IMG/VR virus record: IMGVR_UViG_3300044608_001826
Span: 1-64,000 of that record
DNA: 64,000 bases
Direction: 5' to 3' (one strand)
Source of the DNA: a virus
Under the pieces are notes generated by a model that searched no databases, was not told the origin of the DNA, and saw nothing but the letters and a program-made list of their open reading frames with translations. Below are positions 1 to 64,000 of this stretch, piece after piece (the stretch's first letter is position 1; each line of letters starts with the position of its first letter). The position numbers and the translations under genes were made by a program.

Positions 1-114
1 AGTGTCGCTTATAGCCCTATAGCCCCCGCACCGACTACACAGGGCGCTGGCTGGTATGACTCAACTAATCAGCATCTGCGTATTTGGGACGGCACGGCCT
101 GGGTTCAGGTCTAA
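1..114 (+). CDS. C-terminal fragment of a tail fibre-type protein
   Basis: The open frame runs in from the left edge and ends with TAA; only the last 37 residues are present. They end in a tryptophan-rich motif (GWYD...LRIWDGTAWVQV) of the kind that closes many phage tail-fibre and needle repeats. The next + strand genes also look like fibre proteins, so this is read as part of the same virion cluster. The start lies outside the window and the full domain order is unknown. Confidence 0.6.
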   Translation, partial: SVAYSPIAPAPTTQGAGWYDSTNQHLRIWDGTAWVQV

Positions 115-139
115 TATCTGAAAGCCCAACCAAATCAAC

Positions 140-262
140 ATGGCCAAGCCCAAGAACATGCAGCAGATTGAGTCCAAGCCTAAGAAGACGCGACAAGGCA
201 ATGGACTGCACAGCAAACCGTCTCACGGTCGGAAGAAGACGCGTGGGCAGGGTAAGGGCTAA
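140..262 (+). CDS. Small basic protein (40 aa)
   Basis: A 40-residue protein starting MAKPKNMQQIE and ending in a Lys/Arg/Gly tail (GRKKTRGQGKG). It is strongly basic, with about one third Lys plus Arg, and has no hydrophobic segment. Very short basic proteins of this composition occur in cyanophage structural clusters, but I can assign no function; DNA or RNA binding would fit the charge. It lies 25 bases after the fibre fragment and 24 bases before the next gene, in the same direction. Confidence 0.55.
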   Translation: MAKPKNMQQIESKPKKTRQGNGLHSKPSHGRKKTRGQGKG

Positions 263-286
263 ACTGTAGTTATCTAAAGGGTCGAG

Positions 287-670
287 ATGGCTATCCTTTC
301 TTTTCAAGCAGGTGAAGCCATCTCGGCTGGGGATGTAGTTGGAGTTACCGCTTCAGGTGTCATCCGTAAGGGGATAGCGACCTTGCAAGAACAAGCTTCC
401 GTCATCGGAATTGCTTTAGACTCTGTTTCTGTCGGCAACTTAACCCGCGTCTGTAACGATTCCGTTCACACCTATTTAAATTCTTTTGTTCCAGATACTG
501 TACAGTATCTATCTCTTACTACATCAGGCGTATTAATTGATTACGACGCATGGCAATCGCAACTAAACTCTTTACCCAGCTCGGGCGCATTTTTAACTCG
601 TGTTGGGCGCACTTTATCAAATTCAGCTATTGAGTTAGAGATAGAGCGGCCAATTTATATCACAAAGTGA
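287..670 (+). CDS. Fibre/decoration-type virion protein
   Basis: 127 residues, all-beta in appearance, starting MAILSFQAGEAISAGDVV and ending in an alternating hydrophobic strand (IELEIERPIYI). The 'F-AGE-S-GDVV' opening and the ending recur in the gene at 1313 (FTAGETLSQGTVV... LQIEIEPAVVL), so the two are paralogues. This module is common in phage head-fibre, decoration and tail-fibre proteins and probably forms a surface-exposed beta domain. The start follows an AGGGTCGAG sequence. Function is inferred from family style and position between fibre genes. Confidence 0.6.
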   Translation: MAILSFQAGEAISAGDVVGVTASGVIRKGIATLQEQASVIGIALDSVSVGNLTRVCNDSVHTYLNSFVPDTVQYLSLTTSGVLIDYDAWQSQLNSLPSSGAFLTRVGRTLSNSAIELEIERPIYITK

Positions 671-703
671 TTTATACTGGAGTCACGAGAGTGATTTTTT
701 AAG

Positions 704-1306
704 GTGTTTGTTCTTAACGGAAATCCCCTCCCTTTAGATACTCCGTTTGAGGCAAACGGTACCCTGTACCCTGCTAATTGGTTGCGTTTAGCTACTCCTG
801 AAGAACGCGAAGCCATAGGAATTAAAGAAGTTCCGGATCCGCCTTATTACGATCAACGTTTTTATTGGGGTTATACCGCTAGTGGCACTTTAATTCCTAA
901 AGATCACACTCAACTTGTTACTCAGTGGACTGATACAACTCGTCAAACCGCTAATTCGCTGCTGAGTCCGACTGATTGGGTGATTGTTCGCGAAGTTGAT
1001 AATGGAACTCCTGCTTCCAGTGGACTTAAAGATTGGCGGCAGCAAATTCGTTACGCATGTGAAGATAAAGTTACGGCCATAGTATTAACTCCAGATACTC
1101 CAACTCTTGCAAATTATATTACGTACACCAGTCCGTCTGGAGGGTCAACATCGGATTACAGCTATTGGCCTCAGTTAAATCCTCCTGTTCCTCCTTCTGG
1201 ATCCCTTACGGAAGATTCCGGTTTTATTGATTTTTCGTCTGGTGACTCTACTCTTACCGAATCTTACGTTTCGGGTGACACCGGAACTGACACCGTAATC
1301 CTGTAA
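704..1306 (+). CDS. Tail-fibre assembly/chaperone-like protein
   Basis: 200 residues with a GTG start. Residues about 85-110 carry the motif LLSPTDWVIVREVDNGTPAS followed by a DWRQQIR stretch. This resembles the 'L..TDW...R..E.G...p..W..yR..LR' signature of tail-fibre assembly (Tfa-like/DUF4376-type) proteins, which fold or cap the neighbouring fibre tip. The C-terminal third is Ser/Thr/Gly/Asp rich, with repeated TLTE..(V/S)SGD segments, and is probably extended. It sits between two paralogous fibre-type genes, which supports the assembly role. The chaperone call is moderate; it may itself be a virion component. Confidence 0.5.
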   Translation: MFVLNGNPLPLDTPFEANGTLYPANWLRLATPEEREAIGIKEVPDPPYYDQRFYWGYTASGTLIPKDHTQLVTQWTDTTRQTANSLLSPTDWVIVREVDNGTPASSGLKDWRQQIRYACEDKVTAIVLTPDTPTLANYITYTSPSGGSTSDYSYWPQLNPPVPPSGSLTEDSGFIDFSSGDSTLTESYVSGDTGTDTVIL

Positions 1307-1312
1307 TAAATC

Positions 1313-1816
1313 ATGACAACTCGCGCAATCTTCAACCGACAGTACACTGATTACACCCCAGGGGGTCAACAAGTTTGGCTCGTTAACGGAGCAGGTGTAA
1401 CAACCAGTCCTGTTACCTCTCAGTCTTTCACTGCTGGCGAAACTCTTAGTCAGGGCACTGTCGTCTATTTAAGTGGCACATACGTACTAGCGGCGAGTGC
1501 CGCAAGCGGCGTGGCAACAGCTAACTACAGTCCTATAGGTATTACGACAGAAGCCGCGATAACTTCCGCACAAGTTAACGTTACTTTTGACGATACTGCT
1601 GTCCTGACTTCCGTTAATCTGGTAGGGGAAACTCAATTAGTGCCAGGTGAATATTATTATTTATCTAAATATCCAGGTCAGTTAACAAGGTATTCGACGG
1701 CATCTGGTTTAGTTACAGCTGCTAGCGGATATGCCGCTTTAGTTAATGTTGGACAGGCGTTAAGTTCTTCTGAGTTACAAATAGAAATTGAGCCTGCCGT
1801 AGTTCTCTACGACTGA
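1313..1816 (+). CDS. Fibre/decoration-type virion protein, paralogue
   Basis: 167 residues, predicted beta-rich and Ala/Ser/Thr rich. After a 30-residue N-terminal extension it carries the same 'SFTAGETLSQGTVVYLSG' opening and 'LQIEIEPAVV' ending as the gene at 287, so the two share a module. The central part (VPGEYYYLSKYPGQLT) matches the tail-tip/collar beta domains often placed at the end of fibres. It starts seven bases after the upstream stop, indicating translation as one unit. Confidence 0.6.
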   Translation: MTTRAIFNRQYTDYTPGGQQVWLVNGAGVTTSPVTSQSFTAGETLSQGTVVYLSGTYVLAASAASGVATANYSPIGITTEAAITSAQVNVTFDDTAVLTSVNLVGETQLVPGEYYYLSKYPGQLTRYSTASGLVTAASGYAALVNVGQALSSSELQIEIEPAVVLYD

Positions 1817-1845
1817 AGCTATACTTAAGAAACGGAGGCTTAGCG

Positions 1846-2697
1846 ATGACTACACGTAAACCGCTTATTTTAATCAGCGGGGCCTATTCTGAGTTACCTC
1901 CGGGTGATTTTGTTCCTGGTGTCGATCCTACCGCTCAAGCTTCAGGTAACGCTGCTTTAGAGGCTGCTGCTAACGCCCTTGCTAGCGGTAATCTAGGTAT
2001 TGCAAATGCTGCGGTTGCTTTAGCTTCTGGCAACGCAGCTATAACGGATGCAGCTACCGCTTTAGCTTCAGGTAATGCTGCTATTGTAGTTGGAGCTAAC
2101 GCACTTGCCAGCGGTAACTTAGGTATTGCAAATGCCGCTATTGCTCAAGCTTCTGGCAATGCCGCTCTTGTAGTTGGAGCTAACGCTCTTGCTTCTGGCA
2201 ATGCCGCATTAACTAACGCTGCTACCGCTTTAGCTTCTGGTAACGCAGCTTTAGTTGTTGGGGCTACTGCACTTGCTTCCGGTAATGCAGCCCTTTCTGG
2301 TTTAGCCAACAAATACGATAAAGTCGGCGGCCCAATTTCTGGCCCCGCTTTTACTCAATCTCAAACTTTTGGTGTTCCTAGTGGGATTGTCACCAGCGGA
2401 GTGATAATTTTAAACTTCGGACAAAGAGATAACTTTGAGATTACGTTAGGCGGAAACTCAACATTAGGGCGCCCACTAAACGCCAGTGGCGGTCAGTGCG
2501 GAGCCATTATTGTCCGTCAAGACAATGGAGGGAGCCGTACCCTTAGCTATAGCGGCGGATGGGGGTTTGTCAGTAATACTGCGCCAACGTTAACAACAAC
2601 GGCGAGCGGCGTGGACATGCTCGGATATTACGTTGTTAATTCAAGCAGGATAAACGTAGTCGCTAATCTTAATTACAGCTCTGGTACTGTTTCATGA
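1846..2697 (+). CDS. Repeat-containing tail fibre (ASGN repeats)
   Basis: 283 residues. Residues about 30-155 consist of tandem repeats of roughly 14 residues built on ALASGNAA(L/I) and small hydrophobics, a likely extended or triple-stranded fibre shaft. The C-terminal 130 residues are a beta-rich head with FGQRDNFEITL and GCGA-type turns, similar to fibre tips. A GGAGG ribosome site lies 8 bases before ATG. The stop overlaps the next start (ATGA), so this and the lectin-like gene are translationally coupled and may form one fibre assembly. Confidence 0.7.
   Translation: MTTRKPLILISGAYSELPPGDFVPGVDPTAQASGNAALEAAANALASGNLGIANAAVALASGNAAITDAATALASGNAAIVVGANALASGNLGIANAAIAQASGNAALVVGANALASGNAALTNAATALASGNAALVVGATALASGNAALSGLANKYDKVGGPISGPAFTQSQTFGVPSGIVTSGVIILNFGQRDNFEITLGGNSTLGRPLNASGGQCGAIIVRQDNGGSRTLSYSGGWGFVSNTAPTLTTTASGVDMLGYYVVNSSRINVVANLNYSSGTVS
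1930..2310 (+). repeat. Tandem ~42-bp coding repeats of the fibre shaft
   Basis: DNA units encoding ALASGNAA-type motifs follow one another with drifted third positions (GCTTCTGG, GCTTCAGG, GCCAGCGG, GCTAGCGG). Two longer sub-units encoding NLGIANAA are near-identical at about 1990 and 2120. The repeat is maintained at protein level while the DNA diverges. Confidence 0.7.
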
Positions 2698-5093
2698 GTT
2701 TAACCGCAGGCAAGCAGTTACTTTTGTCGTCGGCTGCTGCAGGCGGCTACACCATCAGCCGCAGCCTGCGGTTTAACTCGGCGGATTCGGCTTACCTCAG
2801 CCGCACCCCCGCATCAGCCGGCAACCGCAAGACGTGGACCTGGGCGGGATGGGTGAAGAGGGCAGACCTGGCAAGCCAGCAAACACTTTTTGATGGATAT
2901 TCGGGAGGAAGCGATCGGACTCAAGTCATGCTTGATGAGGCCAACTTCAGGTTGCTCAATCAAGTTGGGGGCAGCGTAACTACAAACTTGATTAGCACTG
3001 CAGCATTTCGCGACGCATCAGCTTGGTGTCATCTTGTCGTTAATTGGAACACCCCCCAGGCGACATCTACCAATCGCGTCAAGGTTTACGTTAACGGCAT
3101 TGAAATTACTGCTTTCTCTACTGCAACCTATCCTGGACAAAACAACGACTCATATATCAATAGCAACGTCGCCCATGATATAGGTCGCACAGGCGCATTT
3201 GCGGAAGCATATTTTTCCGGCTACCTAGCCGACATCCACTTCATCGACGGCCAAGCGTTAGACCCCACCAGCTTCGGTGAGTTATCCGCCACGACCGGCG
3301 TGTGGATGCCTAAGGCGTACACCGGCAGCTACGGCACCAACGGCTTCAAACTCGATTTCGCGGACAACTCCGCCGCCACGGCTGCTGCACTCGGTAAAGA
3401 CACCAGCGGCAACGGCAACAACTGGACCCCGACGAATCTCAGCGTCACCGCTGGCGCAGGCAACGACAGCCTGATCGACGTACCCGTCAACGGCAGCCAG
3501 ACCGATACTGGCGTGGGGGGTGAGGTCAGGGGGAATTATGCGACGCTGAATCCGCTGAGATTGCAATCAACAGCAACTCTTAGCAATGGAAATATTGATC
3601 TAACCTGCGGCACAACGAACTTTGGCCTTGCCCTTGGGACCATCGGAATTACAAGCGGTAAACATTATTGGGAAATTACATGCAATAACATTTCCGCAAC
3701 AGGAGCTAACATGGGTATTGCAGATCAGGCAATTTCTTTAACTAGCTACCCTGGCGGAACTTCAACAAGCTACGGGTACAACGCCAATGGCTTCAAATAT
3801 ACTAACGGTGGCGGTTCAAGCTATGGCGCATCATACACAAACGGTGACGTGATAAGTGCTGCGCTTGATTTAGACGCCGGCACCCTTGTTTTTTATAAAA
3901 ACGGAGTATCTCAAGGCACCGCTTATTCATCACTGAGCGGTACGTTTTTCCCTGCCGTATCGTCTGGTGGCGGTAGTTCCACGTTTACCGTTAACTTTGG
4001 CGCTCGTAGTTTCGCCTACACCGCCCCCAGCGGCTTCAAGGCGCTCTGCACCGCTAACCTCCCCGCGCCCACCATCGTCAAGCCCAGCACGGTGATGGAT
4101 GTGGTGCTCTACACGGGCACCGGCTCCACGCTGACACCCACCAGTTCGCTCGGTTTCAGCCCCGATCTGGTCTGGATCAAGTCACGCTCTGCCGCCACCG
4201 ACAACACGCTGTATGACGCAGTGCGTGGCGCACAGGCACGGCTTGAGTCCAACAACACCGATACAGAAGTCACCAGTGACAACGGACTAACAGCGTTCAA
4301 CTCCGCAGGGTTTACGCTCGGCACACTGGCGCAGGTCAACACCAACGCCGCCACCTACGCCGCCTGGTGCTGGGACGCTGGCAGCTCCACCGTCAGCAAC
4401 ACCGCAGGCACCATCACGTCCAGTGTCAGGGCGTCGACTACCAATGGATGCTCTGTACTTACCTACACGGGCTCTGGATCTTTATCTTCAACAGTTGGCC
4501 ACGGTCTTGGCGTGGTTCCGGGCATGATTATTGTCAAACATAGGACCGGCACTGCATATGACTGGCGAGTATGGCACTCCTACTTTGGTACAGCGACTAC
4601 AAAAACATTGTTCCTTAATACCACTTCTGCAGAAGTCAGCGACGCCTCCGATGGCTATATAACAGGGATAACATCAACTGTCTTTGGCTTTGGCAGTAGG
4701 GTTAACGCTGTCAACACAAGCACTGTGGACTACGTCGCCTACTGCTTCGCCCCAGTAGCCGGGTACTCTTCTATGGGTAGTTATGTCGGGAATGGAAACG
4801 CAGATGGGCCGTTTGTGTATACCGGAATGCGTAGCCGCTGGATCATGATCAAGCGCGCCAGCGCCTCCCCCGGCAACTGGACGATTATCGACACTGCGCG
4901 AGAGGGCTACAACGTCGATAACGACCCGCTCTATCCCAACCTTGCCGATGCAGAAGGCACCACAGATCTAGCTGACATCCTCAGCAATGGCTTCAAACTG
5001 CGCAGCACCGACGCATCAATGAACGCATCAGGTGGCACCTATGTGTATGCGGCCTTCAGTGAGGCTGCCTTCCAGTATTCCCGAGCCCGCTAA
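2694..5093 (+). CDS. Large lectin-like receptor-binding protein (LamG + SPRY-like)
   Basis: 799 residues. Residues about 20-200 match a concanavalin/LamG-type jelly roll: SLRFNSADSAYLSRTP, WTWAGWVKR, WCHLVVNWN, VKVYVNGIEI and IGRTGAF are in the family order. Residues about 290-445 resemble a SPRY/B30.2 fold (SGKHYWEITC, YGYNANGFKY, LDLDAGTLVFYKNGV). The last 350 residues contain a repeated 'GLGVVPGMIIVK(H/S)R.....W.V' type unit, common in cyanophage adhesins. Such proteins bind cell-surface glycans. Base composition changes inside the gene: about 3230-3530 and 4020-4430 are clearly GC-richer than 3540-3990, so the gene looks mosaic. Confidence 0.75.
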   Translation: MSLTAGKQLLLSSAAAGGYTISRSLRFNSADSAYLSRTPASAGNRKTWTWAGWVKRADLASQQTLFDGYSGGSDRTQVMLDEANFRLLNQVGGSVTTNLISTAAFRDASAWCHLVVNWNTPQATSTNRVKVYVNGIEITAFSTATYPGQNNDSYINSNVAHDIGRTGAFAEAYFSGYLADIHFIDGQALDPTSFGELSATTGVWMPKAYTGSYGTNGFKLDFADNSAATAAALGKDTSGNGNNWTPTNLSVTAGAGNDSLIDVPVNGSQTDTGVGGEVRGNYATLNPLRLQSTATLSNGNIDLTCGTTNFGLALGTIGITSGKHYWEITCNNISATGANMGIADQAISLTSYPGGTSTSYGYNANGFKYTNGGGSSYGASYTNGDVISAALDLDAGTLVFYKNGVSQGTAYSSLSGTFFPAVSSGGGSSTFTVNFGARSFAYTAPSGFKALCTANLPAPTIVKPSTVMDVVLYTGTGSTLTPTSSLGFSPDLVWIKSRSAATDNTLYDAVRGAQARLESNNTDTEVTSDNGLTAFNSAGFTLGTLAQVNTNAATYAAWCWDAGSSTVSNTAGTITSSVRASTTNGCSVLTYTGSGSLSSTVGHGLGVVPGMIIVKHRTGTAYDWRVWHSYFGTATTKTLFLNTTSAEVSDASDGYITGITSTVFGFGSRVNAVNTSTVDYVAYCFAPVAGYSSMGSYVGNGNADGPFVYTGMRSRWIMIKRASASPGNWTIIDTAREGYNVDNDPLYPNLADAEGTTDLADILSNGFKLRSTDASMNASGGTYVYAAFSEAAFQYSRAR

Positions 5094-5135
5094 CCTTCAA
5101 CTACGGACCTGATCGCCACGTTCTCACTTAACTTT

Positions 5136-6011
5136 TTATAGTAATTTAACTAAATTAGTAAATTTATTACGCCATATTGTTTTATACATTTCCCACAGAT
5201 TTTTACATTGTTTAGTAACTATATCTACATCTTTAGTTAGATTATTTATTACTTTTTCGTGCAATTTTTCCCAATCTTGTTCGATAATAAAAGGTAGTTC
5301 TGCTCCACTAAAAACACCGTGCCAATAGGAAGGGTATAACTTAAACTGGTTTGAATTTGTAAGCGTTATAGGAATACATCCCGCTTCTAACGCCTCATAA
5401 AGTCTAAATGAGTCCATACTATCCTGACCTGAAGGGCATAAAGCAAAAACACTTTCTTGAAGCATTTCGACATATTCTTTCGTACTTAACCCATCTGCCG
5501 CCCCGAAACCGCTGCACGCATGAACTTTGTTCGGACGTTCGTCTTTAAACAGATCTACAGCTTTTTTTCTATCCCCATGGAGCGTCCCTGCGAACGACCA
5601 CAGTAAATCACGGTTTTCAGTGTCCTTTAAATTCAGATATTTATGAAAATCCCTTTTATACCCCAACCCAAAAACTGTAACTTTTGGGTTAGTTAAAAAA
5701 TTGGGATGTATATAGTTCCGCATACACCCAACACAGTTCGGATCATGCAGCCATTCGCAGGGATCTATAAGATTTTCATCACTTAGCAGAACAATGGCGT
5801 ATTTTTTACCCTTACGTCTTAATTCGTCTAAGACAGCCCGGTACGGAACCGCGTGGCTGCAAATAAGTACTGTGTTGTAGTCTGTATTTATCCTTCTGTA
5901 GTCGTACTCAATATCTATGTAGTCTTGTACGTCACTAAATAAAAACTTAAGCCAATCAAGTTCAAAGAGATTCTCATCAGAGGTCAGCCACTGGATTTTT
6001 ACGTCGTTCAT
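5136..6011 (-). CDS. Exostosin-family (GT47-like) glycosyltransferase
   Basis: 291 residues. The C-terminal half carries the exostosin signature FALCPSGQDSMDSFRLYEAL followed by EAGCIPI. In GT47/exostosin domains this forms the nucleotide-sugar pocket ('LCPrG..t.SfRlyEAl.aGciPV'). The N-terminal half has Rossmann-like beta/alpha alternation (YNTVLICSHAV; YAIVLLSDENL). The enzyme probably transfers a sugar from a nucleotide donor. It is on the strand opposite its neighbours and convergent with the lectin gene. The DNA is AT-richer than that gene, suggesting separate acquisition. A role in modifying host or virion surface glycans is inference. Confidence 0.75.
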   Translation of the reverse strand: MNDVKIQWLTSDENLFELDWLKFLFSDVQDYIDIEYDYRRINTDYNTVLICSHAVPYRAVLDELRRKGKKYAIVLLSDENLIDPCEWLHDPNCVGCMRNYIHPNFLTNPKVTVFGLGYKRDFHKYLNLKDTENRDLLWSFAGTLHGDRKKAVDLFKDERPNKVHACSGFGAADGLSTKEYVEMLQESVFALCPSGQDSMDSFRLYEALEAGCIPITLTNSNQFKLYPSYWHGVFSGAELPFIIEQDWEKLHEKVINNLTKDVDIVTKQCKNLWEMYKTIWRNKFTNLVKLL

Positions 6012-6059
6012 ACTTCAGTTAAGGCGTGTCTCACCTTAGCGTGAGTCACTTAAAATAGG

Positions 6060-6455
6060 TTGTTGTTTTGGGCGCCTTCGTTGGAATGTAAGCATTGTGT
6101 TTCCGAGCTGTATAAAGCTGATTCCGACAAGCTCAACGACGAAGCTTTTGTCAGACAAGCTCTAGTTAGCGCTGCTGAGCTTGCGGGTGCGACGCTTATC
6201 GACGTGAGGACACATGCTTTCGAACCTCAGGGGATCACCGGTTTCGCCCTTCTAGCGGAGTCTCACATCAGCATCCACACGTGGCCCGAGCACCGATTCG
6301 CCGCCGTGGACGCCTTTACGTGCGGTGAAACAACTAATCCCGAACTCGCCTGTAATTATTTAGCAGCCTCCTTCGATTCCTCAGGACATGTAGTTAATTT
6401 TATTGAGCGATCTACTCCCCCTTCCTTAACAAAATCTAACGTGTATCAAATGTAG
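6060..6455 (+). CDS. speD: S-adenosylmethionine decarboxylase
   Basis: 131 residues, the normal length for prokaryotic class 1 AdoMetDC. The enzyme makes decarboxylated SAM, the aminopropyl donor for spermidine. The self-cleavage/active site is intact: [11 protein letters not shown] with the pyruvoyl-forming serine at residue 68, the catalytic histidine at 73 and the cysteine at 88 (DAFTCGE), spaced exactly as in the Thermotoga enzyme. No ATG is in frame, so a TTG start (6060, or a TTG just downstream) is used. speD is a known auxiliary metabolic gene of cyanophages. No speE or speA is visible here, so host enzymes would supply putrescine and the synthase. Confidence 0.93.
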
Positions 6456-6489
6456 CTAAAATATAACTAACTTCCGTACGTACGCTTTT

Positions 6490-6885
6490 GTGAGCGAGTC
6501 GGATCTTATATTTGATTTACATTGTCTGCAGCGGCGGACCGCCAGAAAAAGATTTCGAAAGGATATTCTAGATGCTTGGGATAATTTGTGTGCTTATTGC
6601 GGTTCTGATCGCGCTCATACTCTTGATCATATAATAGCTAAGGCTAAAGGAGGCCCTACTAAACGAGGTAATCTATTAGCTGCGTGTCCCACATGTAACC
6701 TTGCTAAATCTGATTTTGATTGGTTTACATGGTTTCGCTCACAGTTATTCTGGACGCACGAAAGAGAATTAGCTATATGGAATTGGCTTAGTTATAATCA
6801 TGAAGTAAGCATTGCTGCTCGTGAATACGAAGAGTTGTGTCGGAAGCCCTTAAAGCTCCCGACATCGGACGCATACAACGATTAG
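6490..6885 (+). CDS. HNH endonuclease
   Basis: 131 residues from GTG. The HNH motif is complete: CAYCGS with a DHIIAKAKGG block, then a GNLLAACPTCN block. Two CxxC pairs bind structural zinc, while the aspartate-histidine pair of DHI and the asparagine of GNL belong to the betabetaalpha-Me active site. Free-standing HNH genes in phages are often homing nucleases or packaging-associated nickases; its distance from the terminase favours the former. No intron boundary is obvious nearby. Confidence 0.88.
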   Translation: MSESDLIFDLHCLQRRTARKRFRKDILDAWDNLCAYCGSDRAHTLDHIIAKAKGGPTKRGNLLAACPTCNLAKSDFDWFTWFRSQLFWTHERELAIWNWLSYNHEVSIAAREYEELCRKPLKLPTSDAYND

Positions 6886-6887
6886 TT

Positions 6888-7064
6888 TTACTTCTTGGCC
6901 AGCTTGCTAATGATGCCAGCTAAGATCTCAAGTACTCGATAGTACTTAGCCACTGCCTCGTCATCACGAGGAGTAGGCGTAAGGTTGACGATTGTCAGCG
7001 CCAGAGCGTGGACGGCAATAAGAACAGCCAAAAACTCTTCAGCACGAGAAATGAGTTCTTCCAT
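6888..7064 (-). CDS. Small membrane protein, holin candidate
   Basis: 58 residues from ATG 7064 (MEELISRAEE). One hydrophobic segment (FLAVLIAVHALALTIVNL, about residues 10-27) is followed by TPTPRDDEAVAKYYRVLEILAGI. The 'IVNLTPTP.DDE...Y...E.LAGI' pattern is found in a widespread small phage membrane protein usually encoded near lysis genes. It lies on the strand opposite the lysozyme 0.8 kb away. Holin function is plausible by size, topology and neighbourhood, but there is no diagnostic motif. Confidence 0.6.
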   Translation of the reverse strand: MEELISRAEEFLAVLIAVHALALTIVNLTPTPRDDEAVAKYYRVLEILAGIISKLAKK

Positions 7065-7090
7065 GATTAAACACCCCAACTAAATTTATT

Positions 7091-7360
7091 CTAAGCTTTT
7101 TCCCCAAGCTTACTCATTATCAACTGGTCTAGTTTGTCGTTTATATGATTTAATCGATCTTTAATTTCATTTAAGCCATAGTTTAAATCAGACTTTGAAG
7201 CATAAATTAATGGAAATTCCACTATAGTTTTCTCGACTTCATCTAATCGTTTTTTTACACCATTAAATCTGTCATTTAAGACGTTTTGTCGCTGTTGGTG
7301 CGACCATGTGAAAAAACCGGTTGCAGCAGCCAAGCCAGCTATAGTCGCTTCCAAGCTCAT
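7091..7360 (-). CDS. Small membrane-anchored coiled-coil protein
   Basis: 89 residues. A short N-terminal hydrophobic segment (ATIAGLAAATGFFTW) precedes a heptad-rich helix (residues about 25-85: VKKRLDEVEKTI, LNEIKDRLNHINDKLDQLI). This layout, one membrane span and a cytoplasmic or periplasmic coiled coil, is seen in accessory lysis proteins, antiholins and spanin-like factors. It is 26 bases upstream of the holin candidate on the same strand, so the two form a pair. Specific function unknown. Confidence 0.55.
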   Translation of the reverse strand: MSLEATIAGLAAATGFFTWSHQQRQNVLNDRFNGVKKRLDEVEKTIVEFPLIYASKSDLNYGLNEIKDRLNHINDKLDQLIMSKLGEKA

Positions 7361-7453
7361 GTTCCGTTTCTTTCTGAGTTAATTTTATTCGTTTGTAAGG
7401 GTAACCGCCTGAGTATTTTTGTTTAAAATATAGTTACTGATACCTGACCCCTC

Positions 7454-7891
7454 GTGGCTCAATATACTAAAAACCTTGAATTAGACGGCGTTTTAAATAG
7501 CGGGCTTACGGACCCGTCCCGCCGTACAGGGTCTACCCATTTTGATCAGCGCCGCACTCTTGATGCTAGCGGTGTTGTTGTAGTTACCTCCGCGAATCGT
7601 ACATACGCTGCTGACGGTATCTACGGGATTGCAGATTATTACCAGCTAACTGTTAACGCTACCGGCATTCTTCGCGTCGATATCCGCAATCAAAACTCTT
7701 GCGGCGATGTTGTTGTACTGGATTCCACTGGCACTGAGGTTTTAGTGGCATCGCCTTCGAAGTACAGCACTCGTGCAACTACGACTACTTCCACCACTAT
7801 TAACTCCTCCGGTACTTACGCCACTTATATCCAATTAAAAGGTCGCAGCGGTTCGGAGTACCGCGTGGGGATTAATGTCTCCAGTACCTGA
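7454..7891 (+). CDS. Beta-rich small protein, possible virion component
   Basis: 145 residues from GTG. Thr/Ser/Gly-rich with regular beta-strand spacing (YYQLTVNATGILRVDIRN; GDVVVLDSTGTEVLV; TYATYIQLKGRSGSEYRVGIN). This looks like an eight-stranded sandwich similar to PPC-type or fibre-tip domains. It has no signal peptide. Its stop overlaps the lysozyme start by one base (TGATG), so it is translated together with the lysin; it may be a cell-wall or capsule-binding partner. I do not recognise the family. Confidence 0.5.
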   Translation: MAQYTKNLELDGVLNSGLTDPSRRTGSTHFDQRRTLDASGVVVVTSANRTYAADGIYGIADYYQLTVNATGILRVDIRNQNSCGDVVVLDSTGTEVLVASPSKYSTRATTTTSTTINSSGTYATYIQLKGRSGSEYRVGINVSST

Positions 7892-9144
7892 TGCAAATAT
7901 CTAAAATTGGCGTTGACCTCATTAAAAATTTTGAGGGCTTCAGGGACACTTCCTATGAGTGCCAGGCTGGAGTCTGGACAATTGGGTATGGAACAACTGG
8001 CCCTGAGGTCAAGCCCAATCAGAAAATAACGAAAGAAGAAGCGGAAAGACTTCTTACGGAAGATATTAAGTACTTTGAGGGCGTCGTTAGTGAAGCCTTA
8101 AAGACTTCAATTAATCAGAATCAGTTCGACGCTTTAGTCAGCTTTACATATAACATTGGCGCTTCTGCCTTTCGGAGCTCGACTCTCTTAAAACTTTTAA
8201 ATAATCAGGCTTCTCAGAGTGTCGTAGCTGCTGAGTTTTTAAAGTGGGTCAAAGCAGATGGAAAGGTTAGTGAAGGATTAAAAAATCGGCGTGAGAAAGA
8301 AAGACAGCTATTCTTAACCAAGCCCCTCCACCCTCTCTTGAGCTCCTCCATTCTCGCTGAGCACGACACGTGGCTTAAACGCGAGCCCAAGCAGTCCTCC
8401 GAGCTGGCTGCGGAGCAAAAGCTCTTTGTCCCGAAAGGATCCGCCCATAAGTGGGACGCCATTACGATGGTCCCCGGTGAGATCGACTACAAAGTCACCC
8501 TTTCAGCTCAACCAGATCGTGCTTGGTGGTTCTATCCACCCCACTGGAAGATAATTAACGACCCGAAACCCTCTCTTTCGCAACCTATAGCTCCCGCTGC
8601 TCCCCCTAAGACGGGAGCAATAACTCTCCCTATTCCTTACTTTTCGCAACGGGATAACGCTCGTGATCCCCTGCGCACGTGCTTTTCTAGCTCTTGCGCA
8701 ATGATGCTTGCTGGTCTGCGACCAGGCGTCATTAAGAGCGACGATGAGTACATAAACACTGTATTTAAATACGGAGATACAACAGCGTATACATCGCAAA
8801 TAGAAGCGTTAGAAGATTATGGAGTTAAGGCAACTTTTAGTCAGAGTGGGTCTTTTTCCAACATCGATAGCCAACTAGAGCTGGGTATTGCTGTTCCTAT
8901 CGGCATTCTCCATAAAGGCCCTGTTACGAGCCCAACCGGAGGCGGCCATTGGATCACCGTTATCGGATGCAACGCTGAAGGGTCCGCGTATATTGTCCAC
9001 GATCCCTTCGGGGATCTTGACCTCGTGGGAGGCACCTACATTAGTACGAATGGTAAGAGCCTTTCGTACTCGAAAAAGAATTTAGCCCCTCGCTGGATGG
9101 TTGAGGGAGCATTCACTGGTTGGTACATTAAGGGCTTTAAATAA
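7891..9144 (+). CDS. Endolysin: GH24 lysozyme fused to a C39-like peptidase
   Basis: 417 residues in two domains. Residues 1-145 are a T4-type (GH24) muramidase with the E-8x-C-5x-T triad: Glu15, Cys24 and Thr30 in NFEGF....ECQAGVWTIGYGTT. It cuts the glycan strands of peptidoglycan. After a Pro-rich linker (about 225-245), residues 245-410 match C39-like cysteine peptidases: PIPYFSQRDN, Cys264 within RTCFSSSCAMM, a histidine in GGGHWITV and an aspartate in VHDPFG. There is no signal peptide, so a holin is needed. The two-enzyme lysin is longer than a standard GH24 lysozyme (about 150-180 residues). The C39-like part could cleave peptide stem or a protein target. Confidence 0.88.
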   Translation: MQISKIGVDLIKNFEGFRDTSYECQAGVWTIGYGTTGPEVKPNQKITKEEAERLLTEDIKYFEGVVSEALKTSINQNQFDALVSFTYNIGASAFRSSTLLKLLNNQASQSVVAAEFLKWVKADGKVSEGLKNRREKERQLFLTKPLHPLLSSSILAEHDTWLKREPKQSSELAAEQKLFVPKGSAHKWDAITMVPGEIDYKVTLSAQPDRAWWFYPPHWKIINDPKPSLSQPIAPAAPPKTGAITLPIPYFSQRDNARDPLRTCFSSSCAMMLAGLRPGVIKSDDEYINTVFKYGDTTAYTSQIEALEDYGVKATFSQSGSFSNIDSQLELGIAVPIGILHKGPVTSPTGGGHWITVIGCNAEGSAYIVHDPFGDLDLVGGTYISTNGKSLSYSKKNLAPRWMVEGAFTGWYIKGFK

Positions 9145-9145
9145 A

Positions 9146-9319
9146 ATGGATTGGAAGAATATCGAACGTTGTGCTCAAGCGCGAGCAGACGCAAAAACTT
9201 TTAATTGGGACGAGGAATCGAATCCTTTAGGGGATCTTGAGACTCGTGAGATGGCTCGATTCATGGGTTATCGAGACGCCTTGATCGAGGCGCTAACCGA
9301 GTCCCCTCGGCTAAAGTAG
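9146..9319 (+). CDS. Hypothetical protein (57 aa)
   Basis: Starts at ATG 9146 (MDWKNIERC), immediately after the lysin stop; a longer in-frame form would overlap the lysin. The protein is acidic with two amphipathic helices (ERCAQARADAKTF and TREMARFMGYRDALIEALTE). No family is recognised. Close spacing puts it in the lysis operon. Confidence 0.5.
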   Translation: MDWKNIERCAQARADAKTFNWDEESNPLGDLETREMARFMGYRDALIEALTESPRLK

Positions 9320-9338
9320 TTTTTCTCACAGTTTCATC

Positions 9339-9575
9339 GTGACGTTCGATCTAGAAAAGATCTTGCTTTCCTGGGATGTGACCTGGGAGCAAGCTAAGAC
9401 GGAATTTTTGGAGGAACTCTATGAGTATTATGCTCCCGAAGACCACTGTTATACAGGGTTGTTTCAACAGTATCAAAAAGACTTGGCAGAATTTGTACGG
9501 GACTTTGGTAGGCTCGATCCCGAAGATATGCGATTTGGTAAGCCATGGTTATTCCCTGTACCTAAAATTAGTTAA
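9339..9575 (+). CDS. Hypothetical acidic protein (78 aa)
   Basis: GTG start; 78 residues with many Glu/Asp and aromatic residues (WDVTWEQAKTEFLEELYEYY). It looks like a compact helical protein without a membrane segment or metal motif. It lies between the lysis genes and the small HNH-like gene, all co-directional. Function not recognised. Confidence 0.5.
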   Translation: MTFDLEKILLSWDVTWEQAKTEFLEELYEYYAPEDHCYTGLFQQYQKDLAEFVRDFGRLDPEDMRFGKPWLFPVPKIS

Positions 9576-9589
9576 AGACAAAAAGTAAA

Positions 9590-9814
9590 ATGTCTGATCG
9601 GGATTACCGCAAGGAGTACGACGACTACCACGCAACTCCCGAACAGAAAAAGCGGCGGGCGGCTCGAAATAAAGCTCGTCGCTTTTTAGAACAAAAAGGC
9701 CGTGTGCATAAAGGCGATGGAAACGACGTGGATCACAAAGATCACAATCCGATGAATAACAGTTCGAGTAATATAAGAGTACGTTCGGCCTCTGCTAATA
9801 GGAAGGATCAATAA
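9590..9814 (+). CDS. Minimal HNH-like basic protein
   Basis: 74 residues, very basic N-terminus (KKRRAARNKARRF), ending in GNDVDHKDHNPMNNSSSNI followed by RVRSASANR. The DHKDHN...N...N(I/L)R pattern is the core of the HNH_3-type fold without zinc cysteines. Proteins of this size are common in cyanophages, usually annotated HNH or hypothetical. It could be a nicking nuclease or a DNA-binding remnant. ATG overlaps the following gene by one base (TAATG). Confidence 0.65.
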   Translation: MSDRDYRKEYDDYHATPEQKKRRAARNKARRFLEQKGRVHKGDGNDVDHKDHNPMNNSSSNIRVRSASANRKDQ

Positions 9815-10314
9815 TGGCGATTTTACCTAAGTCGGTACCTGGCAAGGAACCCGAGAGTCAGCTCTCGACTTTCGTCCCTCCTGGCCTCAACGGATACAAC
9901 CGCGAGCCCTTCATGGGTCTCCGCCGGATTATGCAGCTCGATGGAGCAACCCGGATTGCTTCGCAGATCGAGCACGACCGTGGCGCCTACACCCGCGCTC
10001 CGATTGCTCCTGTTGAGTACGGCGAGGGGAATATAAAGAAGAGCACCGCCTTTACTGGCCCTGCTGGCTATAACCATCAGGCTATTCCCATTGCGGATAG
10101 CCCTGACGACATGTCTCAAACTGACTATATGATCAGCATGAGGCAGGCTACGGGTCCTGAACGGCTTCGGATGCGTCAGGCTCTTGCTTTGCCGCAACAA
10201 AATTTCTTATCTACCCAACTTGTTCGCAGCGATGAGTACCCTCTGAACTCATCTAATATGATGAACAATCTATTGGCTTTGGCGTCTGCCCGGATTAACG
10301 GAGGTCAGCAATGA
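9814..10314 (+). CDS. Hypothetical protein (166 aa)
   Basis: 166 residues, Met/Gln/Pro rich, with loop-like N-terminal half and a helical C-terminus (MMNNLLALASARINGG). No transmembrane segment or catalytic motif is visible. Start overlaps the upstream stop and the stop overlaps the next start (ATGA), so it is a coupled member of a cluster of short proteins. The style (disordered, Met-rich, overlapping) is like small virion-associated proteins in this phage, but that is inference. Confidence 0.55.
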   Translation: MAILPKSVPGKEPESQLSTFVPPGLNGYNREPFMGLRRIMQLDGATRIASQIEHDRGAYTRAPIAPVEYGEGNIKKSTAFTGPAGYNHQAIPIADSPDDMSQTDYMISMRQATGPERLRMRQALALPQQNFLSTQLVRSDEYPLNSSNMMNNLLALASARINGGQQ

Positions 10315-10445
10315 TGTCTGATAACGGATTTCCGATTCGGATGGCGGGTCAGCGCCTTAATCTGGATCCCATGCGGATGCGTGGAATAACCCCGTCTGAA
10401 CTTACACGCCGACTAAGATACCAAGAAACTTTCCCATCTACTTGA
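10311..10445 (+). CDS. Hypothetical peptide (44 aa)
   Basis: Begins MMSDNGFPIRMAGQ at an ATGA overlap with the upstream gene and ends one base before the next ATG. 44 residues, Met and Arg rich, with an MRMRGITPSELTRRLRYQ segment. The position in a gap-free, overlapping series is the main evidence that it is translated. Confidence 0.45.
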   Translation: MMSDNGFPIRMAGQRLNLDPMRMRGITPSELTRRLRYQETFPST

Positions 10446-10446
10446 T

Positions 10447-10629
10447 ATGAGGATCGCTGGAGATTCGCTGGAGTTAAATCCTGGCGATATGGGGTACACC
10501 GCCGACCGCATGGCCGGGGTGGTTCATACAGTTGCCCCTGAGGTCGTGAATCACATCGCTAATACGTGTATCCTCGGTCCTGAGTACATAACCAGCGATG
10601 TCTCTTCGACTGCACGAGGCCAGTCTTGA
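10447..10629 (+). CDS. Hypothetical protein (60 aa)
   Basis: 60 residues beginning MRIAGDSLELNPGDMGY. It starts one base after the previous stop and overlaps the thyX start by 32 bases. Two stretches are hydrophobic enough for a small folded domain, but no motif is seen. Kept because it fills the space exactly and shares direction and coupling with its neighbours. Confidence 0.4.
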   Translation: MRIAGDSLELNPGDMGYTADRMAGVVHTVAPEVVNHIANTCILGPEYITSDVSSTARGQS

Positions 10630-11302
10630 CTGGATCACCCCGGACGCCGAGCGTCTAATCGCTCGTCACGCACGGGTCTCAACAAAGGATCCTGATCGCG
10701 GGGATTATTCCAAGCTTTTAAGTTACTGCATTCGGCATGGACACTGGTCTGTGTTTGAGCAGGCTTGCGCCTCTTTTGAGATTCTCACCACTCGCTCTAT
10801 CTCGCCTCAGATACTGCGACACAGGTCTTTTTGTTTTCAGGAGACAAGTCAGCGATACTGCGATCCCTTAAACGTTCTGGGGGATCTCGGAGACGAATGC
10901 ACTGAGTTCGAGCTTAGAGGACAGGATGAAAAGAATCGCCAGAACAGTCTTGAATATGAGGACGGTTTATTCGAGTTAGTTGAGGATCAGTTCCGTCGAC
11001 GGATTACTGACATCTTTTGGGAAGCCAGGGGTCTCTACGAGGACATGCTCGAAGCAGGCGTGGCGAAGGAGTGTGCGCGAAACATTCTTCCTATGTGCAC
11101 GCCAACCAGACTTCACATGATGGGGAATATCCGCAGTTGGATTTTTTATGTAGGTCTGCGGGGTGCTTGCGGGACACAGAAAGAGCATAAGGACATTGCT
11201 CTTTCGATTAAGCACAGTCTCTGCGAGCTCGTTCCTACTGTCACCGCTGCCGTTCAGGAAGCTGCTCTCGAAGGCGTATCCGGTTTAGACGGCTGGAAAT
11301 GA
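10598..11302 (+). CDS. thyX: Flavin-dependent thymidylate synthase
   Basis: 234 residues, normal ThyX length. It methylates dUMP to dTMP using methylene-tetrahydrofolate, FAD and NADPH. The ThyX signature RHRSFCFQETSQRY (residues 74-87) matches RHRxxSxNExSxRY with Cys-Phe replacing the usual Ser-x and Gln replacing Asn. The C-terminal substrate/FAD helix (RNILPMCTPTRLHMMGNIRSW) is also typical. ThyX is common in cyanophages and supplies dTMP for replication; the dCMP deaminase at 50.8 kb feeds the same pool. It ends just before a strong bidirectional terminator. Confidence 0.95.
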   Translation: MSLRLHEASLDWITPDAERLIARHARVSTKDPDRGDYSKLLSYCIRHGHWSVFEQACASFEILTTRSISPQILRHRSFCFQETSQRYCDPLNVLGDLGDECTEFELRGQDEKNRQNSLEYEDGLFELVEDQFRRRITDIFWEARGLYEDMLEAGVAKECARNILPMCTPTRLHMMGNIRSWIFYVGLRGACGTQKEHKDIALSIKHSLCELVPTVTAAVQEAALEGVSGLDGWK

Positions 11303-11315
11303 ACCCATAAAGCGA

Positions 11316-11339
11316 AACCGGGGTTAATTAGCCCCGGTT
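11316..11339. terminator. Bidirectional intrinsic terminator
   Basis: An 8-bp perfect stem AACCGGGG/CCCCGGTT with an 8-base loop, extended outside by an AGCG/CGCT pair (11311-11314 with 11344-11347). It lies between the convergent stops of thyX and the leftward operon, so it can end transcription from both sides. Confidence 0.75.
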
Positions 11340-11395
11340 CTTACGCTTATGCGCACTTATTTATTCTAATAAAAACCTTCCTGGTAGTCAACAAC

Positions 11396-12004
11396 TCAGG
11401 CCCTAATCCTACTTGGGGTCCATGGATCGATTACATCGTTATCAGGTTCCTTTGCAGGAACTTCCCGTGACGCAGAGGGAGCTACGCTGTTCGCTGCTAC
11501 AGCAGCTCGATACATATTCAGTTGCTGCTGTAAGGCAGCGCTCTGTTGTTGGAGCGCCATGTTTTGTTGCTGGAGTTCAGCAGTGCTATCGCGCACCCAC
11601 GCCGTGGCGTTATCCGTCAACTGCTGGAGGACGTTTGAGGGATGAGGGAAGCTAAAGACACTCCCCTCTTCCACCTCTATATAGTTACCACCTTGCGCCT
11701 CAGACAGTTTATTCAGGAATTCGCGGATGCGATCAAGATCGACTGCAGTCAGCAGGCTCAGTTGTTGAGGGCTTACTAATCCCTGGTTTGCTTGGTAGAG
11801 GCTGCTAAAGACGGATGCCACCCGCGTGGACTCCTCCCGCGCGGCAGCCCGCTTGCGTGAGGCTTCCTTCACCAGGGAGGCCCCCGCTAGCAAACCGCCC
11901 GTCCCTGCGGCTGCTGATGGAAAAGCTTGCGGTGCCCCAACGGCGGTAAGGAGGCAGCTCACAGCGCCGAAAGCTGCCAAGCCACCGTAAATTTTGTCAA
12001 TCAT
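11396..12004 (-). CDS. Membrane-anchored Gln-rich coiled-coil protein
   Basis: 202 residues. The N-terminus has a hydrophobic Ala/Gly-rich stretch (IYGGLAAFGAVSCLLTAVGA, about residues 4-23, and a weaker one to about 45). The C-terminal third holds a Gln-rich coiled coil (ELQQQNMALQQQSAALQQQL). The start overlaps the end of the primase-helicase gene by 8 bases, so it is translated from the same message as the last gene of the leftward operon. No family recognised; a membrane tether or virion role is possible. Confidence 0.55.
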   Translation of the reverse strand: MIDKIYGGLAAFGAVSCLLTAVGAPQAFPSAAAGTGGLLAGASLVKEASRKRAAAREESTRVASVFSSLYQANQGLVSPQQLSLLTAVDLDRIREFLNKLSEAQGGNYIEVEEGSVFSFPHPSNVLQQLTDNATAWVRDSTAELQQQNMALQQQSAALQQQLNMYRAAVAANSVAPSASREVPAKEPDNDVIDPWTPSRIRA

Positions 12005-14768
12005 TTGAAGTCGAAACGGATTTCGGTTGATCGTGCAGACTGAATGCCTGATCCCAAATGGTTGGGTTTGCTGCGTATTCTATCGGTGAGGGCAAGCGCG
12101 TGTCACCACTGATCGAGCGATCCGTGGAAGGCTCGAACGGGCGCAGACGCAAGCCCATAACAACAGCTTTACCATTTACATACTTGGGCTCTACACCTGG
12201 AATTTTCAAAACGTTGTTGATCGTTTCTTTTAGACGGTCAACGAAGCGAGGCTTAGCACTTGCTTTATAACCATTAGATTTTGCAAAGTTAGCGTACGAT
12301 GCGTATATTTCACTGTATGCGTTCTTAACGTACATACCGCGTTCTTGTTCGTCGATACTCGGCCTAAAAGCTCCTCCCCCAAGATTTGTCTGGCTGTTCG
12401 GTGCATAAACGGTGCATTCTGCCAACCAAGCACAGATAGGGTTGTTGAACACCAGCGCTTCTAGGTTCGTGGTGTTGAGGTCAGGGCAGAACTTAACCGG
12501 GTTTGCCAGAACCTCCCGCATTTCTTCGAACGGAAGCTGGAGTGCCCACATGGCGATTCCCGACAGTTCTGGAGCTAGTTCCCCTTCGATTCGATCTGTG
12601 TAGACGCTGAGCAGATTACGACGCTGTGAAGGAGGAACAACATTGTTCATAACCAGAGTCAGTCGCCTGCGCTCTAGACCGCTACTGATGTCTGAAGAAC
12701 TGATGTGTTCGTTACTAGCAATCGAGACAAGAAGTTCAGGTTTAAAGTTTATGATCTGAGTTCCATACTTACGTTCTGCTCTCAGAGTGTCTGAAGCGGA
12801 CGTTAGTTTTTTAAGAGTATCCAGTCGCTTGCTGAAGGAAGCTTCATCAGTAAGTAGCAGCAGGCGCTTACCAATCAGGCTGTGAGCTTCAAATCTATTT
12901 GTCTCGATCGTCTCTAGGTCACTGGTGTGCGTCCCGGTGAAGCCAGCCATAGCAATTAAAACCTGCTGCAGCGTGGACTTACCTGAGCCACCAGCACCGA
13001 TCAGGTGGAGGAACTTCTCCCCAGTTGTGTATCCAGTTAGTACTGCGCGACAGAACGCCCTGACAATAACAACTTTATCTACACCAACTGCCCACTCCAG
13101 CCACTTAAGAAACTCAGGACATTTAGCTTTTTCGTCGTAGTCGTAAGCCAGTTTCGTTTGGAAATACAGGTCTTTCCTGTTTCCTTCCTCAAACTCCTGA
13201 GTCTTCGTGTTGTAGATGCCGTTTTTGAAGGCGATCAGGCCACGCCCAGCTTGCCAAATCGAGTTGCGCCCACCGTTGATCGACCGAAGGAGCTTCGCTT
13301 TCAGGATTTGAAATACCGAGCTCACTGTTGCGGAGTTGTAACGCTGAAGAACTCCAGCAGTTACAAACGTATCTAGGGTCTTTACGATCCTGCGTTTGAT
13401 GTGTTGTTCATCGTTTATGTACCACACACCTTCATCGTCATCGTAGATAAAGAATTCATCTAGATTAGAGTCGAAAAGAAACTTGTCCCCGTAATTATTT
13501 ACAATTACGTCAGCTATATCGTTTTCTGAGAACTGCCTGTTGTTACTCTGTATTTGAACTAACTGGGCCGGGGTCGAAGGAGCCTGTGTGGAAGCCATGG
13601 TTTGAGGTTTTTTTGGTGTTGAATTAATCTCAAGCTCTATTGGAGGAGCAACAGCGCTCAGGTCCAAAATGGAGTTTGTCGGTTTCGGTTTGCTTTGTTT
13701 AATTTGTTCTTTGATGGTTTCCGGGCACTCACTAATAAAAAGGTCTTTGTCCTGAGCTTTTACCTTTTTCCAGAGAGCGGCGTCTCCGTCGTCTGATGCC
13801 AGGGCTATTGCAGGTTGAAGTCCTGCTGGATCCGAGATGCTGTTTAGGATTCGGTCGAATTTGCCATCGAGCTGGGGGTTGTACTCGTAGATATTCTCGA
13901 ACACTTGGTTCGCTGTGTCAAGTGGGTGATTGCGTACTTTTAAATTGTTTTTGTTCAGCCAGTTGCACCAGCCAATGATTTCCTTCAGGGCAGCTGCCAT
14001 CGCGAAGGAACGGTCGTCTACCTCCTGACCATCCAAGATGTTCCGGACGGAAGCGTTGAGCAGCGGCTCTAGGTTTAACCCACCTGCCTCCGTGGGAACA
14101 GAAAGACTTTCCTTAGGGTCCTTGCCGCCAAGAGACTCCGCTTGCTGCTCTGCGTACTTGAGATAATTTAAATACGCCTCATCGATTTTTTCACTTGGTA
14201 TAAATTTATTGGATTTATAAATTAATTCTGTGCCCTCCTTTGCGCCGTAGAAAAGATTAGGTACTTGCGTAGCTCTTTTATCTGAACCAGGAATTTGTTT
14301 CGCTATTTCTCTCGTTAACCATTGGTAAAAGTTAGTGTCGATAATTGGTTTTTCTAAGCCGAATACAAGTCTGAAGCGAGGCCACCCCTCCGCGTGACTA
14401 GGAGAGTAGTATGCAAAACTTAGATATTTTTTACAGATCTCTAGTTCTTTAGCTTGTTCCTCGTTTAGTTCCTGTTTTTGTATTTTATTTCCTTCACTAT
14501 CTTTACCGTCAGCTTGATTATCAATGTCGATAATTATCAAGCCTGCTTTTATACAACCAGTGCCATTTCGTGTGCGTTTATTATTGACTAGATGCCACGC
14601 GCAAAGACCTTCGCTTCCCTGCACGTACTCTATAATCTTATCTACAGTATCTTCCTGTTGCTCCCAGTTCTCGTTAAATGCTGTAAAGTTCCCACCCGTG
14701 GGGATCTTGCCGGTTGCGGGGTTGAGAGCGGAGCGGACGACTTGGTTTCGGCTGAAAAAAAAGCGCAT
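11997..14768 (-). CDS. PrimPol-type primase fused to D5-like superfamily 3 helicase
   Basis: 923 residues. The N-terminal part (about 75-165) shows archaeo-eukaryotic primase motifs: GLIIIDIDNQ (the D-x-D metal pair) and, later, YYSPSHAEGWPRFRLVFG (the sxH motif). The C-terminal half (from about 420) is a phage/plasmid D5-type SF3 helicase with Walker A LIGAGGSGKST, Walker B KRLLLLTDEA and a sensor asparagine in VSIASNEH. The protein should prime and unwind DNA at the replication fork, with PolA as the partner polymerase. The region 350-420, Pro/Ser/Thr rich, is a linker. Length and domain order fit the primase-helicases of phages and mobile plasmids. Confidence 0.9.
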   Translation of the reverse strand: MRFFFSRNQVVRSALNPATGKIPTGGNFTAFNENWEQQEDTVDKIIEYVQGSEGLCAWHLVNNKRTRNGTGCIKAGLIIIDIDNQADGKDSEGNKIQKQELNEEQAKELEICKKYLSFAYYSPSHAEGWPRFRLVFGLEKPIIDTNFYQWLTREIAKQIPGSDKRATQVPNLFYGAKEGTELIYKSNKFIPSEKIDEAYLNYLKYAEQQAESLGGKDPKESLSVPTEAGGLNLEPLLNASVRNILDGQEVDDRSFAMAAALKEIIGWCNWLNKNNLKVRNHPLDTANQVFENIYEYNPQLDGKFDRILNSISDPAGLQPAIALASDDGDAALWKKVKAQDKDLFISECPETIKEQIKQSKPKPTNSILDLSAVAPPIELEINSTPKKPQTMASTQAPSTPAQLVQIQSNNRQFSENDIADVIVNNYGDKFLFDSNLDEFFIYDDDEGVWYINDEQHIKRRIVKTLDTFVTAGVLQRYNSATVSSVFQILKAKLLRSINGGRNSIWQAGRGLIAFKNGIYNTKTQEFEEGNRKDLYFQTKLAYDYDEKAKCPEFLKWLEWAVGVDKVVIVRAFCRAVLTGYTTGEKFLHLIGAGGSGKSTLQQVLIAMAGFTGTHTSDLETIETNRFEAHSLIGKRLLLLTDEASFSKRLDTLKKLTSASDTLRAERKYGTQIINFKPELLVSIASNEHISSSDISSGLERRRLTLVMNNVVPPSQRRNLLSVYTDRIEGELAPELSGIAMWALQLPFEEMREVLANPVKFCPDLNTTNLEALVFNNPICAWLAECTVYAPNSQTNLGGGAFRPSIDEQERGMYVKNAYSEIYASYANFAKSNGYKASAKPRFVDRLKETINNVLKIPGVEPKYVNGKAVVMGLRLRPFEPSTDRSISGDTRLPSPIEYAANPTIWDQAFSLHDQPKSVSTSND

Positions 14769-14880
14769 GACTCAATCCCGTCCTGGTATTTTGGCACGCT
14801 CGTCCGGACGCGGCCAGCCAGGATCATTAACTGTTATTAAAGAAATTTAGCTTAACAACGTATAAATAGAGGATACTCGA

Positions 14881-15663
14881 TTAATCTTCTTTGTTGAACT
14901 TTTCGTAGAAATCTTTCACTACTTCCAACCATTGTTCTGTATGTTTATCTAGCTGAGCTCTACTGAAAGAAAATACTTGAACGCTAAATTCAGGAAGCGG
15001 AGTGCTTACTATGATCCGCGTTTTATCAACTTTTATCCCTAAGCACGTTTCGGCTGCCAGTGTGTAAGCAGCTAGCTGCAGCGTGGTTTTCTTTGCCTTG
15101 AAGACCCCGCCGATCAACGCCTTCTTTATTTCAGGTGGAATCGAACTCTTCGCTTTCGGATAGTTAAGGGAGTAAGGAGACGTGCTTGTTTTGAAGTCTG
15201 CGAGGACTATTTCTCCGTTCGAGTCTTTATAGATTAAATCAGGGCACCCCGCATAACCGTGCTCTGTGTGCTCGTCGTAGTAATGTAGTCTACCTACACC
15301 ATCCTCTCCTACATATTTGTTCCACTGAGGGGCGTTGTAAGGGGCCTCACTCCAAAGAACTCTTGCTCCGTCCAAGAGTTCGTCGAGCTTTGCAGGCATA
15401 CCATCCCAGTAAGGACGGTACTCGTTTGGAGGACTTACTTCTAAACCCCTAATGTAATTCTCTGTAGCACTGTGTATCCAGGTCCCGCGTTCCGCTGCTT
15501 TTTCAAGCGCACCCGGATTCGATAAGTTCCAATGCGCCAGTTTCCGCCGCGTTTCCTCGTTCTGCGTGGCAGAAAGGATGCTCGTTACAGAAGGAAGAGG
15601 CTTCGGAACACCAGCGCAATTGTAGTGCCTTAATCCCTTGAGTACTAATCTTGTTTGGGACAC
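14881..15663 (-). CDS. PD-(D/E)XK exonuclease (RecB/Cas4-like)
   Basis: 260 residues. Motifs in order: RGTWIHSATENYI (helix with the first acidic residue), YAGCPDLIY (metal-binding aspartate) and EIVLADFKTS (the D/E-x-K core with lysine), followed by QLAAYTLAAE, the helix that lines the active site. The set matches RecB-family/Cas4-like and lambda-exonuclease-like phage nucleases acting in recombination or end processing. It lacks the four cysteines of Cas4 iron-sulphur proteins. It sits beside the primase-helicase, fitting a replication/recombination role. Confidence 0.85.
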   Translation of the reverse strand: MSQTRLVLKGLRHYNCAGVPKPLPSVTSILSATQNEETRRKLAHWNLSNPGALEKAAERGTWIHSATENYIRGLEVSPPNEYRPYWDGMPAKLDELLDGARVLWSEAPYNAPQWNKYVGEDGVGRLHYYDEHTEHGYAGCPDLIYKDSNGEIVLADFKTSTSPYSLNYPKAKSSIPPEIKKALIGGVFKAKKTTLQLAAYTLAAETCLGIKVDKTRIIVSTPLPEFSVQVFSFSRAQLDKHTEQWLEVVKDFYEKFNKED

Positions 15664-15702
15664 AATTTTGTGTCGAATTAAACCAAGAGTACTCTATTTA
15701 AG

Positions 15703-16068
15703 TCAAAAAGTCATAGACGGGTGATTCGAGTTAAACGGGTTTTGGTTGTCATCGTCCTCATCATCTTCCTCTTCATACTCTTCGTCTTCCTCTTCCTCTT
15801 CAATAAAGAATTCGGATTTTTGGTAATCGAATTCCCTTCCTCGGTCGCTGAGCTCTTCGCTCAAGCACATACCAGCGCAGAAGCTTTCCGTGACGATCTC
15901 TGCGCACTCTTGAGCTGTACGCGGAGTTCCTTCAGGTGATATACATTCTAATAGAAGCTGGTTGGAGACCAGTAACGCACAGATCTTCTCTAGTTTTTTG
16001 TTGTTGGTCTCCAGAGCCTCAAGAACTTGTTTTTGGAATTTCTCGAAATTTTGTGATCTGAGTCCCAT
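15703..16068 (-). CDS. Protein with long acidic C-terminal tail
   Basis: 121 residues. The N-terminal half is a coiled coil (FEKFQKQVLEALETNNKKLEKI) and the C-terminal 40 residues are almost only Glu/Asp (EEEEEDEEYEEEDDEDDD), ending NPFNSNHPSMTF. Acidic tails ending near an aromatic residue are used by single-strand binding proteins to recruit replication partners, but no OB fold is visible here. Start overlaps the upstream stop. Function unknown; a replication accessory or DNA-mimic role is possible. Confidence 0.6.
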   Translation of the reverse strand: MGLRSQNFEKFQKQVLEALETNNKKLEKICALLVSNQLLLECISPEGTPRTAQECAEIVTESFCAGMCLSEELSDRGREFDYQKSEFFIEEEEEDEEYEEEDDEDDDNQNPFNSNHPSMTF

Positions 16069-16607
16069 TAGTCTAGATCTGGTAAGGGATCAACGCGGTC
16101 CCAATCTAGTCCGAATGTAACCTGTGTGCCATCTCGCCAGTTTTCCGGACGTTGGAAAAGGAACCAACAGCTCGTTACGGAATCCCGCGTGGAGCCCACT
16201 GCTCTGTAGTTAGGACGCGGACTCAATACGATCATATTCGACAGTTTGTTCTTAAGTAAGAAGGTCTTCCTTTTAGCTACTGGTTCGATGAACGACAGTC
16301 GATCCAGCACGGCAATCCCTTGTGTTGCTATCTGCATACCATACTCCAGAATGTATTCATTTCTTTCAGAGTTTCCCATTGTACACGCAATAACCCAGTC
16401 GTATTCCTTTTTCTTTTCTCCGACCCACCAGATGGGATCGACGATATTCTCTTCGTTTTCGTTCCGCACAACTGTAAAGTTGTGTTTCCTCAGTTGATCC
16501 GTAAGGATACCAAGAGGATCATGCGGAACCAAAATTTTTCCCGTGATGTACGAGTGTTTGATCAGCGCGTGGGTAACACCCTTTGGAACCGTGTAAAAAT
16601 CTGACAT
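16068..16607 (-). CDS. Methyltransferase-like protein with degenerate catalytic motif
   Basis: 179 residues. The segment DWVIACTMGNSERNEYILEY...IAVLDRLSFIEPVAKRKTFL...RPNY...DSVTSCWFLFQ follows the architecture of a phage/cyanobacterial N6-adenine methyltransferase-like family ('vvtNPPf..a..fi..a......vlllrlsflep..R..fl...rp.f...g.tds....Wfvw'). The NPPF catalytic motif is replaced by TMGN. It therefore probably lacks adenine-methylating activity, though it may still bind SAM or DNA. The protein is short, without a full glycine-rich SAM loop. Confidence 0.55.
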   Translation of the reverse strand: MSDFYTVPKGVTHALIKHSYITGKILVPHDPLGILTDQLRKHNFTVVRNENEENIVDPIWWVGEKKKEYDWVIACTMGNSERNEYILEYGMQIATQGIAVLDRLSFIEPVAKRKTFLLKNKLSNMIVLSPRPNYRAVGSTRDSVTSCWFLFQRPENWRDGTQVTFGLDWDRVDPLPDLD

Positions 16608-16712
16608 TGATGTTGATTGGGTAGGACAGGTCAGGGTTTGCTGAGTTTAGCGATTTTATTTAGGTTTGACGTGCGTTTGTTGTCTACAGTAACTTTTAGG
16701 TACCTTAGGACC

Positions 16713-16958
16713 ATGTTAAATTCTGCATGGACTACCACGGAGCAGCAGTTCCTCCACCAGAGGATCATGCTGGACGCCAAGAAACTGAGTAAAGAGGAAC
16801 TTTTAAAGTATTTTGAAATAATGCACAATCAGTACCAAATACGTAGTAATTTGTTTTCTCGTTTACTTGTTTGGTGTGCTTCTAATAATATTATTTTACC
16901 GCCTCTGGATGAGTTATTAGAACCCAAAGAGACACATCATCCGATTGATGATAGGTAA
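16713..16958 (+). CDS. nblA: NblA-like phycobilisome degradation protein
   Basis: 81 residues from ATG 16713 (AGGA four bases upstream); a longer frame exists but has no ribosome site. The pattern TTTEQQF.....L.AKKLSKEELLKYFEIM..QY.IRSNLFSRLL matches the NblA/Ycf18 helix-turn-helix dimer, including the leading E-Q-x-F and the central L-S-x-E-E. NblA links phycobilisomes to Clp protease, and some freshwater cyanophages carry it to free amino acids during infection. Here it is alone on the + strand inside a leftward operon, and its 3' end overlaps the next gene tail to tail by 68 bases. The C-terminal 25 residues exceed the usual NblA length. Confidence 0.6.
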   Translation: MLNSAWTTTEQQFLHQRIMLDAKKLSKEELLKYFEIMHNQYQIRSNLFSRLLVWCASNNIILPPLDELLEPKETHHPIDDR

Positions 16959-17286
16959 ACCCGAATCTCTCAGCGAACTTAGCGAGACAAGTTCTGTCCA
17001 ACTGTTCTGGACAGATCACCACACCGTCCCCGTGAGGAATCACTTCGATTGCTGCTTGCACAAGACGCTTTAAGGCGTACATGTGAGCGAATGTCGAAGG
17101 GTTTAAGGAGGACATAAATTTTTTTACACGTCGTCGTTTATATCTTCCTCTGTTCCAATCGTTAGCCGCTCGTCTTGACTTGCAAATGGCTGCGCCAAGA
17201 TTCCAGGTGTATTCACCCCAGTAAGTTAAATAGACAGAAATCCAGTACGGATCCTTTTTGATTCGAAGTGTTCGATGTTTGATCAT
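16891..17286 (-). CDS. Hypothetical protein, possibly acyltransferase-like
   Basis: 131 residues from ATG 17286 (MIKHRTLRI); a TTG 12 bases upstream would add four residues. Basic centre (RRAANDWNRGRYKRRRVKKFM), then LVQAAIEVIPHGDGVVICPEQL and a C-terminal CLAKFAERFGFTYHQSDDVSLW. The last part ('FAERFGF.y....') resembles the end of GNAT acetyltransferases and cyanophage hypotheticals, but no acetyl-CoA loop is evident. Its 3' end is antisense to the NblA-like gene. Confidence 0.5.
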   Translation of the reverse strand: MIKHRTLRIKKDPYWISVYLTYWGEYTWNLGAAICKSRRAANDWNRGRYKRRRVKKFMSSLNPSTFAHMYALKRLVQAAIEVIPHGDGVVICPEQLDRTCLAKFAERFGFTYHQSDDVSLWVLITHPEAVK

Positions 17287-17296
17287 GAGTTTGCAC

Positions 17297-17321
17297 AAAA
17301 AAAGAGCGTCGAATGACGCCC
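17297..17321 (-). terminator. Intrinsic terminator (leftward)
   Basis: Read leftward, a GCGTC/GACGC stem with a 4-base loop is followed by seven T. It follows the gene ending at 17341 and would separate it from the downstream hypothetical. Confidence 0.5.
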
Positions 17322-17340
17322 CTCTGTCAGTGGCTTCGCT

Positions 17341-18156
17341 TCAGAAGTCTAACCCGAGACTCTTGGCTTGCTCCTCCGTCAGCTCCAGCGCCTTTTTTGG
17401 CTGCGGAGGTTCTGGCTTCTCCTCTGTGTTATCCAGATCAGAAGCGGACTTAAGAGCCTTAGCGACAGGAGCAGAACCCAGTGCCCGGTCATGTGAGGAT
17501 GGACGCGTGGCGGCGAATTGCGCCTTGATCTCCTGATGGTCTGCGCCAAGTGGAAGCTCAACCAGATCCGATCCAGGAATGTGAGACTTGAGCGCCGACG
17601 TGATGAGGTTCGTCCCTTTGTTTGAAAGCCAAACATTAATGTCTTCGATTAGTTTTTGTTCTTCTTCAGTCTCGGCGGGCCGATCAGAAAATTCCAGTGC
17701 GTTGAAATTAATCTTTGCTCCGTCAGCTCCCGTCATGGGATCTCGCTCATTGAAGCTGCGAGTGACGAACTTTGTTGATGTAATAATTGACGCGCAGTTT
17801 ATACGGTTGTTATAGAGAGTTTGGAAATAGCTAATGAAATTTTTCTGAGAGGACTTACCTCCAATCATCGAAGTACTTACGCAACGCGGAGGTAATAAAC
17901 GATGCTTGGGACTAACACCGATGTAAGCGATGCGAAGAAACTCTTCGCAGTTACGAAGTCCTAGATTTCCGAAGTAAGGAACAAAGCCGAGAAGAACAAA
18001 TTCGATAGGGATACCGTTATCGTTCTTATCAACGATTGCGTTCTCAGGGTCTACGTCTGATTTCCAGCGGCGAGCTTGAAGATCAATTCGTAGTGTATGC
18101 GGAGGAACGTTACAGAGAATCTCGTCTTCAGAAAATTGACCAGCGATAAAAACCAT
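17341..18156 (-). CDS. Hypothetical replication-region protein
   Basis: 271 residues. The N-terminal 160 residues look like a folded alpha/beta domain (EFVLLGFVPYFGNLGLRNCEEFLRIAYIG; YFQTLYNNRINCASIITST); the C-terminal 90 residues are disordered, with Pro/Glu/Lys rich sequence ending EEQAKSLGLDF. The tail is acidic and ends in a hydrophobic tip, a style seen in single-strand binding and clamp-interacting proteins. It lies directly after the SSB-like gene in the operon (14-base gap). A role in replication or recombination is inferred from context only. Confidence 0.5.
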   Translation of the reverse strand: MVFIAGQFSEDEILCNVPPHTLRIDLQARRWKSDVDPENAIVDKNDNGIPIEFVLLGFVPYFGNLGLRNCEEFLRIAYIGVSPKHRLLPPRCVSTSMIGGKSSQKNFISYFQTLYNNRINCASIITSTKFVTRSFNERDPMTGADGAKINFNALEFSDRPAETEEEQKLIEDINVWLSNKGTNLITSALKSHIPGSDLVELPLGADHQEIKAQFAATRPSSHDRALGSAPVAKALKSASDLDNTEEKPEPPQPKKALELTEEQAKSLGLDF

Positions 18157-18170
18157 GGGAAAGTACCAAA

Positions 18171-18818
18171 TCAGAGAGAGAAATCAATCGAACCGAGAGC
18201 AGCAGCGGCCACTTTTCCTTTTTCTGGATCAGCAGCCTTCTTAGGAGCGGTTTTAGTTGTTTTAGGCAGATAGAGAACTTTTTCTAAGTTGTAGTTCAGA
18301 TAGCACTTTTCGTCCTTCTCGCTTGTGGAGACGCGCCCCACGGCGATTGTCGGAGTACCCGGCGCTAGTTCGGAGAGCTGTTTAGAAAGCTCACCCCAAC
18401 CCGTCAATTTAAACCATGCTGTTTCGGCATTATCTGTCTGCCATGCAAGAGAACGGTTTGTGACAGTAGTGTCACTCAACTCGATTTCATCTGCCTTAGG
18501 ACCTAAGCCACCCGTGGCAACAAACAGATTGATCGCTAAAAGATCGTCGAAGTTAGTTTCTTGCGAAACAACCAGCATGGGCTGCATTTGCAGCCATCCA
18601 TCGGGAGTCGGACGCGTCGGTCCTACAGCTAAAACAGTGTCGTCTTTTTTTAAATCGTTAAGAAGTTTTCCGACGTAATGATCTTTGTTTTGAAGGAGCT
18701 GTACTTTGGTTGGTACTCGTTTGTCGTTAGATGGAAGTGATTCTGTTAGAACGTTTAAAGTTCCTTCATCTTCCTGAGCCGTTTCCGTTACTCGCAGACC
18801 GAGGATGAAAACATTCAT
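18171..18818 (-). CDS. Single-stranded DNA-binding protein-like (OB fold)
   Basis: 215 residues. Residues about 100-185 fit an SSB OB fold: SLAWQTDNAETAWFKLTGW, then ELSKQLSELAPGTPTIAVGR with VSTSEKDEKCYLNYNLEKVLYL. The order (aromatic strand, helix, 'VxGRvst..', 'l....vlyl') is the canonical one. The N-terminal part (KKDDTVLAVGPTRPTPDGWLQ) may be a second, diverged OB fold. A Lys/Ala-rich linker leads to the tip GSIDFSL, similar to hydrophobic SSB tails, though less acidic. Together with the primase-helicase, PolA and nuclease it supports a self-contained replisome. Start overlaps the upstream gene by 53 bases. Confidence 0.6.
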   Translation of the reverse strand: MNVFILGLRVTETAQEDEGTLNVLTESLPSNDKRVPTKVQLLQNKDHYVGKLLNDLKKDDTVLAVGPTRPTPDGWLQMQPMLVVSQETNFDDLLAINLFVATGGLGPKADEIELSDTTVTNRSLAWQTDNAETAWFKLTGWGELSKQLSELAPGTPTIAVGRVSTSEKDEKCYLNYNLEKVLYLPKTTKTAPKKAADPEKGKVAAAALGSIDFSL

Positions 18819-19344
18819 GCTTTAGGTTCCTGTAAATGGTTGAACGGTGAACGTTGAGTGCTGAGGCAACCTGCGAAACGCTGGCGCCTTGGCTCAGATA
18901 GGCTACCGCCAAACCGCGATCCGCGCCAGAGATTTTCGAGTTTTTCTGAGGGACATAGCAGAAATGATAAGGATTTGTGCATTTAGTATTTTTGCAGGTT
19001 AGTTTAGTTACACAGTCATCCTTAGGAATATCTAAGTACTTTAAGATTATGTTTCGTACATACAGCCTTTTTTTAAATAGGTATAGGCACGGGGTTTCGT
19101 TTGTGTGCGAGCCGGTCCACTCATCGCACTGATCGTATTTGAAGTTATTAAAAGCTAGTTTTTTAAATAAACACGACAGTAGTGTTTTACTCTCATCGCC
19201 ATAACTAACCTGAAACTTTTCTGCATCCAGAGCCCTACTTATATCCTCAGCCTGGGCGACAGCGTGGTTATTGTCGTTTGCGTAAATCGTTATTTTTTTC
19301 TCTGCTTTACCTTTCGTAATTGTGAGTATGTAAGATTCCTTCAC
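18766..19344 (-). CDS. Degenerate HNH (AP2/HNH_3-like) plus helix-turn-helix protein
   Basis: 192 residues. Residues 75-140 show the spaced-cysteine layout of HNH_3-type homing nucleases: CDEWTGSHTN, then YVRNIILKYL, then LTCKNTKCTNPYHF. The usual histidine after 'vC' is absent, so catalysis is doubtful. The last 50 residues are a resolvase-type HTH (GLAVAYLSQGASVSQVASALN, VHRSTIYRNL), a sequence-specific DNA reader. The combination suggests a homing endonuclease derivative or a regulator that kept the DNA-binding parts. Confidence 0.65.
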   Translation of the reverse strand: MKESYILTITKGKAEKKITIYANDNNHAVAQAEDISRALDAEKFQVSYGDESKTLLSCLFKKLAFNNFKYDQCDEWTGSHTNETPCLYLFKKRLYVRNIILKYLDIPKDDCVTKLTCKNTKCTNPYHFCYVPQKNSKISGADRGLAVAYLSQGASVSQVASALNVHRSTIYRNLKHECFHPRSASNGNGSGR

Positions 19345-19844
19345 TTACTTTTATTTTCTATAAAGAATCTCTTCAGTGTATGTCCACACTTAACCACACA
19401 GTTAAGAGTATTTGCCATCGTTATAGCGTCTTCATATGTCTTGAAAATTTGAGCTTTATCCCGATCAGAACCATATTTAACGACAGAGCCCTCTTTAAGC
19501 GTTTGATGTACAAAAGTCCCTGAGGGTGAAACGATCACCCAAATTTCCCTGTAATGTAGAGGCGTATGGCCAGCCACGTCGGCCTCAGTTAATAATTTTA
19601 TCGTCTCGATTATTTTAGGCTTTATTTTTGTCTTTAAAGAACTTTGTCTTTCTTTAGAGCAGGAATTTATTTTTTTCTCTTTTTTCAGTTTCCTTGCGTA
19701 GTTAGCCGCACGTAAGGGAGACTCGAAGTTCTCCTCGGTTATAAATACGTTTTCGTCAACCAGGATCACCCCGTGGTAAGACGCGTTTAATTTGATTGCC
19801 TGAATCTCCTTCTCTTTATTTAACTTCAGTTGAACGAGGTTCAT
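19341..19844 (-). CDS. Hypothetical protein (167 aa)
   Basis: 167 residues, Lys rich. It contains a stretch that looks duplicated: GVILVDENVFITEENFESPLRAANYARKL and EIWVIVSPSGTFVHQTLKEG...FKTYEDAITMANTL. Both are 'strand-turn-strand then helix with A(A/M)..A' units of about 40 residues. No catalytic residues stand out. Four-base overlap with the HNH-HTH gene couples their translation. Confidence 0.5.
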   Translation of the reverse strand: MNLVQLKLNKEKEIQAIKLNASYHGVILVDENVFITEENFESPLRAANYARKLKKEKKINSCSKERQSSLKTKIKPKIIETIKLLTEADVAGHTPLHYREIWVIVSPSGTFVHQTLKEGSVVKYGSDRDKAQIFKTYEDAITMANTLNCVVKCGHTLKRFFIENKSK

Positions 19845-19896
19845 TTACACTGCGTAACATGCGGCAATTTTATGAGGTTCTTCGCGATCTGGCAAT

Positions 19897-19925
19897 AAAA
19901 AAAAGCCCCGTTTTAAACGAGGCTT
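19897..19925 (-). terminator. Intrinsic terminator (leftward)
   Basis: On the minus strand, an 11-bp stem with one C-A mismatch (AAGCC.CGTTT / AAACG.GGCTT on the + strand) is followed by eight T. It closes the gene ending at 19945. Confidence 0.75.
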
Positions 19926-19944
19926 CCTTGTGTACTATTTACAT

Positions 19945-21198
19945 TTATTTCTTTTTCGCCGTCGTCTTTGCTGGTTCCTTTTTAGCTGCCTGAGCTTTGG
20001 CCTTCGCTTTAGCTGCGGCTTCTGCCGCTGCTTTTGCTTTTGCCTTAGCTTCCTCGACAGCCCGTTGCTCTGCTTTAGTCCGTTCGGATCGCTCTTTATC
20101 CGCTTGAAGCCTCTCCAGTTGGAGTTTAGCTTTAGATGCTTCTAGGGCTTTATTGTCTGCTTTCGTGCGGTCCTCTTTGGGAACGGACTTTGTTTCTTTT
20201 ACAGTTTCCTTAGCTTTTATGACCTGAGCTTTTGCTTTAGCATTCGTCGCTTTAGCAGGAGTTGTCTGTTTAGAGGAGGTTTGTTGTCCGCCGGAAGTTT
20301 GCAACCCTCCCCCCGTGGACATTTGACCCGCCAGTTGATTCGTAGCAGCCGTTGTCTTAGGAGTCGCACCTTTACCTGGGGCGTATGGTCCCGTCCCCGT
20401 GGGCACGTTACTGACGGAGGTCGTAGACCCGCCCATCTGGCTCTCAAGCTGAGTTGTATTTGCTCTCTGTGCAGGAGTGGACCTAACCCCAGCCGGGGTG
20501 GGAGCGGTAATACCTAATCCCAGAGTCTCCTTCGCCACCTTGCCGAAATTCACGTTGGGACCTAAGCCCTGCGCGTAGTCCTGCATTTGCTTATCCGTAA
20601 CTCCCTGCGAGCGGAGATACTCAATATCTTTCATACCAAACCCTGCACCCCCTCGTGACTTTATGTCATAAGTGCCTAAGTCGAAGCCGCTTTTTGCTGG
20701 TTTGCTCGGCGCAGGTTTTTCTCGGGTTGGCCCAGGTTCAACAAAAGTTTGTCCTCCAATTCCACCGAATTTCGGTGTTTGGGGAGCGCCCACAGTGGTC
20801 GAGACGGGAGCAGTTTGCGTTTGCGCCGCTCCAGTAACTCCTTTTACACTTGCATCTACGTTTCCGATATTGCTGAACGAGGGAGACATCGTGCTAGAAA
20901 TTGACACGTTGCCCATAGTTACCGAACCACTTACGGGTCGCATAAGTTCCGGGCCGCCGCGCCCTAGTCGACTGCCTCTTACGGTTTTACCTGCTCCAAC
21001 AGCGCCGCCACCCTGAACACTGAAGCTTATAGGCGCACTCATTTGAGGCGCAAATGAACCTGCGTAACCGACTTCAGGAGCCACGGCTTGAGTCCCACCT
21101 GCCATGGTTGGGGTGGAAACGGCTGCCGTATCAGGAGTAAAAGTAGTCTCGGAAGTTTGTGTATTGGTATTTTTAACGTTTGCGAATCTACGAGCCAC
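19945..21198 (-). CDS. Low-complexity protein, paralogue 1 (LR-G-(V/L)-(S/T)-D motif)
   Basis: 417 residues. Residues about 1-130 are Ser/Thr/Gly/Ala rich with AVSTPTMAGGTQAVAPEVGY and APISFSVQGGGAVGAG. At about 170-220 there is a compact motif FDLGTYDIKSRGGAGFGMKD followed by IEYLRSQGVTDKQMQDYAQGL. The last 90 residues are an Ala/Lys coiled coil (EEAKAKAKAAAEAAAKAKAKA) ending in KK. The same blocks occur in the next gene upstream, so the two are tandem paralogues with different tails. The disordered front resembles virion proteins more than enzymes, yet the genes sit beside DNA polymerase. Family not recognised. Confidence 0.65.
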   Translation of the reverse strand: MARRFANVKNTNTQTSETTFTPDTAAVSTPTMAGGTQAVAPEVGYAGSFAPQMSAPISFSVQGGGAVGAGKTVRGSRLGRGGPELMRPVSGSVTMGNVSISSTMSPSFSNIGNVDASVKGVTGAAQTQTAPVSTTVGAPQTPKFGGIGGQTFVEPGPTREKPAPSKPAKSGFDLGTYDIKSRGGAGFGMKDIEYLRSQGVTDKQMQDYAQGLGPNVNFGKVAKETLGLGITAPTPAGVRSTPAQRANTTQLESQMGGSTTSVSNVPTGTGPYAPGKGATPKTTAATNQLAGQMSTGGGLQTSGGQQTSSKQTTPAKATNAKAKAQVIKAKETVKETKSVPKEDRTKADNKALEASKAKLQLERLQADKERSERTKAEQRAVEEAKAKAKAAAEAAAKAKAKAQAAKKEPAKTTAKKK

Positions 21199-21262
21199 TA
21201 GATCGAAGGCGTACTTAATCTAAGTATACCTTCGATTTAGTTTTGAGATAGCTCAGTACGAC

Positions 21263-22339
21263 TTACTTCCTTTTAGCTTTAGCCTTCTCTATCAGGTTGT
21301 CTACTTCTGCGCGTATACCTCCAATGTCCGTTGTTATGCCTCCTTTTTGCTCCAACGATTCTGCGGTTACACCATCAATGCTGGCTGCGATATTCCCGAT
21401 ATCTTTATAAGTTGGCGACATCTCACTGCTAATGCGGATGTTACCAACATCCCCACCTCCCCTGATTGTCTGACTAATAGGAGCTTTCATCTCAGGAGAG
21501 AATGAGCCGCCATAAGTAACGCTAGGAGACACAATTTGCGTTCCCCCAAGCATCGTGGGAGTAGATACAGTCGACGTTTCTGGTCTGTAGGTCGAGGTTA
21601 TATTTGAAATTGTTTTATTCAGTAGTTCTGTAGCTCTTTCTGGTGTTTGTTCTCTATCGGATTTTAGTCCCTGTATTTTATCCCTGAGTTCTTGATTAGT
21701 TGCTTTTAATTCGTCAATTCGTTCCTCTTTTTTTGTAGGTGCCTGAGGGGTTTCTGGAGTTCTTACGGACCCCAAGCCTAGTGCAGACGCAGCTCTACCC
21801 CCGATTAATGCCGAATCCAGACCCTCGGCGTATTTTGTAATTTCTTTATCACTTAATCCCTTGGATCTCAGAAATTCTAAATCTCTGATACCGAATTTTT
21901 GTCCGCCCTTTGTCGCCGGATCATATGAGGCCAAATCGAATTCTTTTTTACCGCCCCCTCGCGGAGCAACCATCTCTGCCGCACGATCTTCGATAGTACG
22001 CCCAGTACCACCTTTGTAAGCTTTTCGAATTTCCTTATTCGAATAACCTGCATCCTTAAATTGTTCTACGTATTCGGGTCTTAAATTAGCGCCCGAAGAC
22101 AAGCGATCAAGACCGAATATAGCCGCAGCTTGCGAACCGAGTGGTATCTCCTGCTTTTTAATCCATTTAGCTAATTGAGAATCACTAACACCTCTGGCCC
22201 TTAAGCTTTCTATTTCAGGTAAATTTAGTTCATCGCCATAGGCCCCTTTTTTAAGGAAGGTTTTTGCGCCACCCTTTGTCATGGCTCCGCCCCCATAACC
22301 TGCGGCGGCCATTTGGGCTCGCATCGGCATATCGCCCAT
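21263..22339 (-). CDS. Low-complexity protein, paralogue 2 (three LR-G-(V/L)-(S/T)-D repeats)
   Basis: 358 residues. It has three related 40-residue units: LNLPEIESLRARGVSDSQLAKW, ANLRPEYVEQFKDAGYSNKE and ASYDPATKGGQKFGIRDLEF with LRSKGLSDKEITKYAEGL. Each is a 'hydrophobic helix, G(V/L)SD, second helix' hairpin, like a small HTH or SHOCT-type unit. A coiled coil (about 205-245) and the STPTMLGGTQIVSPSVTYGG block shared with paralogue 1 follow. It starts just below polA with a 38-base gap. Not recognised; DNA-end or virion binding are both possible. Confidence 0.65.
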   Translation of the reverse strand: MGDMPMRAQMAAAGYGGGAMTKGGAKTFLKKGAYGDELNLPEIESLRARGVSDSQLAKWIKKQEIPLGSQAAAIFGLDRLSSGANLRPEYVEQFKDAGYSNKEIRKAYKGGTGRTIEDRAAEMVAPRGGGKKEFDLASYDPATKGGQKFGIRDLEFLRSKGLSDKEITKYAEGLDSALIGGRAASALGLGSVRTPETPQAPTKKEERIDELKATNQELRDKIQGLKSDREQTPERATELLNKTISNITSTYRPETSTVSTPTMLGGTQIVSPSVTYGGSFSPEMKAPISQTIRGGGDVGNIRISSEMSPTYKDIGNIAASIDGVTAESLEQKGGITTDIGGIRAEVDNLIEKAKAKRK

Positions 22340-22377
22340 TTTGGTTAGAAATACTCTTTACTCACTATAGCTTAACG

Positions 22378-24273
22378 TTATTTGTCCGCCCAGGATAAAC
22401 CTATGCCTGCATCTGCTTCAGCAGGTACTGTCTTAAGGACAACTTCTGCCGCAGAGATCATCGCCTCTTCTAATATTCGTTTATAATCTTCTGCTAACTC
22501 CTCTTTAACTTCCAATACGATTTCGTCGTGTACACACGCAACCATACGGGCATCGTCATTTAAATGTTGGTTTAGTTTAGATATAGCTATTTTTAAGATG
22601 TCCGCACCTGAGCCTTGTATAAGTGTGTTAGCACTACACATCATAGTAGCGTCATCGTAGCTTAAAAGTCTGCGGCGCCCACAGGCAGTTCGTACGTAAG
22701 CCCATCCATCTGCTACAAGAGCCGCTCTCTCTTTATGCCATTCACGCAAGCGTGGATACGCAGCATGGAACGCTGTATGAGCGACCTTAGCTTCCGACAG
22801 GCTGATTAATTTTCCGCTTTGAGCTGCGTATGTTTTATATTTTCTATAACCCATGCCATACAGTAACGCAAAGTTAAGAGTTTTACCATCCTGCCTCTCA
22901 TCTTTACTGACTTCATTCACATCTTTCTTATATATCAAACTCGCAGTCATCGTGTGAAGGTCAATTTTTTCTTTAAAAGCCTGCTTCATTTGAGGGATAT
23001 TTACGAGTTCTGCACCTAGTCGCAGTTCGATCTGAGCCCAGTCACAAATAATTAATTTGAAGCCTGGAGTAGTTATGAAAGCACTTCGGAAGTCTTTCGA
23101 GCGAGGTACCTGCTGGATGTTTACACCAAAAACTGATTTGATTTTACTCGCAGCGACCTTGGGAGCTCCACTACTTGTAAATCTCCCAGAGTTTGCCCCA
23201 TATTGATTGTAACCTGAGTGCATCCTGTGAGATATAGGGTTCACGTTTGCGAGTAATTTCTCTACGTGTTCCAGACGAGTTTCTGATTTGGCTCTGTCTC
23301 TATAAAGGTTTAGAGTCGTATCGTCGCTATCAAATTCAGCTAAGTCCACCTGATTGAGCGTGGGTTTTTCGGTTGTTTTCGAGAGTGGAACCGCTATCCC
23401 GCAGAGTTGGAAGGCCCGTATTACTTGTTGAGTTGATCCAGGATTAAATTCTTTCTTTGCATCTTTCCCAACAGCTATTTCTCCCGTTACTCGTTTAGGT
23501 AGTTTTTCGCCATCCGGCAGGCGAGCGTTTAGTTCCAGTACGAATTTATGAGTTTTTTCTTCAACTTCTTTTTCTACTTTAATTTTTAAGTCCTTTAATT
23601 TTTGAATGTCAACATTAAATCCTGTGCGACACATCATGGCCACAGGACGTATGCACTGACTTTCTAAAGAGTAAATCGATAGCAGGTTCTCTTCTTTTAG
23701 TTCTTCGAGCTGCTGTCGGGCGATAAGAGGTAGGACTAAAACGTCCTTAGCGGAGTACTTAATCTGTTCTTCGTTAAGTTCGTCTGCGCTCCAGTCAGAC
23801 ACTTGCTGCTCTTTATCTAGTTCGAGGCCCAGCCTTCTTTCAGCCACGGCTTTCAAACTGCAGGAAATATCTGCGAAGTAAGGCTTTTTCGTCTTTGGGG
23901 CTATCTTTCTTTCTTTGAAACCTGCTCTCAGTACCTTCTCGGCAATAAACGTACAGAAAACACGGTTTTTATAATCGCAGTTTATGGAGTAAAGAAACTG
24001 CAGATCGAAGTTTGCGTTGTGGATTACTAATGTTTCTCTCGATTCTATGTAGGTTTTAATTGGTTTCGATGAGATTTTAAACATATCGAACACATAAACG
24101 ATTTTATCTTCTTCACTTTCTTGCTCAGCAGAGCACATTTGGACTAAGCGAAGCTTGGCCACCCAACTGTCTAAACCAGTTGTTTCTGTGTCCAACGCTA
24201 TTTTTTTAGAGTCCTCCAGGTCAAGTAAAGCTTGTTTTGCTTCAACGTCTGATGTGATGTACTTAACTTTCAT
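22378..24273 (-). CDS. DNA polymerase, family A, with 3'-5' exonuclease
   Basis: 631 residues, without the 5'-nuclease domain, as in phage PolA proteins. The exonuclease domain (1-200) has IALDTETTGLD (Asp28, Glu30) and EEQIKYSAKDVL, with metal-binding acidic residues present. The polymerase domain has motif A LIICDWAQIELRLGAEL (about 410), motif B DGKTLNFALLYGMG (about 465) and motif C MVACVHDEIVLEV (about 580). The residue aligning with E. coli Phe762 is Phe. It is the replicative polymerase of the phage, working with the primase-helicase at 12-15 kb. All catalytic residues are intact. Confidence 0.96.
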   Translation of the reverse strand: MKVKYITSDVEAKQALLDLEDSKKIALDTETTGLDSWVAKLRLVQMCSAEQESEEDKIVYVFDMFKISSKPIKTYIESRETLVIHNANFDLQFLYSINCDYKNRVFCTFIAEKVLRAGFKERKIAPKTKKPYFADISCSLKAVAERRLGLELDKEQQVSDWSADELNEEQIKYSAKDVLVLPLIARQQLEELKEENLLSIYSLESQCIRPVAMMCRTGFNVDIQKLKDLKIKVEKEVEEKTHKFVLELNARLPDGEKLPKRVTGEIAVGKDAKKEFNPGSTQQVIRAFQLCGIAVPLSKTTEKPTLNQVDLAEFDSDDTTLNLYRDRAKSETRLEHVEKLLANVNPISHRMHSGYNQYGANSGRFTSSGAPKVAASKIKSVFGVNIQQVPRSKDFRSAFITTPGFKLIICDWAQIELRLGAELVNIPQMKQAFKEKIDLHTMTASLIYKKDVNEVSKDERQDGKTLNFALLYGMGYRKYKTYAAQSGKLISLSEAKVAHTAFHAAYPRLREWHKERAALVADGWAYVRTACGRRRLLSYDDATMMCSANTLIQGSGADILKIAISKLNQHLNDDARMVACVHDEIVLEVKEELAEDYKRILEEAMISAAEVVLKTVPAEADAGIGLSWADK

Positions 24274-24287
24274 GAGGTTTTTTGGGA

Positions 24288-24315
24288 ATAAAAGAGCCGC
24301 CTTTTCAGACGGCTC
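24288..24315 (-). terminator. Intrinsic terminator (leftward)
   Basis: A GAGCCG/CGGCTC stem with a 10-base loop is followed on the minus strand by a T-rich run (TTTTATTCC). It lies between the stop at 24344 and the polA start, so polA probably has its own promoter or is read through. Confidence 0.65.
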
Positions 24316-24343
24316 GGGAGGGCGTGTCTTTTCAGGAGCTAGT

Positions 24344-25135
24344 CTACGATGCTTGGCGCTGCCCGTGGAAGTTCATACGAATATAGTTATCGATATCCGC
24401 CCACGTCTCGTAGAGATCTTTACCTTTTTCTGTCGCTTTGAAGGAGTAGTACACACGCTGCATCTGCTCGGCATTCGGAGAGGTCTCGCGGTACGGAGAA
24501 CCAGTAGAAAGCCTCCGCCGTGAGCGGACGAGACCCTCCTCAACGCAGTAAGCAAGCCCCTCCCGTAAACCTAAGTAGATCGGAGCCACGTGGAAGGTAT
24601 GCCTGCGCTCAACCCCGTCACGGAGGAGGAGCGGCACCAAGGCACCTTCTTTAAACTCGAATCCTTTGAAGAACTTAGAGTTCTTTGCAACCGTAGGGTC
24701 GTTCCACATAAGGTTCGCAAAGAAGATCGCAGTTTCTCTCAGAGTCGACTCCTCCTTTGTTGACAACATCCTCATAATCATCGCAGCTCCTATCATCGGG
24801 TAGGAGGAGGACATGTTTATATCACTAATAATATCTTCTACGCTTTTTGTTTCATCTTTATATGGAATGATGTTTACTATTGTGTTTTTATTTTCTTTCT
24901 TCTTTGGAGCTTTATCCTTTGAAACGGATATCTTAAAAGCGAGAGAAGCAAGCTCTTGATTCTGGGTTTTTACAGCGAGATCAAAGAGTTTGCTACTGTT
25001 GAGTTCATCGACATTTACATAATCAGTAATGTCGATGTTGAGGGGTTTTTTGATCTTTGAGCTGGTCTGGATCAAAGCTTCCGCCTCTGCGTACAAGAGG
25101 GGTGAACCATGCAAAGAGAATTGAATGTCCATGTC
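24344..25135 (-). CDS. Hypothetical protein with possible DNA-binding C-terminus
   Basis: 263 residues from ATG 25135 (MDIQFSLHG); the longer frame would run over the upstream gene. Helical throughout: HGSPLLYAEAEALIQTSS, then DLAVKTQNQELASLAFKIS. The C-terminal 90 residues (YLGLREGLAYCVEEGLVRSRR, ending YSFKATEKGKDLYETW) read like a winged-helix domain, with a 'transcriptional regulator/archaeal PadR'-type helix pattern. Upstream of polA in the replication operon. Specific role unknown. Confidence 0.5.
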   Translation of the reverse strand, partial: DMDIQFSLHGSPLLYAEAEALIQTSSKIKKPLNIDITDYVNVDELNSSKLFDLAVKTQNQELASLAFKISVSKDKAPKKKENKNTIVNIIPYKDETKSVEDIISDINMSSSYPMIGAAMIMRMLSTKEESTLRETAIFFANLMWNDPTVAKNSKFFKGFEFKEGALVPLLLRDGVERRHTFHVAPIYLGLREGLAYCVEEGLVRSRRRLSTGSPYRETSPNAEQMQRVYYSFKATEKGKDLYETWADIDNYIRMNFHGQRQAS

Positions 25136-25200
25136 AAAGGAAGGTCGGACTATGCAATGGTATCGAATAGACCCTGAAGAGCAGCCCCAATAATATTTAT

Positions 25201-25665
25201 TTAATATTTGGGTTCGAGCGAGGCTTCCCTGAATACGGCTTCGATGTTCTCGCTCCACTGCTTGATCTCGCAGGCTATGTCCAAGCTGAGGTCGCAAAAA
25301 TCTTGTGCGTCCAATCGAATGTCCTTAGACAACATTCTTAAATCCTCTACGCCAAAATTTAAGTCTGTGTAAGTAGATATCGGTAAGGTTACGTCGTAAA
25401 CAGCCCCCGTGGGGGAAGGAACCCCTTCAGTGTTTATATCTAATTGGGGCTTTAGCAGATTGAATGTCCCTAAGTTCTTTCTGTACTCAATTAGGCATCC
25501 ATTGAAACGTTTGCAGCAAACAAACTCTTTCGGTTCATCTATATAATCTATCGCTATCTTTATGCAGGAGTGAACCCAATTATATAAAATCTCCAAAGAG
25601 TTTTCAGTTAACTCATACTTTTGTAGGACATCCAGAATCGTCGCACTGCAGTCATCTTTTGACAT
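25201..25665 (-). CDS. Hypothetical protein (154 aa)
   Basis: Starts at ATG 25665 (MSKDDCSATILDVL), which overlaps the upstream stop as TGATG. Helical N-terminus (LQKYELTENSLEILYNWVHS), then a cysteine pair (FVCCKRFNGC). The C-terminal half is acidic (LRMLSKDIRLDAQDFCDLSLDIA). Five cysteines are scattered without a clear zinc pattern. Co-transcribed with the MoxR-VWA genes upstream. Confidence 0.5.
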   Translation of the reverse strand: MSKDDCSATILDVLQKYELTENSLEILYNWVHSCIKIAIDYIDEPKEFVCCKRFNGCLIEYRKNLGTFNLLKPQLDINTEGVPSPTGAVYDVTLPISTYTDLNFGVEDLRMLSKDIRLDAQDFCDLSLDIACEIKQWSENIEAVFREASLEPKY

Positions 25666-25868
25666 CAGAATTCTTGCAGCGCTTTCCAAACCATCTTCCC
25701 ATCTATCCTTCCTACACAGATGAATAATTTATCCTCTGTTGTATTCCACCACAGTGCCCCGAGTCGAGCTTTATGAGGGAGATCAGGACCATCGTCAACC
25801 TTCTGATCATTACCTACGTAACGATCATGTACGGAGCGGATAACGTCTGCTGGGGAGTCAGGAGCCAT
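25665..25868 (-). CDS. Small protein with fibre-like WW/I-V motif
   Basis: 67 residues. N-terminal part is charged; the C-terminal half reads ARLGALWWNTTEDKLFICV, then MVWKAL. 'GALWWNT..DKLFI.....MVW' copies the tail-fibre trimerisation/peptide repeat 'G.lWwnt...lYv......W', and is odd next to the VWA gene. It begins 16 bases after the VWA stop. It may be a small adaptor or a transplanted fibre fragment. Confidence 0.5.
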   Translation of the reverse strand: MAPDSPADVIRSVHDRYVGNDQKVDDGPDLPHKARLGALWWNTTEDKLFICVGRIDGKMVWKALQEF

Positions 25869-25884
25869 CGTAGGATCACCAATT

Positions 25885-27435
25885 TCAGTTTAAACATTTC
25901 TGAATAACATCAATGGTTTTATCTGCGTCGTTAATGTCTACACTGTAAACATCATCGCTGAAGGATCTGCACACGGGAGGTACTGTTGTATTTATACACA
26001 CAGTGCTCCATTGAACTCCTTTGTTCTTTTTAAGATCATTGAGTTCTTTTATTCTACTCGTGTTGACTTCGCTTTCGCCGTCCGTAATCAAGAGGATGTC
26101 GGATTTTTCTAACAGGGTAGGCGACCTCAGAGCGTGGATAAGAACAGCGTTGAAGGATGTGCCGCCCCCAAGAGTCCACGTCCCAACAAAGTTTAAAAGC
26201 TCTGTATTCTTCTTGTCGTCTCCTTTTAGTTGAACTGATCCGTTTATCTGGGTGTCGAAGAGATGAATCTCAACGTCTCTCTTGTTTTTAGCTGCTTCCT
26301 CCGCAACCATGAACGCGATTGCTTTGCTCCACAGTTCCGGTTGACCGGACATAGAGCCTGATGTATCGATGTAAACGATTATCGGACCTTTGCCGATATC
26401 CTTTCTATGTGCTGTGTAGTCTTTAGTAAGCAAGCTCTTCTGAGTGTACCTGAGAGCGAACAAAGCTTTACCTTCCGGACTTGAAGCCAGTGCCATCTCT
26501 GCTGGGAATGCTCGAACAATATCGTCACTAAAAGAGACTCCCTTAATCTCTTCGTAAGTTGAAGCTATTTTCTTAGCTCGCTTACGCTCCTGCCAGATCC
26601 TGCGAAGAGCTCCAAGCTTTTCGACTAGCTTGCGAAGCTCGCGATTCGAGCGCAGTTTTTTAGCCAGCTCCAGCTTCTCCTGAAGGTTTGTCGTGTGCTT
26701 CCCTTTTCCCGGAGTGTCACCGTGGAGAGCACTGAGAGCCTCCGAAATATCGTCATTAGCCTGCAGAGCTCGGTCAACAACCTTCTGCGTTTTACTCTGC
26801 ATAGTTGGCTGTAGCTCTTGTAAAGCTTCTAAGATTTTCTGTCCCAACTTCTTACCTTGTTGCCTCGCCTTCTCAGCTTCTTCTTTATCGCCAGCTGCAT
26901 TAGCTTCTGCGAATTTCTCTCTCAGTTTTTCGAGCTCGTCGCCAGATCCGGTGAGAAGCTTTACGTCAAACTTCGACTGCTCTATTGCTTCTTCGATTAC
27001 TTTCGATAACTCGTTCAGGATGTTGATGGCATTATTACCTGCATTAAATTGATTCCCAACACTGCGCTCAAGCAAAGCTGGCCATGCTGCTGCCTGAGAG
27101 AGGTGAGCCATTATGGAGTACCACAAGGAATTCTCCGGCTTGTACCCTTGCGGGACAGCGCTGGTGTCACCATCACAGAAAGCCCTGAAGTAGTCTTCGA
27201 ATGCACTTTCTGTGACTAACCACGCAACATCATCTGCGTTATAAAGACGTTCAAATAACTCTTTGCCGAAGCGTGAGAGTTGTTTGATGTTGTATTGCTC
27301 TACAAGGTAGGTGATCGAAGGACGCGAATCCCTGATGAAGTCGTCCCATAAGAAGTCCGCAAGGGCGGAGCAAGCGAGTGTGAGAGGCTGTTCGTTTACA
27401 AGGCGGACAAATTCAGTCTGTTTGTCTTGTGTCAT
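25885..27435 (-). CDS. VWA-domain protein (ViaA/CoxE-like)
   Basis: 516 residues. N-terminal 300 residues are helical, with a charged linker (FAEANAAGDKEEAEKARQQG) and ELREHL-like helices. The C-terminal part is a von Willebrand A domain with an intact MIDAS: IVYIDTSGSMSG (Asp357, Ser359, Ser361), a WTLGGGTSF turn and ILLITDGESE. This helical-plus-VWA arrangement is that of ViaA/CoxE-type partners of MoxR AAA+ ATPases, and the MoxR gene lies one small gene upstream. In cellular pairs (RavA-ViaA, CbbQ-CbbO) the couple remodels or activates protein complexes. The phage target is unknown. Confidence 0.9.
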   Translation of the reverse strand: MTQDKQTEFVRLVNEQPLTLACSALADFLWDDFIRDSRPSITYLVEQYNIKQLSRFGKELFERLYNADDVAWLVTESAFEDYFRAFCDGDTSAVPQGYKPENSLWYSIMAHLSQAAAWPALLERSVGNQFNAGNNAINILNELSKVIEEAIEQSKFDVKLLTGSGDELEKLREKFAEANAAGDKEEAEKARQQGKKLGQKILEALQELQPTMQSKTQKVVDRALQANDDISEALSALHGDTPGKGKHTTNLQEKLELAKKLRSNRELRKLVEKLGALRRIWQERKRAKKIASTYEEIKGVSFSDDIVRAFPAEMALASSPEGKALFALRYTQKSLLTKDYTAHRKDIGKGPIIVYIDTSGSMSGQPELWSKAIAFMVAEEAAKNKRDVEIHLFDTQINGSVQLKGDDKKNTELLNFVGTWTLGGGTSFNAVLIHALRSPTLLEKSDILLITDGESEVNTSRIKELNDLKKNKGVQWSTVCINTTVPPVCRSFSDDVYSVDINDADKTIDVIQKCLN

Positions 27436-27595
27436 TTTGTTGCAGGAGTTTAAGTAATTGAACTTTTTTCTCCTCTACCAAGTGAGCAGAGGATACTGTA
27501 GCAGTTAACCCAGATACGTGCTGCACCTTGTAGCAATCGTTGCCGCACGTATCTACGTAGAAGTTTACATCAAACTCTGTATCGTCTATGATCAC
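27413..27595 (-). CDS. Small linker gene in the MoxR-VWA operon (60 aa)
   Basis: 60 residues from a GTG that overlaps the MoxR stop (GTGA) and overlapping the VWA start by 23 bases. It has FDVNFYVDTCGNDCYKVQHV followed by a helix (EEKKVQLLKLLQQ). The two cysteines four apart could be structural. The overlaps at both ends argue it is a real member translated in a 1:1:1 series with MoxR and VWA. Confidence 0.6.
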   Translation of the reverse strand: MIIDDTEFDVNFYVDTCGNDCYKVQHVSGLTATVSSAHLVEEKKVQLLKLLQQNDTRQTD

Positions 27596-28779
27596 CCGCT
27601 GAGCTCACTAATCTCTTTCGCTAGTGTATCGCAGTTATTCTCTAAAGCTTGAATAAGCTTCATCCCATTGGATCGTGAGGTTATCGACATCCTGTAACGG
27701 CTGCTATCGATAATTTCATTGACTTTCTCTTTAACTGTCACCATATCCTTGTAGTACTTTTTCAAGAGCCCGACAAACTCATTGAGGTCACCTAAGCCCT
27801 TTCCCTGATACCTGTGGGAGTACGTAGTGAACTCCGACATGATCCCTGCAGCAGCTCGCTTAGCGTCGCTGAAAATCTTATCTGCTGTCGGGATTTCTTG
27901 ATCTAAGACTTCCTTAATAACACCTTGATCCTCTTCGTTTTGATAAACAATATGGACAAGGCTGTCGTGCATGTGCTCTGCATACAGTTCATCGTCGCCT
28001 TGAACTACTGCCCACGCTTTGAGGAACTTGAGAATCTGCACTCGCCGCCTGTCAGAAACAGTGATGTTTCTGCTGGCAAGAAGGTCCCATACTGAGCTGT
28101 ACTTAGTGAGGAACTCTTCCCCAACCTGAACAGAGGCTACATGTTCTTGAAGTTCCTTTAACTCTGACAGAGTTAGGCAATCCGTAACGGTAGGGCGCTG
28201 CGTGATACCCAAAGCCCATTCGTCTAGCTTTCGCTTTGATACGGGCTTCCTAAGCAGATTCACCGTGGGGCGGAACAGGAAACGATCCGCGAAAGCCTGC
28301 AAGGATTCCTCCTCCGGCCAGCTATTCGTCGCGGCGATTATTGACTCAATCGGCGTGGTGATTACGTCCTTGCCGTTATTGAAAGTTCGCTCATTAAGGA
28401 GAGTCAAGAGAGAGTTCAGGATTGCCGAGCTACCACGGAACAGCTCGTCTAGAAAAGCAATATGTGCGCTAGGCAAATAGCCATCCACATCACGAGTGTA
28501 CTCATCGTTAAGCAGTTTCGTTACTGCTACTGGACCGAAAACCTCTGAGGGATCTGTTGTTGGTGTTAGAAGATAGCCGAAGTAGTTAGCGTCTACGATA
28601 CCGTTACACACGCTTCGTACTAAGTCAGACTTACCTGTACCAGGAACCCCCAGAAGAAATGCGTTCTGTTTGCTAAGGATGCACGCAAGCAGCCCATCGA
28701 TAACATGTTCCCGTTCTAGGGTCGCTGCGTTTAGATCGCTCCGAAAGTTTTGAAGTTTGGCGAAGAGAGTGTCGTTCAT
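27592..28779 (-). CDS. MoxR-family AAA+ ATPase (RavA-like)
   Basis: 395 residues from ATG 28779 (MNDTLFAKLQ); a TTG eight codons upstream is also possible. AAA+ motifs: Walker A FLLGVPGTGKSDLV (44-51), Walker B IAFLDELFRG (Asp111-Glu112), the MoxR insert (LNSLLTLLNERTFNNG), sensor 1 ATNSWPEE and a lid domain to about 290. The rest is a helical extension (VKEKVNEIIDSSRYRM). MoxR ATPases act as chaperones with VWA partners and form hexamers. The VWA partner is directly downstream, so this is a complete MoxR-VWA pair in a phage. Confidence 0.92.
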   Translation of the reverse strand: MNDTLFAKLQNFRSDLNAATLEREHVIDGLLACILSKQNAFLLGVPGTGKSDLVRSVCNGIVDANYFGYLLTPTTDPSEVFGPVAVTKLLNDEYTRDVDGYLPSAHIAFLDELFRGSSAILNSLLTLLNERTFNNGKDVITTPIESIIAATNSWPEEESLQAFADRFLFRPTVNLLRKPVSKRKLDEWALGITQRPTVTDCLTLSELKELQEHVASVQVGEEFLTKYSSVWDLLASRNITVSDRRRVQILKFLKAWAVVQGDDELYAEHMHDSLVHIVYQNEEDQGVIKEVLDQEIPTADKIFSDAKRAAAGIMSEFTTYSHRYQGKGLGDLNEFVGLLKKYYKDMVTVKEKVNEIIDSSRYRMSITSRSNGMKLIQALENNCDTLAKEISELSG

Positions 28780-28786
28780 TGGAAGG

Positions 28787-29005
28787 TCAGAAGGAGGATT
28801 CAAGAAGGGAATTTTTTCGTGGGAAAGGGACTGTTTCCTCAGTGATCCAGCACTGAGTGTTTAAGTAGCCGCTCACAGTTTTAAGTCTGTTAGTTGCGGT
28901 ATCAAAACTCGCAAACTGAACGGCTTTATCTACGGCGTACGTATACTTTTCTACGTCTTGTAGAAAACCTTTCTCGGATTTGATGACGAAAACAGTGCGG
29001 TCCAT
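28787..29005 (-). CDS. Small MoxR-VWA operon protein (72 aa)
   Basis: 72 residues, start overlaps the upstream stop (TAATG). Looks like a small alpha/beta fold: VFVIKSEKGFL, YAVDKAVQFASFDTATNRL, CWITEE. No motif is diagnostic. It ends 8 bases before the MoxR ATG. Always-overlapping spacing suggests stoichiometric production with MoxR. Confidence 0.55.
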   Translation of the reverse strand: MDRTVFVIKSEKGFLQDVEKYTYAVDKAVQFASFDTATNRLKTVSGYLNTQCWITEETVPFPRKNSLLESSF

Positions 29006-30213
29006 TAGAAGTCAGGTTCGTTAATGGGTTTGGTTTCGGTCTCGTCTTTTGTGACGCTTTCGATTAAGCCATCGAGATTCTCACTCATGGCACCGATTAG
29101 TTCCTTGCGTTGATTCATGAGCTTCTTAAGTTGTTTTGATCGTTGTGCGTAAATGTCTAGTTCAAGGTTTACGTCTTTTGTAAGGAGGTTTAAAGCATTA
29201 GCATTCTCAGCTGTCTTAATCCGTTCACACAGAGTCTTGTATGTCGAAGACAGTGCTAAGGATTGTTTAAGAGCTTCTAGTCCTTTTGTCGAGTCTCTGT
29301 TTTCACAGATCTCCTCAAGCTCCTTCCGAATCTCGTCTTGGACTTCGAAGAATCTCTCTGTAGCTTTCTGGCGAACGCCTCTGTCGCTTGCTTGGATGTC
29401 CACTCCAGTTTGTAGAAGTGAATCCGCGAGTTCTGTCAGCTTCTCAAAGCCAGCAACACTGTTACTGATTAGCTTCAGTTTCTGCGCAGTGATCTGCCAA
29501 CTACCTCTTTTCTTATCTCCTCCCGTTTGTTGCTTACCGATCTTTGTGATGTGACGAGAGTCGAGATCATCTAGAAGTTCTGAACTAAGCATCAAAGCTT
29601 TGTCAGCCGCATTATTCTGAGCAGCTTCGAGAACTTGCTGAGTATTGATCTGATTCTCATAAATGAGGAGGCTATCCAAGTCCCCTTCAACCGGTTTTTC
29701 TACCCGCTCCATCGATACAGGGAGTGGACCGAGAACAGAAACTCGAATCGGAGCTTTGTACTCTTCCTTCGTGGGGAAGAACTTCATGTAAGCATCGAAA
29801 GCGAGTTTGAACTCTTGGTCGTCGCTAAACAAAGGGCGCAGGATACCTTCTGCTGTTTGCTCCCATGCTTGGTACTCGTTTTCCCAGAGGTCTTTCAGTT
29901 TGTCGTTTGATTCCTTGGCTTTAGCTCGAATGTCTTTGATCAGCGCGTTAGCAGAATAAAAGTAGGTAGCAGTGACAAAGTGAGCGTCACCACTATGAAT
30001 GCAATAGCCGTCATAAAGTTCACGCTGCATAACGCGAAGGTTATCAAGCTCCGCTTTAAGTGCATTTGAGAGATTTGGGCGAAGGCTGACGGTGTTGTTC
30101 TTCTGAAGGGTTTCGATAACCGATTTAGGGAGTTTTAAGTCATCGAACTTAATCTGTACTGACTGACGTACGTCAGCGGAGATGGAGCAGGAAAGCAAAT
30201 AATGTGAGGTCAT
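29005..30213 (-). CDS. Helical/coiled-coil protein heading the MoxR-VWA operon
   Basis: 402 residues, mainly alpha-helical with long heptad stretches (TERFFEVQDEIRKELEEI; ENANALNLLTKDVNLELDI). No Walker motif or metal site. It is the first gene of a tight four- to five-gene series (30213 to 25885) linked by overlapping stop/start codons. It may be the substrate adaptor or a target scaffold of the MoxR-VWA pair, but nothing in the sequence proves it. Not recognised as a known family. Confidence 0.6.
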   Translation of the reverse strand: MTSHYLLSCSISADVRQSVQIKFDDLKLPKSVIETLQKNNTVSLRPNLSNALKAELDNLRVMQRELYDGYCIHSGDAHFVTATYFYSANALIKDIRAKAKESNDKLKDLWENEYQAWEQTAEGILRPLFSDDQEFKLAFDAYMKFFPTKEEYKAPIRVSVLGPLPVSMERVEKPVEGDLDSLLIYENQINTQQVLEAAQNNAADKALMLSSELLDDLDSRHITKIGKQQTGGDKKRGSWQITAQKLKLISNSVAGFEKLTELADSLLQTGVDIQASDRGVRQKATERFFEVQDEIRKELEEICENRDSTKGLEALKQSLALSSTYKTLCERIKTAENANALNLLTKDVNLELDIYAQRSKQLKKLMNQRKELIGAMSENLDGLIESVTKDETETKPINEPDF

Positions 30214-30246
30214 TTGGGTTAGTTAAATGGCGAATGTGTTTGCGTG

Positions 30247-30278
30247 AAGAAAATCGCCTCTTCTTATTCAGAAGAGGC
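30247..30278 (-). terminator. Intrinsic terminator (leftward)
   Basis: A perfect 8-bp stem GCCTCTTC/GAAGAGGC with a 7-base loop, followed on the minus strand by GATTTTCTTC. It follows the small membrane gene ending at 30312 and precedes the MoxR-VWA operon, whose promoter should lie just downstream. Confidence 0.7.
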
Positions 30279-30311
30279 CCTCCATCACACCGGGTCATCC
30301 CCGTGGGAAGC

Positions 30312-30473
30312 TTAGCGCCCTTTACAAGAAATCGGAAGAGCTTCCGTTTCTTTACAGAGTGGTTTAGTATCGTACGATACGGTTGGATCAATCCCTAGTG
30401 CTCCGCAGATGGCTACAGTGCACACAAATGAACCAAGAGCAAAACAGATTACTTTCTGTGTGAGTTCGTTCAT
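30312..30473 (-). CDS. Small membrane/secreted protein (53 aa)
   Basis: Starts at ATG 30473 (MNELTQKVICF), preceded by an AAGGAGGA ribosome site nine bases away. One hydrophobic stretch (VICFALGSFVCTVAICGALGI, about residues 8-28) could be a signal anchor. The C-terminus has two cysteines (KPLCKETEALPISC). Possibly an inner-membrane or periplasmic effector. It ends in front of a strong terminator. Confidence 0.6.
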   Translation of the reverse strand: MNELTQKVICFALGSFVCTVAICGALGIDPTVSYDTKPLCKETEALPISCKGR

Positions 30474-30487
30474 TTGCTCGATCCTCC

Positions 30488-30910
30488 TTACTTGATACGA
30501 GAGAAAGCGAGAACGATCTTGTCGGTGACTCGATCGCATTCACCTTTAGCTACCAGCTCTTCAACTTCGTGCTTAAGTTGCATCTTCGCGAGCTTAAGCT
30601 CACTCTCTAGTTTATTCACTTTGTCAGCTAGTTTCTCCAGCTTATTGTGTTGGGCAGGTTTCTTATGAATACGAACAACGATGTTTGTATTAAATTGCGG
30701 AAATTTGAAACGGCTATCTGCTCCGGCGAACACGCTCAGGTCGAGCCCTTCAGTATCTGCGAGGGTAATGTCTCTCAGCAAATTATCTTTTGTCGCTTGG
30801 TAGGGAACGCCAAACGAACTATTGAGTTGTTGGCTTGCTTCGTCAAACTCATCGAAAGCTTCTGCCGCTTTCGTAGCTAGCGTGACAAGCTGCGTGGTTT
30901 TAATGGTCAT
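30488..30910 (-). CDS. Hypothetical coiled-coil protein (140 aa)
   Basis: 140 residues. Residues 1-60 are helical (LATKAAEAFDEFDEASQQL), the middle has RFKFPQFNTNIVVRIHKKP, and residues 90-130 form a coiled coil (LEKLADKVNKLESELKLAKMQL). The ATG is preceded by a CAGGAG site. No recognised family. It follows the atypical inverted-repeat leader at 30986-31057. Confidence 0.55.
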   Translation of the reverse strand: MTIKTTQLVTLATKAAEAFDEFDEASQQLNSSFGVPYQATKDNLLRDITLADTEGLDLSVFAGADSRFKFPQFNTNIVVRIHKKPAQHNKLEKLADKVNKLESELKLAKMQLKHEVEELVAKGECDRVTDKIVLAFSRIK

Positions 30911-30985
30911 CAGGAGTTTATGTGATGTGTTTGTGCGCCACGTTTGGTCGGGCCGGTGCCGCCCGTATGCTCAGTATAGCACGCT

Positions 30986-31057
30986 GGGAGTTTTAAAGTG
31001 CTGTGTGACAGTCGGGACCGGAGGAATCAAACCCCGCTCGTACTGGTGAAAACTCCC
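30986..31057. repeat. tRNA-sized 9-bp inverted repeat
   Basis: GGGAGTTTT (30986-30994) and AAAACTCCC (31049-31057) can pair as a 9-bp closing stem around 54 bases, which include GGGACCGGAGG and AACCCCGCTC and can form further stems. The 72-base span and a long closing stem resemble an acceptor stem, but no proper D- or T-arm can be drawn on either strand. It lies in the leader of the gene starting at 30910, so an attenuator or small structured RNA are both possible. Confidence 0.4.
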
Positions 31058-31107
31058 ATAAACACGCAGCAGCCATCAGGCGTCCCGATGTATTCGTTTT
31101 AGCTAAG

Positions 31108-31269
31108 TTACCTTTTCGGGTACAGAGCTACTTGATTGCTGGTTAGTTCAGGATGCTCCTTTAAAAGCATCGTTTTCGCTTCTGTCGTCGATTTTGCTTC
31201 GATTGAACCACTGTATGCCCAGTCTCCCCTCCGAATTTTCAGGAAAACGTCAAACTGTTGCTTGATCAT
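31108..31269 (-). CDS. Hypothetical protein (53 aa)
   Basis: Starts at ATG 31269 (MIKQQFDVFLKIRRGDW). Short beta-alpha-beta pattern: FDVFLKIRRGDWAYSGSIEAKSTTEAKTMLL. The layout 'modified by .. AKS..EAK..L.' recurs in the small proteins at 31717 and 33879 and looks like a shared mini-fold. No function is known. Confidence 0.5.
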   Translation of the reverse strand: MIKQQFDVFLKIRRGDWAYSGSIEAKSTTEAKTMLLKEHPELTSNQVALYPKR

Positions 31270-31577
31270 CCGACTTTGAGTGAGCTCTTTGAGGGTAGAC
31301 GAGTCTGCGTTCAACACAATAGCGAATAACCGCCCCGCGTGGAACAACCCCAACTTAACTTGAGTTTTAGTAACACAATCTTCATGTAGTTACATTTTGA
31401 AATAGCTTGGCGAACCCTGTTATTTAAAAAACTTTTTATAGTTAGTCTTTACTTAACGCGAATTTCTCCGTTTGTGTAACTATAAATAGTGTAGAACTAA
31501 AACATGAAGGGAAGTAAAAGAGGTGTTTGTGTAACAGGGTGAACTCCGTAGTCGTCTGTTCGTCCATTATTGTATAA
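31270..31577. other. 308-base gap with divergent promoter-like elements
   Basis: No gene of credible length lies here on either strand. The sequence is AT-rich, with TTTATAGTTAG (about 31435) and GTGTAACTATAAATAG (about 31477), i.e. TATAAT-like boxes in both directions. The TAGTTAC/GTAACTA element also occurs in the large divergent region at 37.1-37.6 kb. It probably drives the leftward gene at 31269 and the rightward gene at 31578. Confidence 0.4.
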
Positions 31578-31727
31578 ATGGCTACCGGAGTTCCTATGTC
31601 CCCTGTTTACTTGATTTACTTAGCCAATGTGCGTAAGGCTCTCTCGCGCAAGGTGGCGGAAGGCAACTACAGCTTCAAACAAGACATCCAATCAGATCGG
31701 AAAGTGAAGGCTCCTATCATCGCTTAA
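31578..31727 (+). CDS. Short rightward gene in the leftward cluster (49 aa)
   Basis: 49 residues beginning MATGVPMSPVYLIYLANV, then a Lys/Arg-rich half (RKALSRKVAEGNYSFKQD). It is opposite to its neighbours, with its stop overlapping the stop of the next gene by 11 bases. A TATAAA box lies just before the ATG. The start region could form a single amphipathic helix. Plausible but not certain. Confidence 0.4.
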   Translation: MATGVPMSPVYLIYLANVRKALSRKVAEGNYSFKQDIQSDRKVKAPIIA

Positions 31728-31902
31728 TCTTCGTAATTTCCTTCATCTCGGGGATCGCGTTGCAGGCTTGAGCTAAGCCTGCTTCGAATCCGCTTGCGAA
31801 GATGAACGCTTCCTTGTCACTCTTAAAGTTTCGATCTGTCTCGAACTTTAAGTCCTTACCGTCTGAGTCTCTGACAGTTACTTTAACTGTGTAGTAGTTC
31901 AT
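31717..31902 (-). CDS. Hypothetical protein (61 aa)
   Basis: 61 residues: YYTVKVTVRDSDGKDLKFET, then NFKSDKEAFIFASGFEAGLAQ. Strand-strand-helix layout with 'SDKEA...A.' as in other mini-proteins of this cluster. A CGCGAAGCG hairpin lies 20 bases upstream. Function unknown. Confidence 0.55.
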   Translation of the reverse strand: MNYYTVKVTVRDSDGKDLKFETDRNFKSDKEAFIFASGFEAGLAQACNAIPEMKEITKIKR

Positions 31903-31943
31903 GAGGTGTGAATGGTGTGTGATTTGCGCCTCGCGAAGCGAGC

Positions 31944-32159
31944 CTAGTTCGAATCCTTTTCGATGATCGCGACCAGATCGCGCCCGCGTGGGCTCAATCT
32001 AATGGTTTGGCCACAGTCCTTACGGTTACATCTGAGACCATTCCACCCAATCTCCTTCTTTGCTCTTCTCACAACTGTATCTTCTTGGGCTTCGATGCAG
32101 AACTTCTCTGTCCATGTTTTCGCGGTGTCTGACACTTCGATGAAGTAATAGTTAGTCAT
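31944..32159 (-). CDS. Hypothetical protein (71 aa)
   Basis: 71 residues. Begins MTNYYFIEVSDTAKTWTEKF, then a basic central segment (RRAKKEIGWNGLRCNRKDC) with two cysteines and a Lys/Arg-rich end. The tight beta start followed by a helix is shared by its neighbours. The start overlaps the upstream stop by four bases (ATGA). Confidence 0.55.
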   Translation of the reverse strand: MTNYYFIEVSDTAKTWTEKFCIEAQEDTVVRRAKKEIGWNGLRCNRKDCGQTIRLSPRGRDLVAIIEKDSN

Positions 32160-32461
32160 ACGTTGTCGAGATAAAAAGTGTTTGCTTCACAAAGAACGAA
32201 AGAAAGCGAAAAATACGGAGGATCTGAGTCAATCGGTGGGTAATACCTCGCATGAAACCCCCCACTTCCCACAGATACTTCCTTTACAGATTCTCTTAAT
32301 AACACTCTTGCCATACTCTTTAGCTTGGCGATTGATGGGACTTCATAACCATTTCCTGTTGTTGTTTGCCATTGCCAATCGAGTGCAGTCATAGCAACAT
32401 GCACACGGGTGAAGTCAAACTCCTCAATGATGTCATCAATTTGGGCCTCAAGATTGTCCAT
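32156..32461 (-). CDS. Conserved phage hypothetical (101 aa)
   Basis: Starts at ATG 32461 (MDNLEAQIDDIIEEFDF), chosen because the ATG is preceded by the CAAACACC leader seen before other genes here; a form 16 residues longer exists. The pattern VHVAMTALDWQWQ...YEVPSIAKLKSMARVLLRES...SGGFHARYYP...YFSLSFVL is a conserved, compact single domain seen in many tailed phages as a hypothetical protein. No catalytic motif is known to me. Confidence 0.7.
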   Translation of the reverse strand: MDNLEAQIDDIIEEFDFTRVHVAMTALDWQWQTTTGNGYEVPSIAKLKSMARVLLRESVKEVSVGSGGFHARYYPPIDSDPPYFSLSFVLCEANTFYLDNV

Positions 32462-32614
32462 GGTGTTTGCCGGTGGTAGATTGTTTGTGTTCCCGCTCTG
32501 TTTCGGCATCGGGCTGGGTTAGCTGCCTGCGCCGGGGACCCATTTGGCAAGCGCAAAAAGCTACAGCGCCTAAGCCTCTGTACGTTCTTGAGACGTTTTA
32601 CGCTTAGGCCATCT

Positions 32615-32684
32615 GGGGCGGTAGTCTATTGGTAAGGACAAGCGGACAACGCTTCGAAAGTCGGTTCGATTCCGACACGCCTCC
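32615..32684 (+). tRNA. tRNA-like element with aberrant anticodon arm
   Basis: 70 bases with an acceptor stem (GGGGCGG with ACGCCTC, one mismatch), a D-arm (GTCT/GGAC around ATTGGTAA) and a perfect T-arm (GTCGG TTCGATT CCGAC). The anticodon arm does not fit: the only good stem (AAGCG/CGCTT) leaves a five-base loop GACAA. Using four pairs gives a seven-base loop with anticodon ACA but no U33. It may be a decayed tRNA or a tRNA-mimicking RNA. An 8-bp inverted repeat (GCCTAAGC 32568, GCTTAGGC 32602) lies directly upstream. Confidence 0.4.
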
Positions 32685-33007
32685 TAACTTTGAAACGCAG
32701 GTAGCTCAGGCTGCGTGGAGATCTTTGTAACTTCGCCGGGCTCGAATGAGAGCCACCGAGTGTATTCAGATACAGTTACATTCACACGGACGCAGTGACG
32801 GTTTGTCCAACTAGCGAAGTCTTTGTGCAGTTGGTATAGTCCGCCCCAGTCGCAGCCTTCATCGAAGATTGCAACGATGTGCCCATAGTTTCCTAGGCAA
32901 ACAATAGCCCGCCGTGGGTTACCGTTTGCATCGTTTGATGAGCAAATGTGCAGAACATTGTTAACCCTACGCACGTTTGTGTCGTTGTAGTGAACAAAGT
33001 AAGTCAT
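32684..33007 (-). CDS. Hypothetical protein (107 aa)
   Basis: 107 residues, with MTYFVHYNDTNVRRVNNVLHI, GNYGHIVAIFDEGCDWGGLY and RHCVRVNVTVSEYTRW. It looks like a compact mixed alpha/beta protein with three cysteines. Not recognised. The gene ends at the tRNA-like element and lies next to the RlpA-like gene (6-base gap). Confidence 0.55.
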   Translation of the reverse strand: MTYFVHYNDTNVRRVNNVLHICSSNDANGNPRRAIVCLGNYGHIVAIFDEGCDWGGLYQLHKDFASWTNRHCVRVNVTVSEYTRWLSFEPGEVTKISTQPELPAFQS

Positions 33008-33012
33008 GGGTT

Positions 33013-33330
33013 TCAGTAAGAGATTGAGACGGTTCTGATGTCGTTTAGTGGGATGCCTAATTTGTAGGCAGCACCCGCAGACAGATCAATTGAGTTGCAT
33101 TCGCATCTATCTGTGATTGGTACGGTAACTGCGCGGCCTTTGTAACTTACGCGAACACGTGTGCCGCAAGGTAACCACGGATGAGCTGCACTTATGCCCC
33201 AGTGTTCGTAAGTCTGGCCGCAATAGGTGATTCGGTTGTGATACCACTCGTGGTAAACAGTAGCAGTCACAGGACGACTAGCTACGGGCAGAGTAATCAA
33301 CAAAGGAAACAGAAACAACAGTCTTTTCAT
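33013..33330 (-). CDS. Secreted RlpA-like double-psi beta-barrel protein
   Basis: 105 residues. Signal peptide: MKRLLFLFPLLITLPVASRP. The rest matches the RlpA/expansin-type barrel: GISAAHPWLPCGTRVRVSYKG, VTVPITDR, IDLSAGAAYKLG, with the conserved His50 and Asp74. In RlpA lytic transglycosylases these act on denuded glycan strands. Four cysteines (37, 55, 76, 78) could form disulphides in the periplasm. This is the catalytic core alone, with no SPOR domain. The phage could use it for wall cutting during lysis or superinfection exclusion. Confidence 0.8.
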   Translation of the reverse strand: MKRLLFLFPLLITLPVASRPVTATVYHEWYHNRITYCGQTYEHWGISAAHPWLPCGTRVRVSYKGRAVTVPITDRCECNSIDLSAGAAYKLGIPLNDIRTVSISY

Positions 33331-33376
33331 GTGATGTTTGTGTTAGATGGTGATTTGGCCCCGCGAAGCGGAGAGG

Positions 33377-33541
33377 TCAGTCTTCTTCCTCCTTTAGGTG
33401 CTCAAGAACACGCGCACACAATGTGTCGTCAGCGTGCAGCAAGAAGGCTTTAGTTATGTACGTACATTGTCCGTACATCTCCGACAATTCCTTGATTTTG
33501 TCGTGCGCTGATTGCCCGTGGACAAGATCATAAATGCTCAT
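33377..33541 (-). CDS. Hypothetical protein (54 aa)
   Basis: Starts at ATG 33541 (MSIYDLVHGQSAHDKIKEL), overlapping the upstream stop (ATGA). Helical, acidic C-terminus (ARVLEHLKEEED). The CGCGAAGCG hairpin (33354-33375) lies just downstream. No function recognised. Confidence 0.55.
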   Translation of the reverse strand: MSIYDLVHGQSAHDKIKELSEMYGQCTYITKAFLLHADDTLCARVLEHLKEEED

Positions 33542-33900
33542 CGGTTGTACTCCTTGAGGATGTAATCGAATGATGTTGGGTCTTGAATTTCTTCGTCCAT
33601 CAGCACCTGTGCGCACCAAGTTTTAACTCTTGGCCATGCTTTTGTGTCCGGTTTAGATCCTTTAAGTTCTTCAAAGAAGACCGGATCCCATGTCTTAACT
33701 AACCTCAGCGCTTCTTTATAAGGTCCCTTATAGATTTCTGCGATCAAACCAGAATCTAAATGTGTTATCGTCCAGCCTTTACGCTTACCGTTTGTATCTT
33801 CCGGTATGGGTTTATGTAACGCGAGGGCGTTACCTACCCACCTTGCTTCAACCTCCCGCGTGGCGGAATCTTTGATCGTTACTGTGATCTTTCGTACCAT
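33538..33900 (-). CDS. Hypothetical protein (120 aa)
   Basis: Starts at ATG 33900 (MVRKITVTIKDSATREVEAR); nine bases upstream is an alternative ATG. Strand-rich N-terminus, then a helix with WTITHLDSGLIAEIYKGPYKEALRLVKTW. The second half is helical, with VKTWCAQVLMDEE. No diagnostic motif. Coupled to the genes on both sides. Confidence 0.55.
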   Translation of the reverse strand: MVRKITVTIKDSATREVEARWVGNALALHKPIPEDTNGKRKGWTITHLDSGLIAEIYKGPYKEALRLVKTWDPVFFEELKGSKPDTKAWPRVKTWCAQVLMDEEIQDPTSFDYILKEYNR

Positions 33901-34058
33901 GCTTTGCACCCCCGACGAGTTACATAATGTATACCTGTTGGGTCTCTTGTGTTGTACTCTCTCGCTGCTGCGTACGCTTCCTTGGAGTCTGTATATTCGT
34001 CGATCGTTACTACTGTTCGTGTTTCTGTCTTCTCCCTGCGTTGTATGTAGAAAGGCAT
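33879..34058 (-). CDS. Small protein of a paralogous pair (59 aa)
   Basis: 59 residues beginning MPFYIQRREKTETRTVVTID, ending HYVTRRGCKAWYERSQ. The layout 'YI.RR...ETVDE(Y/F).....EA...L.EY......YY(V/I)(T/S).R.CKAW' is shared with the gene at 35454, so they are paralogues. Similar 55-60-residue proteins are frequent in cyanophages. The conserved CKAW end suggests a small domain with a structural tryptophan. Function unknown. Confidence 0.6.
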   Translation of the reverse strand: MPFYIQRREKTETRTVVTIDEYTDSKEAYAAAREYNTRDPTGIHYVTRRGCKAWYERSQ

Positions 34059-34063
34059 TGTTG

Positions 34064-34411
34064 TTAGATTCGGGTGAATGTGTACTTGGTATTAGGTTCT
34101 AGTTCTTGCTCTGGTTGTTCGAACGAGACGCCATACCAACGGCGTTTCTTCTGGTAAATACCAGCTTTGCAGAACTCGTGCAAGATAACATTGAGACGTG
34201 ATTTAGTTGTTGGTGTGTTCCAGCCACAGTCACAAACTTCCACTGTGTTGTTGTCGATTTGTGCGATTGGGTTGCCGTACAGATAGACGTTAATTCGTTC
34301 GATTGGTTTGGCAGCGTGGGCAAAGTAAGTAACTTTGACCTCAGTGTTATCAAGCCGCCAATCTTTCTTGGCATGGATGGCTTGCAGCATTTGGCGTTCG
34401 ATTGCTCGCAT
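34064..34411 (-). CDS. Hypothetical protein (115 aa)
   Basis: 115 residues starting MRAIERQMLQAIHAKKDW. Middle section is strand-rich: EVKVTYFAHAAKPIERINVYLYGNPIAQIDNNTVEV, then a Cys-containing CDCGWNT turn and RLNVILHEFC. 'NVYL(Y/H)GN(P/L)IA' style sequences occur in many phage hypotheticals of 100-130 residues, where this family accompanies replication genes. The ATG carries the AACACAAACACC leader. Confidence 0.6.
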   Translation of the reverse strand: MRAIERQMLQAIHAKKDWRLDNTEVKVTYFAHAAKPIERINVYLYGNPIAQIDNNTVEVCDCGWNTPTTKSRLNVILHEFCKAGIYQKKRRWYGVSFEQPEQELEPNTKYTFTRI

Positions 34412-34421
34412 GGTGTTTGTG

Positions 34422-34619
34422 TTAGTTAAGTTCTTCGTTGTTGATTTGTTCGCGCAGGTCCGCGATTATGTCCTGCAATTTATAAGATTGTGAGGCAGTT
34501 GTTGCTACATCAAGTGCACACTCAAGGTTGTAAAGTGCGTCTTTAGCATCTTCGATTGTCAGGAAAGTGTCGGTGCAGTAAGTTACACCGTATTCATCAC
34601 ATTGTGTGAGCGTAATCAT
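34422..34619 (-). CDS. Hypothetical protein (65 aa)
   Basis: 65 residues, acidic; TLTQCDEYGVTYCTDTFLT, then a helix (IEDAKDALYNLECALDVA) and QDIIADLREQIN. Small beta-hairpin plus helical hairpin. The start overlaps the upstream stop by one base. Not recognised. Confidence 0.5.
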   Translation of the reverse strand: MITLTQCDEYGVTYCTDTFLTIEDAKDALYNLECALDVATTASQSYKLQDIIADLREQINNEELN

Positions 34620-34840
34620 CAGAAAACACCTCGTGATTCGATGTGAGCTTGAATGTCAGAGTCCGAAGGTTCCCACCCTTCGATGTATTCGAGTGCGGGG
34701 ATGATGTTCTCTTCTATTTGATCAGCAATGTCGGAGGGAATCATCATGTCTCGCTGCAACAGTTGTTTGAACCGTGCGAGCGCGTGGTAAGACAAACTAT
34801 GACAATCAAGGGAGTAGAGATCGTAAGGAAAGCGATTCAT
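34619..34840 (-). CDS. Hypothetical protein (73 aa)
   Basis: 73 residues. MNRFPYDLYSLDCHSLSYHALARFKQLLQRD is followed by a helix-turn-helix-like segment (IPSDIADQIEENIIPALEYIEG). Tyr/Leu-rich helix start. A GTTTGTG leader precedes the ATG. Function not known. Confidence 0.5.
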   Translation of the reverse strand: MNRFPYDLYSLDCHSLSYHALARFKQLLQRDMMIPSDIADQIEENIIPALEYIEGWEPSDSDIQAHIESRGVF

Positions 34841-34879
34841 TTGATGTAAGTTTGTGAGTGTTTGTGTGTAGCCTGTAGG

Positions 34880-35161
34880 CTACTCTTCCGGCCATTCGAA
34901 TCCTTCAGGAACCTCCCAAAGGTCTCCGTCTTGGTGCAAGTACCAAGTTGTACCAGCTGCATCTGTGAATCTAGCATTATCTAGAATGTTAGTCCATGCC
35001 TCCCAGTACCATTCGTGATCTGGCCCGGATTGGCAGATTTGCACATCCTCCATAGATACATTTGCCAGTTTGGCCCAGTCTTCATCCACATCTACGCAGA
35101 ACATCTGAGGGATGTAGATACCGTTTGTGTCGGACAGAATCAGGTTGGGTCCTATCATCAT
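34880..35161 (-). CDS. Hypothetical protein (93 aa)
   Basis: Starts at ATG 35161 (MMIGPNLILSDTNGIYI), chosen because the frame upstream runs into the CGCGAAGCG hairpin. The protein is Trp/Glu rich (WYWEAWTNIL; WYLHQDGDLWEVPEGFEW) and probably beta-rich. No signal or motif for a known family. Confidence 0.5.
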   Translation of the reverse strand: MMIGPNLILSDTNGIYIPQMFCVDVDEDWAKLANVSMEDVQICQSGPDHEWYWEAWTNILDNARFTDAAGTTWYLHQDGDLWEVPEGFEWPEE

Positions 35162-35218
35162 TCTGAAGGGATTGTAGGTGTTGTGTGAGGCGGCCCCGCG
35201 AAGCGGAGAGGGTATCAA

Positions 35219-35440
35219 TCAGCAGTCAGATTGTTTGTGCATGAATGATTCATGTGTACGTTGGATCTGTTTGTACATAAGCGGATACGTATACGCTACG
35301 TATTCACACAGTTTGCACATAGCATCGATGTGCCTGCGCTCCCAACAATCAGAACTCTGCACAGAACTCTGATACTTAATCGCTTCGATGATTGTGTGCG
35401 GTTGGAACAGATCGAGCGTGGACTCAGTTAAGCATTCCAT
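35219..35440 (-). CDS. Hypothetical protein (73 aa)
   Basis: Starts at ATG 35440 (MECLTESTLDLFQ), which has the AACACC leader. Helical, with five cysteines and repeated aromatic residues (MCKLCEYVAYTYPLMYKQI). The C-terminus (HESFMHKQSDC) ends in cysteine. Not recognised. Confidence 0.5.
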   Translation of the reverse strand: MECLTESTLDLFQPHTIIEAIKYQSSVQSSDCWERRHIDAMCKLCEYVAYTYPLMYKQIQRTHESFMHKQSDC

Positions 35441-35453
35441 GGTGTTCATTTGA

Positions 35454-35621
35454 TTAAGGTTGGCGCCATGCTTTGCAGCATCGTGAGCTTATGTAGTACT
35501 CTGCCGAATAGTCTGCGATCTGGTATTCGTGCAGCGTAGTGTTAGCCTCCTTGCGAGACTCGAATTCATCCACAGTCTCTCGGTAGTTGTGGTTGATTGA
35601 TCGGCGGTTTATGTAGTACAT
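35454..35621 (-). CDS. Small protein of a paralogous pair (55 aa)
   Basis: 55 residues: MYYINRRSINHNYRETVDEF, then ESRKEANTTLHEYQIADY and AEYYISSRCCKAWRQP. It shares the 'ETVDEF.S.KEA...L.EY......YY.S.R.CKAW' framework with the protein at 33879. The two genes lie 1.4 kb apart, separated by five other small genes, so they are diverged copies. Confidence 0.6.
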   Translation of the reverse strand: MYYINRRSINHNYRETVDEFESRKEANTTLHEYQIADYSAEYYISSRCCKAWRQP

Positions 35622-35623
35622 GA

Positions 35624-35839
35624 TCAGTCGAAGTCAGTTAGTGAAACATTCGTAGGTCGTTCGATAACCTTGCTGCCTGTATCTTCAACCTGTGAAGTAA
35701 CAACAATGCGACGACATAGTGAGTTGTATGCAGCAGGACATTCACGCATAAGATGTCTGCGCATTTCTGAAGTCATGTAGTGATTAACTACCATGAGCAA
35801 TTGATCTTTGTGATGCTCGCTAAAGTGTGCGTCGTACAT
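35624..35839 (-). CDS. Hypothetical protein (71 aa)
   Basis: 71 residues, helical N-terminus (FSEHHKDQLLMVVNHYMTSEMRRHLMRECP) with several His and Met, then a beta end (RIVVTSQVEDTGSKV). One helix-turn-helix is conceivable. No known relative. Starts two bases after the upstream stop codon. Confidence 0.5.
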   Translation of the reverse strand: MYDAHFSEHHKDQLLMVVNHYMTSEMRRHLMRECPAAYNSLCRRIVVTSQVEDTGSKVIERPTNVSLTDFD

Positions 35840-35841
35840 GA

Positions 35842-36039
35842 TTAACGATTGGGGTTGCAGGTTGCAGGTGTTATGTTGACCGATGTTATGTTCCCTTCGA
35901 TAGATAACAGCACATCGTCGATTGCTTTAATCACAGGGTGAGAGTCTTTGTACACCTGCGGATACTTATTAGCTAAGCGCATAACTTCTGCGCGGTAATC
36001 GACAAGCGCAGTGCGTACAATCGTTGATGAGATCTGCAT
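35842..36039 (-). CDS. Hypothetical protein (65 aa)
   Basis: 65 residues beginning MQISSTIVRTALVDYRAEVM. Helical first half, extended second half with NITSVNITPATCNPNR. Similar in size and order to its neighbours, as one of a run of uncharacterised early-gene products. Confidence 0.5.
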   Translation of the reverse strand: MQISSTIVRTALVDYRAEVMRLANKYPQVYKDSHPVIKAIDDVLLSIEGNITSVNITPATCNPNR

Positions 36040-36054
36040 TGTTATTGTGTGTTG

Positions 36055-36264
36055 TTAGTTTGTGTTGGTGCCGAACATTTGTTCGAACAATGAAGGCTCA
36101 CACTCATACTTAATCTGTTCGCGAACACGGTTAAGTTCAGCGACCAAAGCATCATGCTTGCGCTTCATCTTGTCTAATTCATTCCAGCTGTGGAGAATGT
36201 CACGCTGTAGGGTGAACTTCTTGTTAATGAGATCATCCAAGAAGTCGAATGTTTCAGGGTTCAT
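36055..36264 (-). CDS. Coiled-coil protein (69 aa)
   Basis: 69 residues, almost one long helix: DDLINKKFTLQRDILHSWNE with LDKMKRKHDALVAELNRVREQI. The end EPSLFEQMFGTNTN is acidic/aromatic. A small dimerising or inhibitory helix protein would fit, but nothing proves it. Confidence 0.5.
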   Translation of the reverse strand: MNPETFDFLDDLINKKFTLQRDILHSWNELDKMKRKHDALVAELNRVREQIKYECEPSLFEQMFGTNTN

Positions 36265-36271
36265 GATGTAG

Positions 36272-36571
36272 TTAAATGGTGTTAGTTTCGTGAAGATAAA
36301 CGTAAACAGCGTGCCAAATCTCCATGGGAGAGTATTGACCTGGAGTAAAATCTATTCCGTCATTATTAATAGTTAAGCGCCCATAGTTACCGGGGACTAA
36401 CTGTTCATTGTCTGTCTTCCATCGTGCAGAGAACTTACGATAAACACGACGACGTTGAGATTGTATCTTGTTGCCATCTTCTCTCCACAATCTATGGGAA
36501 CCGTAATCAATGAAGTTACGGCGAGACTGTGAGCGAACGTAAGACTTAAGGTCGGAGATTGTGAGATTCAT
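36272..36571 (-). CDS. Hypothetical basic protein (99 aa)
   Basis: 99 residues with an Arg-rich start (DLKSYVRSQSRRNFIDYGSH, then SQRRRVYRKF). The C-terminal half is beta-rich: YGRLTINNDGIDFTPGQYSPMEIWHAVYVYL. Nucleic-acid binding is possible from charge. No family recognised. Confidence 0.5.
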   Translation of the reverse strand: MNLTISDLKSYVRSQSRRNFIDYGSHRLWREDGNKIQSQRRRVYRKFSARWKTDNEQLVPGNYGRLTINNDGIDFTPGQYSPMEIWHAVYVYLHETNTI

Positions 36572-36603
36572 GATCAGATTGCGAGTGGATTGTGTATCTA
36601 ATG

Positions 36604-37092
36604 TCAGGAGGAATAGCGGCCCACAACTACACGGTCGCAGTCACCTTCCACCAAACGGACAACTGTTCCGCTGAAGTATGAGTCAGAATTGTATCCTTCC
36701 CAGTGCTGAAGTTCGCTGGTGGATTCTACAGGTGTGCTAATGAAGTCGCACAGATGGTAGAACTCACCGCGATACTTAAAGAACCCATAGTTATACTCAA
36801 TGCTATCTGGGTGCATCCAATCGAATTGTTTGCGGATCTTATCTTGATCTGATTGGCTGAAGTCGCACAAGTGCATCAGATCACGAGGCTGATTGTTTGT
36901 GATGATGTTCATAACATTCACCAGCAATAGAGCTGGCAGCTGACAACAAATGAGGGTGAATCCCTCAGTCTGAGTGATACTCAGAGGGAGAGAATCTACG
37001 ATCAAACTAAACTGTAGACCATCCGGATCATGAATGATCTCATTTGGTCCCTTGTTAAACCTGTCGGAAGACAAGCTATAACTAATCTGCAA
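36604..37092 (-). CDS. Hypothetical protein (162 aa), first gene of the leftward operon
   Basis: 162 residues. MQISYSLSSDRFNKGPNEII, then a hydrophobic central segment (EGFTLICCQLPALLLVNVMNII). The last part is charged with WEGYNSDSYFSGTVVRLVEGD. It is the gene closest to the divergent region at 37.1 kb, so probably one of the first expressed. Not recognised. Confidence 0.55.
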   Translation of the reverse strand: MQISYSLSSDRFNKGPNEIIHDPDGLQFSLIVDSLPLSITQTEGFTLICCQLPALLLVNVMNIITNNQPRDLMHLCDFSQSDQDKIRKQFDWMHPDSIEYNYGFFKYRGEFYHLCDFISTPVESTSELQHWEGYNSDSYFSGTVVRLVEGDCDRVVVGRYSS

Positions 37093-38241
37093 CCACCCAG
37101 AGAAGAACTCTCCGGAAAAAGTTAAAACAAATTGTAGGGCATGTAGTTAGTTACAGTGCACAGAATGATCATCGGCTGATAACAAGTCCCGCCATCGTAC
37201 GGATCGGCGCCGACGTGGGGGGCAAGTGTCCAATGGCCAGAGTACCTGCATCAAACACAGGTACGCTGGACAGTATCTGTACGCTGTAACTAACTACAAC
37301 CCGACAAGTTGGATTGTATTAAGGTGCAACCTGACAAGGGTTGCTGACATTTAGTGTCACTAAATTGCCTTAGTTACAGACAAGATACCTACTGACAAGT
37401 CGCAGTATAGTTGCAGGGTGTGAGCGGACAAGGGTTGCTTGTCTGACCTATGGCCCACAGTTACAACTTGTGGGGGAACTTCCGCGCCCACTTCATTGCT
37501 TAAGTATTAAACAGCTGAACATAACTAAGGCGAGGCAATCGCCACACCAGGGAGTAAGAACTACTTTGCCCTTAGTTACACACAACTATTCTATTGTCAA
37601 GGTTCGTCAACCTTGAGACTTCTACAGTTCCGGCGCTCACGTTCGGTCACACCATGCCTGCCATTGCCTACACTTCAGGGGCTCCCTGGTGGGAGCTCCC
37701 TACCATCAGCGGCAGAGCGTGGGAGCCGTTCGGCCATCCCGGATCCGTATTCAGTTCTCAAGGTTCAACCGAAGCGCTTTGCTTCAGTGACCTAAAGGTA
37801 TCCGGTAACCGGTTCGCCAGTCAACCTCTTCTGACCGGTTCACGGATTGGCACACAGCACACGATGCTCACCACGTCCGCAGAACCTAGAAGGAAACGCG
37901 AGCGCACGCGAATACTATAGGCAGCGCCCAGCCGTCAACTGGTTTCGCAAATTGAAATAATGTTACCTAGCCCGCACACTTTGCAGACTTGATGATAGGA
38001 TCTCCCTCTAATCCTAAAGGTAACTATACAAACTCACTGTGTATTATAAATACATAGGCTTGTTTGATATCTTTATACAAACTAGGGGCACCCCACAACC
38101 CGGAACTTCCTGCCCGCAATCGCCTTTTTTTTATATATACACATGGGGCGGCGGGGGCCGCTAGAAGGTTAATATTATTTTGCTGGGAAATTGAGGTAAA
38201 AATTTTTCGGCTGTTATTATGGTGCCAGAATTTTCGGCGCC
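37093..38241. promoter_or_regulatory. Structured divergent intergenic region, origin candidate
   Basis: 1.15 kb with no convincing gene, between leftward (37092) and rightward (38242) transcription. The left half holds a perfect 15-bp inverted repeat (37142-37156 with 37284-37298; TGTAGTTAGTTACAG), a GTACCTG/CAGGTAC hairpin (37242-37264) and a GTACGCTG direct repeat (37261, 37279). A series of small hairpins around the word GACAAG lies at 37300-37475 (such as GCAACC/GGTTGC and GACAAG/CTTGTC). The TAGTTAC element recurs several times. The right half (37620-37920) is GC-richer, then AT-rich with TATAAA boxes near 38045. Layout suits an origin, promoters or a non-coding RNA. Confidence 0.45.
38191..38220 (+). 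promoter_or_regulatory. Sigma70-like promoter for the gene at 38242
   Basis: TTGAGG (38191-38196) and TATTAT (38215-38220) are 18 bases apart, and the ATG at 38242 lies 22 bases downstream. The spacer is AT-rich. This is the nearest promoter to the first rightward gene. Confidence 0.45.
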
Positions 38242-38919
38242 ATGGCGACCTTAGTTGCAAATATCCCTCCCGTAAAAGTCTGGGTTCGGCGGGAATATCT
38301 TCGAGATTTACGTGACGGGCACGGTGAGTACACCCCAGGTTACTGGGTTACTTGCAAATCACTTACCGGACGGGCTCTTTACTTCGAGACGTACTTAACT
38401 GAGTACGGCGCTTTGTACGACAAGCTGCCGATCAGCGCGTTTCTAGCGTGGGAATCTGATTATCCCGATGCGCCTAGACCTCCCGAACCTGATTTAGAGC
38501 TGACAGACCTGCAGTTTTGGAACGGGTTTGATACGGGGCTTACCGTCATCGAGAAGAACTTGATCTACAACATGCGTTTTGAAGTCATGACACGCACTGC
38601 TGGTGTATTGGGGGGCACATACTTGTTCACAATCGACAATTACCATCCGCATAGGAACGAACCTGACCTTTATTTCGCTGAGGTTCCGGATGAGCACAAG
38701 TCGCACAATCTTGTTGTTTTGGACAACGGCCAAATTGGGGCTTATCCTAATAATCGCTGTCGAATGGTTGACCCATCTTTAACCAATAACGACCTCAAAA
38801 CACCCGATTTCAAGGTCTCTACGCGCTATTTCGACGTAGAAAACGCCCCGAAATGGGGTCGTTTGGGTGAATGTGATGATTATTTTTGGAAAACACCCCA
38901 AGAGCAAAACCCCACCTAG
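38242..38919 (+). CDS. Hypothetical protein (225 aa), first rightward gene
   Basis: 225 residues. It has the cyanophage-style alternating strand and turn pattern: PPVKVWVRREYLRD, HGEYTPGYWVTCKSL, YLFTIDNYHP and NLVVLDNGQIGAYPNNRCRMVDP. Aromatic-rich, no transmembrane helix, no catalytic motif. Such sequences are typical of cyanophage structural or early unknowns. It is the first gene after the divergent region, so probably strongly expressed. Confidence 0.6.
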   Translation: MATLVANIPPVKVWVRREYLRDLRDGHGEYTPGYWVTCKSLTGRALYFETYLTEYGALYDKLPISAFLAWESDYPDAPRPPEPDLELTDLQFWNGFDTGLTVIEKNLIYNMRFEVMTRTAGVLGGTYLFTIDNYHPHRNEPDLYFAEVPDEHKSHNLVVLDNGQIGAYPNNRCRMVDPSLTNNDLKTPDFKVSTRYFDVENAPKWGRLGECDDYFWKTPQEQNPT

Positions 38920-38943
38920 GCTATACCTATCGGCTCAGGGCTT

Positions 38944-39261
38944 ATGTTGTCCGCAGATGTACGCCTTCGGGTCGAATTTATCTGTCAACGTATCTCTAAA
39001 GGGCAAGAAGTTCAGCTAAACGACATGCAATGGGTCCAAAAATGGGCCAACTGCAATCACTCCGTGGACGCCATGCTGCGTAAAGCGCGTCGTACGGCGA
39101 TCAACGGCGACCAGCCTGCAGACAGTTTGGACGGTTTTATGCAAAGTATGGATTTAGGGGAGCCAAATCCTTCTGATCAGCTTCACGGAGCCCAAGATCC
39201 AACCACGTTGGCTGAATGGTTTAGTCAAAAACGTAAATGGTTTCGAGGATCTGTTGATTAA
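38944..39261 (+). CDS. Hypothetical protein (105 aa)
   Basis: 105 residues. Helical N-terminal half (VRLRVEFICQRISKGQEVQL; MQWVQKWANCNHSVDAML) then a loop-rich acidic end. No motif recognised. It follows the previous gene by 24 bases in the same direction. Confidence 0.5.
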   Translation: MLSADVRLRVEFICQRISKGQEVQLNDMQWVQKWANCNHSVDAMLRKARRTAINGDQPADSLDGFMQSMDLGEPNPSDQLHGAQDPTTLAEWFSQKRKWFRGSVD

Positions 39262-39269
39262 TTTATTTT

Positions 39270-39608
39270 TTACTCAAATCGGACAAATAATTCGTTTGGG
39301 TGTTCTTCAAAAAATTCTAGTGTTGCTGGACATAGCCATCCTTTCATGGAATTTTCATAGGAATACCACGCTCCGCCGTGCTCCATCTCTATTTTTATAA
39401 GTTTTCCGTGTGAAAGAGGGAAGTCACGCGATGAAAAAATAATTCTATGCGACTCTTTTGAAGGGTCACTGAAGTTTTCAATAAAAAAATCAATGATTTC
39501 GGGGATTCCGCAAACAAAAGGTTCGTCCTCAAGTCCTCTGGAGAGATCTGTAAAGGCCCAGGTGTCGCAGTGACGGTAAATTTTGATTGACATCATGGCG
39601 TTTGGCAT
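39270..39608 (-). CDS. Hypothetical protein (112 aa), leftward
   Basis: 112 residues. KIYRHCDTWAFTDLSRGLED, IPEIIDFFIENFSDPSKES and PLSHGKLIKIEMEHGGAWYS give a mixed alpha/beta, Trp-rich protein ending ELFVRFE. It runs opposite to its neighbours and faces the 105-residue gene tail to tail. Not recognised. Confidence 0.55.
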   Translation of the reverse strand: MPNAMMSIKIYRHCDTWAFTDLSRGLEDEPFVCGIPEIIDFFIENFSDPSKESHRIIFSSRDFPLSHGKLIKIEMEHGGAWYSYENSMKGWLCPATLEFFEEHPNELFVRFE

Positions 39609-39716
39609 GTGATAAGACGTTTTTGTGATGACATACAGAGTATACAGTATCGCGGGTGCCCTTTACCCGGTCTTTCTTGTTTTTTGTTTTAAGATGTAGA
39701 GAGGGTTTCTAGCTGC

Positions 39717-42002
39717 ATGTACTCGTACGGATATAAAGTACCTGAATTACAAAATCGTGTTGCTCGTCAAAGACAGCCTATAGAGCCCGACGCCACCGTG
39801 GCAGACGCTGTTCCTACAGGAGCTGAGTCTGCTGTTTCTAATACTTCCTCAGAGAGTACCCCTTCTCCAGCTCCGCAGAGGTCATTAAGTCCTAGAGAGT
39901 TTTTTGAGTCTCAGATTCTTCCTCAAGTTAGAGCTGTTATAGGTGATTACGGTGTTCAGGATGCGTATACACAAAATATAAGGGAGAATACGCGAATACG
40001 CGACTTACGGGATTCAGAAGAAACAGAAAGAAGAAACTTTGAGCGGCTTCGAGGAACTCCAGTCTCGGCACCTGTTCAACTTCCTCAGCTTATTTCCTTA
40101 CAAGGGCTTGGTTCTGCACATACTCAACCCGGAATTCCTGGTCTCTTTGCTCAGGTTGAAGCCACTAATAAAGGAATAGAAGGTTTACGCAAACAAAGAG
40201 TTGCTGATGCCTTTGGTGATTTGCTTACAAAATATCCCGAACTTAACCGAGTTCTGTATGCGGAACCTGCAGGACAAGCTAAAGCTTTGCGTGTACGCAA
40301 GTCGGGTTTTGAGCCTTATTTAGATTATGTAGATAAAACACAGGTATTTTCTTCTCCTGAATCTCGTGCTGGTGTTTATAACGAAATTATCAATGATTAC
40401 GCTTCTTTTGAAGATGATCCAGATAAACGTTCTTTACTCGGGGAAGCGCTTAGGGGCGCTGAACAAGATTATACGAGCGGTGACCCAGAACGCCAAGACA
40501 AAGCTCGACAATTCTTAAAGAGTATATTGAATGACCCTGCAACGCTTGAGCGCATAGAAACACCTTCATTTCGTGAAAACCGACCTGTTATTGGCGGCGG
40601 TGGCTATGAACCTGTAAAAGATAACCCTTTAGTAAAAAGAATAAATCAAAGAGCAAAAGATTTTAACCAGCTTTACAGTCAATTAGATCTTCAAGATAGG
40701 CTTGATATAGCTAAGGTTTATCCTGGTCTTCAAGCTTCAAGGTATAAGGAAGGAGATCAAGCAGGTTTTTATCTGGACCCGGATACTAAAGAAGTTTCCA
40801 TTGTCGATTTTGATGATCCCAATGCTTACGGGGTCGATGTAAGTATGTATGTTCCTGGGAGTGTATCGCTAGAAGAATTTGATAAAGACAGTATAGGTTC
40901 TGAAATATCTAAGAATGCTTTGCGTTTCTTAGCTGACTATCCCGTCGTCGCTCAGACAAACGTCAGCTTCTCCACAAGGGAGCCTGGTTACGGTGATGTT
41001 GGTTATAGCGCTAAGTTATTACCTCCTGAGCTTGTTAATCCTGTAACGTCATTTGTTTCAGACACAGCCTTCCGTGGGCTTCGACCAGGAACACTTGTTA
41101 CGAATAATCCGCTTAGCTCTAGCGATTTATATGATAAAAGGATTGAGGAAGGTAAATCAGAGGCTGAGAGCAACACCCTACGCCGCTTACAACCTTTTAT
41201 TGACTCAAGAAGCCCTCTCCCTAATCTGCGTGGATTAGCTTACACTTCAGCGGGTTTTGGCCCTGTAACCAAGAATAATACACAAGTTTCTTATATAGAC
41301 GATAAAGGTCAAGCTATACCAATTCAACTGGAACGTACTGAAGTTCCATTAAGAGGTATTGTTGCTGTTCCTGATGCCGGAAGTGCGTCTGTATATTCCC
41401 CCGCGCTTCCTGCTTCTGTTACTCCTCGTTATTACGGGTTTGATCCTATTTCAGGCGCAGCTTTAGGTGGGGCTGAGGTATTGCGCAATCTTCGTCGCAC
41501 CCCTTCCGCTCTTCTCCCCGGCGCTGCTGATTTAATCCCAAGTCCTGAAGCCATCCAAACAGGATACCAGCGTGGGCCAGCTGCTATGGGCAAACAAATG
41601 GCGCAGGAATTTGTACAGGGTTTACCCACTGCGGCAGGTGCTGCAATGTTGTTATCCACGCCAGCCGCTGCACCTTTTGCCCCTGGCATCGGTGCTGGTA
41701 TGGTCGGAACGGCAGGAGCAAGAGCTCTAAATGAAGTTGTGCGTCAAGAAACCGGTGAAGGGGTCGTACCTAAGGTTCGTCAGTTCCTAGGTACAGCGCC
41801 TCGTACAGGTTTATCTGCAACTCGGCAGACTGCACCTAAACCGTTAGTGGCGCAAGTTAAACCTCTCAGCAACGCTCAGCGTGCAGAAATTCAGAGGCAA
41901 CAAAATCGTAACGAGTTACAGCGTCGCATAGATTTATTCAAAGAACGAGTTAATCCTCGTCGCGGTGAATTTGGTTTAAGCGAGCTCTTATTCGGGCGTT
42001 AG
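39717..42002 (+). CDS. Large hypothetical virion-type protein (761 aa)
   Basis: 761 residues starting MYSYGYKVPELQNRVARQRQ. N-terminal 90 residues are disordered (Ser/Thr/Pro); the middle contains mixed helices (REFFESQILPQVRAVIG; LTKYPELNRVL). Residues 600-690 are Ala/Gly/Pro rich with membrane-like segments (GLPTAAGAAMLLSTPAAAPF, APGIGAGMVGTAGARAL). The end is a basic coiled coil (RAEIQRQQNRNELQRR). Large, low-complexity, partly amphipathic proteins at this position are often internal virion or ejection proteins. No diagnostic domain. Confidence 0.55.
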   Translation: MYSYGYKVPELQNRVARQRQPIEPDATVADAVPTGAESAVSNTSSESTPSPAPQRSLSPREFFESQILPQVRAVIGDYGVQDAYTQNIRENTRIRDLRDSEETERRNFERLRGTPVSAPVQLPQLISLQGLGSAHTQPGIPGLFAQVEATNKGIEGLRKQRVADAFGDLLTKYPELNRVLYAEPAGQAKALRVRKSGFEPYLDYVDKTQVFSSPESRAGVYNEIINDYASFEDDPDKRSLLGEALRGAEQDYTSGDPERQDKARQFLKSILNDPATLERIETPSFRENRPVIGGGGYEPVKDNPLVKRINQRAKDFNQLYSQLDLQDRLDIAKVYPGLQASRYKEGDQAGFYLDPDTKEVSIVDFDDPNAYGVDVSMYVPGSVSLEEFDKDSIGSEISKNALRFLADYPVVAQTNVSFSTREPGYGDVGYSAKLLPPELVNPVTSFVSDTAFRGLRPGTLVTNNPLSSSDLYDKRIEEGKSEAESNTLRRLQPFIDSRSPLPNLRGLAYTSAGFGPVTKNNTQVSYIDDKGQAIPIQLERTEVPLRGIVAVPDAGSASVYSPALPASVTPRYYGFDPISGAALGGAEVLRNLRRTPSALLPGAADLIPSPEAIQTGYQRGPAAMGKQMAQEFVQGLPTAAGAAMLLSTPAAAPFAPGIGAGMVGTAGARALNEVVRQETGEGVVPKVRQFLGTAPRTGLSATRQTAPKPLVAQVKPLSNAQRAEIQRQQNRNELQRRIDLFKERVNPRRGEFGLSELLFGR

Positions 42003-42023
42003 ACTTGTAAAAAAGCATAAACC

Positions 42024-42515
42024 GTGGCGACTTCTACCACTTTTATACCAACCGATTCAAGTTTGGTACGTCAGAAGGCTTTAGATCTTTTAGACAATTT
42101 CATACGTCGAGGGACGCTTCGGGGTTATGGTTTAGGAGATTCGGATCAACAACAGCGATTTGAGGAGTGGGTCGAGTCGCCTGACACTGAGCCTCGAATT
42201 TATGTAGATCCTAATAAGCTTGACCTAAGGGAATTTCGTAATCCCTACGCACCCGTAAGTCCCGATGAGTTTTTGGAGCGTGATCGCTTTTTACTTACAA
42301 ATCCCCGTAGTCCTCTGACGCAATCTCGGGGCTCTGACCTTGCGCAAGGAATCCCCGTGGGAGAGGACCCTAACCTTCCAATGGATCAAGACCAATTTCG
42401 CGATTGGGTTAACAGGCAACGAGATCTTAGAGATCGGCCCATGAGAGATGCTCTTGCGCCTTACGGGGGAAGCATACTCGAATTGATACGTCGTAATAAC
42501 TTACGCGGTGTGTAA
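42024..42515 (+). CDS. Hypothetical protein (163 aa), partner of the 761-aa gene
   Basis: 163 residues from GTG, 21 bases after the large gene. Pro/Arg/Asp rich and probably largely disordered: NPYAPVSPDEFLERDRFLLT, LPMDQDQFRDWVNRQRDLRD. The sequence style is that of short virion proteins in this phage. Close spacing suggests co-production. Confidence 0.5.
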   Translation: MATSTTFIPTDSSLVRQKALDLLDNFIRRGTLRGYGLGDSDQQQRFEEWVESPDTEPRIYVDPNKLDLREFRNPYAPVSPDEFLERDRFLLTNPRSPLTQSRGSDLAQGIPVGEDPNLPMDQDQFRDWVNRQRDLRDRPMRDALAPYGGSILELIRRNNLRGV

Positions 42516-42598
42516 TAGAAATATTCTCAATAAATTAAAATTAAAAAGATTCTTAATCTTCGCTGTTACACAGTAAACAGTATAAATAAATACATTTT

Positions 42599-42622
42599 CT
42601 TAGCGTAAGAGTAATCGCTAAG
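42599..42622 (+). promoter_or_regulatory. Leader hairpin overlapping the ribosome site
   Basis: CTTAGCG (42599-42605) pairs perfectly with CGCTAAG (42616-42622). The 3' arm includes the AG of the AGGA ribosome site of the gene starting at 42628, so opening the stem would be needed for full translation. Confidence 0.35.
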
Positions 42623-42627
42623 GAACA

Positions 42628-42792
42628 ATGACTGCGATTACTTATCGCGGGGTAACTTACAACCGCGAAGAGCATCACGAGAACTTCAAAGCGTGGTGGA
42701 CCTTAGTCCATCGAGCTACGCTTTGGCTTCGTTACAGAGGGGTGGCGTACCGTCCCGCTGCAAATTGCTCGGACTACCCCTCTGTGTTCTGA
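42628..42792 (+). CDS. YRG-repeat protein (DUF4278-like, 54 aa)
   Basis: 54 residues: MTAITYRGVTYNREEHHENF, then WLRYRGVAYRPAANCSDYPS. Two copies of the YRGV(T/A)Y motif, which defines a small cyanobacterial family (DUF4278-like), are separated by a linker with a Trp pair. Such proteins are common in cyanobacteria and cyanophages but uncharacterised. The short size and host-restricted motif support a cyanobacterial host. Confidence 0.7.
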   Translation: MTAITYRGVTYNREEHHENFKAWWTLVHRATLWLRYRGVAYRPAANCSDYPSVF

Positions 42793-42819
42793 TTGAAAGG
42801 GCTCATTTAGTGCTATAGT
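42793..42819 (+). promoter_or_regulatory. Sigma70-like promoter
   Basis: TTGAAA (42793-42798) and TATAGT (42814-42819) are spaced 15 bases apart and lie 22 bases before the next ATG, inside a 49-base intergenic gap. Confidence 0.5.
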
Positions 42820-42841
42820 AAGCACAGACTGAACTGAGCAC

Positions 42842-43153
42842 ATGAGCTCTTACTCCAGAACGAACCTCAACTCTGTCCACTTGATCCCTACCGTCGCCGT
42901 TTGGCAGGGTTGGAAGCTGATTTTGGCGTCCTGCGCTGCGGGTGTCGTCGGTATCGGCACGGTTTTGTTCCTGAACGGGTTAAATATTGCGTTAGATAAC
43001 AGTGCTTTGCGGAGTGAGAAGGTTCAGCGCCGGGTTCTCTTCTTTGAAACCTGCCTCGCCACGTGGGAATTGAAGGGAAAGCCCCGTAACCAGGGTCGTA
43101 CGCACTGCAACGCTGCTGCTGTTCAGTACGTAAACAGCCTTCCCTTGAACTGA
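42842..43153 (+). CDS. Single-pass membrane protein (103 aa)
   Basis: 103 residues. One clear hydrophobic segment (GWKLILASCAAGVVGIGTVLFL, about residues 23-44). A basic region follows, with two cysteines (ETCLATWELKG; GRTHCNAAAV). The short N-terminus precedes the span, so topology is probably N-in. A small membrane effector is a guess. Preceded by a credible promoter. Confidence 0.6.
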   Translation: MSSYSRTNLNSVHLIPTVAVWQGWKLILASCAAGVVGIGTVLFLNGLNIALDNSALRSEKVQRRVLFFETCLATWELKGKPRNQGRTHCNAAAVQYVNSLPLN

Positions 43154-43207
43154 GACTCAGATAAAACGCAAAAAACGGCTCAGGCCCCTTGTCTCCACTG
43201 CGTTTAT

Positions 43208-43435
43208 GTGCTTTATTGGGTCTGGCGTTCACGATTTCCTTTGGCCCGCCAGGTTCTACAGGCCGTTTGTCCGGTCTGTCACGCTCACTTCACATTAAAA
43301 GGCGCTCGCTTGCGAGTTTTTATGCAAACCAAAGCCAAAAAACCCGAACTTAAGGGTCCTTACTGCGGTTACCGCTGCTCCGCTAAAGCTAATATTTCGA
43401 TTGCTAACGATCGGAGGCGCCTTCAGGTTGTCTGA
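43208..43435 (+). CDS. Zinc-ribbon-like protein (75 aa)
   Basis: 75 residues from GTG. Cys pair CPVCH and a second pair in YCGYRCS lie about 33 residues apart, suggesting one zinc-binding site. The last 15 residues are basic (NDRRRLQ). DNA or RNA binding is possible. The start codon is uncertain since the first 15 residues overlap a Trp/Arg-rich frame. Confidence 0.45.
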   Translation: MLYWVWRSRFPLARQVLQAVCPVCHAHFTLKGARLRVFMQTKAKKPELKGPYCGYRCSAKANISIANDRRRLQVV

Positions 43436-43480
43436 TCGCCCCGTTTCGAGTAATCTCTAGCTGTCACCGACAGTTTTACT

Positions 43481-43556
43481 GCGCATCTAGCAATCTGGTG
43501 AATGCAGTCGACTCATAATCGACCTTAGGTGAGTTCAATTCTCACGATGCGCACCA
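43481..43556 (+). tRNA. tRNA with CAU anticodon (Met/Ile2 type)
   Basis: 76 bases ending in an encoded CCA. Acceptor GCGCATC/GATGCGC, D-stem GCA/TGC, anticodon stem GTCGA/TCGAC with loop CTCATAA (anticodon CAT) and T-arm GTGAG TTCAATT CTCAC all pair. The acceptor G1-C72 pair excludes an initiator tRNA. It is an elongator Met or the lysidine-modified Ile(AUA) tRNA. Confidence 0.92.
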
Positions 43557-43557
43557 A

Positions 43558-43630
43558 GGCCGTGTAGCCCAACGGCAGAGGCAAGCGACTTAAAATCGCT
43601 CAAGTGTGAGTTCGAATCTCACCACGGCTA
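43558..43630 (+). tRNA. tRNA-Leu(UAA), short variable arm
   Basis: 73 bases: acceptor GGCCGTG/CACGGCT (G-U at the end), D-stem GCC/GGC, anticodon stem AGCGA/TCGCT with loop CTTAAAA (anticodon TAA), variable region of only five bases (CAAGT) and T-arm GTGAG TTCGAAT CTCAC. It reads UUA. Normal leucine tRNAs have a long extra stem here, so this one is structurally class I. No CCA is encoded. It starts one base after the CAU tRNA. Confidence 0.85.
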
Positions 43631-43646
43631 CTCACATCTATTTGTG

Positions 43647-43940
43647 ATGACAAAACCAAAAGCAAAACCTTTCGTTGTAGGGGATCGTGTAGCTGAGCGC
43701 CCCAAACAACGCACCCTTTTTTACAAAACGCCTGAGGGTCGCGAAAAAGTCGAGCGTGTACTTACGCAACGCGTGGGTACTGTTATTGGCCTAACGAACC
43801 AGAAAAATCGCAACGGAGCTGTCGTTCCCTACGTGACCGTTAAGTGGGACGACACTGAGTCGGTATCCACACATGCGAAGGCTCGGATTTGCTTTTTGGC
43901 GGATCTCGATAGACTGATTGAAGAGTTTAATCCTGTATGA
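43647..43940 (+). CDS. Hypothetical SH3-like protein (97 aa)
   Basis: 97 residues. KPFVVGDRVAERPKQRTLFY, then RVGTVIGLTNQKNRNGAVVPYVTVKWDDTES. The 'F..GDrV....g.VG.Vig.......v.VkWD....' pattern resembles a small SH3/KOW-type barrel that binds nucleic acid or ribosomes. The last part (ICFLADLDRLIEEF) is a helix. An ATG one codon after a GTG is used. Precise role unknown. Confidence 0.55.
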   Translation: MTKPKAKPFVVGDRVAERPKQRTLFYKTPEGREKVERVLTQRVGTVIGLTNQKNRNGAVVPYVTVKWDDTESVSTHAKARICFLADLDRLIEEFNPV

Positions 43941-44113
43941 GCTCTGACAGTCATGTAATCCTTATATGCACTGAGGACGAGCTTAAGGCTCTGTTTGATT
44001 CGGGGGAGATCACGGATGAGACCGTGCCCTTGCCGCTCTCCTGTTTGTTTGATATACTTCTAGAGCATTACGGGTACGACCCTCACTGGCCTGCCCCTAA
44101 TGATGTATATTAA
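43937..44113 (+). CDS. Hypothetical acidic protein (58 aa)
   Basis: 58 residues beginning MSSDSHVILICTEDELKALF. Acidic, with one conserved-looking helix and the tail EHYGYDPHWPAPNDVY. The ATG overlaps the upstream stop (ATGA). No motif recognised. Confidence 0.5.
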   Translation: MSSDSHVILICTEDELKALFDSGEITDETVPLPLSCLFDILLEHYGYDPHWPAPNDVY

Positions 44114-44124
44114 TTTAACTTCTC

Positions 44125-44514
44125 ATGAGACAGAAACCCCTTGAGCCCCCACTTGAGCTCGTTCAGCAGTGGGGAAACTCCAGCCAAGCTTGGTTTGAGG
44201 AATCAAATGATCACTGGGACTACGAGCAGCACATCGCAAATCTCGCGGCTAAATGGGGCGCTGATCAAGAACTGACAGCGTGTTGCGACTTTGCTCTAAC
44301 AGCGAAAGTATGTGGGACTCAGTTTCAACGCCAGATGCTGGTTCGTCAGTTAAAGGAGAGGCGTAGGCCAGTTGAGGAGAGTATTAAGGAGAAAGCTTTT
44401 GACGCGCTGTACACCATAGCCGTGGGGGATAAAGAAGCTCGATGGAACTTTAAAGAAATTGAGACTATTCGGCAGGCGCTAGAGTTACTTCCTAACGATT
44501 CGCGGAGAGTGTGA
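44125..44514 (+). CDS. Paralogue family A member 1 (PPxELVQQW protein)
   Basis: 129 residues. PLEPPLELVQQW at the N-terminus, then ANLAAKWGADQELTACCDFAL and a charged helix (LKERRRPVEESIKEKAFDAL). The block 'PP.ELV.QW....(A/T)A(A/K)WGA.QEL..C' defines a family of about 70-135 residues that recurs at 44514, 44743, 47122 and 48796. The family is characteristic of Synechococcus and its phages and has no known function. The end overlaps the next start. Confidence 0.65.
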   Translation: MRQKPLEPPLELVQQWGNSSQAWFEESNDHWDYEQHIANLAAKWGADQELTACCDFALTAKVCGTQFQRQMLVRQLKERRRPVEESIKEKAFDALYTIAVGDKEARWNFKEIETIRQALELLPNDSRRV

Positions 44515-44723
44515 TGACACAGCAGCACCCCACCAGCATTCCGCCGGAGCTGGTGCGCCAGTGGCTGTTGGAGTATTACGGTGGCGATCTTGGTGAAGTG
44601 AGCCTTGAGGAGATGTACCTTGCTAGGTGTGCCGCTCAATGGGGTTACGAGCAGCACGAAAGGGAGCTGCTCGACGCTATGCACGCCGTAGTCCCGCAGC
44701 CTTACGAACCAAAAGCTGAGTAA
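44514..44723 (+). CDS. Paralogue family A member 2, short
   Basis: 69 residues. MTQQHPTSIPPELVRQWLLE, then YLARCAAQWGYEQHERELLD. It holds the family head (I-PPELV-QW) and the AAQWG block but lacks the C-terminal half present in the other members, so it may be truncated or minimal. The start TGATG overlaps the upstream stop. Confidence 0.6.
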   Translation: MTQQHPTSIPPELVRQWLLEYYGGDLGEVSLEEMYLARCAAQWGYEQHERELLDAMHAVVPQPYEPKAE

Positions 44724-44746
44724 CCATTACCACTAATCACCCATGA
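44724..44746 (+). repeat. Shared leader block, copy 1
   Basis: CCACTAATCACCCATGACA, ending with the start codon of the family A gene at 44743. Near-identical copies sit at 45318-45344 and 47101-47126. Confidence 0.7.
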
Positions 44747-45147
44747 CACAAGAACACCCCATCAACCCACCGCCGGAGCTGGTGAAGCAGTGGCGAGAGC
44801 AGGCCCCGCGTTGCCGCGACGGTGGCATTGCCCGCGAAGACTGGCTGATGACCAGCGCCGCCCGATGGGGCGCCGAGCAAGAGCTGGAGGCGTGCTGTGA
44901 GTTTCTTGGTACAAACAAGGAGTGGAACACAGTCGGACTTCTACGTGAACTCCGCGCCGCCCGTCGCCCCAAGCCGTCGAGCTTGAAAGGACGGATAGCT
45001 GCAGAGATCGAAAACGGGACTGCCTGCGACAGGGAGTCAGAGCGAATTACTCATGACGTTATCCGTGAGGTGGCAGCGTGGATTGATTATTTGGGATACC
45101 CCTCGTGCGCTGCTGAACTCAGAAAAGAACTCCCTCAGTCTCGTTGA
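44743..45147 (+). CDS. Paralogue family A member 3, fused to a family C tail
   Basis: 134 residues. Front: HPINPPPELVKQWREQAPRC and SAARWGAEQELEACCEFLG. The tail (SLKGRIAAEIENGT, THDVIREVAAWIDYLGYPSC) matches the end of the gene at 47474 (SLVKRVALAIS, AAIREVAMWMREN, GYTAAC). The gene therefore looks like a family A front joined to a family C back. The upstream 19 bases are the shared leader block. Confidence 0.65.
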   Translation: MTQEHPINPPPELVKQWREQAPRCRDGGIAREDWLMTSAARWGAEQELEACCEFLGTNKEWNTVGLLRELRAARRPKPSSLKGRIAAEIENGTACDRESERITHDVIREVAAWIDYLGYPSCAAELRKELPQSR

Positions 45148-45173
45148 GAGCCCTCGTAGCGGAACCCACTTCC

Positions 45174-45317
45174 ATGTCTGATAAGGAAAAACTAATTTAC
45201 TTCATCGAGCAGCTACGTGCAGACCCCGATGACCACAAAGATTATGAAAACACTTACGAAGATGGATGGATTGACGCCTGCAACGCCATTTTGAACCAGC
45301 TTCACCAGCCCTCATAG
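45174..45317 (+). CDS. Hypothetical acidic protein (47 aa)
   Basis: 47 residues starting MSDKEKLIYFIEQLRADPDD. One amphipathic helix then ENTYEDGWIDACNAILNQL, a second helix. Short and acidic, in the middle of the paralogue array. The stop is 19 bases before the next member of the array. Confidence 0.5.
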   Translation: MSDKEKLIYFIEQLRADPDDHKDYENTYEDGWIDACNAILNQLHQPS

Positions 45318-45340
45318 TCGCTTCCACTAATCACCCATGA
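45318..45340 (+). repeat. Shared leader block, copy 2
   Basis: CCACTAATCACCCATGACA, this time before a gene of a different family (45337), showing that the block is linked to position rather than to the family A coding sequence. Confidence 0.7.
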
Positions 45341-45651
45341 CATCAACACCAGATCTGACGACTGAAAACGACATCGCCTATGCCTTGTTTGATTCTGACG
45401 GGCAACTCCGGCCTGCTGCACGTCAGGTTTTGACCTCCTGCGGTTTCGTACCACCCGCCCCTGTTCCTATGAGCGAGCGTTTGCCGGGACCGGAGGATTG
45501 CGATGCAGAAGGCCGATGCTTTGTCTGGGACTGGCTAGCTACAGAGTGGAAGTTCCTGGAAAGGAGCGTATTTCAACAGGGTTGGGAAAGTGCTTACTGG
45601 CTCCCCCACCACGCGTTGCCGGTGCCGCAGCAGGAGGCCGACCGTGGCTGA
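45337..45651 (+). CDS. DUF551-like small protein (104 aa)
   Basis: 104 residues. N-terminal MTSTPDLTTENDIAYALFDS; the core PVPMSERLPGPEDCDAEGRC, FVWDWLATEWKFLE and AYWLPHHALPVP. The 'MSERLPGPEDCD.EGRC..W......W....W..PHHALPVP' string is common in picocyanobacterial and cyanophage proteins of the DUF551-like group, with no known activity. Trp- and Cys-rich, probably a compact beta fold. Ends 8 bases into the next gene. Confidence 0.65.
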   Translation: MTSTPDLTTENDIAYALFDSDGQLRPAARQVLTSCGFVPPAPVPMSERLPGPEDCDAEGRCFVWDWLATEWKFLERSVFQQGWESAYWLPHHALPVPQQEADRG

Positions 45652-45886
45652 CCTCTCCTCCGCCGCGCAGGCAGTGGTCTGGGAATTCAACCAAGCAGCC
45701 AGCGGCAAGCCTGATGACTGGCACTACCTGCCTGCTATCGCCGCCGCCCTGCGAGCTGCTGCAGATCAAGTGGTGCCGGATGAGCCGCTTTACGGGGGTG
45801 ATCAGCGCTGGATGTTTGAGCGCGATGCCCGTCAGGCTTGTCGCAAGAAACTCCTCGCAATCGCTGATGAGCTTGAAGCCCAGTAG
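45644..45886 (+). CDS. Paralogue family B member 1 (80 aa)
   Basis: 80 residues from GTG, preceded by a strong CAGGAGG site. DLSSAAQAVVWEFNQAASG, AAALRAAADQVVPDEPLYGG, CRKKLLAIADELEAQ. The 'LS.AAQAV......AAALRAAADQVV....LLAIADELE' scheme recurs at 48363 and 49115. All-helical, no cysteine or metal motif. Its start overlaps the upstream gene. Confidence 0.65.
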   Translation: MADLSSAAQAVVWEFNQAASGKPDDWHYLPAIAAALRAAADQVVPDEPLYGGDQRWMFERDARQACRKKLLAIADELEAQ

Positions 45887-45962
45887 TCACCTTCGCTAAA
45901 ATGCTTAGCGATAGAACCTGGACCTCTGTTACATCCCCGAGGCGTATTACGTTCAGGTCATC

Positions 45963-46040
45963 CACCCGGTCCGAGCTAATTGGATAGGACGGTCACCTGC
46001 CGCTGCAGGGACGGTGCGGGTTCGAATCCCGTCCGGGTGC
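45963..46040 (+). tRNA. tRNA-like element with atypical D and anticodon arms
   Basis: A seven-bp acceptor (CACCCGG with CCGGGTG) and a T-arm (GCGGG TTCGAAT CCCGT) are canonical. The central region instead forms a long hairpin (GTC.CCTGC/GCAGG.GAC) with only a four- to six-base loop, and the D-arm cannot be drawn normally. No anticodon can be assigned safely. It could be a pseudo-tRNA or a tRNA-like RNA. Confidence 0.4.
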
Positions 46041-46127
46041 TCAAATTGTGAAGAAGGTACCACACGGTAGTTTTTCTGGTACCATGGTGCGGCGGAACAA
46101 GCCGCTAAGGCCAATTCACTTAGTTAC

Positions 46128-46289
46128 ATGTCCAAATCTACTGAAACCAAAAAGCAAGCCGCCAAAGCTCTGATCGAGCTCGTGGTAGCTGCATCAAGCA
46201 CCACCACTTTTGAAGATTGCTTCGATTTTATGGACCGTCGCATCGAGCAAGCCGCTGCCGAAGTGATGGAGGCGATTTTCGATGACTGA
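46128..46289 (+). CDS. Hypothetical helical protein (53 aa)
   Basis: 53 residues: MSKSTETKKQAAKALIELVV, then FEDCFDFMDRRIEQAAAEV. Two helices; a TTAGTTAC element lies just before the ATG. A 19-residue open frame (46282-46341) overlaps its end and is not annotated separately. No family recognised. Confidence 0.5.
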   Translation: MSKSTETKKQAAKALIELVVAASSTTTFEDCFDFMDRRIEQAAAEVMEAIFDD

Positions 46290-46327
46290 TCTAGAGATCA
46301 TCGAACTTAACACTAAGGAAACAACTC

Positions 46328-46543
46328 ATGAGGCTCCTTAGTCAAAACGTCGACTGGAAGGATTACCCCGAGTCTTTCTGGGACCACGGTGCTCAGTATG
46401 TAATCAGCCAAGGGTACGATGTTGATCTTGACGTCGACTCCTTAATGATCTTGCTGTGGCGCATGGATCAGCGAATAACCCAGTTGGAGACAGCGATTAG
46501 CGCGTGTAATTGCGACAAAACCTCTACATCTGCAGACAAATGA
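46328..46543 (+). CDS. Hypothetical protein (71 aa)
   Basis: 71 residues: MRLLSQNVDWKDYPESFWDH, then a helix (VDSLMILLWRMDQRITQLET) and AISACNCDKTSTSADK. Acidic-aromatic N-terminus. The stop overlaps the next start (ATGA). Unknown. Confidence 0.5.
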   Translation: MRLLSQNVDWKDYPESFWDHGAQYVISQGYDVDLDVDSLMILLWRMDQRITQLETAISACNCDKTSTSADK

Positions 46544-46827
46544 CGTGTAATTGTGACACCGCCCGCAGCCTGATAAACCGCCTGGCGGATTCCCTTCAGG
46601 AGTTCATCGACTACGAACCCGTGGGGTACGTCGAGTTCGAACAGGATTTGATCGACGAAGCCCGTGAGTTTGTTAAAGGTACAGAACCTCCTGAGCAAAT
46701 AAGCGAGGAGGAAAATGAGAGACGATTTAAAGCGTGTATGGAGCAGATACGCAGTCTCACCCGCGAAAATTTTGTAGAACTGATGGGTGAGGAATTTCTT
46801 GAGGAGTTTCGGCGTGTTTCCCATTAA
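46540..46827 (+). CDS. Hypothetical acidic protein (95 aa)
   Basis: 95 residues from ATG 46540 (MTCNCDTARSLINRLADSL). Helical and strongly acidic (YVEFEQDLIDEAREFVKG; PPEQISEEENERRFKACMEQI). Two neighbouring cysteines at the start (CNC). Possibly a small metal-binding or dimerising protein. Not recognised. Confidence 0.5.
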   Translation: MTCNCDTARSLINRLADSLQEFIDYEPVGYVEFEQDLIDEAREFVKGTEPPEQISEEENERRFKACMEQIRSLTRENFVELMGEEFLEEFRRVSH

Positions 46828-46865
46828 TTTATAGATACTCAGTAAGCCTGATTACTCTTTTTCTC

Positions 46866-47099
46866 ATGGAACCCAGCAAAAAAGTTTTTCTGGTCACTCT
46901 CCAATATCGTGCTTATGTTTTGGCCGAGGATGACTACGACGCTGAGGATCTGGCTCACTCTATTGCCAAGGAAGAGCGCCCCGTGGTTGAAGTCGAAGAA
47001 GTTCGATCAAACGTTCTGTCGTGGCCGCTGCACGCTTGCGTCTACCACGCGGAACAACTGGATCGCGACATTACAGTTCACGATATTTTTCCCGCGTAG
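46866..47099 (+). CDS. Hypothetical protein (77 aa)
   Basis: 77 residues: KVFLVTLQYRAYVLAEDDYD, then AEDLAHSIAKEERPVVEVEE. A beta-strand then helix with an 'EVEEVR..VLSWPLH' second strand is the layout of small ferredoxin-like domains seen in other phage proteins of this size. Function unknown. Confidence 0.5.
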   Translation: MEPSKKVFLVTLQYRAYVLAEDDYDAEDLAHSIAKEERPVVEVEEVRSNVLSWPLHACVYHAEQLDRDITVHDIFPA

Positions 47100-47100
47100 T

Positions 47101-47126
47101 AGTCACGACCACTAATCACCCATGAC
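47101..47126 (+). repeat. Shared leader block, copy 3
   Basis: CGACCACTAATCACCCATGACACA, ending in the start of the family A gene at 47122. It matches copies 1 and 2 almost base for base across the region just upstream of ATG. Confidence 0.7.
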
Positions 47127-47481
47127 ACAACAACATTCCATCACCCCACCGCCGGAGCTAGTGCAGCAGTGGCTGGAAGAGCTGTACGGCGGCCCAGTTT
47201 CTGTGATTAGCCCATTTGATCAGCGCGTCCTTATAGCTGCCGCCCAATGGGGTGCAGACCGCCAACTTGAAGCAGACGCGCAGTGGTTAGACCAAAATTC
47301 CTTGGATGCGCCACATTTGACAATCACTCCGACTGGTAAGGGTTTGGTAGAAGCAATGCGCTCCAAGGCGCCGAGCTTGAAGGAGCAGGCGCTAGATCTT
47401 CTGGATAAAGCAGAGGATCCTTCTTGGGACATCAATGATTTTTCCATCATCCGCCGCGCATTGGAGCAACTCGATGACTGA
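47122..47481 (+). CDS. Paralogue family A member 4 (119 aa)
   Basis: 119 residues. HSITPPPELVQQWLEELYGG, AAQWGADRQLEADAQWLDQN, then KAPSLKEQALDLLDKAEDP and IIRRALEQLDD. It has the full four-block family A plan, including the helical 'SLKEQAL..L....RRALEQLDD' end. The stop overlaps the next start by 8 bases (ATGACTGA). Confidence 0.65.
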   Translation: MTQQHSITPPPELVQQWLEELYGGPVSVISPFDQRVLIAAAQWGADRQLEADAQWLDQNSLDAPHLTITPTGKGLVEAMRSKAPSLKEQALDLLDKAEDPSWDINDFSIIRRALEQLDD

Positions 47482-47989
47482 CTACAAAGCAACCCCCGAG
47501 CAGTGGGCACAGTGTGAAGACTGGGTTAGAAGTTCTGTTGTGGGTGCCAGTGATGCTTGTATCCTTGAACTCCGCGCCAGGGTCGAGACACTGGAAGCTG
47601 CAGCTCACAAGCACATCGTCGAAACCAGCGACAACATCTTGAAATTGGCCAGTCGGATCGAATCACTGGAAGCCGCCGAACGTGAAACATCAAAGGTTTA
47701 CCAAATTAGTAAACCGTTAAAACTCACTTCAAAACAACAAGATCAGTTAAACGCATTGCTGCGGCCCAACTCCAGCTCCACCCCTAATTCTTCCCAAATT
47801 GGTAGGTCACTGGTGAAGCGTGTGGCACTCGCCATTAGCGGGATTGAGTATGGCTTGGAAACAAATGAAGAAGCTGTCAACTGGTCACCTGAAGCTCGCG
47901 CCGCGATTCGTGAGGTGGCAATGTGGATGCGTGAAAACGAAGTCGGCTATACAGCCGCTTGCTGGCTGGAACAAGAGGTAAACCTATGA
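47474..47989 (+). CDS. Family C protein with coiled coil (171 aa)
   Basis: 171 residues from ATG 47474 (MTDYKATPEQWAQCEDWV). A coiled coil (CILELRARVETLEAAAHKHI; ASRIESLEAAERE) is followed by SLVKRVALAISGIEYGL and AAIREVAMWMRENEVGYTAAC. Similar sequences are common in Synechococcus genomes and phages as unknowns. The C-terminal block is shared with the family A member at 44743. Confidence 0.6.
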   Translation: MTDYKATPEQWAQCEDWVRSSVVGASDACILELRARVETLEAAAHKHIVETSDNILKLASRIESLEAAERETSKVYQISKPLKLTSKQQDQLNALLRPNSSSTPNSSQIGRSLVKRVALAISGIEYGLETNEEAVNWSPEARAAIREVAMWMRENEVGYTAACWLEQEVNL

Positions 47990-48168
47990 CTGACTACAAG
48001 TTTGTGCCACTGGACACGCTGGAGAATCGCCTTGGCGATGCTTTGGGCTTGGCAATCAGCATAATCCGCAAGCCTGAGACTATCGACAACAAAACCATGG
48101 CTCAGATCGAAGCACCGTTCAAGGAGTGGTGCGACGGTCTTGTTGATGGAGGACTGCTTGATGACTGA
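47986..48168 (+). CDS. Hypothetical protein (60 aa)
   Basis: 60 residues from ATG 47986 (MTDYKFVPLDTLENRLGDAL), overlapping the previous stop as ATGA. It shares the MTDYK start with the 47474 product. Helical with AQIEAPFKEWCDGLVDGG at the end. Unknown. Confidence 0.5.
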   Translation: MTDYKFVPLDTLENRLGDALGLAISIIRKPETIDNKTMAQIEAPFKEWCDGLVDGGLLDD

Positions 48169-48289
48169 CTTCTGACTCATTGGTAAAAGCATTAAAAAGC
48201 GGCAGGATGTCACCCCCACCGCCCTTGCAACTGGATCTCACCCCAGTCGCTTTGCTGCTTTCTGATCAGCTCCAGCACTGTAGCACACG

Positions 48290-48338
48290 GCAGGTATTAG
48301 CATGTATTACCTGAAAACAGGAATCAGCTAATACTTGC
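48290..48338 (+). promoter_or_regulatory. Nested inverted repeats, possible operator
   Basis: CAGGTATTAGCATGTATTACCTG (48291-48313) is a near-palindrome, and GCAGGTATTAGC (48290-48301) pairs with GCTAATACTTGC (48327-48338) with one mismatch. The element lies in a 194-base gap, the largest break in the array, and precedes the gene at 48363. Confidence 0.35.
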
Positions 48339-48362
48339 CCCTCACGACCCGCCTCAACTTTT

Positions 48363-48611
48363 ATGTCTGAACTCTCCCCCGTCGCGCAGGCGGTGTTGGA
48401 TGCTCTCTACATGGAAGAGCTGAATGGACCGCAGCAACTTATGGCACGCGCCCATGCCGCCGCCGCCCTGCGAGCTGCTGCGGATCAGGTGGTGCCGCCC
48501 GCCCTTGAAGAAGAATGGCGCGACAGGAATCAAGCATTACCGCTGACAAAGATGGTTGAGATCCGTCTAAAACTCCTCGCCATCGCCGCCGAGCTGGAAG
48601 GTGGGCAATGA
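48363..48611 (+). CDS. Paralogue family B member 2 (82 aa)
   Basis: 82 residues. MSELSPVAQAVLDALYMEEL, AAAALRAAADQVVPPALEEE, VEIRLKLLAIAAELEGGQ. Same plan as members at 45644 and 49115, with the middle linker varying in length. The last codons overlap the next ATG (ATGA). Confidence 0.65.
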   Translation: MSELSPVAQAVLDALYMEELNGPQQLMARAHAAAALRAAADQVVPPALEEEWRDRNQALPLTKMVEIRLKLLAIAAELEGGQ

Positions 48612-48799
48612 AACTCGAACACAAGCGAGCCCTCCGCTGCTTCATCCTTGAGAAACTCGAAGAGGTGACCTGTGTGGACCTTGCATACGTAGCCTCAGAT
48701 GCTAACTGCACCCCGTTTGAAATGGCTGAGCAGTTCGACATTGAGTTCGAACGAATCGCGAAACTATTCAACTACCCAAACTACTCCGACGACGAATGA
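48608..48799 (+). CDS. Hypothetical protein (63 aa)
   Basis: 63 residues: MKLEHKRALRCFILEKLEEV, then DLAYVASDANCTPFEMAEQF. A helix-turn-helix-like arrangement (LAYVASDANCTPFEMAEQFDIEF) is possible, of the type seen in small regulators. Not strong enough to name. Confidence 0.5.
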   Translation: MKLEHKRALRCFILEKLEEVTCVDLAYVASDANCTPFEMAEQFDIEFERIAKLFNYPNYSDDE

Positions 48800-49122
48800 C
48801 TGAGAACCACCCGATCACACCGCCGCCAGACAAAATCCACAACTGGCTCCAGTCAGAAAAGATTGGCTGCACCATCGAGCAAATTATTACTGCGGCTGCC
48901 CAATGGGGTGCCGACCAGGAGCTTTTGGCTTGTGGCAACTACCTCAAACAGTGCGCTGCATGGGAAGAAGAGGATGTAACCGAGTTCTATAACTATCGCC
49001 GCCCCAAGCCGCCGAGCTTGAAGGAGCAGGCGTTAAAGGCGTTACAAGCACTGCAACAGCGGACAACAGACCCCAACATCGTCGAACCACTTCGCCGCGC
49101 ACTGGAGCAGCTCGATGACTGA
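48796..49122 (+). CDS. Paralogue family A member 5 (108 aa)
   Basis: 108 residues. NHPITPPPDKIHNWLQSEKI, TAAAQWGADQELLACGNYLK, SLKEQALKALQALQQR, RRALEQLDD. The PPPELV block is altered to PPPDKIHNW; the other three blocks fit well. Preceded by an ATGA overlap rather than the leader block. Its stop overlaps the family B gene by 8 bases. Confidence 0.65.
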   Translation: MTENHPITPPPDKIHNWLQSEKIGCTIEQIITAAAQWGADQELLACGNYLKQCAAWEEEDVTEFYNYRRPKPPSLKEQALKALQALQQRTTDPNIVEPLRRALEQLDD

Positions 49123-49312
49123 ACTCTCTCCCGCCGCGCAGGCTGTACTGACCGCTTTTAGCAAGTACCCCTTGCACGGCGATCACATAGCCAACACCCT
49201 GATGCACGGGGCTCTTCCCGCTGCTTTGCGAGCTGCTGCAGATCAACTTGATCACCCCACTTCAGCTCACACGCTCTACGCTTTTGCTGACGAGCTCGAA
49301 GCCCAACAGTGA
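49115..49312 (+). CDS. Paralogue family B member 3, short (65 aa)
   Basis: 65 residues: MTELSPAAQAVLTAFSKYPL, then PAALRAAADQLDHPT and ADELEAQQ. Shorter than members 1 and 2 because the linker and part of the last helix are missing. Translational overlap with both neighbours. Confidence 0.6.
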   Translation: MTELSPAAQAVLTAFSKYPLHGDHIANTLMHGALPAALRAAADQLDHPTSAHTLYAFADELEAQQ

Positions 49313-49470
49313 ATCCCATAAAAGTCCTTAGTCATCCCACCGATGACGAGTTGCGTCAATTTGCCTCAGAGTATTTCCACGTTTCACCGTGGATGCGGAT
49401 CCACCCTGGTATTATTCCTTTTGCCCGCGCTGTCCTTGAGCGCTGGTATCCCACATCAACATCAGACTAA
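49309..49470 (+). CDS. Hypothetical protein (53 aa)
   Basis: 53 residues from a GTG overlapping the previous stop. VNPIKVLSHPTDDELRQFAS, FHVSPWMRIHPGIIPFARAV. Contains a conserved-looking 'PTDDEL..FA' then a basic-aromatic helix. Similar short proteins occur in picocyanobacterial phages; function unknown. Confidence 0.5.
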   Translation: MNPIKVLSHPTDDELRQFASEYFHVSPWMRIHPGIIPFARAVLERWYPTSTSD

Positions 49471-49473
49471 TTA

Positions 49474-49650
49474 ATGGCGGACATTTCAAAATGCGCTAAT
49501 TACGCTAACTGTTCTCTACATGAGTCCTGTTACCGCTTTACAGCGGCTGAATCTCGATGGCAAAGTTATATGTGGCCCCTAGAGACAGGTCCAAAGTGCG
49601 ATTATTATTGGCCTACTGAGGAGAAAGTGTCAGAAAGTGACAAAAAATAA
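49474..49650 (+). CDS. Cys-rich protein (58 aa)
   Basis: 58 residues: MADISKCANYANCSLHESCY, then MWPLETGPKCDYYWP. Four cysteines (residues 7, 13, 19 and 42) are spaced for one zinc or disulphide site. The end is acidic and overlaps the next start. No known family. Confidence 0.5.
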   Translation: MADISKCANYANCSLHESCYRFTAAESRWQSYMWPLETGPKCDYYWPTEEKVSESDKK

Positions 49651-49840
49651 TGATCAACGTATTAAACCGTATCTTTTTGTATCTTTTCAACGTAAAGACA
49701 CAAAGCAGTACGGATCGCAGGTTTTTAGCCAGTGGGCTAAAGGATTGGAATTTGCCCGTTGGGTAGCAGACTCACCTGAACACGACCTTCTTTCTTTAAG
49801 ACAGACCTCAAACTCAACCAATGTTTCACAAAAATCCTAG
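49637..49840 (+). CDS. Hypothetical protein (67 aa)
   Basis: 67 residues from GTG (MTKNNDQRIKPYLFVSFQRK). One beta/alpha unit with YGSQVFSQWAKGLEFARWVAD and a Ser/Thr/Asn-rich tail. Overlaps both neighbours. Not recognised. Confidence 0.45.
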   Translation: MTKNNDQRIKPYLFVSFQRKDTKQYGSQVFSQWAKGLEFARWVADSPEHDLLSLRQTSNSTNVSQKS

Positions 49841-50174
49841 ATATTTAAGCGAGTGCCCTAAATGCAAAACAAAAACTTGTGAGACAATCGAATCGAGAAA
49901 AGAGTCGTTAGGTCAACGACGACGTAAAGAGTGCACAACCTGTGGACACAGACTGACTACTTACGAAGTTAGCGAGGAGTTTTTTAAAGAATCTCAAAAA
50001 CTAAAGTCAAATTTGGGGAAAATTAGAAGTTTATTAGAGGTTGATTCAACCCCAATAACTGGTGACACTTGTGAACAATGTGAGCATATGGATGATGGTA
50101 TTTGTTCCTTTAGTTTTCCTGACGCAGGAGGATACTTTGCCTCAGAATGCAACCTCTTTTCTAAAGTGAAGTAA
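49821..50174 (+). CDS. NrdR-like zinc-finger protein without ATP-cone
   Basis: 117 residues. ECPKCKTKTCETIESRKESL, RRRKECTTCGHRLTTYEV: the CxxC...CxxC ribbon with 'RRRKEC..CG.R.TTYE' is that of the NrdR repressor of ribonucleotide reductase genes. The ATP-cone that normally follows is missing. The C-terminal half instead has a second Cys cluster (DTCEQCEHMDDGIC; ASECNLF). It might bind host nrd promoters or have another target. No RNR gene is visible here. Confidence 0.7.
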   Translation: MFHKNPRYLSECPKCKTKTCETIESRKESLGQRRRKECTTCGHRLTTYEVSEEFFKESQKLKSNLGKIRSLLEVDSTPITGDTCEQCEHMDDGICSFSFPDAGGYFASECNLFSKVK

Positions 50175-50195
50175 GAGCTATTGGGGTTGCCCCTT

Positions 50196-50333
50196 ATGCC
50201 CTTGTTAGGTGCGATCCCGATTTCGGAAGATCCCTTAGGCTATTTTGTATTATTTATAATCTTAAGCTCGCCCTTAATCGGGTTGCTTGTCGTCGTCGCA
50301 CAAGACTACGAGGAAAACCACCGTGGCAAGTGA
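50196..50333 (+). CDS. Short membrane protein (45 aa)
   Basis: 45 residues: MPLLGAIPISEDPLGYFVLF, then IILSSPLIGLLVVV, AQDYEENHRGK. One 24-residue hydrophobic span with a charged tail. Its stop overlaps the next start. Size and topology resemble small photosystem or respiratory subunits and also phage membrane effectors; no signature decides between them. Confidence 0.5.
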   Translation: MPLLGAIPISEDPLGYFVLFIILSSPLIGLLVVVAQDYEENHRGK

Positions 50334-50580
50334 ACTTCTGCAAAGGTGTGTTCTACACTACGGCACAACCAAGGGCACCGCGTATCATAAGATGTCTTCG
50401 GTTCTCCTCTATCTAGCGGAACAGCTTGAGGAGGATGCCATCTCTTTTAACCGCAATGGCCAGCCTCATAAGATTTTGGATGGAACGAGTTTTAGGAATC
50501 GACTTCTAGAAGCAGCTACGTACGCCCACGTCGCACCAGTGACGAATCACGCCAGCGACGATAAACAAGTTTGTGACTAA
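50323..50580 (+). CDS. Hypothetical protein (85 aa)
   Basis: 85 residues from GTG 50323 (VASELLQRCVLHYGTT); a TTG further upstream is less likely because AGGAAAA lies before the GTG. Helical core (MSSVLLYLAEQLEEDAISF) and a C-terminus that overlaps, tail to tail, the membrane gene on the other strand by 75 bases. Not recognised. Confidence 0.5.
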   Translation: MASELLQRCVLHYGTTKGTAYHKMSSVLLYLAEQLEEDAISFNRNGQPHKILDGTSFRNRLLEAATYAHVAPVTNHASDDKQVCD

Positions 50581-50703
50581 GTAGCTAGCCAAGATTAAAG
50601 TTCGAATGTAAGCCACTTTGTCAGCCTCCTTGTCGTGGGGAGAAGCCTTCTCTCCGAGTGCTTTAGCCCACAAGCGGAAAGCCCTTTGCCTATTTCTGTA
50701 CAT
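50506..50703 (-). CDS. Conserved cyanophage membrane protein (65 aa)
   Basis: 65 residues: MYRNRQRAFRLWAKALGEKA, then SPHDKEADKVAYIRTLILAS and YLVTNLFIVAGVIRHWCDVG. A charged 30-residue head is followed by one membrane span ending IRHW. The string 'AFRLWAKALG.KASP.DKE.D..A.IRT......LVTN.FIVAGVIRHW' recurs in cyanobacterial genomes and phages, so this is a real gene although opposite to its neighbours. Its size and topology allow a holin-like or regulator role. Confidence 0.65.
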   Translation of the reverse strand: MYRNRQRAFRLWAKALGEKASPHDKEADKVAYIRTLILASYLVTNLFIVAGVIRHWCDVGVRSCF

Positions 50704-50760
50704 TTAACTTTCTAGAAATCCTTGCAGGTTTCTTTGTGTCACTATAGTATAAGTTTTTCG

Positions 50761-51210
50761 ATGAACATGGTCTGGGATCACCGCTTTTTAGATCTCGCAA
50801 AACACATCTCAAGCTGGAGTAAGGACCCCTCTACGCAAGTAGGTGCTGTCTGTGTGCGGGATCGGCGCATCCTGGCGACGGGTTACAACGGGTTCCCACG
50901 CGGCGTGGCAGATCTACCAGGGCGCCTAACGAACCGCGACGAAAAGCTCCTGCGCACAGTCCATGCTGAGATGAATATCGTTGCGCAGGCTGCTCGAAAC
51001 GGGATCAGCTTGGATAAATCGACTGTTTACGTTTGGCCTTTTATGCCTTGCAGCTCTTGCTGCACGTCGTTAATCCAAGCGGGCGTCAAGCGCGTCGTGG
51101 CTCCAGATTTTCCAATCCCTGACCGATGGCAGGCGAGTTTCACCACGGCTCAGACCATGTTCGTTGAGGCGGGCGTTGAGCTCACTCTTTTAGATACTTC
51201 TCATTCGTAG
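50761..51210 (+). CDS. dCMP deaminase
   Basis: 149 residues from ATG 50761. Zinc-binding and catalytic motifs are intact: TVHAEMNIVAQAA (His and Glu) and FMPCSSCCTSLIQAG (two Cys). The front KHISSWSKDPSTQVGAVCVRD is that of dCMP/CMP deaminases. It converts dCMP to dUMP, feeding the ThyX enzyme at 10.6 kb. Length is normal for the family. The stop is 29 bases inside the convergent FkbM gene. Confidence 0.93.
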   Translation: MNMVWDHRFLDLAKHISSWSKDPSTQVGAVCVRDRRILATGYNGFPRGVADLPGRLTNRDEKLLRTVHAEMNIVAQAARNGISLDKSTVYVWPFMPCSSCCTSLIQAGVKRVVAPDFPIPDRWQASFTTAQTMFVEAGVELTLLDTSHS

Positions 51211-51907
51211 CTACGAACATGTTTGCGAACGGACGGAGCTCCGCGATCTGGTAATTTAAGTTAGTTAAATGTTTGAAAAGGCGATTCTTTTCTTCTCTGA
51301 ACCACTCATCTTCGTTTGCTTCGAAAATAATGGGCGGGAAGTTGCTTCGTTCGAGTGTGTTGTGGGCGCCGTGAAGTGCTTTTAGTTCGTTACCTTCGAT
51401 ATCCATTTTTATGAGTCCTACATTGTTTAAGTGGTAGCGGTCAATCGTTGTTGTTTTGACTTTTTCGTGAGCTAAAACTTGTTGATCTCTTTGAGGAACT
51501 CGTAAAGTCGATCCTCCACCGTCTTCCGAGACCACGTGGAGGGTCATTGTTTGGTTCGCTTCGACCATATTCGTCACCGCTTTGTTGTGCGGCACGATAT
51601 TTTTGATTTCGTTTATAAAAATATTTCCACAAAGCTGGTAAAACGTACGACGCTGGGCTTCAAAAGCATGAATTTCTTCAAAATAAGGCGCTAACAGCGT
51701 GGAGTACGCCCCCATGTGAGCGCCGCAATCGATCATTTTTTTGGTTTTATCGCCAAATCGCTCGATTGCCCATTTAATAATGGGCTCTTCGGGGATGCCA
51801 ACCTGGAACATTTGGCACCTTCCGGACGCGTCATCGTGCATCAGGAAGGATTCGGACGGAACAGGAACGATTGTGCGTGACTGAGGTCCCCAGAGAAACG
51901 TTCCCAT
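51182..51907 (-). CDS. FkbM-family SAM methyltransferase
   Basis: 241 residues from ATG 51907 (MGTFLWGPQ); a TTG two codons upstream is also possible. The Rossmann start MIDCGAHMGAYSTLLAPYF (SAM-binding loop), then EIHAFEAQRRTFYQL and NVGLIKMDIEGNELKALHGA are the FkbM motifs in order. Family members O-methylate sugars, polyketides or lipids. Next to glycosyltransferases it may modify LPS O-antigen or phage glycan. Convergent with the dCMP deaminase gene. Confidence 0.85.
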   Translation of the reverse strand: MGTFLWGPQSRTIVPVPSESFLMHDDASGRCQMFQVGIPEEPIIKWAIERFGDKTKKMIDCGAHMGAYSTLLAPYFEEIHAFEAQRRTFYQLCGNIFINEIKNIVPHNKAVTNMVEANQTMTLHVVSEDGGGSTLRVPQRDQQVLAHEKVKTTTIDRYHLNNVGLIKMDIEGNELKALHGAHNTLERSNFPPIIFEANEDEWFREEKNRLFKHLTNLNYQIAELRPFANMFVATNEKYLKE

Positions 51908-51950
51908 GTCCAAATTTTGAGTGCTACTATGCTACCAGCTTTTGTCGGTT

Positions 51951-52718
51951 ATGAGTATTCCCGTTATTGGTACTGCATGTGTTAACGCTCCTTATTGGGT
52001 TTATCGTCTTCTATATAGTATTGACTACCCTGTTGACAACTTTGTAGTTTTTAACAATAACGGTAGGGGTCAAATCACAGAAGAACTGGATCTTTTAACT
52101 AAGCTTCCGCACAAGCACGTCAAGAAAGTTACGGTTTGTCACCTCCCGGCGAACTTGGGGTGCTCAGGAGCGTGGAATTTAATCATTAAAAGCTATATGA
52201 ATTCCCCCTCGTGGTTGATTGTTAATCACGACATCATGTTTACTCCAGGCTTTTTAAGTCAAATGGTTAAGCACGCCGAGGATGCGGAAACAGGTATTGT
52301 CCATGGCGAGAACGGAAGTTGGGATGTTTTTCTGATCAAAGATTGGGTCGTACAACAATTCGGCTTGTTCGATGAGAATCTCTATCCGGCGTATTGCGAG
52401 GACATGGACTACGGGATGCGGTTTAAGCATCGGGAGCTTAAAAGGCATATGTCGGTAGGCGTTCCCTACTACCACGGAGAGAAGAGTGGTAATTACGACG
52501 ACGGAAGCCAGACTTGGCGAAGTGAACCGGAGCTTGCTCATTCGATTCATATTGCTCACGAACTAAACAAACAATACCTGCACGCTAAGTGGAATCCCGC
52601 TTGGCAGTCCCACGTGGAGGGAGAAGTTTACAAACATCCGTTTAACAATTCTAATATCCCCCTTAACTACACAACGTACGATCTTCACTTTGTGAGGATG
52701 AAGAACCTCGGATTTTAA
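51951..52718 (+). CDS. GT-A-like glycosyltransferase (GT2 type)
   Basis: 255 residues from ATG 51951 (MSIPVIGTACVNAPYWVYRL). The front (IDYPVDNFVVFNNNGRGQI, ANLGCSGAWNLIIK) is like GT2 cores; SWLIVNHDIMFTPG is the acidic motif region after the third strand. YPAYCEDMDYGMRF is the 'ED' acceptor motif of processive and oligosaccharide GT2 enzymes. It is probably the transferase for a surface glycan. Divergent from the FkbM gene (43 bases between starts), so a shared promoter serves both. Confidence 0.8.
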   Translation: MSIPVIGTACVNAPYWVYRLLYSIDYPVDNFVVFNNNGRGQITEELDLLTKLPHKHVKKVTVCHLPANLGCSGAWNLIIKSYMNSPSWLIVNHDIMFTPGFLSQMVKHAEDAETGIVHGENGSWDVFLIKDWVVQQFGLFDENLYPAYCEDMDYGMRFKHRELKRHMSVGVPYYHGEKSGNYDDGSQTWRSEPELAHSIHIAHELNKQYLHAKWNPAWQSHVEGEVYKHPFNNSNIPLNYTTYDLHFVRMKNLGF

Positions 52719-52801
52719 ATATTTAAATATCTGAGAGTCTATAAGTGTTTCATTTAGCTAAGGCTAAACTGTAAAAATTACCGGTGTGCTCAGACAGGTC
52801 T

Positions 52802-53086
52802 ATGCCCTTCTACTCTTCTTACACTTCCTGTCGTCGGCTTGTTAATAAGCTGAAGCACATTCTGGACGCACGTGGGATGTCCTCTTTCATGCTTAGTCGT
52901 GTGACTGAGTTGTCCCCCACGACAACACGGAAGATTTACTACGACTCAGAATATATACCTTCTCCTGATGTTCTTGAGCGTATCTGTATTTCGCTAGATA
53001 TCCAACCGGGCGATATTCTGCAAATTACGCCTAAACTAGAGACATCAGTAGCGGTGTGTTCCGGTGTTTTCTCCCCAGGATTATGA
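52802..53086 (+). CDS. XRE-type helix-turn-helix protein (94 aa)
   Basis: 94 residues from ATG 52802 (MPFYSSYTSCRRLVNKLKHI). Helix-turn-helix: ARGMSSFMLSRVTELSPTTT, then RKIYYDSEYIPSPDVLERIC and ISLDIQPGDIL. This is the compact Cro/C1-type DNA-binding fold with the standard 'P..dvLerIc..L.i.pGDil' finish. A plausible local regulator for the following structural genes. A GTG six codons upstream would extend it. Confidence 0.75.
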   Translation: MPFYSSYTSCRRLVNKLKHILDARGMSSFMLSRVTELSPTTTRKIYYDSEYIPSPDVLERICISLDIQPGDILQITPKLETSVAVCSGVFSPGL

Positions 53087-53567
53087 ATTTGCAGCCCGCG
53101 TTCTGGGGTTACCTGTTCCTGTAACTTCTGCAGAGAAAGCTGTTGCTGCTCCTATGGTTGCTTCCGTTCTGCGGAACTTCCACCGGGCTGCTCCTCCCAT
53201 GCCGGGGCATGAAGCTGATGGCATGTATACAAATGCTACACGTTCGCTTAACGCTCAACCTAAGGTTAGCCAACCGGAAGCACGCAATCAGTTAGAGCAT
53301 CGTTTACGCGCTGGCGTGGTATCCGCTGATGATGGTGCTGAGCTTGAGGATCTGCTCGCACTTGTTATTGGTGACGACTATTTAATGAGTGCTTTTATTC
53401 AGTTCTTACAGAATATGGGTATTCAGAGCTTGGAATCCGGTGAGTTCCTTAGTCAACAGCGTCCTCTTGAGTACGATCTTCCTAACTACGGCGGTCAGTA
53501 TTCTGTTCTGAACGCTCCTTCGAACTCTCAAGTTCCTGCCTCTGTTCAGTATCAGGAGCTCGGTTGA
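53064..53567 (+). CDS. Hypothetical virion-type protein (167 aa)
   Basis: 167 residues from GTG, overlapping the regulator stop by 23 bases. Ala/Pro-rich front (RAAPPMPGHEADGM), helical middle (LEDLLALVIGDDYLMSAFIQFL) and a loop-rich end. It lies at the head of a run of Ala/Gln-rich proteins that ends at the terminase. The style is that of small virion proteins, but no family is visible. Confidence 0.5.
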   Translation: MFSPQDYEFAARVLGLPVPVTSAEKAVAAPMVASVLRNFHRAAPPMPGHEADGMYTNATRSLNAQPKVSQPEARNQLEHRLRAGVVSADDGAELEDLLALVIGDDYLMSAFIQFLQNMGIQSLESGEFLSQQRPLEYDLPNYGGQYSVLNAPSNSQVPASVQYQELG

Positions 53568-53570
53568 TCC

Positions 53571-53804
53571 ATGATGGAGCGCGAACGCCAACTCCGCGAA
53601 CGTGATGTTCGTAAGGACGCACCGGAGATAGATCCGACGACATTCTTGTCGATGTATCTGGAATCTAATTTTCCTCAGACCGCTACGCATCCTTCCAAGG
53701 ATCAAGCCGAGCGTGGGATAATTCCTAAGGATGAATTAGATGATGTAAGATACAACAAGAAGCCGTTATCCGGCACTTCTTTTGACAACCCGGCTAGAAG
53801 CTAA
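53571..53804 (+). CDS. Hypothetical protein (77 aa)
   Basis: 77 residues: MMERERQLRERDVRKDAPEI, then FLSMYLESNFPQTATHPSKD. Charged, probably mostly disordered with a short helix. Stop overlaps the next start (TAATG). A virion scaffold fragment is possible, unproven. Confidence 0.5.
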   Translation: MMERERQLRERDVRKDAPEIDPTTFLSMYLESNFPQTATHPSKDQAERGIIPKDELDDVRYNKKPLSGTSFDNPARS

Positions 53805-54631
53805 TGGCGATTAGAGGTGTTGCTGGGGTTAGTAATTTAAGTAAGGTCTACTCTGACCTGTTAAATGCCTTTGGCGGAGACACCGCAAAGGTTAGTGCCG
53901 TTTTAAATAATCCTCAGGTTTTTCAGGGTTTAGTTGACGCGGGCGTTATTACTACGACGGGGCTCGGTGCTGCTGCTACTGCCGCTACCGTTGCTGCTCC
54001 TGTCGCTGCTGCCGCCGCTGCTCCTGCCGTTGCTGCAACTGCTGCTGGTGGAGGGGGGTTACTCGGATCTGCCCTCGGCGGTGGAGCTAAGTTAGCTGGT
54101 GCACTTGGACTTGAGGTTGCTGCAGAGAAGATCGCGGGTGGCCTGCTCGGCGGTACTCAGCCCACCCAGTATCCTACGGGTGTTCCTTCCGGAGCTAGTA
54201 AGTACTTCTTTAGCCCCGAGTTAGGTCTGTCCTACCAGCAGTACTACGAGAGTGTTATTCCACGGGTTCGGGCGTTAAACGCAATCTCTGAACGGTTCGG
54301 TCTTGGACCTATTGCTGAGGAGCCGGTTGACCCCCAATCCTTTGCAACGTTCCAAGCACAACTGAGCGAGAAGCAAGCTGAAAGTCTCTCCAATCGTCGG
54401 ATTCGGGAGATCATGGCTGAGAAGCAATTCGATTATCTGTCGAATGCTCTTCAGGCTCAATCCGCTGTTCGTCAACAGCAGGTTAAATCCCTTGGTGATA
54501 TTCAGCGCCAACGTGTTGAGTCTGGCTACACTGCAGCTCAGGGGATTATGGAATCTGCTCTCCAGAACGTTCTTGCCCGAGAACGTTTTGAGAACAACTC
54601 AGCCATTTCTGAGTTAGCTAAACCAGTCTGA
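53804..54631 (+). CDS. Ala-rich membrane-active virion protein candidate (275 aa)
   Basis: 275 residues. Residues about 50-110 are a very hydrophobic Ala/Gly/Val series (TAATVAAPVAAAAAAPAVAA, GGGGLLGSALGGGAKLAGAL). The last 120 residues are helical with many Gln (QAQSAVRQQQVKSLGDIQRQ). A hydrophobic front plus Gln-rich helices is typical of phage internal ejection proteins that insert into the host envelope. Supported by position and by the two related genes that follow. No diagnostic motif. Confidence 0.55.
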   Translation: MAIRGVAGVSNLSKVYSDLLNAFGGDTAKVSAVLNNPQVFQGLVDAGVITTTGLGAAATAATVAAPVAAAAAAPAVAATAAGGGGLLGSALGGGAKLAGALGLEVAAEKIAGGLLGGTQPTQYPTGVPSGASKYFFSPELGLSYQQYYESVIPRVRALNAISERFGLGPIAEEPVDPQSFATFQAQLSEKQAESLSNRRIREIMAEKQFDYLSNALQAQSAVRQQQVKSLGDIQRQRVESGYTAAQGIMESALQNVLARERFENNSAISELAKPV

Positions 54632-54643
54632 GGAGAAACAAAC

Positions 54644-55417
54644 ATGGCTAACCCTTTATACGAAGCTGGTCGAGCTCTTTATTCCGTTCCGGTTCTTGGG
54701 CAGGTAGCTGCGGCGATTAATCCGCTCGGTGCTATCGCTCACACTGCTGCCACTAACCTTATTCCCGGTTATGCCCCCATCGTGGGCGAAGAGGAAGAGG
54801 TCGGCGGACAGAAAAAATACTACGCTGGAGAGCGTTATGGATATCAAAGCCCTGAGTCTTACAGGAAAATCTTTGGTGCGTTCCCTAAGTCCGTCCGGAC
54901 GCAGCTCGAAGATCAGCAACGCGCTCGGGCTGCTGCAGGCGGGGAGTCAAGGAGCAGCCGTGGTGACACAGATTGGGAGCAAACTCCAACTTCTCCTCAA
55001 GACTCTACGCCGCCTCCTCCCCCTGTCTTGCCTGAACCAGCAGGCACCGAAAAAATCCCGCAGAAAGAAGATCAGACGCCGCAGGATATCCTGAGTCGTT
55101 TAGATAAGTACCTGAGCCCTGAGTTTCAGCAACAGCTTCGGGAGCAGGAAACTGAGCAGTTTATTCGGCGGTCTCTGCTGACAAGCGCTCTTGCTTATCG
55201 GCAGACTCTTGCAAACACTCGTCGGCAAGAGGCTTTGGAGAAAATGCGTGTCTGGCGGGATGTCCAAGCCGCTCAGATTGAAGCTAACTCTCGCGCTATG
55301 GGTGCTCTCGCTTCCACAGCGTGGGCAGCTGTAACTCCTAATGCAAATACAATGACCGCATTAGGTCAGCAGTACCAAGCCACTATGGCTCCTTTTCAGA
55401 CTTTTAACCCGAAATAA
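54644..55417 (+). CDS. Gln-rich virion-type protein (257 aa)
   Basis: 257 residues with an AGGAG site. Hydrophobic front (LYSVPVLGQVAAAINPLGAI), a Pro-rich middle (DSTPPPPPVLPEPAGTEKI) and a helical end (SLLTSALAYRQTLANTRRQE). Same overall plan (hydrophobic start, disordered middle, Gln helix) as the genes on each side, so the three look like paralogues in architecture only. Internal virion protein is the best guess. Confidence 0.5.
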   Translation: MANPLYEAGRALYSVPVLGQVAAAINPLGAIAHTAATNLIPGYAPIVGEEEEVGGQKKYYAGERYGYQSPESYRKIFGAFPKSVRTQLEDQQRARAAAGGESRSSRGDTDWEQTPTSPQDSTPPPPPVLPEPAGTEKIPQKEDQTPQDILSRLDKYLSPEFQQQLREQETEQFIRRSLLTSALAYRQTLANTRRQEALEKMRVWRDVQAAQIEANSRAMGALASTAWAAVTPNANTMTALGQQYQATMAPFQTFNPK

Positions 55418-55420
55418 GTC

Positions 55421-56323
55421 ATGGCATTCCCCATTTTAGGAGCTATTGGTGCTGCGGGAACTCTTGCTGGCGGAGTTGGCTCTTTAATCGGCGCAACCCG
55501 TGATCCCAGTGCGCCGCAACAGATGGGGTTGGATCCTGGCATGGCCGCCCTATACACTGCCCAACTCGCTCCTGGTAATACTCGACTCACTGCCGCTGCT
55601 CAGGAGCTTGCTGCCGCAACAGGTTTATACGGTGGCACTGAAACGATTCTCAGTAAAATCCTCGGTCAGTCCGCTTACGATCGATTCAAAATAGCTGCCC
55701 AAAAAGATCAGCTTTCTGCGAATCTTGCTGCTGCAATTCCTGCTCAGTATGCTTCGGAGACCATTGCAAATTTAGGACTTCAACAGAAGTCAAACCTCGC
55801 GATGCAGCTCTTAGGAGCGCAGACCGCAGCTGATCTTACGAAGGCTTACGCGGCCACGCAGAGTCAGATCCAAGATCGCGTTCTACAGGGTGAGACATCT
55901 CTGTTGACTCCCGCTGTAGAGATGTCCGCAAAGATGAACCAAGATGCTGCAGCCAACCGTAACCTATTGGCTCAGAGTATCGCAAGTTCAAACTTAGATA
56001 TTCGTAAAGCGCAACAAAATACGTTTAACGAGTTGGCGTTGCAACGCAGCAAAATCGGCGGAGAAAGTAAGCTTCAGCGAGAGCAATTCGGCGGACAACT
56101 TGCCGCTGATGAACAGCTTACTCGCGGTAAACTTGCATTGACTCAGCAAGAAACAGAAGGCAGACGAGTTCTCCAGCGTGAAAAAGTTGGCGGGGAACTT
56201 GCTCTGTCACAACAAAGCTACGAAAGTCAGTCTGCTCTGGCTCGTCAGCGTTTTGCCCAGGAGATGGCAGCACGTCAGTATGGTGCTGGAATGGCTATGG
56301 CCGGGGTTGGAGCTTTTGCGTGA
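55421..56323 (+). CDS. Gln/Ala-rich virion-type protein (300 aa)
   Basis: 300 residues. Gly/Ala-rich hydrophobic front (FPILGAIGAAGTLAGGVGSL), then long Gln-rich helices (NEEL-type: RNLLAQSIASSNLDIRKAQQ; LQREQFGGQLAADEQL). GG-Q-L(A)-(A/D) turns recur at about 15-residue spacing from residue 210 onward, a short internal repeat. Such proteins are frequent among phage ejection or tail-associated proteins. The stop overlaps the next ATG region by four bases. Confidence 0.5.
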   Translation: MAFPILGAIGAAGTLAGGVGSLIGATRDPSAPQQMGLDPGMAALYTAQLAPGNTRLTAAAQELAAATGLYGGTETILSKILGQSAYDRFKIAAQKDQLSANLAAAIPAQYASETIANLGLQQKSNLAMQLLGAQTAADLTKAYAATQSQIQDRVLQGETSLLTPAVEMSAKMNQDAAANRNLLAQSIASSNLDIRKAQQNTFNELALQRSKIGGESKLQREQFGGQLAADEQLTRGKLALTQQETEGRRVLQREKVGGELALSQQSYESQSALARQRFAQEMAARQYGAGMAMAGVGAFA

Positions 56324-56850
56324 TCAAGTCTCAAATTGGGGATTCAACTACAGTCGCTAGTTGGCTGGGTTCTTTAGATAAGTCACAAAAGGACGCTTTT
56401 GTCCATTACGCAAAGAACTCCACGAGTGATATCGAAGCTTACTTGTATGCTCGGTTTTTAACTCCGGGTTACCAAGGAAGCATCTCTGATCTCACCGCGT
56501 GGATCCAAGAGAAGTATCCCAAGAACGATCTTCGTCGTCTTCTTTTAATTGAGATCGACGGGCTTCATGACGATATTAAAAACGTTAGGGATATGACCCA
56601 GACGGGTATGCTAGATCATGCCACGGCGGCGACAAAAATTTCCGCCTTGCAGAAAGAGTTACGCTCTCACATCCAGGCAGTTCGATCCATTACCGATGGT
56701 CTAGATCGGCGCGGGTTGCTCTTGGCGGGGGCTGACCGTTGTATCCGTGAGTTAATTCAAACTCTGGACGGTCAGCCTACGCTTCAAAACTTCATTGAAG
56801 AAGCTTCGATTCTGGTGTGGAGCACCATCGAGCGCGAAGAGAAAGCCTGA
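56320..56850 (+). CDS. Hypothetical helical protein (176 aa), possible packaging/head protein
   Basis: 176 residues, helical throughout (QKDAFVHYAKNSTSDIEAYL; DLTAWIQEKYPKNDLRRLLL; DGLHDDIKNVRDMTQTGML). It has no metal or ATP motif. Size, helical content and proximity to the large terminase gene allow a small-terminase-like role, but the helix-turn-helix is not evident. The stop TGA abuts the stop of the next gene on the other strand in a shared GCCTGATCAGGC palindrome. Confidence 0.5.
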   Translation: MIKSQIGDSTTVASWLGSLDKSQKDAFVHYAKNSTSDIEAYLYARFLTPGYQGSISDLTAWIQEKYPKNDLRRLLLIEIDGLHDDIKNVRDMTQTGMLDHATAATKISALQKELRSHIQAVRSITDGLDRRGLLLAGADRCIRELIQTLDGQPTLQNFIEEASILVWSTIEREEKA

Positions 56851-57933
56851 TCAGGCGCTCATCGGTTCAAGCAAGCGCATGATCGATTCGAGCGGGCAGC
56901 GGAAGATACCCATAAACGCATCGTTAACACCCAAACTCATAACCAACTCAGTGTTTTCTATGTAAGCCCCGAAGGGGAGAAGCACTGCAGGCTGGTTAGA
57001 TACGGGATTACCGGCGTAATCTGTCCAGTGAATAAGGCGATCGTTCAGGGACCCTGAGAACAAGGGCCTCTTGATCACGTGGGTTACCTTCGTAAACTTC
57101 TTATCAATCATGTAAGCACTAAGGTGATACTGCAGGTACGTAAAGCCCTGCGGTGTAGACACCATATGCTTCCAATGGTAGAAGATTAGGTAGGCATACC
57201 CCAGATCAATAGGTGCTAGTGAGTTAAACGTTGGGGTGCCAAATGTTACTTCATCTAAAGCACTCGTATCGATTGTGATCTTTTCGCTCTTCTCGCATTC
57301 AAAGACCAGGGGCCTTGTCGAATACAGACAGCGAAGTTCGTCTTTGTGCGTAAAGAAGCACCAGTTTTTCTCAGCTTCTTTCTTCTCTAGGTTTTTGCCG
57401 ATGGGCGGGATAGCAGCGCTTACTGCATCACCCTTCTCATCGACGTGGCAAACAACAATCTTAGGAACGTCGAAGAGTTTTGCGCCCCCTTTGTTGTACT
57501 GACTTGCGTACGTAGAGCCAACAAACTGAACGTAGAGTTCGCTGTCCGGACCTACGAATAAGCGAGGATCTTCGTAGCTCAATCGATGTTTGTTTGGCCT
57601 AAGTGGCTTAGTCCCCAAGATCGTTTTGTCGTCATGAAGAAGACCGATCTGGATATTTGTCGGTGTGTTATTTAGATAAAAGTAATTGTTGTCGTATCGA
57701 AAGCCGAATGGCTCTGGCTGTGATCGCCACGCGATGTAGGTTTTGTCTTTGTGCTTGACGATAGAAGGACTGAAGTTAGCTACAGATCCTGTAGGAAGTC
57801 CATGCAAAATCCGAGTGAATTTGCCGCCAAGTTTTTCAGCTTGTGTATATACGTCTGGTATATCCTCCTGAGGAGTTTTTACAGGGAACACCACGTCAGA
57901 GTACGCGTGGTAAAAGCGGTTAGTTACTTGCAT
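56851..57933 (-). CDS. GH130-like beta-propeller carbohydrate-active protein
   Basis: 360 residues. FSPSIVKHKDKTYIAWRSQP, SYEDPRLFVGPDSELYVQFV, EKNWCFFTHKDELRCLYS and VSNQPAVLLPFGAYIENTEL followed by VMSLGVNDAF. These are five propeller blades with the 'SPSIv', 'EDPR' and 'H....G' landmarks of GH130-type phosphorylases and related GH43 enzymes. The EDPR acid is present. Substrate unknown, probably mannosides or surface glycans. Leftward, coupled to the next gene by 4 bases of gap. Confidence 0.7.
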   Translation of the reverse strand: MQVTNRFYHAYSDVVFPVKTPQEDIPDVYTQAEKLGGKFTRILHGLPTGSVANFSPSIVKHKDKTYIAWRSQPEPFGFRYDNNYFYLNNTPTNIQIGLLHDDKTILGTKPLRPNKHRLSYEDPRLFVGPDSELYVQFVGSTYASQYNKGGAKLFDVPKIVVCHVDEKGDAVSAAIPPIGKNLEKKEAEKNWCFFTHKDELRCLYSTRPLVFECEKSEKITIDTSALDEVTFGTPTFNSLAPIDLGYAYLIFYHWKHMVSTPQGFTYLQYHLSAYMIDKKFTKVTHVIKRPLFSGSLNDRLIHWTDYAGNPVSNQPAVLLPFGAYIENTELVMSLGVNDAFMGIFRCPLESIMRLLEPMSA

Positions 57934-57937
57934 CGGA

Positions 57938-59110
57938 TCACTTCAGGAGGTCTTTGACAGCTTGACTAAAACCGGCGGACACATTTTCCCAGCGGTACTC
58001 GGGTCGTTGGGTCACGGCATAGCAGCACCCTGCAATCTCTTCGTAGAGATCCTTGTCGTTGTACAAGTCGTTGAGGTTTTTGACTGTGTTATCGATGTCA
58101 ACCAAACCGCGTACGACGCCCAGGTCTTTGTCGGTCACCCAGGCAGCGATATCAGTTAGAAGTGCGGCTTCGTTCCAAATGTCTGCGCACGCCGTGTGGT
58201 CAGGAACAACCTGCGGTTTACGGCAGCTCGCGTGTTCAAAAGAAACGAGACCCCAGCCTTCACCATCTGCCGTGTTAATACCCACGTCGCAAGCGTTGTA
58301 GACCAGATTTAGTAGTTCGTCTGGAGGGGCATCTGTGTAGTTAATGTTATTAGATGTCAGTGCTAAACGTTGAGTGTCGTCGAGACCATGCCGTTGCATC
58401 TCGCGTTTGAAGAGCGGCAGGACATCCCAGCCCATATCTTTAACCCCCATGTGGAGGTACAACATGGTGTCGGGTTTATCGACAGCAAATTTCGCAAAAG
58501 CTTGGATCGTCAAATCGATCCGTTTGCGAGGTTGATTACGGTTGGCGTTTAGAACGATGAACTTATCTTTAGGAAGTCCGAGTTTTTCGCGAGCTTCATC
58601 ACGAGGCATCGGCGCAAACTTAGACGTATCCACGCCGTGCGGAAGGACGCCCAACCGTGTGGCTTGAATCCCGTGCTCAAGGATTCGGTTTGCGCAGTTG
58701 ACGGTGAAAGTGATTGCCATATCCCAGTGAGGGATATTCCGAAGCATGTCGGGGTAGTACCCTTCGCTGTCGATTGGGAAGTACGCAATAAATTTAAATT
58801 TGTGCGTTGCCTTTAGGAACTGGCAGCGCTCCCAGACTTGGTTGCAGATCCAAATGTCCTGCAGACAGATAAAAACGTCGGGTTTTACTTTCTCGATAAT
58901 CTCGGGGATTCGGGGGATACCGAACCGATCTCCGCAGTGGATCGTGGAGGCAGGGTAGACCTTAAATGGGTAATCGTGCGGATCTCCTGTAGCGTTGATA
59001 CCAATAACGGTAACTTCGTGCTCTTTGGAGAGATGGTCTAAGATACTATGTGTAACTCTAGCGAATCCTGTGTTACAGCAGGCATCTCCATACCAGAGAA
59101 TTTTTGCCAT
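57938..59110 (-). CDS. GT-B glycosyltransferase (family 4-like)
   Basis: 390 residues. N-terminal domain ILWYGDACCNTGFARVTHSI with LSKEHEVTVIGIN; C-terminal domain FIVLNANRNQPRKRIDLTIQ, ALTSNNINYTDAPPDELLNL, CDVGINTADGEGWGLVSFEH. The last motif (GEGWGL...E) binds the nucleotide in GT4 enzymes; the E of 'FEHA' is present. It probably extends a surface polysaccharide. It pairs with the GH130-like gene on the same strand and diverges from the terminase gene. Confidence 0.85.
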   Translation of the reverse strand: MAKILWYGDACCNTGFARVTHSILDHLSKEHEVTVIGINATGDPHDYPFKVYPASTIHCGDRFGIPRIPEIIEKVKPDVFICLQDIWICNQVWERCQFLKATHKFKFIAYFPIDSEGYYPDMLRNIPHWDMAITFTVNCANRILEHGIQATRLGVLPHGVDTSKFAPMPRDEAREKLGLPKDKFIVLNANRNQPRKRIDLTIQAFAKFAVDKPDTMLYLHMGVKDMGWDVLPLFKREMQRHGLDDTQRLALTSNNINYTDAPPDELLNLVYNACDVGINTADGEGWGLVSFEHASCRKPQVVPDHTACADIWNEAALLTDIAAWVTDKDLGVVRGLVDIDNTVKNLNDLYNDKDLYEEIAGCCYAVTQRPEYRWENVSAGFSQAVKDLLK

Positions 59111-59164
59111 CCGTGCGATTAGAGTTGATTGCTAGTAATATAACTGCACTGTCAACTTACTGAC

Positions 59165-60685
59165 ATGCCGAGTCGGGAAACATTTGCGTATAGGCGTGCT
59201 GCTCAATTGCGTGCACTTAAGGCGTCTGAGGAGAACGATACCAACGTTAATACTATATACAGCAAGGCAGCGGACGATTTCCACACGTTTTGTACACTGC
59301 TAGATAAGCCTCCAGCGAAGCACATGCTGGAGTGGCATCGGCACTTGATCACAGGGGAGTCAAATAAATACCTATTAGATATCGCTGGGCCAAACCTTGA
59401 TATTCTGGCTCCTCGGGGTAGCGCTAAGTCCACGGCGCTCAACATGTTTACCGCGTGGATTATTGGGCGCCACACGACGGCTAGGTTACCCCTACAAATT
59501 ATTTACGTTTCGTACAACATCGCGACCGCTATACCTAAGAGTCGCATTATCCGTCAGATCATCGATTCGTCGGAATTCCGCAAGGTGTTCCCACGGGTGC
59601 GGTTGCGGGCGGGTATGCAGTCTGATATTGGTTGGTCTATCGACTTCGATTTTGCGGGCATTCCCCGCGTGGGCGATGAGGAATTCACCCTACGTGCTGC
59701 AGGTCTGCGAGGTTCGATTACGTCGAAACGTGCGCACCTCGTGATTGTGGATGACCCTATTAAGTCGAGTGCGGATATTCGAAATCCCGCTATTAGGGAT
59801 GAGATGAACAATAACTGGTCCTCGGTTATCGCGCCGATTATCTTCGAAGGTGGTCGATCCATCTGTCTGGGTACTCGATTCCACCCGCTGGACATTCATA
59901 AGACGATGTTCGTGCCGGAAAAGGGGTGGAAGCAAGTAACGCAAGAAGCTATTACGTACGACTCTCACGGCAATCCGGTCAGCTATTGGCCAGAGCAGTG
60001 GTCGACAGAGTATTTGCTTCAACAGAAAGAGCTGGATCCGGTTGCGTTCGCGTTCCAGTACCAGCAGCAACCTGTTATGACATCTGATCTGGTTGTGTCG
60101 CCAGATCTCCTTATTAAGGGTGAAGTCGTTACTGAGTTCGATACGCTCGCCGTGGGCATCGACTTATCGGCTAGTAAGAACGAAACGAGCGACTACACCG
60201 CGTTCGTTTTGGGTGGGCGCTTAAAGGACAAGTACTACATCATCGATTCACATCAGTGCCGCTCGATTGGCAACTTGGAGAAGATCGATATGTTGTGCGA
60301 TATGTTGCTGGAATGGGGGATTCTGACGCAGCACGATAATCAGTTCCTGCCGACGTATTCGACTGTGACCCTCGTGGTGGAATCTGTTGCGTACCAAGCA
60401 TCGCTAGCGGCAGATCTTCGACGGGTCTTGGTGAATGAGCGTGAACTCGGGAACCTCCATATCCACGAGGTCAAGGGTTTCAGGGGGGATAAGGTTGCTC
60501 GTTTTAGGGGGACGTTGGGTTTGTTGGAAAACAAGAAGATTATCTTTAATAAGTACCGGAAGTTTGACGCATTATTTGAGCAGCTGATCAACGTTGGCTC
60601 TACAGCGCACGATGATTTGTTAGACGCATATACTTGGCTTATTCAGTTCCTACAGCGACGCGGGGAGTTTACTATCGAATATTGA
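59165..60685 (+). CDS. Large terminase subunit
   Basis: 506 residues. ATPase: Walker A ILAPRGSAKST (about 80-90), Walker B RAHLVIVDDPIKSS (about 193-206). Nuclease: LAVGIDLSASKNETSDYTAF (first aspartate) and TAHDDLLDAYTWLI (last aspartates). The layout is that of large terminases (TerL), which package DNA and cut concatemers. It is the strongest evidence that the whole window is a tailed phage. No small terminase is clearly visible, though a helical protein at 56320 is close by. Confidence 0.93.
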   Translation: MPSRETFAYRRAAQLRALKASEENDTNVNTIYSKAADDFHTFCTLLDKPPAKHMLEWHRHLITGESNKYLLDIAGPNLDILAPRGSAKSTALNMFTAWIIGRHTTARLPLQIIYVSYNIATAIPKSRIIRQIIDSSEFRKVFPRVRLRAGMQSDIGWSIDFDFAGIPRVGDEEFTLRAAGLRGSITSKRAHLVIVDDPIKSSADIRNPAIRDEMNNNWSSVIAPIIFEGGRSICLGTRFHPLDIHKTMFVPEKGWKQVTQEAITYDSHGNPVSYWPEQWSTEYLLQQKELDPVAFAFQYQQQPVMTSDLVVSPDLLIKGEVVTEFDTLAVGIDLSASKNETSDYTAFVLGGRLKDKYYIIDSHQCRSIGNLEKIDMLCDMLLEWGILTQHDNQFLPTYSTVTLVVESVAYQASLAADLRRVLVNERELGNLHIHEVKGFRGDKVARFRGTLGLLENKKIIFNKYRKFDALFEQLINVGSTAHDDLLDAYTWLIQFLQRRGEFTIEY

Positions 60686-60753
60686 GAAGAGTATTTCTGC
60701 CACTGTGGCGGCACTAGAGTGCAAAAAGTCTCTCGGCTCGTCCGAGCTTTATC

Positions 60754-61626
60754 ATGTCTAAAAAGATTTGGGTTGCCATAACCGCGCATGATCCGCTGCG
60801 ACGGATTGATCCTCTTATTAATGTCTTAACCGAATATTCTCGATTTTTTCACGAAGTCTCTGTTAATATTTATGTTAACTACGAAGCTCAAGAGGACGTT
60901 TCCACGCTGGAATCGCTCTTCGAGCAGTTCGATACGTTAGAAATAAACGTAAAAGTCGCGTCTCCGGAGTACAAAAATTGGTATCTAACTTGGGCACATA
61001 AGCACGATTTGATGGCGGCGGTTCTTAACCGCGCCGCAGATTTTTATATTTACCAGGAAAATGATATCTATATAACTAGCGAAAACTTTAATTATTATCG
61101 TAAGTGGAAACCAGTTTTAAGTAAGTATGGATTAGAGCCAGGTTTTGGGCTTTATGAAGAGTATGACAATAAGCGTGTTTTAATCGGTAATTACAATCAA
61201 TGGTCTCTAACGAAGGAAACCCCGAACGTTTGGCATCACTATGGATTTAAAGTCCCCAAAATCCTCGTGGTGGATCATGAGATTGACTTCTTCGTCCAAC
61301 TCGGAAGTCCTTATTACTGCGGGATGATTCTGGATCAAGTGGATGCTGAGATCTATATTCGATCAGACAGCTGCCATCCAGAACGGAGCTATCCGAAAAC
61401 GGGAATTCGTAACTGGCCTATTGCAGATAGAAGCTCAATGGGACTCGCTTTTGAGCGACTCCCTAGTGGTTATGAACATCGTCGTTGTGTTCCTGTCCAT
61501 AGGAAAAACGGAGTTTATGAGATTCTTCCTTATGGTTTGATTAAACATGATGACAATAAATACTCCAAGAATTTAAAGAAACAACATGGAAATCTTTTAG
61601 ACTTAAAGGAGATGCTCATCCTTTAA
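60754..61626 (+). CDS. Putative glycosyltransferase (GT-A-like)
   Basis: 290 residues. KKIWVAITAHDPLRRIDPLI, then DTLEINVKVASPEYKNWYLT, FYIYQENDIYITSENF. The order fits a GT-A Rossmann domain with an acidic pair (END) after strand four. The second half is aromatic-rich (GYEHRRCVPVHRKNGVYE). There is no strong family signature, so the sugar donor is open. It follows the terminase by 68 bases, in a phage surface-glycan context. Confidence 0.55.
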   Translation: MSKKIWVAITAHDPLRRIDPLINVLTEYSRFFHEVSVNIYVNYEAQEDVSTLESLFEQFDTLEINVKVASPEYKNWYLTWAHKHDLMAAVLNRAADFYIYQENDIYITSENFNYYRKWKPVLSKYGLEPGFGLYEEYDNKRVLIGNYNQWSLTKETPNVWHHYGFKVPKILVVDHEIDFFVQLGSPYYCGMILDQVDAEIYIRSDSCHPERSYPKTGIRNWPIADRSSMGLAFERLPSGYEHRRCVPVHRKNGVYEILPYGLIKHDDNKYSKNLKKQHGNLLDLKEMLIL

Positions 61627-61632
61627 TCCGTC

Positions 61633-61782
61633 ATGGCCGCACGTGGTGCTGAATATGTGCACGTGTGCTATATTCTGTCCGGAAAAAATTATTGTCAGAC
61701 TCTTCACCGATCTGACGCGTATCGACTGAGGAATTTCTTAGTACAGCATGGCGGAACAATCTACTGGTTTAACCCTGGGTGA
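61633..61782 (+). CDS. Small hypothetical protein (49 aa)
   Basis: 49 residues: MAARGAEYVHVCYILSGKNY, then CQTLHRSDAYRLRNFLVQHG and TIYWFNPG. Strand, helix, strand layout in a small space; overlaps the next gene by 35 bases. It is a typical cyanophage mini-protein. Function not recognised. Confidence 0.45.
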   Translation: MAARGAEYVHVCYILSGKNYCQTLHRSDAYRLRNFLVQHGGTIYWFNPG

Positions 61783-61990
61783 GCCTGATCCCATTCGACC
61801 TAATTATTACGAAAAGAATGGTTTACAGTGCTATGATGCGCAGTTAGCTTCCGTAGGCAAATCAAAATTTCAAGGTTATCTTGAGTGTTGCATCTATAAG
61901 TATTTGTGGCGGTGGGAAGACAAAAACGGAAAGCAAGATCTCGAAAAAGCTGCCGAATATCTGAGTAAACTAATAGAAACCCTCGATTGA
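61748..61990 (+). CDS. DUF3310-like protein (80 aa)
   Basis: 80 residues. YYEKNGLQCYDAQLASVGKS, then FQGYLECCIYKYLWRWEDKN and KQDLEKAAEYLSKLI. This is the DUF3310 plan: 'hY...g.e.id.......f..GN..KYl.R..kKg...DL.KA..YL..Li', with C replacing N in the GN step. DUF3310 proteins resemble nucleotide kinases and are frequent in phages; activity unproven. Confidence 0.7.
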   Translation: MAEQSTGLTLGEPDPIRPNYYEKNGLQCYDAQLASVGKSKFQGYLECCIYKYLWRWEDKNGKQDLEKAAEYLSKLIETLD

Positions 61991-61991
61991 T

Positions 61992-62279
61992 ATGGACGTT
62001 AGAGCGTTTGGTTCCGTTTACGCGCAAACTGGCGCACTTCCCTACACCAGTGGGTATTTTATTAACCCCGCAAGTGGTACTAAAAACTTCCCCGCTTGCC
62101 GGGCAATTTATATTCCAGCTAAACCAAACAAAGATCCTGGGATCGTTGTAGGGGAGTTAGCAGATATGAGGGGGCAGGTAATCGTTGTCGAAAACATAGC
62201 AGGAGATCAGATTTATCCGGTCTCTATGACAATGGTTAGCGGGTCATCCACCGTCGCAGGCATTATTGCTCTCTACTGA
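61992..62279 (+). CDS. Small beta-rich virion protein candidate (95 aa)
   Basis: 95 residues: MDVRAFGSVYAQTGALPYTS, then NFPACRAIYIPAKPNKDPGI, RGQVIVVENIAGDQIYPVSM. Seven or eight predicted beta strands, no catalytic site. The 'Y.NPASGT.NFPACRAIYIP....D.G......D..GQ.....V..G..YPVS...V..(S/G)' pattern occurs in small head or neck proteins of cyanophages. Overlap of the next start with the stop (TGATG). Confidence 0.6.
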   Translation: MDVRAFGSVYAQTGALPYTSGYFINPASGTKNFPACRAIYIPAKPNKDPGIVVGELADMRGQVIVVENIAGDQIYPVSMTMVSGSSTVAGIIALY

Positions 62280-62506
62280 TGTCTGAAATCGCTAAAAAAA
62301 GAGACCCCGAGAAGTGGGCACGGGCAAAAGCTAAAGCCCGCGCAAAACTCGGTGGTCACAGTGCCCGAGCGATGCAGCTCGCGACTAAGTACTATAAAGA
62401 TATGGGAGGAACTTACGCGGGTAAGAAATCTTCCTCTAACCGTCTCTCACGTTGGGGCAAGGAAGACTGGCAAACGCGTGAAGAGTACGAAAAAAACAAG
62501 GACTAA
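62279..62506 (+). CDS. DUF5872-type small protein (75 aa)
   Basis: 75 residues: KKRDPEKWARAKAKARAKLG, GHSARAMQLATKYYKDMGG, SSNRLSRWGKEDWQTREEY. The 'KDP..W..AKA.A..KLG.HSARAMQLA..YYK..GG.Y.G.KS..N.L..W..EDW.T' form is a small basic family of large DNA viruses and cyanophages. It is probably nucleoprotein- or virion-associated; no enzyme motif. Confidence 0.65.
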   Translation: MSEIAKKRDPEKWARAKAKARAKLGGHSARAMQLATKYYKDMGGTYAGKKSSSNRLSRWGKEDWQTREEYEKNKD

Positions 62507-62511
62507 AACCC

Positions 62512-62730
62512 ATGAACGCTGAAGATCTTATCTCCGGGTTAACGGGGTACCTTTCATCCAAGTCTGGCTTCGGGTCTAATCTGCCTGAATACAAAGATAT
62601 TTATAGTGAGTTAGGTAAGTCCCGTCAGTATGACATCCTGACGGCTCTCGCTGACCCTATGAAGAGCAACCTTCTGCGTCAGGCCGCAATCTTACGCGGT
62701 ATTACTCCCGAAGATATCACCATTGGCTGA
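62512..62730 (+). CDS. Hypothetical protein (72 aa)
   Basis: 72 residues: MNAEDLISGLTGYLSSKSGF, then KSRQYDILTALADPMKSNLL. Helical with a short loop. Stop overlaps the next start by 8 bases. It stays within the virion-protein series; no identity is recognised. Confidence 0.5.
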   Translation: MNAEDLISGLTGYLSSKSGFGSNLPEYKDIYSELGKSRQYDILTALADPMKSNLLRQAAILRGITPEDITIG

Positions 62731-62944
62731 CCTCGCTCGCGAAAAAGGACGTACCGAAAGGTATTTACCACGTCGAGCGTGGGCGTCCTTATCCCCTGAA
62801 GAACGGAAAGCGACTGATGATGCTAAGAAAGAGGCAACTAAAGGGGACAAACCTGTAAATACTCGCGTTCCCAATACGGAAAAAGCTCAACGTGCTCGCC
62901 GTAAGGCTTCTGAATACCTAAAAAGGAGCAAAAATAATGGCTAG
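62723..62944 (+). CDS. Small basic protein, RYLPxxAW motif (73 aa)
   Basis: 73 residues from TTG. EKGRTERYLPRRAWASLSPE, then ERKATDDAKKEATKGDKPVN and RRKASEYLKR. The 'RYLP..AW..LS..ER.AT..KK....G' string recurs in short basic proteins of large viruses and phages, beside the 62279-type family. Chromatin- or virion-associated is the likely role. Confidence 0.6.
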   Translation: MADLAREKGRTERYLPRRAWASLSPEERKATDDAKKEATKGDKPVNTRVPNTEKAQRARRKASEYLKRSKNNG

Positions 62945-63260
62945 TTTCGATCCTTCATCTAGTCTTGCTCGCTCTTTAGCTCGTCGTTTTAACACGGAAG
63001 AGGGTGAAGCGCTCTCGGAAACGGAAAAGGATCAATCTGGGATTGGAAAAATCTCGGATTTCTCCCGGATGGATGAAAGCACATTCCGTGGAGTGGTCCC
63101 ACCTACGCTCAACACTGCTTCTGAGCCCTCATTTACTCCTTATGATGTAGAGAGCACAAAAGAAGATTTACTGGAGGAAGCTCGTGCTCGCAAAACAGCT
63201 ACGGAAACCCCTCTGATTATTCGTGCGGGAGGGGGTAGAAACCCTGCAGTAAAGGCTTAG
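62937..63260 (+). CDS. Hypothetical protein (107 aa)
   Basis: 107 residues, Ser/Glu/Arg rich and probably disordered: FDPSSSLARSLARRFNTEEG, DESTFRGVVPPTLNTASEPS. Start overlaps the upstream stop. No motif seen. A short terminator-like stem follows. Confidence 0.5.
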   Translation: MASFDPSSSLARSLARRFNTEEGEALSETEKDQSGIGKISDFSRMDESTFRGVVPPTLNTASEPSFTPYDVESTKEDLLEEARARKTATETPLIIRAGGGRNPAVKA

Positions 63261-63278
63261 TATGCTGACAGCCTTTTT
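63251..63278 (+). terminator. Intrinsic terminator candidate
   Basis: AAAGGCT (63251-63257) pairs with AGCCTTT (63270-63276), followed by TTTAT. It closes the short-gene series before the GT17-like gene, although the 12-base loop is long. Confidence 0.45.
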
Positions 63279-63286
63279 ATCACCAC

Positions 63287-64000
63287 ATGCTTTTTGACTG
63301 CTTTTTATACTTTGATGAAAAAGAGCTTCTAGAGCTTCGAATCAACATTTTAAAAGATATTGTAGATGGTTTTATTATTACAGATGGTAACAGAACGTTT
63401 AAAGGTGATCCTAAACCCTTTACGTGCGTTGAAACGCTGAAGGAATTAGGGATTTCCGACGAGAATATCCAGGTTCTCCACGTAGAACTTCCTTCTAAGG
63501 AGGAGATCGCGAATCCTTGGGCTCGTGAATATGCTCAGCGAGATGCTCTAGGCGTCGGGATGCGCATGTGTCCCCCAGATTCCGTCTTTTTCTTTAGTGA
63601 TGTAGACGAAATCCCTCGTCCGGAGTCTCTTCTGCAGGCCGTGGACCTCGCAAAAGCGGATTCCAAGCGTTGCGTTCGTTTGTCGATGCCCATGTTCTAT
63701 GGGCGAGGTGATCTACGTGTTCGTGATCCGAAAGGAGATGGTACAAAAGCCCCAGATAACTGGACTTGTGGCACCATCGTGCTTCATGAGCATCTAGAAA
63801 TGACTCCTTCCCAGATTCGAATGAACCCCAACGATCTTGTCGTTGGTGATTGCGACGCTGGTTGGCATTTTTCTTGGATGGGCGACTCTGAGCGCATGAA
63901 GCGTAAGGTAACTTCCTTCTCCCATTGCTTTGACGATGTTCCTAATGCCGTAGCACCTTGCGATAGTGCAGATATGCTTCAGCATTTAGATAACTACAAG
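63287..64000 (+). CDS. GT17-like glycosyltransferase, 5' part
   Basis: 238 residues to the window edge. MLFDCFLYFDEKELLELRIN, VDGFIITDGNRTFKGDPKP, VFFFSDVDEIPRPESLL: the front 'DcFLYFDE..LLElR...L...VD.fii.......G..KP' and the 'SDVDEIP' acidic motif match glycosyltransferase family 17 (beta-1,4-mannosyl-glycoprotein GlcNAc transferase-like). The gene is cut at the right end. Donor is probably a UDP-sugar. The pair of acidic residues (DVDE) is intact. Confidence 0.8.
   Translation, partial: MLFDCFLYFDEKELLELRINILKDIVDGFIITDGNRTFKGDPKPFTCVETLKELGISDENIQVLHVELPSKEEIANPWAREYAQRDALGVGMRMCPPDSVFFFSDVDEIPRPESLLQAVDLAKADSKRCVRLSMPMFYGRGDLRVRDPKGDGTKAPDNWTCGTIVLHEHLEMTPSQIRMNPNDLVVGDCDAGWHFSWMGDSERMKRKVTSFSHCFDDVPNAVAPCDSADMLQHLDNYK

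Follow-up and report, generated by a model that had tools for sequence, protein, structure and literature searches.

A short block of DNA that stands, letter for letter the same, ahead of three genes of a phage is probably the 3′ part of a stop-to-start linker of about 28 nt, a constant element that joins the small accessory genes of a hypervariable array.

The linker and its gene array

The window analysed here is a 64,000-nucleotide stretch (positions 1 to 64,000) of the 87,475-base virus record IMGVR_UViG_3300044608_001826. The 19-mer CCACTAATCACCCATGACA is present in it as three perfect copies on the + strand (44730-44748, 45324-45342, and 47109-47127), with no further site in the window even when three mismatches are allowed and none, up to three mismatches, in 100 dinucleotide shuffles. 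The ATG within each copy is the start of an open reading frame (44743-45147, 45337-45651, and 47122-47481). An initial annotation had described a near-identical 19-base leader ahead of the genes at 44743, 45337, and 47122; sequence search bears out the sharing, although the copies are fully identical and not just near-identical. The beginning of the leader had been placed at 44724, about 6 nt from that of the first copy, and the block does not end with the start codon, as had been supposed, but continues to ATGACA.

The full unit runs from the upstream stop codon through TCATTACCACTAATCACCC to ATGACA. On the 5′ side of CCACTAATCACCC, copies 1, 2, and 3 carry TAACCATTA, TAGTCGCTT, and TAGTCACGA, respectively, and across the three copies conservation reaches the stop codon at -22 and ends there. 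In copies 1 and 2 the preceding gene terminates at the TAA/TAG, while copy 3 is placed immediately after the stop of the gene before it. Copy 1 (TAACCATTACCACTAATCACCCATGACA, 44721..44748, +) extends from the stop of the gene at 44514-44723 to the second codon of the gene at 44743 and constitutes the left end of a stretch that is replaced in a sister phage, L082. Copy 2 (TAGTCGCTTCCACTAATCACCCATGACA, 45315..45342, +) extends from the stop of the gene at 45174-45317 to the start of the gene at 45337, its left half being of the type found with a second linker, B (TAGTCGCTTCCACTTCT). Copy 3 (TAGTCACGACCACTAATCACCCATGACA, 47100..47127, +) adjoins the stop codon (47097-47099) of the gene at 46866-47099. 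The linker was also considered as a designed three-frame stop (TAG, TAA, TGA), a reading abandoned because linker B has no such set of stops.

The genes behind copies 1 and 3 (44743..45147, 134 aa, and 47122..47481, 119 aa; both +) belong to family P and are members of phrog_32006 by profile match (E 1e-23 and 9e-17, respectively). The gene between them (MTSTPDLTTE..., 45337..45651, +), behind copy 2, has no match in Pfam or PHROG, in agreement with its earlier assignment to a different family, and it recurs with the same linker in locus L099 after an unrelated upstream gene (94% identity over -13..278). A small gene, MSDKEKLIYFIEQL... (45174..45317, +), lies behind the linker-B-like TAGCGGAACCCACTTCC and resembles MTDQQKLEYLLSKL genes found after the window's linker (linker A) in L038, L090, and L094. 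An S family gene (VADLSSAAQAV..., 45644..45886, +), whose GTG start overlaps the previous stop, is followed by the left half of linker C, TAGTCACCTTCGCTAA. Family P is further represented by a divergent gene with a different leader (44125..44514, +; TTAATTTAACTTCTC), a short gene with a different 3′ end (44514..44723, +; ..VVPQPYEPKAE), and a gene with yet another leader (48796..49122, +) that terminates in a ATGACTGA joint. The stretch replaced in L082 ends on its right side at the gene-start joint CTCGATGACTGAACTC (49110..49126, +). A Pfam search of the array proteins returned nothing significant. The product of 47122..47481 is predicted by AlphaFold to be all-helical (mean pLDDT 86, pTM 0.60), and the AlphaFold model of family P found no significant fold match in the PDB and viral libraries.

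Among isolates, Synechococcus phage S-EIV1 has the terminase nearest to that of the window phage (52% identity), and the window phage also encodes a phage polymerase, primase, endolysin, and ferredoxin. No linker-like sequence was seen within the 22 kb of S-EIV1 that were inspected, and the stretch ahead of its terminase holds no homologue of the array genes tested. The array-bearing hosts of the linker are likely to be phages of freshwater and estuarine cyanobacteria of the Synechococcus type.

Spread of the linker and its gene combinations

The exact 19-mer was found in 114 IMG/VR stretches, in which its ATG opens a reading frame every time, while the same letters in reverse order, searched as a control, do not occur in IMG/VR. 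Carriers of linker A encode at least five mutually remote large terminases, and most linker loci lack other genes of the window's lineage. A scan of cellular genome contigs for the 15-mer CACTAATCACCCATG turned up no more than scattered matches in unrelated bacteria and archaea, which indicates no cellular source of the linker.

Most proteins encoded downstream of linker A begin with MTQQHPITPPPELVQQW (family P, phrog_32006, function unknown). The same linker also stands before at least six further kinds of gene (MTSTPDLTTE, MTDQQKLEYLL, MTNEGYSKVPPP, MTQSLMATVYVV, MTRQQLVNCSTA, and, in L017, a gene resembling HNH endonucleases), and the genes preceding it are very diverse. The 99 unique contexts join 61 clusters of upstream genes to 55 clusters of downstream genes in many combinations; the downstream gene ITPSDELIGEW, for example, follows seven different upstream genes, and the upstream gene ending in ..KKHTA-stop precedes five different downstream genes. 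The idea of a site that swaps coding cassettes was to be abandoned if relatives carried the block with only one gene type; several families, and many unrelated upstream genes, were found instead. Linkers are composite, the left half going with the upstream gene and the right half with the downstream gene. The left half TAGTCGCTTC occurs mostly after ..LEQLPDNE genes and TAGTCACCTT after ..ELEAQ genes, the right half CACTAATCACCC precedes family P and CACTTCT the SELSPAAQAV family, and hybrids of the halves exist. Family P itself is encoded in at least 543 IMG/VR stretches, and leaders other than linker A predominate among the family-retrieved loci outside the linker set. Linker A therefore marks a sub-pool of the family and is not required by it.

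Segment mosaicism within family P

Proteins of family P have the architecture A1-V1-A2-V2-A3-V3-tail, in which constant anchors separate variable segments. In the window, anchor A1 (MTQQHSITPPPELVQQW, 47122..47172, +) is the constant block immediately 3′ of the linker, A2 is AAQWGADRQLEADAQW (47239..47286, +; consensus AAQWGADQELEACCEW), and A3 is RSKAPSLKEQAL (47362..47402, +; consensus LRAARRPKPPSLKEQAL). Among 190 unique full-length proteins, out of 237 sequences, the segments fall into 108 V1, 90 V2, and 123 V3 clusters, which form 187 combinations. Pairs of V1 and V3 are indistinguishable from random (186 observed and 185.7 shuffled), and adjacent segments are weakly linked (170 observed against 184 shuffled, and 176 against 185). 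These counts show that the three variable segments, split by constant anchors, reassort almost independently. Comparisons at fourfold degenerate sites of the anchors show agreement of 55%, 60%, and 74%, where codon usage would predict about 27%; judged by these sites, the anchors are conserved beyond the amino acid level. With anchors and reassorting segments inside the genes, the linker forms the between-gene part of a series of constant blocks.

Members of phrog_32006 are also found in S-CBS2, S-H1, and S-RIP1, and cultured S-CBS2 and S-RIP1 contain the same segments in other combinations. S-CBS2 and locus L101 have the region from A2 to the end in common (83% nucleotide identity) but not V1, S-RIP1 and L275 have only A3-V3 in common (89%), and in S-H1 A1 is fused to an unrelated protein. 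Previously phrog_32006 was known only as a cluster, and its segment structure is newly described here.

Breakpoints and gene replacement at the linker

Alignment of the loci establishes that identity changes at the two edges of the linker and that the genes flanking it, before and after, vary among related phages. Where the downstream gene is the same and the upstream gene differs (66 pairs), identity is about 95% up to the stop at -22 and 25%, the level of chance, beyond it. Where the upstream gene is the same (38 pairs), identity runs through the linker and decays within the gene's first 50 bases, and in the six pairs with a different downstream family it drops at +6, right after ATGACA. Most loci were retrieved using the linker itself, which guarantees a conserved core within that set; positions -22 to -14, however, were not part of the search pattern, so that their conservation (61-100% identity while the flanks are at 25%) is not an artefact of retrieval.

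The fall to 25% at -22 also means that the far-upstream identity named beforehand as grounds for rejecting a cassette joint is absent, and that the repeats are not a simple tandem duplication. Tandem copies of a gene and its leader that later diverged would fit the presence of several paralogous family P genes in one array, but the middle gene comes from another family, upstream sequence is unrelated beyond -22, and the downstream segments are not homologous across copies, leaving this explanation with next to no credibility.

When 284 breakpoints of blocks at least 94% identical were mapped, 27% lay within 20 nt of a linker or anchor, compared with 9% at control positions 60-600 nt away and 4% at random positions. 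The 27% figure is inflated by linker-based retrieval, for which the nearby control corrects only partly, and the other 73% of breakpoints lie away from the listed motifs.

Genomes that are otherwise near-identical were found to differ by gene replacement between such linkers, and some of these replacements are very recent. Up to linker copy 1, the window and L082 have 98.8% identity over 1,074 bases, and the whole of that copy belongs to their final common stretch; different genes then occupy 4.3 and 2.4 kb, and 98% identity resumes for 2.8 kb at the start joint CTCGATG(A/T)CTGAACTC, at 49110. L068 and L078 are 100% identical over 4 kb, with a left breakpoint in the linker or first codons and a right breakpoint that falls precisely on the stop codon of a further linker, TAGTCACCTTCTTTAAA-ATG, and comparison of both with L002 again reveals near-identical flanks around genes replaced between linkers. 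L072 and L018 (95-98% identical) differ between anchors A1 and A3 and a second time in a stretch that reaches a TAGTCACCTTC linker. Inspection of relatives for exchange exactly at the block, as the initial annotation had suggested, thus finds replacements that begin there between flanks 95-100% identical.

All linker-A loci are metagenome contigs, which leaves room for assembly chimeras joined at short repeats. Assemblers usually work with k-mers longer than the approximately 28 nt that cross-family joints share. In six cases the same junction is present in two to four independent IMG datasets, and the cultured phages S-CBS2, S-H1, and S-RIP1 show the same segment mosaicism; this recurrence, together with the mosaics of the isolates, makes an assembly artefact extremely unlikely.

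A possible role of the linker in expression

The linker may well also be where ribosomes enter the gene behind it, as an unstructured region that lacks a Shine-Dalgarno sequence. The special translation leader offered as an alternative in the initial annotation is neither demonstrated nor ruled out. None of 76 leader-A genes of family P has a Shine-Dalgarno sequence; the absence of a typical ribosome site was correctly noted at the outset, yet it is unremarkable in this phage, where such a sequence precedes no more than 13 of 52 large genes and 12% of random positions. The linker RNA is essentially unstructured (shuffle z-scores -1.3 to +1.9), and no promoter-like or terminator-like site was found at the three window linkers. 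Site scans and folding z-scores accordingly give no support to readings of the linker as a promoter, a terminator, or an RNA structure.

It remains conceivable, if rather doubtful, that the block is a functional expression leader under selection, either for translation initiation or as a regulatory RNA or protein site, and that exchange is incidental. The linker would then compare with the Start-Associated Sequences (SAS) of Cluster K mycobacteriophages, as a constant block ahead of genes that are regulated together. Its position is fixed at the start codon, the lack of both a Shine-Dalgarno sequence and RNA structure is as at starts independent of that sequence, and it stands ahead of several families, for which the SAS provides a precedent (PMC3203893). 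However, the same family lies behind unrelated leaders in many phages, which means that the block is not needed for the family, the halves of composite linkers track the neighbouring genes, the constant anchors inside genes behave alike, and starts without a Shine-Dalgarno sequence are usual in the window phage.

A proposed mechanism of exchange

The distribution of breakpoints is probably best accounted for by homology-guided recombination at short constant linkers common to several unrelated cyanophage lineages. Two phages with linker-bearing arrays would replicate within one cell, where homologous recombination or single-strand annealing, by phage or host functions, is inferred to pair identical linkers and anchors, after which the intervening DNA would be exchanged. 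Since the linker contains both the stop of the gene before it and the start of the gene after it, exchange at this point would keep both reading frames intact, and such swaps would survive selection. The positions of the breakpoints fit homologous recombination at the boundary, but its enzymology was not observed; exchange is inferred by comparison, and no event was watched.

Counting against homology-guided exchange, cross-family swaps share only about 28 nt, which is short for homologous recombination, most breakpoints lie away from the listed motifs, and family P genes of other phages use other leaders. Rad52-like recombinases of phages are able to recombine stretches that are short and diverged (PMC3945230). 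The recombination genes recognised in the window phage are a PD-(D/E)XK exonuclease and an SSB-like protein, the latter by eye only, and no annealing protein or RecA-like recombinase was recognised there, including in a search beside the exonuclease.

Exchange at a fixed short sequence could also be the work of a tyrosine recombinase or an integron-like system that inserts cassettes at the linker, and a tyrosine integrase gene does adjoin the array in L068, L078, and L002. Integron arrays, however, are encoded with their site-specific integrase, whereas integrase homologues occur in only 12 of the 114 linker-A stretches and no PHROG match names one among the 40 window-genome ORFs scanned. Every integron cassette ends in the same palindromic site; linker cassettes carry different linkers at their ends, no inverted repeat is seen in the linker, and intragenic anchors of unrelated sequence are breakpoints as well. 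Site-specific insertion is accordingly given very little weight. Of the original proposal of a recombination site, cassette exchange behind a constant start is retained, and a unique, dedicated site is not: with nothing that points to a dedicated recombinase, and with breakpoints at other linkers and at intragenic anchors, homology-guided exchange fits better. A slim chance is left for HNH-type homing endonucleases, which would cut near linkers and drive gene conversion. Such cassette genes exist, one directly behind linker A (L017) and one behind a variant linker in L002, but their homologues are present in only about 12 linker-A stretches and most linkers are unoccupied.

Relation to known systems and significance

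By analogy, the linker works like the boundary sequences of mosaic phages combined with the shuffling of PeSL cassettes, and its position resembles that of the SAS. Lambdoid boundary sequences are likewise short, conserved, and situated at gene boundaries, and module exchange through homologous recombination has been proposed for them (PMC3029335). Their defining feature, a conserved sequence at module boundaries in different phages, is present for the linker; in contrast to them, the linker is one precise stop-to-start unit that is repeated within a genome, shared by phages of unrelated lineages, and followed inside genes by further constant blocks. PeSL cassettes of T4-like phages (Arbiol 2010; Comeau 2014; via PMC4503421) similarly have a conserved motif between small accessory genes through which modules are shuffled. 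The PeSL is an early promoter with a stem-loop, whereas the linker has neither and contains the start codon.

The SAS of Cluster K mycobacteriophages (PMC3203893) is a short asymmetric repeat just 5′ of the start codons of different families, a feature that holds for the linker too, and it sometimes contains the upstream stop codon, as the linker does. It is a 13-bp sequence, GGGATAGGAGCCC, with a Shine-Dalgarno core 3-7 nt before the start, while the linker differs in sequence and has no such core in any of 76 cases. In the portion of that account consulted, the SAS is not linked to exchange, whereas the linker lies at exchange breakpoints. Phages are known to keep exchanging pieces of proteins with one another (Smug et al. 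2023, PMC10684548), as here, and this mosaicism of protein fragments was described mostly for receptor-binding, lysis, and replication proteins with shared fragments of at least 50 aa; the present case differs in that three short segments reassort almost freely within a protein of about 115 aa and unknown function. Such free reassortment within a small protein suggests strong diversifying selection on an unknown phage function.

Homology-guided exchange at short boundary sequences is a long-standing proposal for the mosaicism of phages, but at most mosaic boundaries no such sequence is seen (PMC3029335). Here the boundary sequence is visible, repeated, common to lineages with unrelated terminases, and located at the breakpoints of very recent replacements, which makes linker arrays a system for a direct test of linker-guided against illegitimate recombination. 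A joining standard that is dedicated and under selection is possible but has not been shown. The further idea that linkers and anchors constitute an evolved, shared cyanophage 'assembly standard', with constant joints kept at the DNA level so that co-infecting phages, even unrelated ones, could bring small host-interaction genes together in new ways, is speculative and on balance unlikely. Were it true, the outcome would be comparable to segment joining in antigen-receptor genes.

Accessory genes in and around the arrays

Immediately ahead of the array, the hypervariable run of small accessory genes joined by linkers, lie tRNA-Met and tRNA-Leu genes (window 43481-43631), and within the array itself there is a tRNA-like sequence, CACCCGGTCCGAGC...GGTTCGAATCCCGTCCGGGTG (window 45965-46042), for which ARAGORN made no call. 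HNH-endonuclease-like genes occur as cassettes in two retrieved viral loci, in L002 at 603-1101 downstream of its linker ATG and in L017 behind linker A, where the gene starts with the linker followed by MTQQHPI. In Synechococcus phage S-H1 (L203, 2750-3001), an unrelated protein carries the constant N-terminus MTEQHPITPPPEL as a fusion. Elsewhere in the window phage, a LAGLIDADG homing endonuclease match falls amid structural genes past the window end (L327:5105-5935; genome 69105-69935), and a MoxR-type ATPase gene adjoins one for a ViaA-like (VWA) protein on the minus strand (window 25885-28803), forming a RavA-ViaA-like pair within the phage genome.

Genome completeness and lifestyle

The L005/L008 and L053 viral contigs have linker copies close to either end, which suggests that they are complete genomes, terminally redundant or circular. 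A tyrosine integrase gene adjoins the array in L002 and the near-clonal contigs L068/L078, and some of the phages bearing these arrays are therefore probably temperate.
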